The notes below the pieces were generated by a model. It was not told where the DNA came from, did no database searches, and saw only the letters and a program-made list of their open reading frames with translations. Below, piece by piece: positions 1-6,806 of a DNA stretch of 6,806 bases (position 1 is its first letter; each line of letters starts with the position of its first letter). The position numbers and the translations under genes were made by a program. Source of the DNA: Bacillus salipaludis (GTDB lineage Bacteria > Bacillota > Bacilli > Bacillales_B > DSM-18226); assembly GCF_004358205.1 (NCBI RefSeq), contig NZ_SMYO01000054.1:1-6806 (forward strand), in the 5' to 3' direction.

Positions 1-144
1 GGCTTTCGGCCCGCCACCTAACTGTCTACGCTTAAAGACTAAAGTTACCTTTAGCCCTCCAAGACTCGCTACGAGCGAATGGCTAGTTCTTACTCGACGG
101 GAATCCCACCCGTTATATGATACGACCTAGGCTCGGCCGCACAC
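1..144 (-). mobile_element. Group II intron, 5' end (continues off the left edge)
   Basis: Read on the minus strand, this segment begins at 144 with GTGTGCGGCC, which fits the conserved group II intron 5' end (GUGYG). It continues as a highly structured, non-coding, GC-richer sequence: a GGGTGGGATTCCC hairpin at about 101-115, followed by ACTAGCC and further stem-loops, as expected for domain I. No protein reading frame is evident. The rest of the intron, with any reverse transcriptase ORF and domains V/VI, would lie left of the window. The boundary falls inside a copy of the dispersed palindrome, so the left arm of that copy is missing here. Intron identity rests on the 5' motif and recalled similarity to bacterial introns. 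I cannot assign the class with confidence. Confidence 0.7.
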
Positions 145-170
145 CTGCTTCGTTAGTTCAACAAGAAAAA
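145..170 (+). repeat. Dispersed palindrome, copy A (right half, cut by intron)
   Basis: This has the loop and right arm of the dispersed element (CTGCTTCG, then TTAGTTCAACAAGAAAAA). The left arm is absent because the group II intron starts at 144. On the minus strand the copy follows the terminator at 190-215. Confidence 0.75.
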
Positions 171-189
171 GGTAATATAATAATAGGAA

Positions 190-215
190 AAGCCCTTCTC
201 AGTCGAGAGGGGCTT
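190..215 (-). terminator. Intrinsic terminator of the frameshifted gene at 247-674
   Basis: On the minus strand AAGCCCCTCTC pairs with GAGAAGGGCTT (one mismatch, 4-nt loop GACT), followed by TTTTCC. It lies about 30 bp after the stop codon at 247. Palindrome copy A follows it. Confidence 0.75.
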
Positions 216-246
216 CTAATTTTGGTAAAAAGAAAACACTTAAGAA

Positions 247-674
247 TTAATTAACTGGTATCATTTGTCCATTGTCATCTTCACGAACCTCAATTACATC
301 TCCAATTTTTACGTTGATATTCTTTGAAGTTAGATACATAGCATCGTCAGTTTGAAAAAATATGGATAGGTCATTATTAACTCCACCGCTATCATCCCAA
401 TATACTGGATTCCCATCTTCTGTCTCTCCATATATTCCAGTTATTATTGTTGTATCTGGAGTGTCACATGTACCACCCAAAATAGTAGGACAATCCCCAT
501 TATCAGTAATAGAATCTATTTTTCCTCTTATAATTACATCTGTATGGAAGTGTTCAATAGTGACCTTTTAAAATAGAATTCTCCCTCACCAGAAAACTCA
601 GTGTAATTAAAAGAATTATAAATAAAGGCAATAGCAACTAAAATCGATACTTGGATATTATTTAAGGAAAGCAC
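247..674 (-). pseudogene. Frameshifted small secreted or membrane-anchored protein, family unknown
   Basis: Two minus-strand frames join into one protein. The upstream frame reads NIQVSILVAIAFIYNSF, a hydrophobic segment suited to a signal or anchor helix, then NYTEFSGEGEFYFK. It then runs off frame. The downstream frame continues KVTIEHFHTDVIIRGKIDSI, then an acidic, threonine-rich stretch with CPTILGGTC (a cysteine pair), and ends KIGDVIEVREDDNGQMIPVN at 247. Adding one A to the A run at 566-569 fuses the frames without a stop. The downstream frame alone has no convincing start; its first candidate is a TTG at 480 without a ribosome site. The upstream frame opens after a stop, with GTG at 672-674 as a possible but poorly supported start. 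I do not recognise the family. An extracytoplasmic beta-rich domain is an inference. A sequencing error would make this an intact gene of about 140 residues. Confidence 0.65.
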
Positions 675-762
675 CCTTTACTTTAAGTACAGGACTTCAC
701 AATCTTTTTTTACACCTCATTAAACTCAATCCTTAAATGTGTTGTACATGCAAAATGACGCC

Positions 763-801
763 TTCTTATTTAAGAAAAGCGCCCGACTGTTGAACAATGA
801 A
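763..801 (+). repeat. Dispersed palindrome, copy B (diverged)
   Basis: This copy has the same 39-bp length as the best copies and aligns without gaps. The left arm is TTCTTATTTAA, the centre GCGCCCG and the right arm TGTTGAACAATGAA. It sits between the DinB-like gene and the frameshifted gene to its left, in the same orientation as the other copies. Confidence 0.5.
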
Positions 802-836
802 ATATGCGAAAGATTGCTCTGCAAATACGTTTTAAT

Positions 837-960
837 TTATTTGACATACACCCGTTTAGCCATCCATAAAGCAGGAAAATCACCCGCTTCACCATAGAGA
901 ATGAAAAGGGCTTCACACCCTCAATACTGCTTTTACGGCTGGGCGAGGAACGTCGCTGAA
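837..960 (-). pseudogene. Possible gene remnant (two-frame coding trace)
   Basis: Just downstream of the DinB-like gene, minus-strand translation gives FSDVPRPAVKAVLR and then, in another frame, CEALFILYGEAGDFPALW followed by MAKRVYVK and a stop at 837. Removing one G from the GGG at 918-920 joins them. The amino-acid content looks protein-like and the local GC matches the DinB-like gene, so this may be the tail of a decayed gene that travelled with it. There is no start codon or ribosome site. I do not recognise the family and the call could be chance. Confidence 0.25.
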
Positions 961-970
961 TTATGGTGCT

Positions 971-1468
971 TTAGGACCAATCCACGCCACCCCAAGAGGA
1001 TTGCAACTTTCGCAACAGAACAATTTGGCCGAGATGATACGTATCGTGCATCATGATATTGCTGAGTAAACGCTCAATAGAGTACCTGTTAGCTGCATAC
1101 GGAGATTTTAACTTTTCATCGTCAAGGTCCGCAATGACCGTTTTTAATTTATTCATGACTTCATTAAGGTGCTGCACTGTCTGGGCCCACCCAATTTCGT
1201 CTTCTGGATCCCCCGGATTTCCAAAGGTTTCTTCATTGTCTTCTGCCTTATGCGGATTCTCTGTGCCCTTAATTCGATGGATTACGTCTTCATTCCAAAA
1301 TATCAAGTGGTTGACAATCTGCCAAATCGAATTGCTGATTCCCGAACTTGTCCATGCTGCCTCAGCTGCGATGACTCCATGAAGCGCCTGATTTATGGAT
1401 GCAAACCACTCATTCTCATAGCAATGCATGTCGAGTTGTTCTAAAAACATTTTGGCTATAACTTGCAT
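971..1468 (-). CDS. DinB/YfiT-like four-helix metal-binding protein
   Basis: The 165-residue product has the length and features of the DinB/YfiT superfamily, a four-helix bundle that binds a divalent metal through three histidines. His54 (in IVNHLIFW), His141 and His145 (in MHDTYHLGQI) form the expected triad, and the HxxxH near the C terminus is the family hallmark. Members include metal-dependent thiol transferases (bacillithiol or mycothiol) and many of unknown function; no substrate can be read from this sequence. ATG at 1468 is supported by GAGGAGA at about 1477-1483. There is no signal peptide or membrane segment, so it should be cytoplasmic. The gene stands alone between palindrome copies B and C. 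Its GC content (40-48% in the lines counted) exceeds that of neighbouring genes (about 30-37%), suggesting a different origin. Family membership is secure, function is not. Confidence 0.88.
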   Translation of the reverse strand: MQVIAKMFLEQLDMHCYENEWFASINQALHGVIAAEAAWTSSGISNSIWQIVNHLIFWNEDVIHRIKGTENPHKAEDNEETFGNPGDPEDEIGWAQTVQHLNEVMNKLKTVIADLDDEKLKSPYAANRYSIERLLSNIMMHDTYHLGQIVLLRKLQSSWGGVDWS

Positions 1469-1487
1469 AAAATCAATCTCCTCACTG

Positions 1488-1717
1488 TATAGTGTAATCC
1501 TTCAAAGTTAAAAGTGATGGCATAAAATTACCTTCATTTTCGACTGTCGGGCATATAACGAAAAAAACTACTCTCAATGAAATACTCCAATCATTTATTT
1601 TGAGAGTACAAAAAAACAAGATCACTATGATTTATTCGACTCATCCAGTTTTTATTCCTTCATCATGACAAATAAGATACCCCTTGAGGTTATTAGACAA
1701 AAGCCTCTCTTCAACCA
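1488..1717. other. Gene-free stretch upstream of the DinB-like gene
   Basis: No reading frame with a plausible start and ribosome site is visible on either strand. It holds the 5' flank of the DinB-like gene and the 1569-1608 hairpin. The longest ATG frame I noticed, about 25 codons on the minus strand near 1717, has no Shine-Dalgarno sequence. Confidence 0.5.
1569..1608 (-). terminator. Stem-loop followed by a T tract, possibly an orphan terminator
   Basis: TACTCTCAA (1569-1577) pairs perfectly with TTGAGAGTA (1600-1608), and the loop contains a second small stem (ATGA with TCAT). On the minus strand the hairpin is followed by GTTTTTTT, as in a terminator, but no gene to its right reads into it. 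It may be left from a lost gene or limit read-through into the DinB-like gene. Confidence 0.4.
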
Positions 1718-1758
1718 TTCTTTATTTAACTAAACTGCATCCGTTAGTCGAATAAGAA
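1718..1758 (+). repeat. Dispersed palindrome, copy C
   Basis: A 41-bp copy with left arm TTCTTTATTTAACTAA, loop ACTGCATCCG and right arm TTAGTCGAATAAGAA. The arms pair with few mismatches. It is followed by TCTCCTAATGGAAGAA, the same small hairpin motif that follows copy I. It separates the DinB-like gene from the zinc-ribbon gene. Confidence 0.8.
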
Positions 1759-1787
1759 AAAGCGATCTCCTAATGGAAGAATTTCTG

Positions 1788-1817
1788 TTTACACTAAAGG
1801 TAATTCCCAATTATACT
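1788..1817 (+). promoter_or_regulatory. Sigma-A-like promoter of the zinc-ribbon gene
   Basis: TTTACA (1788-1793) and TATACT (1812-1817) are separated by 18 bp, about 31 bp ahead of the ATG at 1849. The promoter lies inside the interval, just after copy C, so the gene carries its own expression signals. Confidence 0.65.
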
Positions 1818-1848
1818 AAATTTTAATTCGTTTATAAGGAGATTTATA

Positions 1849-2238
1849 ATGAGAACCTCTATCCCTTGTCCTAATTGTGAAAAAGCAATAACGCTTGATG
1901 ATTTTGAGGAATTTTCATCACCATTTACAATGAAATGTCCTTACTGCAAAGCTAAACTAAAAGAAACTAAAGTAACACCATTTCTTCTGATCGGTTTGAT
2001 AGTAATAATTCCATTATTTATTTACTTAACAGAGACATTAATATCTTTGCTTTCAGGCATTATTCCTCCTATTGAAAAAATACCATCAATCATAGTATTT
2101 ATAGGTCTGCTATATCCTTTATATGCCCTATATGAGCGAATTAATGGACTTATTATGTTTAATAAAGGCAATTTACAATTAAAAAAAGACAATGATATGC
2201 GTGGTATTCTCACGCTTTTTTGTATTAATAATAGATAA
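1849..2238 (+). CDS. Zinc-ribbon membrane protein; C-terminal end probably frameshifted
   Basis: The 129-residue product begins with a zinc-ribbon-like module: CPNC (Cys7, Cys10) and CPYC (Cys30, Cys33), a four-cysteine site for structural zinc. Two hydrophobic segments follow (about residues 45-70 and 79-95), giving a small membrane protein with a cytoplasmic N-terminal ribbon. ATG at 1849 has AAGGAG at 1836-1841, 7 nt upstream. The frame runs through a terminator hairpin at 2199-2221, and the last 16 residues (DNDMRGILTLFCINNR) are encoded by that hairpin and its T tract. Adding one A to the seven-A run at 2181-2187 would end the protein at KKRQ with TGA at 2193-2195, just before the hairpin, which is more natural. 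It is one of few plus-strand genes here. I do not recognise a specific family or role. Confidence 0.75.
   Translation: MRTSIPCPNCEKAITLDDFEEFSSPFTMKCPYCKAKLKETKVTPFLLIGLIVIIPLFIYLTETLISLLSGIIPPIEKIPSIIVFIGLLYPLYALYERINGLIMFNKGNLQLKKDNDMRGILTLFCINNR
2199..2221 (+). terminator. Intrinsic terminator of the zinc-ribbon gene
   Basis: GCGTG (2199-2203) pairs with CACGC (2211-2215) across a 7-nt loop, followed by TTTTTT. It overlaps the 3' end of the reading frame, which is part of the case for a frameshift there. Confidence 0.7.
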
Positions 2239-2249
2239 TTTATTGAACC

Positions 2250-2289
2250 CTGTTGTTCAACAAACCTGCCCCCATTAGTGCAATAAAAA
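2250..2289 (+). repeat. Dispersed palindrome, copy D
   Basis: A 40-bp copy with left part TGTTGTTCAACAAA, loop CCTGCCCCCA and right part TTAGTGCAATAAAAA. The right arm has drifted from perfect pairing. The hairpin that follows at 2290-2310 is almost identical to the one after copy G. Confidence 0.75.
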
Positions 2290-2310
2290 AAGCTGCCACA
2301 ATGACAGCTT
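2290..2310 (-). terminator. Terminator hairpin joined to palindrome copy D
   Basis: AAGCTG (2290-2295) pairs with CAGCTT (2305-2310). On the minus strand it is followed by TTTTTTT, so it ends transcription of the gene at 2393-2892. The 21-nt hairpin differs by one base from that at 3312-3332. Confidence 0.75.
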
Positions 2311-2343
2311 AATTAATCTACTTTGTTGGTGAAAAAGCGACTG

Positions 2344-2382
2344 CACTTAATGAACAATAGCCCCTGTTTGTTTAATAGCGAA
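2344..2382 (+). repeat. Dispersed palindrome, copy E (degenerate)
   Basis: ACTTAATGAACAATA, then GCCCCTG, then TTTGTTTAATAGC align to the element with one or two gaps and in the same orientation. It lies between the stop codon of the frameshifted gene at 2393 and the hairpin of copy D, so two copies are almost in tandem. It is the weakest of the copies listed. Confidence 0.35.
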
Positions 2383-2392
2383 CATAATCATT

Positions 2393-2892
2393 TTAAACAT
2401 ATGTGTACGTGTATTGTGGTTCTTCATTCTTATTAATACATATCTCATTTTCATCTAAACCGTTACATACTGCAAAATAACCTTCTTCAAGGTGAAAACC
2501 CATTCCAGTTAATTGTGCTATCCATTCAATAATTTCGACTATAACTATTCGTTGTTAATACATTTATTAAGTTCCTTTAACTTATTCTTTTCCCATCTAA
2601 TTACCAAATCTGTACCATAATAATCAATCTCATCGGATAAATCAATTTGATCAAATGTAACAGCGTATTCATTAGTTTTATAAGCACATAATTCTAATTG
2701 ACAATCTTCAAACCTTATTATTACGGGTAAATCATTAAACCACTCATCTTCATTTTGTTCCCACGCAACCCAAATCTCCTCTATTTGCTTCCCTTTAAGA
2801 CCCTGTAACCTTGTTTTATGGTCATTTATTATTTGAGATAGTTCGGTATAAATTTTAGGATTGTAATTTTTTATTCCTAACCTAAATATCAC
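2393..2892 (-). pseudogene. Frameshifted cytoplasmic protein of unknown function
   Basis: The first minus-strand frame gives 115 residues with KGKQIEEIWVAWEQNEDEWF, PVIIRFEDCQLELCAYKT and EIDYYGTDLVIRWEKNKL, ending NKCINNE at a TAG (2545-2547). In another frame the sequence at once continues VIVEIIEWIAQLTGMGF, HLEEGYFAVCNGLDENEI and EEPQYTYTYV, stopping at 2393. Restoring one A in GAATAG (2546-2550), to read GAAATAG, joins them as ...NNEIVIVEIIEW..., a protein of about 166 residues. I recall similar uncharacterised Bacillus proteins combining a W-x-x-W region with a GY(F/I)A..NGLDEN tail, but I cannot name the family. Only a GTG at 2892 fits as a start. AGAGGTG overlaps it, while the in-frame AGG at 2881-2883 sits about 8 nt from that site, so an original ATG may also be lost. 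No signal peptide is seen. Confidence 0.7.
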
Positions 2893-2928
2893 CTCTTATT
2901 CGAGTTGCAATAATAATGATTTTACCAT

Positions 2929-2967
2929 TTCTTGTTCAACTAAACTGTCCAGTTAGCTTAACTAGAA
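2929..2967 (+). repeat. Dispersed palindrome, copy F
   Basis: One of the best copies at 39 bp: left arm TTCTTGTTCAACTAA, loop ACTGTCCAG, right arm TTAGCTTAACTAGAA. It separates the frameshifted gene at 2393-2892 from the microprotein gene at 3028-3201. Confidence 0.85.
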
Positions 2968-2987
2968 AAAAGACCGCCGCAGCGATC
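2966..2987 (-). terminator. Intrinsic terminator of the 57-aa gene
   Basis: On the minus strand GATCGC (2987-2982) pairs with GCGGTC (2977-2972) around TGCG, with one G-U pair, followed by TTTTTTC. It lies about 40 bp after the stop at 3028 and runs directly into palindrome copy F. Confidence 0.75.
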
Positions 2988-3027
2988 ACCGTTTTCAACT
3001 CAAGCCCCCTTGAATAACAACACAAAG

Positions 3028-3201
3028 TTATTTCACATTTTCATCTAAATCTTTAAGTTGGTTTTTTATTTCTTTAAGTTCGGACCTTAAAGCCTTAACT
3101 TGCTTAGAATTATCAATACCAATACTAACTGCATATACAAATATAAGAAATAGAACGACTAAACCAACAAATCCGTAAAATAATGTTAAAATGACCCCCA
3201 C
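3028..3201 (-). CDS. 57-aa single-pass membrane protein with a coiled-coil tail
   Basis: This short gene is easily missed. The product reads (M)GVILTLFYGFVGLVVLF, then LIFVYAVSIGI as the rest of one transmembrane helix (about residues 3-28), and then a charged helix. In the helix, V35, L38, L42, I45, L49 and L52 follow a 3-4 heptad spacing, predicting a short cytoplasmic coiled coil ending DLDENVK. A GTG start at 3199-3201 is the best available, with AAGGGG about 10 nt upstream. No ATG gives a longer frame. It fills the whole interval between copies F and G and has its own terminator. Two tandem TAAAACGG octamers (3244-3259) lie upstream and could be regulatory. The role is unknown. Phage-like or toxin-like microproteins can look similar, but nothing specific supports that. 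Confidence 0.65.
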   Translation of the reverse strand: MGVILTLFYGFVGLVVLFLIFVYAVSIGIDNSKQVKALRSELKEIKNQLKDLDENVK

Positions 3202-3274
3202 AACTTTGTCGCCCCTTATAAATAAACTACTTTAACATTACCATAAAACGGTAAAACGGGGGACGTTTATTTTT

Positions 3275-3311
3275 TTCTTCTTAAAAAATCCTTCCGTAAG
3301 TGCAATAAGAA
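3275..3311 (+). repeat. Dispersed palindrome, copy G (diverged left arm)
   Basis: The left part TTCTTCTTAAAAAA has drifted. The right part CCGTAAGTGCAATAAGAA is well conserved and resembles that of copy D. It is followed by the near-identical hairpin shared with copy D. Confidence 0.65.
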
Positions 3312-3332
3312 AAGCTGCCAAAATGACAGCTT
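3312..3332 (-). terminator. Terminator hairpin joined to palindrome copy G
   Basis: AAGCTG (3312-3317) pairs with CAGCTT (3327-3332). The minus strand then reads TTTTCTTATT. It serves the small membrane-protein gene ending at 3377. One base differs from the hairpin at 2290-2310. Confidence 0.7.
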
Positions 3333-3376
3333 GGTTCTGTAACTCTTGAACCCGTTAATTGAAGTAGGGTTATATG

Positions 3377-3604
3377 TTATCCCCATATTAGACCAATTAG
3401 ACAAATAAATGTAATCCCACTAGCTACAAAGAGAAAAGTTCCTATTCCTTTTCTTTTTATTCTTATAAAAAGAACTCCTAATATAATAAGCATACATCCT
3501 GATAAAAACTCAGTATACGGAATAACCCTGAAATTGTGTGAAATTGCAGTATAAATTGTTAGAATAATAATTATTCCAGCAAGGTAAAACCCCAATTTAA
3601 CCAT
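3377..3604 (-). CDS. Small three-helix membrane protein, DUF3953/YczI-like
   Basis: From ATG at 3602-3604 the product has 75 residues. Three hydrophobic helices cover about residues 5-21, 33-48 and 56-74, with a basic loop RIKRKG between the second and third. The layout and the phrase YTEFLSGCMLIILGV resemble small Bacillus membrane proteins of the DUF3953/YczI kind; this is from recall and should be checked by profile search. An ATG five codons upstream (3617-3619) is in frame, but the GGGGGA site at about 3610-3615 overlaps that start and is correctly spaced for 3604. A TATAAT about 25 nt upstream of the start could be the -10 of its own promoter, though no good -35 is seen. It is the only gene between copies G and H. 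Biochemical role unknown. Confidence 0.72.
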   Translation of the reverse strand: MVKLGFYLAGIIIILTIYTAISHNFRVIPYTEFLSGCMLIILGVLFIRIKRKGIGTFLFVASGITFICLIGLIWG

Positions 3605-3717
3605 TCCATTCCCCCACATTACTCATTATAATACCAAATCAATTACAGCATTTAAATTTATGTTTTTTTGAAAATTTTAATGTCATAAAAATGCACAAAT
3701 TTCTTGTTTCTTCCTAA

Positions 3718-3756
3718 TTCTTGTTAAATTAACCTGCCCCGTTAGCTGAATAAGAA
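3718..3756 (+). repeat. Dispersed palindrome, copy H
   Basis: A 39-bp copy with left arm TTCTTGTTAAATTAA, loop CCTGCCCCG and right arm TTAGCTGAATAAGAA. The open frame of the acetyltransferase starts inside the right arm, after the TGA at 3747-3749. Confidence 0.85.
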
Positions 3757-3791
3757 ATAAATACGAAGAAATCTGTGTATCTTTTAAAACG

Positions 3792-4229
3792 ATGAAAGAT
3801 TTCCCTGGTGATGAAAACTTTGAGATGATATGTGAGTTACTCAGGTCGTTAGCGAAGGACGTTCCTGTTTCATATGGTAAAGGAGCTAAAATGGAAAAGG
3901 AAATTGCAGCATCTATACTAAAGTCGAACCTACCAGAAAATGTGATGCTTGCTGAAGTGGATAATCGTCTAGTAGGCATTTCAATTGCAAATGAAAGAGT
4001 TAAGGGTATAGAAATGTACAATTCTTTCACTGGTACAATGGAAGAAATGCGTGGTAAGGGAATCGCTTTTGGTTTGAAATTACAAGTCATTAAAAATAAT
4101 ATAAAACACGGATACTCTCGAATGAGAGCCAATAATTCATCTATCAATCAACCAATGTTAGCTATTAATGAAAAACTAGGGTTTGTAAGACAACCAGGAA
4201 AATGGATTTTAACAAAATCTCTCGACTAA
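3792..4229 (+). CDS. GNAT-family N-acetyltransferase, probably 5'-truncated
   Basis: The 145-residue product carries the C-terminal GNAT core. VMLAEVDNRLVGIS (51-64) forms strands 2-3. FTGTMEEMRGKGIAFGL (79-95) is strand 4 plus the acetyl-CoA pyrophosphate loop (R87-GKG-IA). NNSSINQPMLAINEKLGF (114-131) is the conserved final alpha/beta segment. The acceptor substrate cannot be predicted. Family members with this tail are, as I recall, often about 280-300 residues with two GNAT-like halves, so this is only the second half. ATG at 3792 has no Shine-Dalgarno site. The frame is open back to 3750 (IRNKYEEICVSFKT), starting inside palindrome copy H, as if the 5' part were cut at the repeat. The only good ribosome site (AAAGGAG at 3879-3885) precedes an in-frame ATG at 3891, which would give a shorter 112-residue protein. 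No promoter is evident, but a strong terminator follows. Confidence 0.75.
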   Translation: MKDFPGDENFEMICELLRSLAKDVPVSYGKGAKMEKEIAASILKSNLPENVMLAEVDNRLVGISIANERVKGIEMYNSFTGTMEEMRGKGIAFGLKLQVIKNNIKHGYSRMRANNSSINQPMLAINEKLGFVRQPGKWILTKSLD

Positions 4230-4254
4230 AATTCATCTTTTTAAAATATCTGTT

Positions 4255-4285
4255 AAAAGGGTAACTTAAACGTTACCCTTTTTTT
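4255..4285 (+). terminator. Strong intrinsic terminator of the acetyltransferase gene
   Basis: AAAAGGGTAAC pairs perfectly with GTTACCCTTTT across a 6-nt loop, continuing into a run of seven T. It lies 25 bp after the stop codon and is the strongest terminator in the window. Confidence 0.92.
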
Positions 4286-4402
4286 GCTTTTGGTTTGTTC
4301 AATTTGAACATCTCTTTTCATCCGAACCTGTTATAAACTGATGATCCTTTTTGTATTCTTATTATGCTAACCTCCCTTATAAAAGGATTGCAGCACTATA
4401 CC
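4286..4402. other. Gene-free stretch with a perfect inverted repeat and a possible gene-start relic
   Basis: TGTTCAA and TTGAACA flank a single T at 4296-4310. The half-site TGTTCAA recurs in the MarR promoter at 6491-6497, but the dispersed palindrome also contains GTTCAA, so this could be either an operator or a repeat fragment. On the minus strand AAGGGAGG (about 4373-4380) looks like a ribosome site, followed by ATAATAAGAATACAAAAA but no ATG and only about 16 sense codons. This could be the start of a lost gene. No intact gene is present. Confidence 0.35.
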
Positions 4403-4438
4403 TTCTTTACCTCTAGCACCTAGTTAGTTGAACAAATA
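4403..4438 (+). repeat. Dispersed palindrome, copy I (diverged left arm)
   Basis: The right part TAGTTAGTTGAACAAA is conserved. The left part TTCTTTACCTCTAGCACC is drifted and a few bases short. The hairpin after it shares TCTCCTTATGGAAGAA with the one after copy C. It separates the acetyltransferase from the SDR gene. Confidence 0.65.
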
Positions 4439-4444
4439 TATGAA

Positions 4445-4472
4445 AGGTTCTCCTTATGGAAGAACCTCTTTT
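4445..4472. terminator. Terminator hairpin joined to palindrome copy I
   Basis: AGGTTCT (4445-4451) pairs with AGAACCT (4461-4467), with an inner CC/GG pair around TTAT. The plus strand continues CTTTTT, the minus strand TTTCAT. It lies about 100 bp after the SDR stop codon and could end that transcript, although the better T tract is on the plus strand. Confidence 0.6.
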
Positions 4473-4568
4473 TAATAGGATATTACAATTAGCAAGGAAC
4501 TTTTTAATTTACGTAAAATTATAAGGTTAATATCCCAGAAATTTTAGAATCTCGATGATAAATCAACC

Positions 4569-5339
4569 TTATTCGCTTCTCATTCTTACTGCATAAGGAT
4601 AAATTGGATCTTTTAATTGAAATTCATAAGTAAGACCATCTACAATTCCAACTACTTTTTCGCTATCGTAAAGATCAAGCATAAATCCAGCCATTTCTTT
4701 GGCAGTATGGTATTTTGGAAGAAGTCCTTCAAACTTAACATTTTCTTCTAAGTCATTCGATACTTTTGCAAATTCAGTTTCAGTTGCAGCAGGAGCCAAT
4801 AGTTTTGCTTGCATGCTTGCACCTTTTTCTTTTAATTCATGTGCAAGCCCTTCAGTAAAGGCACTTACATAGAATTTAGAAGCACAGTATGTGATTGCAT
4901 TTCCAATAATCGTATAACCCCCACCTGATGAAACGTTAATTATTTGTGTTCCCTCAACTGATGAATAGTCACGCACATAAAGAGAAGTTAAAATAGTTAA
5001 AGCCTCGATATTTAAATTAAGCATTGTCTCAATTTTAGTTAAATTTTGATCGCCAACCGATGCAAAATTACCAAATCCTGCGTTATTAATCCACGTTTCA
5101 ATTTCATATCCCTTTAAATCTTCATATAATGTATAAGCATTTTTCATATTCGATAAATCAACTGTTTTAATAACGACATCTAATGCTGCATTTACTTTCA
5201 CGATCTCTGTTTTAAGTTTTTCAAGCTCCTCAGTTCTACGTGCCACAATGACTAAATTTTTACCGCGAGCAGCAAAAGCAAGAGCTGTTTCATAGCCAAT
5301 ACCAGAACTTGCACCTGTAATAACTGTATATTTTTTCAT
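4569..5339 (-). CDS. Short-chain dehydrogenase/reductase (SDR), NADPH-type
   Basis: A complete 256-residue classical SDR. TGASSGIG (8-15) is the Rossmann dinucleotide loop. Arg34-Arg35 after the second strand favours NADP(H) over NAD(H). Asp61 is the adenine-pocket aspartate. NNAG is at 85-88. The catalytic set Asn110, Ser138, Tyr151 and Lys155 (YCASK) is all present with standard spacing. It should catalyse reversible NAD(P)-dependent carbonyl/alcohol conversion in the cytoplasm. The substrate is unknown, and the family is too broad to infer one. ATG at 5337-5339 has AGGAGGC at 5346-5352, 6-7 nt away. It is divergent from a MerR gene, and its promoter (5401-5431) has MerR-type architecture, so it is probably activated by that regulator in response to a small molecule, perhaps a reactive carbonyl. 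No frameshift or missing residue is seen. Confidence 0.93.
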   Translation of the reverse strand: MKKYTVITGASSGIGYETALAFAARGKNLVIVARRTEELEKLKTEIVKVNAALDVVIKTVDLSNMKNAYTLYEDLKGYEIETWINNAGFGNFASVGDQNLTKIETMLNLNIEALTILTSLYVRDYSSVEGTQIINVSSGGGYTIIGNAITYCASKFYVSAFTEGLAHELKEKGASMQAKLLAPAATETEFAKVSNDLEENVKFEGLLPKYHTAKEMAGFMLDLYDSEKVVGIVDGLTYEFQLKDPIYPYAVRMRSE

Positions 5340-5356
5340 TTTATTGCCTCCTAATA

Positions 5357-5375
5357 TTTTGTTATACTAACAAAA
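5357..5375. repeat. Perfect inverted repeat in the SDR leader
   Basis: TTTTGTTA (5357-5364) and TAACAAAA (5368-5375) form an 8-bp stem with a 3-nt centre, just upstream of the SDR ribosome site. It could be a second operator or a small RNA hairpin in the 5' leader. It has no T tract of terminator type. Confidence 0.5.
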
Positions 5376-5400
5376 ATTGATTGTTAACTTTTACAGATTT

Positions 5401-5431
5401 ATTATAGTGCTTAGAGTAAACTCTAAGTCAA
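5401..5431 (-). promoter_or_regulatory. MerR-type promoter and operator of the SDR gene
   Basis: On the minus strand TTGACT (5431-5426) and TATAAT (5406-5401) are near-consensus -35 and -10 boxes separated by 19 bp (5407-5425). MerR-family activators act on such over-long spacers by untwisting the DNA. A perfect 18-bp palindrome, CTTAGAG-N4-CTCTAAG with a symmetrical centre (5410-5427), overlaps the spacer and -35 box. It resembles the operators I recall for AdhR/NmlR-like regulators. The transcript would have a leader of about 55 nt. The same site could control the divergent merR gene. Confidence 0.88.
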
Positions 5432-5478
5432 ACCTATTTTTTACACTTGATTAGCATTGGTTAAAAATGGAGGGTTTT

Positions 5479-5859
5479 ATGTATACAATTGGCGAAGTGG
5501 CACAACTAGTAGGCGTTAGCACACATACATTACGTTACTATGAAAAAGAGAATATCATTCTTCCAGATCGGAATGAAAATGGAGAAAGAAAATATACTGA
5601 ATCGCATCTTCAATGGCTAAAATTTGTTTTAAAATTAAAAGAGACGCAAATGCCAATCACAAAAATCAAAGAGTATGCCTTCTTGTATACTGAAGGAGAA
5701 CATACAGCAATTAATCGATTAAAACTATTAGAAGATCATAAAAGTTCCATCGAAAACCAGTTAGAGATACTGAAAGAAACGAATAAAATGTTAGAACATA
5801 AAATTACTTTATATAAAGAAATGATTTTGAAAAGAAATGGAGTAGATACAAAAGCATAA
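5479..5859 (+). CDS. MerR-family transcriptional regulator
   Basis: From ATG at 5479 the product has 126 residues. YTIGEVAQLVGVSTHTLRYY (2-21) is the MerR winged helix-turn-helix. The wing continues with NGERKYTE, and a long C-terminal helix (about residues 77-115, L/I-rich with heptad spacing) suits the antiparallel dimer coiled coil. ATG at 5467 is in frame but overlaps the GGAGGG ribosome site (5469-5474), so 5479 is chosen; it also gives the canonical MYTIGEVA start. There is no cysteine anywhere, so metal-thiolate sensing as in MerR/CueR, or single-cysteine carbonyl sensing as reported for AdhR, is not possible by that route. The short C-terminal part leaves no large ligand domain. It is divergent from the SDR gene, with the operator between them. 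It probably activates the SDR gene and may regulate itself. Confidence 0.93.
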   Translation: MYTIGEVAQLVGVSTHTLRYYEKENIILPDRNENGERKYTESHLQWLKFVLKLKETQMPITKIKEYAFLYTEGEHTAINRLKLLEDHKSSIENQLEILKETNKMLEHKITLYKEMILKRNGVDTKA

Positions 5860-5895
5860 TATTATATTTGGATTAATAACGTAAAAACATAATAA

Positions 5896-5936
5896 AAGGA
5901 ACGAACGTATTAGATGAACATATACGTGCGTTCCTT
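5896..5936. terminator. Bidirectional terminator between merR and marR genes
   Basis: AAGGAACGAACGTAT (5896-5910) pairs with ATACGTGCGTTCCTT (5922-5936) with one mismatch and an 11-nt loop. On the minus strand it is followed by TTATTATG and a later T run. On the plus strand no strong T tract follows. It lies between two convergent genes and probably serves both. Confidence 0.7.
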
Positions 5937-5940
5937 AAAT

Positions 5941-5982
5941 TACTTGTTATTGAGCTAAAGCTACCCGATAGTTGAAGAACAA
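5941..5982 (+). repeat. Dispersed palindrome, copy J (diverged)
   Basis: CTTGTTATTGAGCTAAA, centre GCTACCCG and right arm ATAGTTGAAGAACAA. It has the expected position and orientation, immediately 3' of the MarR gene, but it lies between the stop codon and the terminator rather than after the terminator as elsewhere. Confidence 0.55.
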
Positions 5983-5988
5983 TTGGTA

Positions 5989-6453
5989 TTAATAGCCACT
6001 TTGGATTAAATTATTTAATAGTTCTTTTTGAATACGAAGTAAAGATTGAATATCCTCATCATCCATATTTTCTAATGCAGAAAGCATAGCTTTATAAGAT
6101 ATTGAATTCTTACTTGAGTTCTTAGATACTTCTTCCCCTTTGATTGTTAGCTTTAACTTTACTTCTCTTCGGTCTTCATCAGAAAATTTTCTTTCAACCA
6201 AACCCATATTAACTAATTTATCAACCCCAACACTAATCGTACTCTTAGATGAAATAAGCCTTTCAACCAACTCTTGCTGTGTTGATTCTGGAAATGCAAA
6301 CAATGTATTTAGTATTGATAATTGTTGTAATGTAAGCCCAAAACTTTCTGCATTCGTTTTTGTAAATTTAGCTGTGGTTTTGTTAATTGCCCATAATGAT
6401 TGATAAACCTCCTGTACTTGTTTAACTTTTGGGTCTTTGAAATTCAAATCCAT
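5989..6453 (-). CDS. MarR-family transcriptional regulator
   Basis: From ATG at 6451-6453 the product has 154 residues, typical for MarR. Helices at about 10-35 and 120-150 would form the dimer interface. Residues 41-103 form the winged helix-turn-helix, with STQQELVERLISSKSTISVG as helix-turn-helix and SDEDRREVKLKLT as the wing carrying the conserved D-x-R-R motif (Asp94-Arg95-Arg96). It has no cysteine, so OhrR/MgrA-type thiol oxidation sensing is excluded. A GTG three codons upstream (6462) overlaps the AGGAGT ribosome site (6461-6466), so the ATG is preferred. The gene stands alone between copies J and K. The transporter or enzyme often found beside MarR genes is absent, possibly because of the adjoining intron. 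The promoter and a palindrome at the start of transcription suggest autorepression. Confidence 0.92.
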   Translation of the reverse strand: MDLNFKDPKVKQVQEVYQSLWAINKTTAKFTKTNAESFGLTLQQLSILNTLFAFPESTQQELVERLISSKSTISVGVDKLVNMGLVERKFSDEDRREVKLKLTIKGEEVSKNSSKNSISYKAMLSALENMDDEDIQSLLRIQKELLNNLIQSGY

Positions 6454-6470
6454 TGTTATCACTCCTAAGT

Positions 6471-6505
6471 AAACTGGTTCAAAAACAAACTGTTCAACTA
6501 TGAAC
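6471..6505. promoter_or_regulatory. Candidate MarR operator cluster
   Basis: GTTCA-ACTA-TGAAC (6492-6505) is an inverted repeat just downstream of the -10 box. AAACTGGTTCAA (6471-6482) and AAACTGTTCAA (6487-6497) form a direct repeat 16 bp apart, overlapping it. The placement between -10 box and ribosome site suits autorepression by MarR. The sites are inferred from symmetry only. Confidence 0.5.
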
Positions 6506-6506
6506 T

Positions 6507-6535
6507 ATTTTACATAAGAAAATGGCAATAAACAA
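6507..6535 (-). promoter_or_regulatory. Promoter of the marR-type gene
   Basis: On the minus strand TTGTTT (6535-6530) and TAAAAT (6512-6507) are separated by 17 bp. The leader to the ATG would be about 45-50 nt. The promoter lies between palindrome copy K and the gene, so the gene does not depend on read-through. Confidence 0.65.
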
Positions 6536-6536
6536 T

Positions 6537-6570
6537 CACTTATTCATTAACCTGCCTCGTTTGCACAATA
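6537..6570 (+). repeat. Dispersed palindrome, copy K (right end cut by intron)
   Basis: CACTTATTCATTAA, loop CCTGCCTCG and right part TTTGCACAATA. The remaining bases expected after AATA in other copies (AGAAAAA and a hairpin) are replaced by the 3' end of the group II intron. Confidence 0.7.
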
Positions 6571-6637
6571 GAGTAGGAGGGGAAATTTAATCCCCGACCT
6601 CTCACACCACCGTACGTACGGTTCCGTATACGGCGGT
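6571..6637 (-). ncRNA. Group IIC intron domains V and VI
   Basis: Domain V (6637-6606, minus strand) folds as ACCGCCGTA with TACGGTGGT, a 2-nt CG bulge, and an upper stem TACG/CGTA closed by a GAAC loop. The lower stem contains CGC, the triad variant known for class C in place of AGC. It is followed by GTGAGAGG and domain VI, with GGGGA and TCCCC arms around an AT-rich loop, then CTACTC with a candidate branch-point A. All elements look intact. Confidence 0.85.
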
Positions 6638-6806
6638 TCAATCTTTTAAGTATCGTACGGCAAGTTTGATTGCCTGGTGGGCATTCTTGCCTTTACGAAA
6701 ACCAAAGCTATTCTCAGAGAAGTATGGATCTATGATTGGTTCAATTACTTGGAGAATGGCTTGTTGTACCACTCTATCCAATACACATGGTATTCCTAGA
6801 TATCTT
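6638..6806 (-). pseudogene. ltrA: Group II intron reverse transcriptase/maturase, truncated after RT motif 2
   Basis: The visible 55 residues read RYLGIPCVLDRVVQQAI, then EPIIDPYFSENSFGFRKG and NAHQAIKLAVRYLKD, which correspond to RT motifs 1-2 of intron-encoded proteins. The frame then stops at TGA (6640-6638), directly at the base of domain V. A full protein of this family has about 400 or more residues. The missing part includes the YADD catalytic motif (RT5), the rest of the palm and thumb, and the maturase X domain. The abrupt jump to domain V indicates an internal deletion. The product cannot reverse transcribe or act as a normal maturase, so any splicing or movement would need a full-length protein supplied in trans. 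The start lies right of the window. Confidence 0.88.

Follow-up and report, generated by a model that had tools for sequence, protein, structure and literature searches.

Genetic composition of the analyzed locus

The window, by which we mean the whole stretch of 6,806 bp from Bacillus salipaludis analyzed here, contained ten ORFs and about 14 copies of a dyad of ~38 bp, every one located on the + strand. Five of the ORFs had a Pfam match (DinB_2, SDR, MerR, MarR and a GNAT just under the cut-off) and five had none, in broad agreement with the gene list of the initial annotation, which had been made from the sequence alone. The genes and introns were:

1..142, - strand: group II intron 5' end, junction inside a recombination site (Rfam RF02005, 66 bits over 1-106; junction read)
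247..480, - strand: ORF of 77 aa, no Pfam match (ORF list, Pfam)
971..1468, - strand: DinB_2 family gene (Pfam PF12867, 1.1e-14)
1849..2238, + strand: ORF of 129 aa without Pfam match; by eye, CxxC pairs and stretches of hydrophobic residues
2545..2892, - strand: ORF of 115 aa, unknown (ORF list)
3028..3201, - strand: ORF of 57 aa (ORF list)
3377..3619, - strand: ORF of 80 aa, hydrophobic by eye (ORF list)
3792..4229, + strand: GNAT-like acetyltransferase, 145 aa (Pfam PF00583, E 8.6e-4, 20 bits, cut-off 20.7)
4569..5339, - strand: SDR oxidoreductase (Pfam PF00106, 1.9e-32; 98% to Bacillaceae proteins)
5467..5859, + strand: MerR-family regulator, divergent from the SDR gene (Pfam PF13411)
5989..6462, - strand: MarR-family regulator (Pfam PF12802)
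6568..6638, - strand: group II intron 3' end, domains V-VI (Rfam RF00029, 49.7 bits)

Among the window proteins no convincing defence family was found; there were one MerR and several winged-helix matches. Among the matches listed for a megablast comparison of the whole window with plasmids, only intron ends and a single gene appeared. The window covers part of an array and has no recombinase gene.

Two types of putative recombination sites

The copies belonged to two types, site A (AACTAA-CCTGCCCC-GTTAGTT) and site B (AACTAA-AGCACCC-GTTAGTT). Both were frequently paired, ~60 bp apart, with a terminator-like hairpin between them. Three such A-hairpin-B pairs were located at 2247/2344, 2926/2988 and 3271/3332. 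The sites were:

143..172, + strand: A site, right half (PWM 25.4 bits over 126-172; left half displaced by group II intron)
655..691, + strand: B site (PWM 26.9; newly found)
763..799, + strand: B site (PWM 26.0; CM 38.5 bits)
1716..1762, + strand: A site, one extra base in left arm (CM 45.1 bits; ungapped PWM low, 6.9)
2247..2293, + strand: A site of A-hairpin-B pair (PWM 22.2; CM 38.9)
2289..2312, no strand: terminator-like hairpin separating A from B, AAGCTGCC...GACAGCTT (sequence, alignment, folding)
2344..2380, + strand: B site, partner of A at 2247 (PWM 22.9; CM 32.6)
2926..2972, + strand: A site of a pair (PWM 40.2; CM 43.1)
2988..3024, + strand: B site, weak (PWM 14.0; newly found)
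3271..3316, + strand: degenerate A site of a pair (CM 32.5; seen by covariance model only)
3332..3368, + strand: B site (PWM 21.5; newly found)
3715..3761, + strand: A site, best copy (PWM 50.9; CM 45.3)
4397..4443, + strand: site with about equal A and B scores (PWM 13.7 and 13.4; CM 32.7)
5941..5987, + strand: site, A 24.3 vs B 9.2 (PWM; CM 42.5)
6533..6567, + strand: A site abutting second intron end (PWM 18.6 over 6533-6579)

The covariance model (CM) was built from nine window palindromes, so that its recovery of these nine copies on the + strand is by construction; on the - strand it found lower-scoring palindromic echoes. The weight matrices (PWM) were trained on loci of relatives, with the window's own copies among the training loci. 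They placed A sites at starts 126, 1716, 2247, 2926, 3715, 4397, 5941 and 6533 and B sites at 655, 763, 2344, 2988 and 3332, all on the + strand. The eleven imperfect palindromes of uniform orientation reported initially were thus real, but the copies at 655, 2988 and 3332 and the division into two types had been missed. Of the palindrome placed at about 145 only a half site is left: a group II intron cuts the site at 126-172. At 6533, too, a copy directly adjoins the end of an intron.

In 200 shuffles of the window the best A score had a mean of -6.3 (95% 1.5, max 12.7) and the best B score a mean of 3.0 (95% 8.4, max 14.6). The weakest copies (1716, 2988, 4397) exceeded these maxima barely or not at all. 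A search for CTGCCCCGTTAG with 3 mismatches in the window alone was not significant (4 matches vs 1.57 expected; 20 of 200 shuffles reached 4). Furthermore, single copies folded no better than shuffles (11 stretches, z -1.69 to 0.51), and a reading as RNA or single-strand structure was therefore dropped.

Arrays in related genomes

Arrays were found in soil-dwelling relatives of Bacillus (Bacillaceae and Planococcaceae), on plasmids as well as chromosomes, with dozens of sites per array. Altogether 574 of 583 A sites had the majority orientation of their own locus (reversed-sequence control: 0). Without the 15 loci of a single site, 559 of 568 shared the locus orientation, and a minority site occurred in 8 of 107 loci. 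One of the checks named in the initial annotation, uniform orientation, thus came out positive within loci. Confinement to a single locus, another of these checks, was not found: the copies form many clusters per chromosome, the orientation of which follows the replichore.

In the 464 A-to-A intervals examined, 346 of 398 main ORFs (at least 60 aa) were read opposite to the site strand, with a median of 119 bp from the stop codon to the A centre. As the main ORFs mostly read against the site strand, the site follows the gene. The A-B intervals (446, median 60 bp) contained A-hairpin-B pairs of constant length and spacing.

Movement of intervals between unrelated surroundings

Exact movement of repeat-to-repeat units, as expected of cassettes in the initial annotation, was observed between genomes. 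Among intervals of at least 250 bp from 140 loci, 64 pairs of site-to-site intervals were homologous over the full length. In 54 of these the DNA was unrelated on both sides (no alignment >110 bp). They formed 29 families, of which 23 extended across genomes and 6 paired copies from one genome only; one of the 29 is an interval with a group II intron inside, present in two copies in pSHB26. A stricter A-to-A test left 13 pairs; in 7 of them, 6 between genomes, both flanks were unrelated (no alignment >50 bp), and ends agreed within 0-4 bp. Overlapping loci (such as L136 and L171-L175) were left out of both comparisons.

Internal ends of homologous blocks (n = 510) were located within 20 bp of an A site in 90 cases and of a B site in 84, in both partners. 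A further 89 were near a site in one partner, and 247, nearly half, were at no recognised site. On the query side 24.7% of the block ends were near an A site vs 2.8% of random positions. This count included L190-L201, L208 and L209, recombinase loci in which A sites are few or absent.

In the window itself, positions 2412-2929 were 80% identical to Niallia taxi pMEGANia. This match was considered as a transferred cassette and rejected. The 30-kb N. taxi locus showed no A site, the covariance model giving weak matches only, and the homology ends ~15 bp before the A centre; for these reasons the match was not used as evidence.

Exchange points within the sites

One-sided homology switched inside the site centre, at A and at B. 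For A, the pairs sharing the right side had an excess of matches at variable positions of the right arm (+15 0.79, +18 0.68) and not of the left arm (-7 -0.01, -10 +0.11), and the pairs sharing the left side had the reverse pattern. The A sample comprised 57 right-sharing and 29 left-sharing pairs; 654 random control windows gave 0. At B the same switch in the centre was found, with 23 and 60 pairs and without random control. The pairs have sites in common and are not independent. Since the right-hand window of A and the left-hand window of B overlap the A-hairpin-B element, the pairs with overlapping windows alone are no proof of whole-cassette transfer. That proof comes from the site-to-site comparisons given above, i.e. 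the 64 pairs and the stricter A-to-A test.

The exchange points bear on the idea that A-hairpin-B is simply a dispersed palindrome, or else a small transposable element, which inserts behind genes, with the genes moving only by homologous recombination between its copies. The many clusters per chromosome and the constant pair length would suit such an element. It would, however, take the whole left arm along, whereas at A the left arm was linked to the adjoining DNA and the right arm to the element. Homologous recombination would scatter breakpoints along ~110 bp, and whole gene intervals were found again, with exact ends, amid unrelated DNA. We regard this explanation as extremely unlikely.

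A divergent true integron would treat A-hairpin-B as an attC of two simple sites (105-140 bp), folded as a single strand and recombined by a relative of IntI. The order of gene then site is the same, and the size of the composite is within the 57-141 bp of attC, which likewise has two simple sites (PMC3053210). Group II introns are inserted in the sites, and such introns are reported to be linked with integrons (PMC7923331). The CTAAC/GTTAG cores of the sites resemble attC cores. The variable arm bases, in contrast, did not covary: neither -7/+15 (z 0.5) nor -10/+18 (z 1.4), both freely variable A arm positions, gave a signal, and A-B cross-pairing had no consistent one. Some near-constant A arm pairs had a mild excess (-8/+16 z 5.5, -3/+11 z 4.7). 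The fit to RYYYAAC and GTTRRRY proposed in the initial annotation includes such freely varying arm bases. Folding of nine composites in the manner of attC gave mixed results; some were well below shuffles, owing to the terminator and the two dyads, and some were not. Exchange in the centres of both A and B also argues against a divergent integron, a reading we consider quite unlikely also in view of the recombinase.

A separate family of Xer-like recombinases

A tyrosine recombinase, which the initial annotation had suggested looking for, was found inside the arrays of relatives. It forms a separate Xer-like family of 279 aa and sits within the rows of sites, in most cases flanked by an A and a B. 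Full-length members were 60-71% identical. The representative P0002 matched PF00589 (Phage_integrase) with E 3.6e-39, and R138, K162, H228, R231, H254 and Y263, which by motif we take to be the catalytic R-K-H-R-H-Y, were invariant in 23 aligned recombinases. Judged by sequence, the family belongs to the tyrosine recombinase superfamily. In the tree it formed a 100/100 clade with long-branch warnings, the rows taken as XerC/XerD having been picked by ORF and motif, not by name. With the Xer-like proteins encoded on the chromosomes of the respective genomes, identity was ~30%. P0002 scored below the NCBIfam cut-offs for XerD (203 vs 330 bits), XerC (200 vs 335) and XerA (201 vs 220). The closest structures were E. 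coli XerD (1a0p) and an archaeal Xer (4a8e) by sequence and XerA (5hxy) by fold. The AlphaFold model (mean pLDDT 79.8, pTM 0.59, weak C-terminus) serves only to confirm the predicted Xer/integrase fold.

For the integron-integrase model TIGR02249 P0002 reached 95 bits (cut-off 265), less than the 200-203 bits with the Xer models, and none of 12 replicons or genomes (10 genomes, of which drafts may be incomplete, and 2 plasmids) had an IntI over the cut-off. In 11 of 24 recombinase loci (23 distinct copies) a site of the same direction was located within 340 bp upstream and another within 130 bp downstream; 6 had a site upstream only, 4 downstream only and 3 neither. With array sites on both sides in these 11 loci at the distances tested, a unique attI-like platform was not noticed, which may speak against a divergent integron. 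It should be added that attI is poorly conserved.

With 8 loci in 7 genomes, A-int-B was the largest family of mobile intervals. In pSHB26 and L140 the recombinase was directed against the neighbouring sites, unlike in other loci. Recombinase 1 of pSHB26 (283 aa) was considered as a partner as well; it lies beside an apparent rRNA, is 24% identical to P0002 and was set aside.

In 200 genomes of the order the recombinase was present in 20 of 33 genomes with at least 3 sites vs 26 of 167 others (p 3e-7), and in 27 of 60 with any site vs 19 of 140 without (p 5e-6); these statistics ignore kinship, and the site counts are lower bounds. In the 26 genomes with a recombinase and fewer than 3 recognised sites, a GGG(C/T)CAG motif was found in 5 of 14 such loci. 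The family may therefore act on sites of other types, or have a different role.

Alternatively, the sites could be pdif-like modules recombined by the host XerC/XerD, with the P0002 family as mere cargo. The layout of a dyad with a short centre is that of Xer sites, 13 of the 33 site-rich genomes had no P0002 relative at E<=1e-60, and 3 of the 24 recombinase loci lacked a nearby site. On the other hand, a site was close to the recombinase in 21 of the 24, and in 8 of those 13 genomes there were recombinase pieces, short stretches only (54-83% identity, some of ~30 residues). The arms are nearly symmetric, which fits one recombinase, and the uniform orientation differs from known Xer modules, which are described as lying mostly between opposite sites (PMC7399989). 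We hold this alternative to be very unlikely.

Proposed mechanism

Most probably we are dealing with an integron-like gene-cassette system of Bacillota which is built from other parts, with double-stranded dif/lox-like sites. The palindrome would be a double-stranded site of two inverted ~13-bp arms around an asymmetric centre of 7-8 bp (A CCTGCCCC; B AGCACCC). The dedicated Xer-like tyrosine recombinase (279 aa) would pair two like sites and carry out strand exchange within their centres. Given the asymmetry of the centre, a productive event would leave the sites in head-to-tail order, and insertion or excision between sites of one type (A x A, B x B) would lengthen or shorten the arrays. A stretch from A to B would be swapped through two exchanges, one per end. 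The cassette would consist of a gene, often with its own terminator, and then the site, and the recombinase gene itself would be one of the exchanged stretches (A-int-B).

Sequence comparison established the sites, their orientation, the site-bounded intervals in unrelated surroundings, the exchange points in the centre and the recombinase among the sites. From these we infer that the system is active in recombination and that the recombinase acts on A and B sites, with a circular intermediate and a compatibility rule for A and B. The cassette genes are most likely moved by the recombinase travelling in the same arrays. We give an even chance to the wider proposal that this is an independently evolved cassette platform, widespread in Bacillaceae and Planococcaceae, with A and B as a natural exchange system, a recombinase riding as an exchanged piece without fixed platform, and many arrays on each chromosome, their orientation set by the replication fork.

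The open-licence literature of PubMed Central, which was the scope of the search, yielded no description of the system. With a separate cassette system of tens of sites per genome, Firmicutes would have their own route of gene capture, and many of their small genes of unknown function would be explained. Such a system would also supply a double-stranded comparison for the evolution of cassette arrays, and new pairs of recombinase and site.

Comparison with known systems

A dispersed repeat or MITE moves as a whole while the neighbouring genes stay, which is not what was found here. In the laboratory, recombinase-mediated cassette exchange uses two incompatible lox or FRT sites. Here, too, two site types with different centres would let the DNA between them be swapped; the exchange would however be natural, and the incompatibility of A and B is suggested by their differing centres only.

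XerC, XerD and XerA are nearest to the recombinase family in sequence and structure, but at ~30% identity it falls below their NCBIfam cut-offs and forms its own 100/100 clade (long-branch warnings). The Xer (pdif, Re27) modules of Acinetobacter plasmids are genes bounded by short Xer-like sites, mostly opposite in orientation, which are thought to be mobile as modules and are attributed to the host XerC/XerD (PMC7399989). The arrays described here differ by their uniform orientation, the dozens of sites per array and a separate accompanying recombinase family. Instead of opposed sites, the mark of pdif modules, 559 of 568 sites had one orientation per multi-site locus.

The integron is a gene-collecting device known mainly from Gram-negative bacteria. 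The arrays share with it rows of single-gene cassettes of uniform orientation, a site located 3' of each gene, exact cassette movement and group II introns in the sites; arrays without an intact recombinase are likewise known from integrons, as CALIN, which lack the integrase. They differ by an Xer-like recombinase below the IntI cut-off, by ~38-bp dyads of two types, by a recombinase gene exchanged as a cassette where a fixed intI-attI platform was not recognised, and by many clusters per chromosome. In Firmicutes integrons are reported to be very rare, IntegronFinder 2.0 having reported one complete integron (Limnochorda pilosa) and a few CALIN (PMC9024848). The initial suggestion of integron-like or otherwise recombination-driven cassettes in a Gram-positive is supported as to a recombination-driven cassette system, whereas membership of the integron family is not supported, and the system gives the impression of a second kind of integron, separate from the known one.

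Sites in the window

The initial annotation had reported palindromes that all lie in the same orientation, and this was confirmed: the window's sites are on the + strand throughout. A covariance model built from nine copies (R1) recovers those nine on this strand. The copies originally listed were upheld, and the list was incomplete, as the sites at 655, 2988 and 3332, added here by matrices trained on relatives, had been missed. Two site types, A and B, were distinguished, each a dyad of about 38 bp with two arms around an asymmetric centre. The A consensus is TTCTTATTNAACTAA-CCTGCCCC-GTTAGTTNAATAAGAA and that of B is ATCTTCAACTAA-AGCACCC-GTTAGTTTAAGAA.

Paired sites and intron ends in the window (A-hairpin-B, an A and a B site around a terminator-like hairpin; three pairs)
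1-142, - strand: group II intron end, with its terminus inside an A site
2247/2344, + strand: A-hairpin-B pair
2926/2988, + strand: A-hairpin-B pair
3271/3332, + strand: A-hairpin-B pair
6568-6638, - strand: group II intron end

By matrix score some weak copies, taken alone, were not distinguishable from shuffled sequence, and the case for the window's sites rests on the relatives. The SDR protein of the window shares 98% identity with Bacillaceae proteins, which makes a host from this family probable.

Distribution and orientation in relatives

An exact-pattern scan of genome contigs found at least 119 stretches. Viridibacillus, Sporosarcina, Paenisporosarcina, Psychrobacillus, Solibacillus, Lysinibacillus, Ureibacillus, Peribacillus, Neobacillus, Bacillus and others were among the matches listed. 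A matrix trained on the same loci that it then scanned called 583 A sites, 574 of them oriented like most sites in their locus (559 of 568 once 15 single-site loci were removed); a reversed-sequence control gave 0 sites. On pSHB26, a 176-kb plasmid of Peribacillus simplex, the A calls run on a single strand from 170.4 kb via the origin to about 41 kb, beginning 21 bp past a tyrosine recombinase gene, and two B calls within this stretch are on the opposite strand. A main ORF of 60 aa or more was present in 398 of 464 A-to-A intervals. Since these ORFs mostly run opposite to the site strand (346 of 398), the site lies 3' of the gene.

A further repeated motif, cccgattgttgaac-like, stands directly left of several A sites in Viridibacillus and Sporosarcina (L006, L009, L012, L013, L023, L054). 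Sites or an intron-site junction were also present in L106 and plasmid CP053689.1, records labelled Arthrobacter, which reflect either transfer to Actinobacteria or mislabelling.

Chromosomes carry many clusters whose orientation follows the replichore, as seen from the single orientation switch per chromosome and from the GC skew sign, which was as expected at all 8 loci tested. In three genomes whose first contig is about the whole genome, one switch point, with minus ahead and plus beyond, fits 128 of 131 matches (E<=0.01; tally counted by hand).

Orientation switch in three genomes
G085: between 1.79 and 2.11 Mb of 3.63 Mb, two exceptions
G106: between 1.76 and 2.07 Mb of 4.28 Mb, one exception
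G181: between 1.90 and 2.15 Mb of 4.11 Mb, no exception

On the complete chromosome of Sporosarcina thermotolerans 14 matches (E<=0.01) fit the same pattern, with one exception among weaker matches. Replichore-wise orientation extends over megabases in the chromosomes of G085, G106, G181 and G009. It may arise from selection acting on the direction of genes, or the recombination may itself produce it.

Movement of intervals and point of exchange

A comparison of 140 loci, together 1.35 Mb with 741 A sites and 700 B sites, yielded 64 pairs in which homology spans an entire site-to-site interval of 250 bp or more. Unrelated DNA lay on both sides in 54 of them (29 families, 23 of these between genomes), in line with the check proposed at the outset, exact gain or loss of repeat-to-repeat units between strains. 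A stricter A-to-A test gave 13 pairs, of which 7 have unrelated DNA on either side, and the alignments ended 0-4 bp from the A centre. Moved A-to-A intervals were shared by Viridibacillus arvi and Solibacillus (96%) and by Viridibacillus arenosi and Paenisporosarcina indica (88%), and a 2.1-kb multi-interval block common to two Viridibacillus species has both ends in A sites. Homologous blocks of 250 bp or longer have 510 internal ends; 174 of these lie at most 20 bp from an A, or from a B, in both partners, 89 do so in one partner only, and the other 247 have no site that close in either.

An ordinary dispersed intergenic repeat had initially been considered, with copies scattered in both orientations and units that do not move. 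Scattering and both absolute orientations were indeed found; orientation is not random, and units are seen to have moved.

A pairs sharing only their right side agree in the variable right-arm bases and differ in the left arm, and pairs sharing only their left side show the reverse. Judged from these alignments, the switch of homology falls in the A centre. B pairs follow the same pattern; for A, random windows from the same loci yielded no such one-sided pairs. Exchange in the centre argues against a mobile element carrying both arms, and equally against homologous recombination at points scattered over the repeat. No covariation was found among freely variable arm bases, and for this reason the dyad symmetry looks more like a protein-binding site than a selected hairpin; a mild excess of covariation was seen at a few near-constant arm positions.

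A Xer-like recombinase among the sites

A flanking recombinase had been suggested as a further check. A tyrosine recombinase does lie among the sites in loci of relatives, whereas ORF listing and a Pfam search found no recombinase ORF within the window. The reference protein P0002 (279 aa, pSHB26) is Xer-like by sequence, scoring 203, 201 and 200 bits with the XerD, XerA and XerC models, each under the cut-off, and 95 bits with the integron integrase model (cut-off 265). Searching 21 site-bearing genomes and one plasmid with P0002 gave some match in all, Xer proteins included; family members, defined by about 50% or more identity to P0002, occurred in 17 of the 22 records, full length and unbroken in 10 and in pieces in 7.

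Around family members 24 loci were compared (23 distinct copies, two loci overlapping). In 11, sites in the same direction were found on both sides, at most 340 bp upstream and at most 130 bp downstream; 6 had one upstream only (three near a contig end), 4 downstream only and 3 on neither side. Usually A lies about 108 bp ahead of the recombinase start and B about 35 bp past the stop; pSHB26 itself and L140 differ in that their recombinase runs against the sites. Among the mobile families this A-int-B interval has the most members, at 8 loci in 7 genomes. A survey of 200 genomes from the order, uncorrected for kinship and with sites called under strict filters, found a recombinase copy (E<=1e-60) in 20 of 33 genomes with at least three sites versus 26 of 167 others, and in 27 of 60 with any site versus 19 of 140 without. 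Short recombinase pieces were found in 8 of the 13 site-rich genomes without such a copy; arrays may outlast their recombinase.

Recombinases 60-65% identical to P0002 occur in genomes where A sites are few or absent (L190-L201, L208, L209), and 5 of these 14 loci contain a motif centred on GGG(C/T)CAG that may represent another type of site. In pSHB26 an apparent 23S rRNA gene end and a 5S rRNA gene, identified by eye, stand just before recombinase 1 (L135:40400-41015).

Introns in the sites and transposase genes near them

Group II introns that share their 5' end are inserted in sites at window 1-142 and in L002, L003, L021, L121, L135-L138 and L183. The 5' junction falls at one identical point of the A or B centre in 12 distinct copies (fifteen rows, three removed as seen twice in overlapping loci), one of which has a degenerate site arm. 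These introns probably parasitise the cassette sites in a site-specific manner.

On pSHB26 (L136, near 3.6, 27.1 and 34.5 kb), genes for three IS110-family transposases are about 140 bp or less from low-scoring A sites. IS110-family elements that target attC are known from integrons.

Comparison with known systems

We found no description of this cassette system in the open-licence literature searched. The initial reading as an integron-like or otherwise recombination-driven array holds for the cassette behaviour, which is common to integrons and these arrays. No IntI integrase scoring over the cut-off was found in the 10 genomes and 2 plasmids searched. As to the folded attC site and the attI platform of integrons, the CTAAC/GTTAG cores resemble those of attC but the variable arm bases do not covary, and array sites stand on both sides of the recombinase in 11 of 24 loci, with no unique platform noticed. 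The system would act like an integron, most likely as an analogue and not as a member of that family. The nearest modular arrays are pdif modules, which differ in orientation and recombinase (PMC7399989). Mechanistically, recombination of the Xer or lox type on double-stranded sites comes closest.
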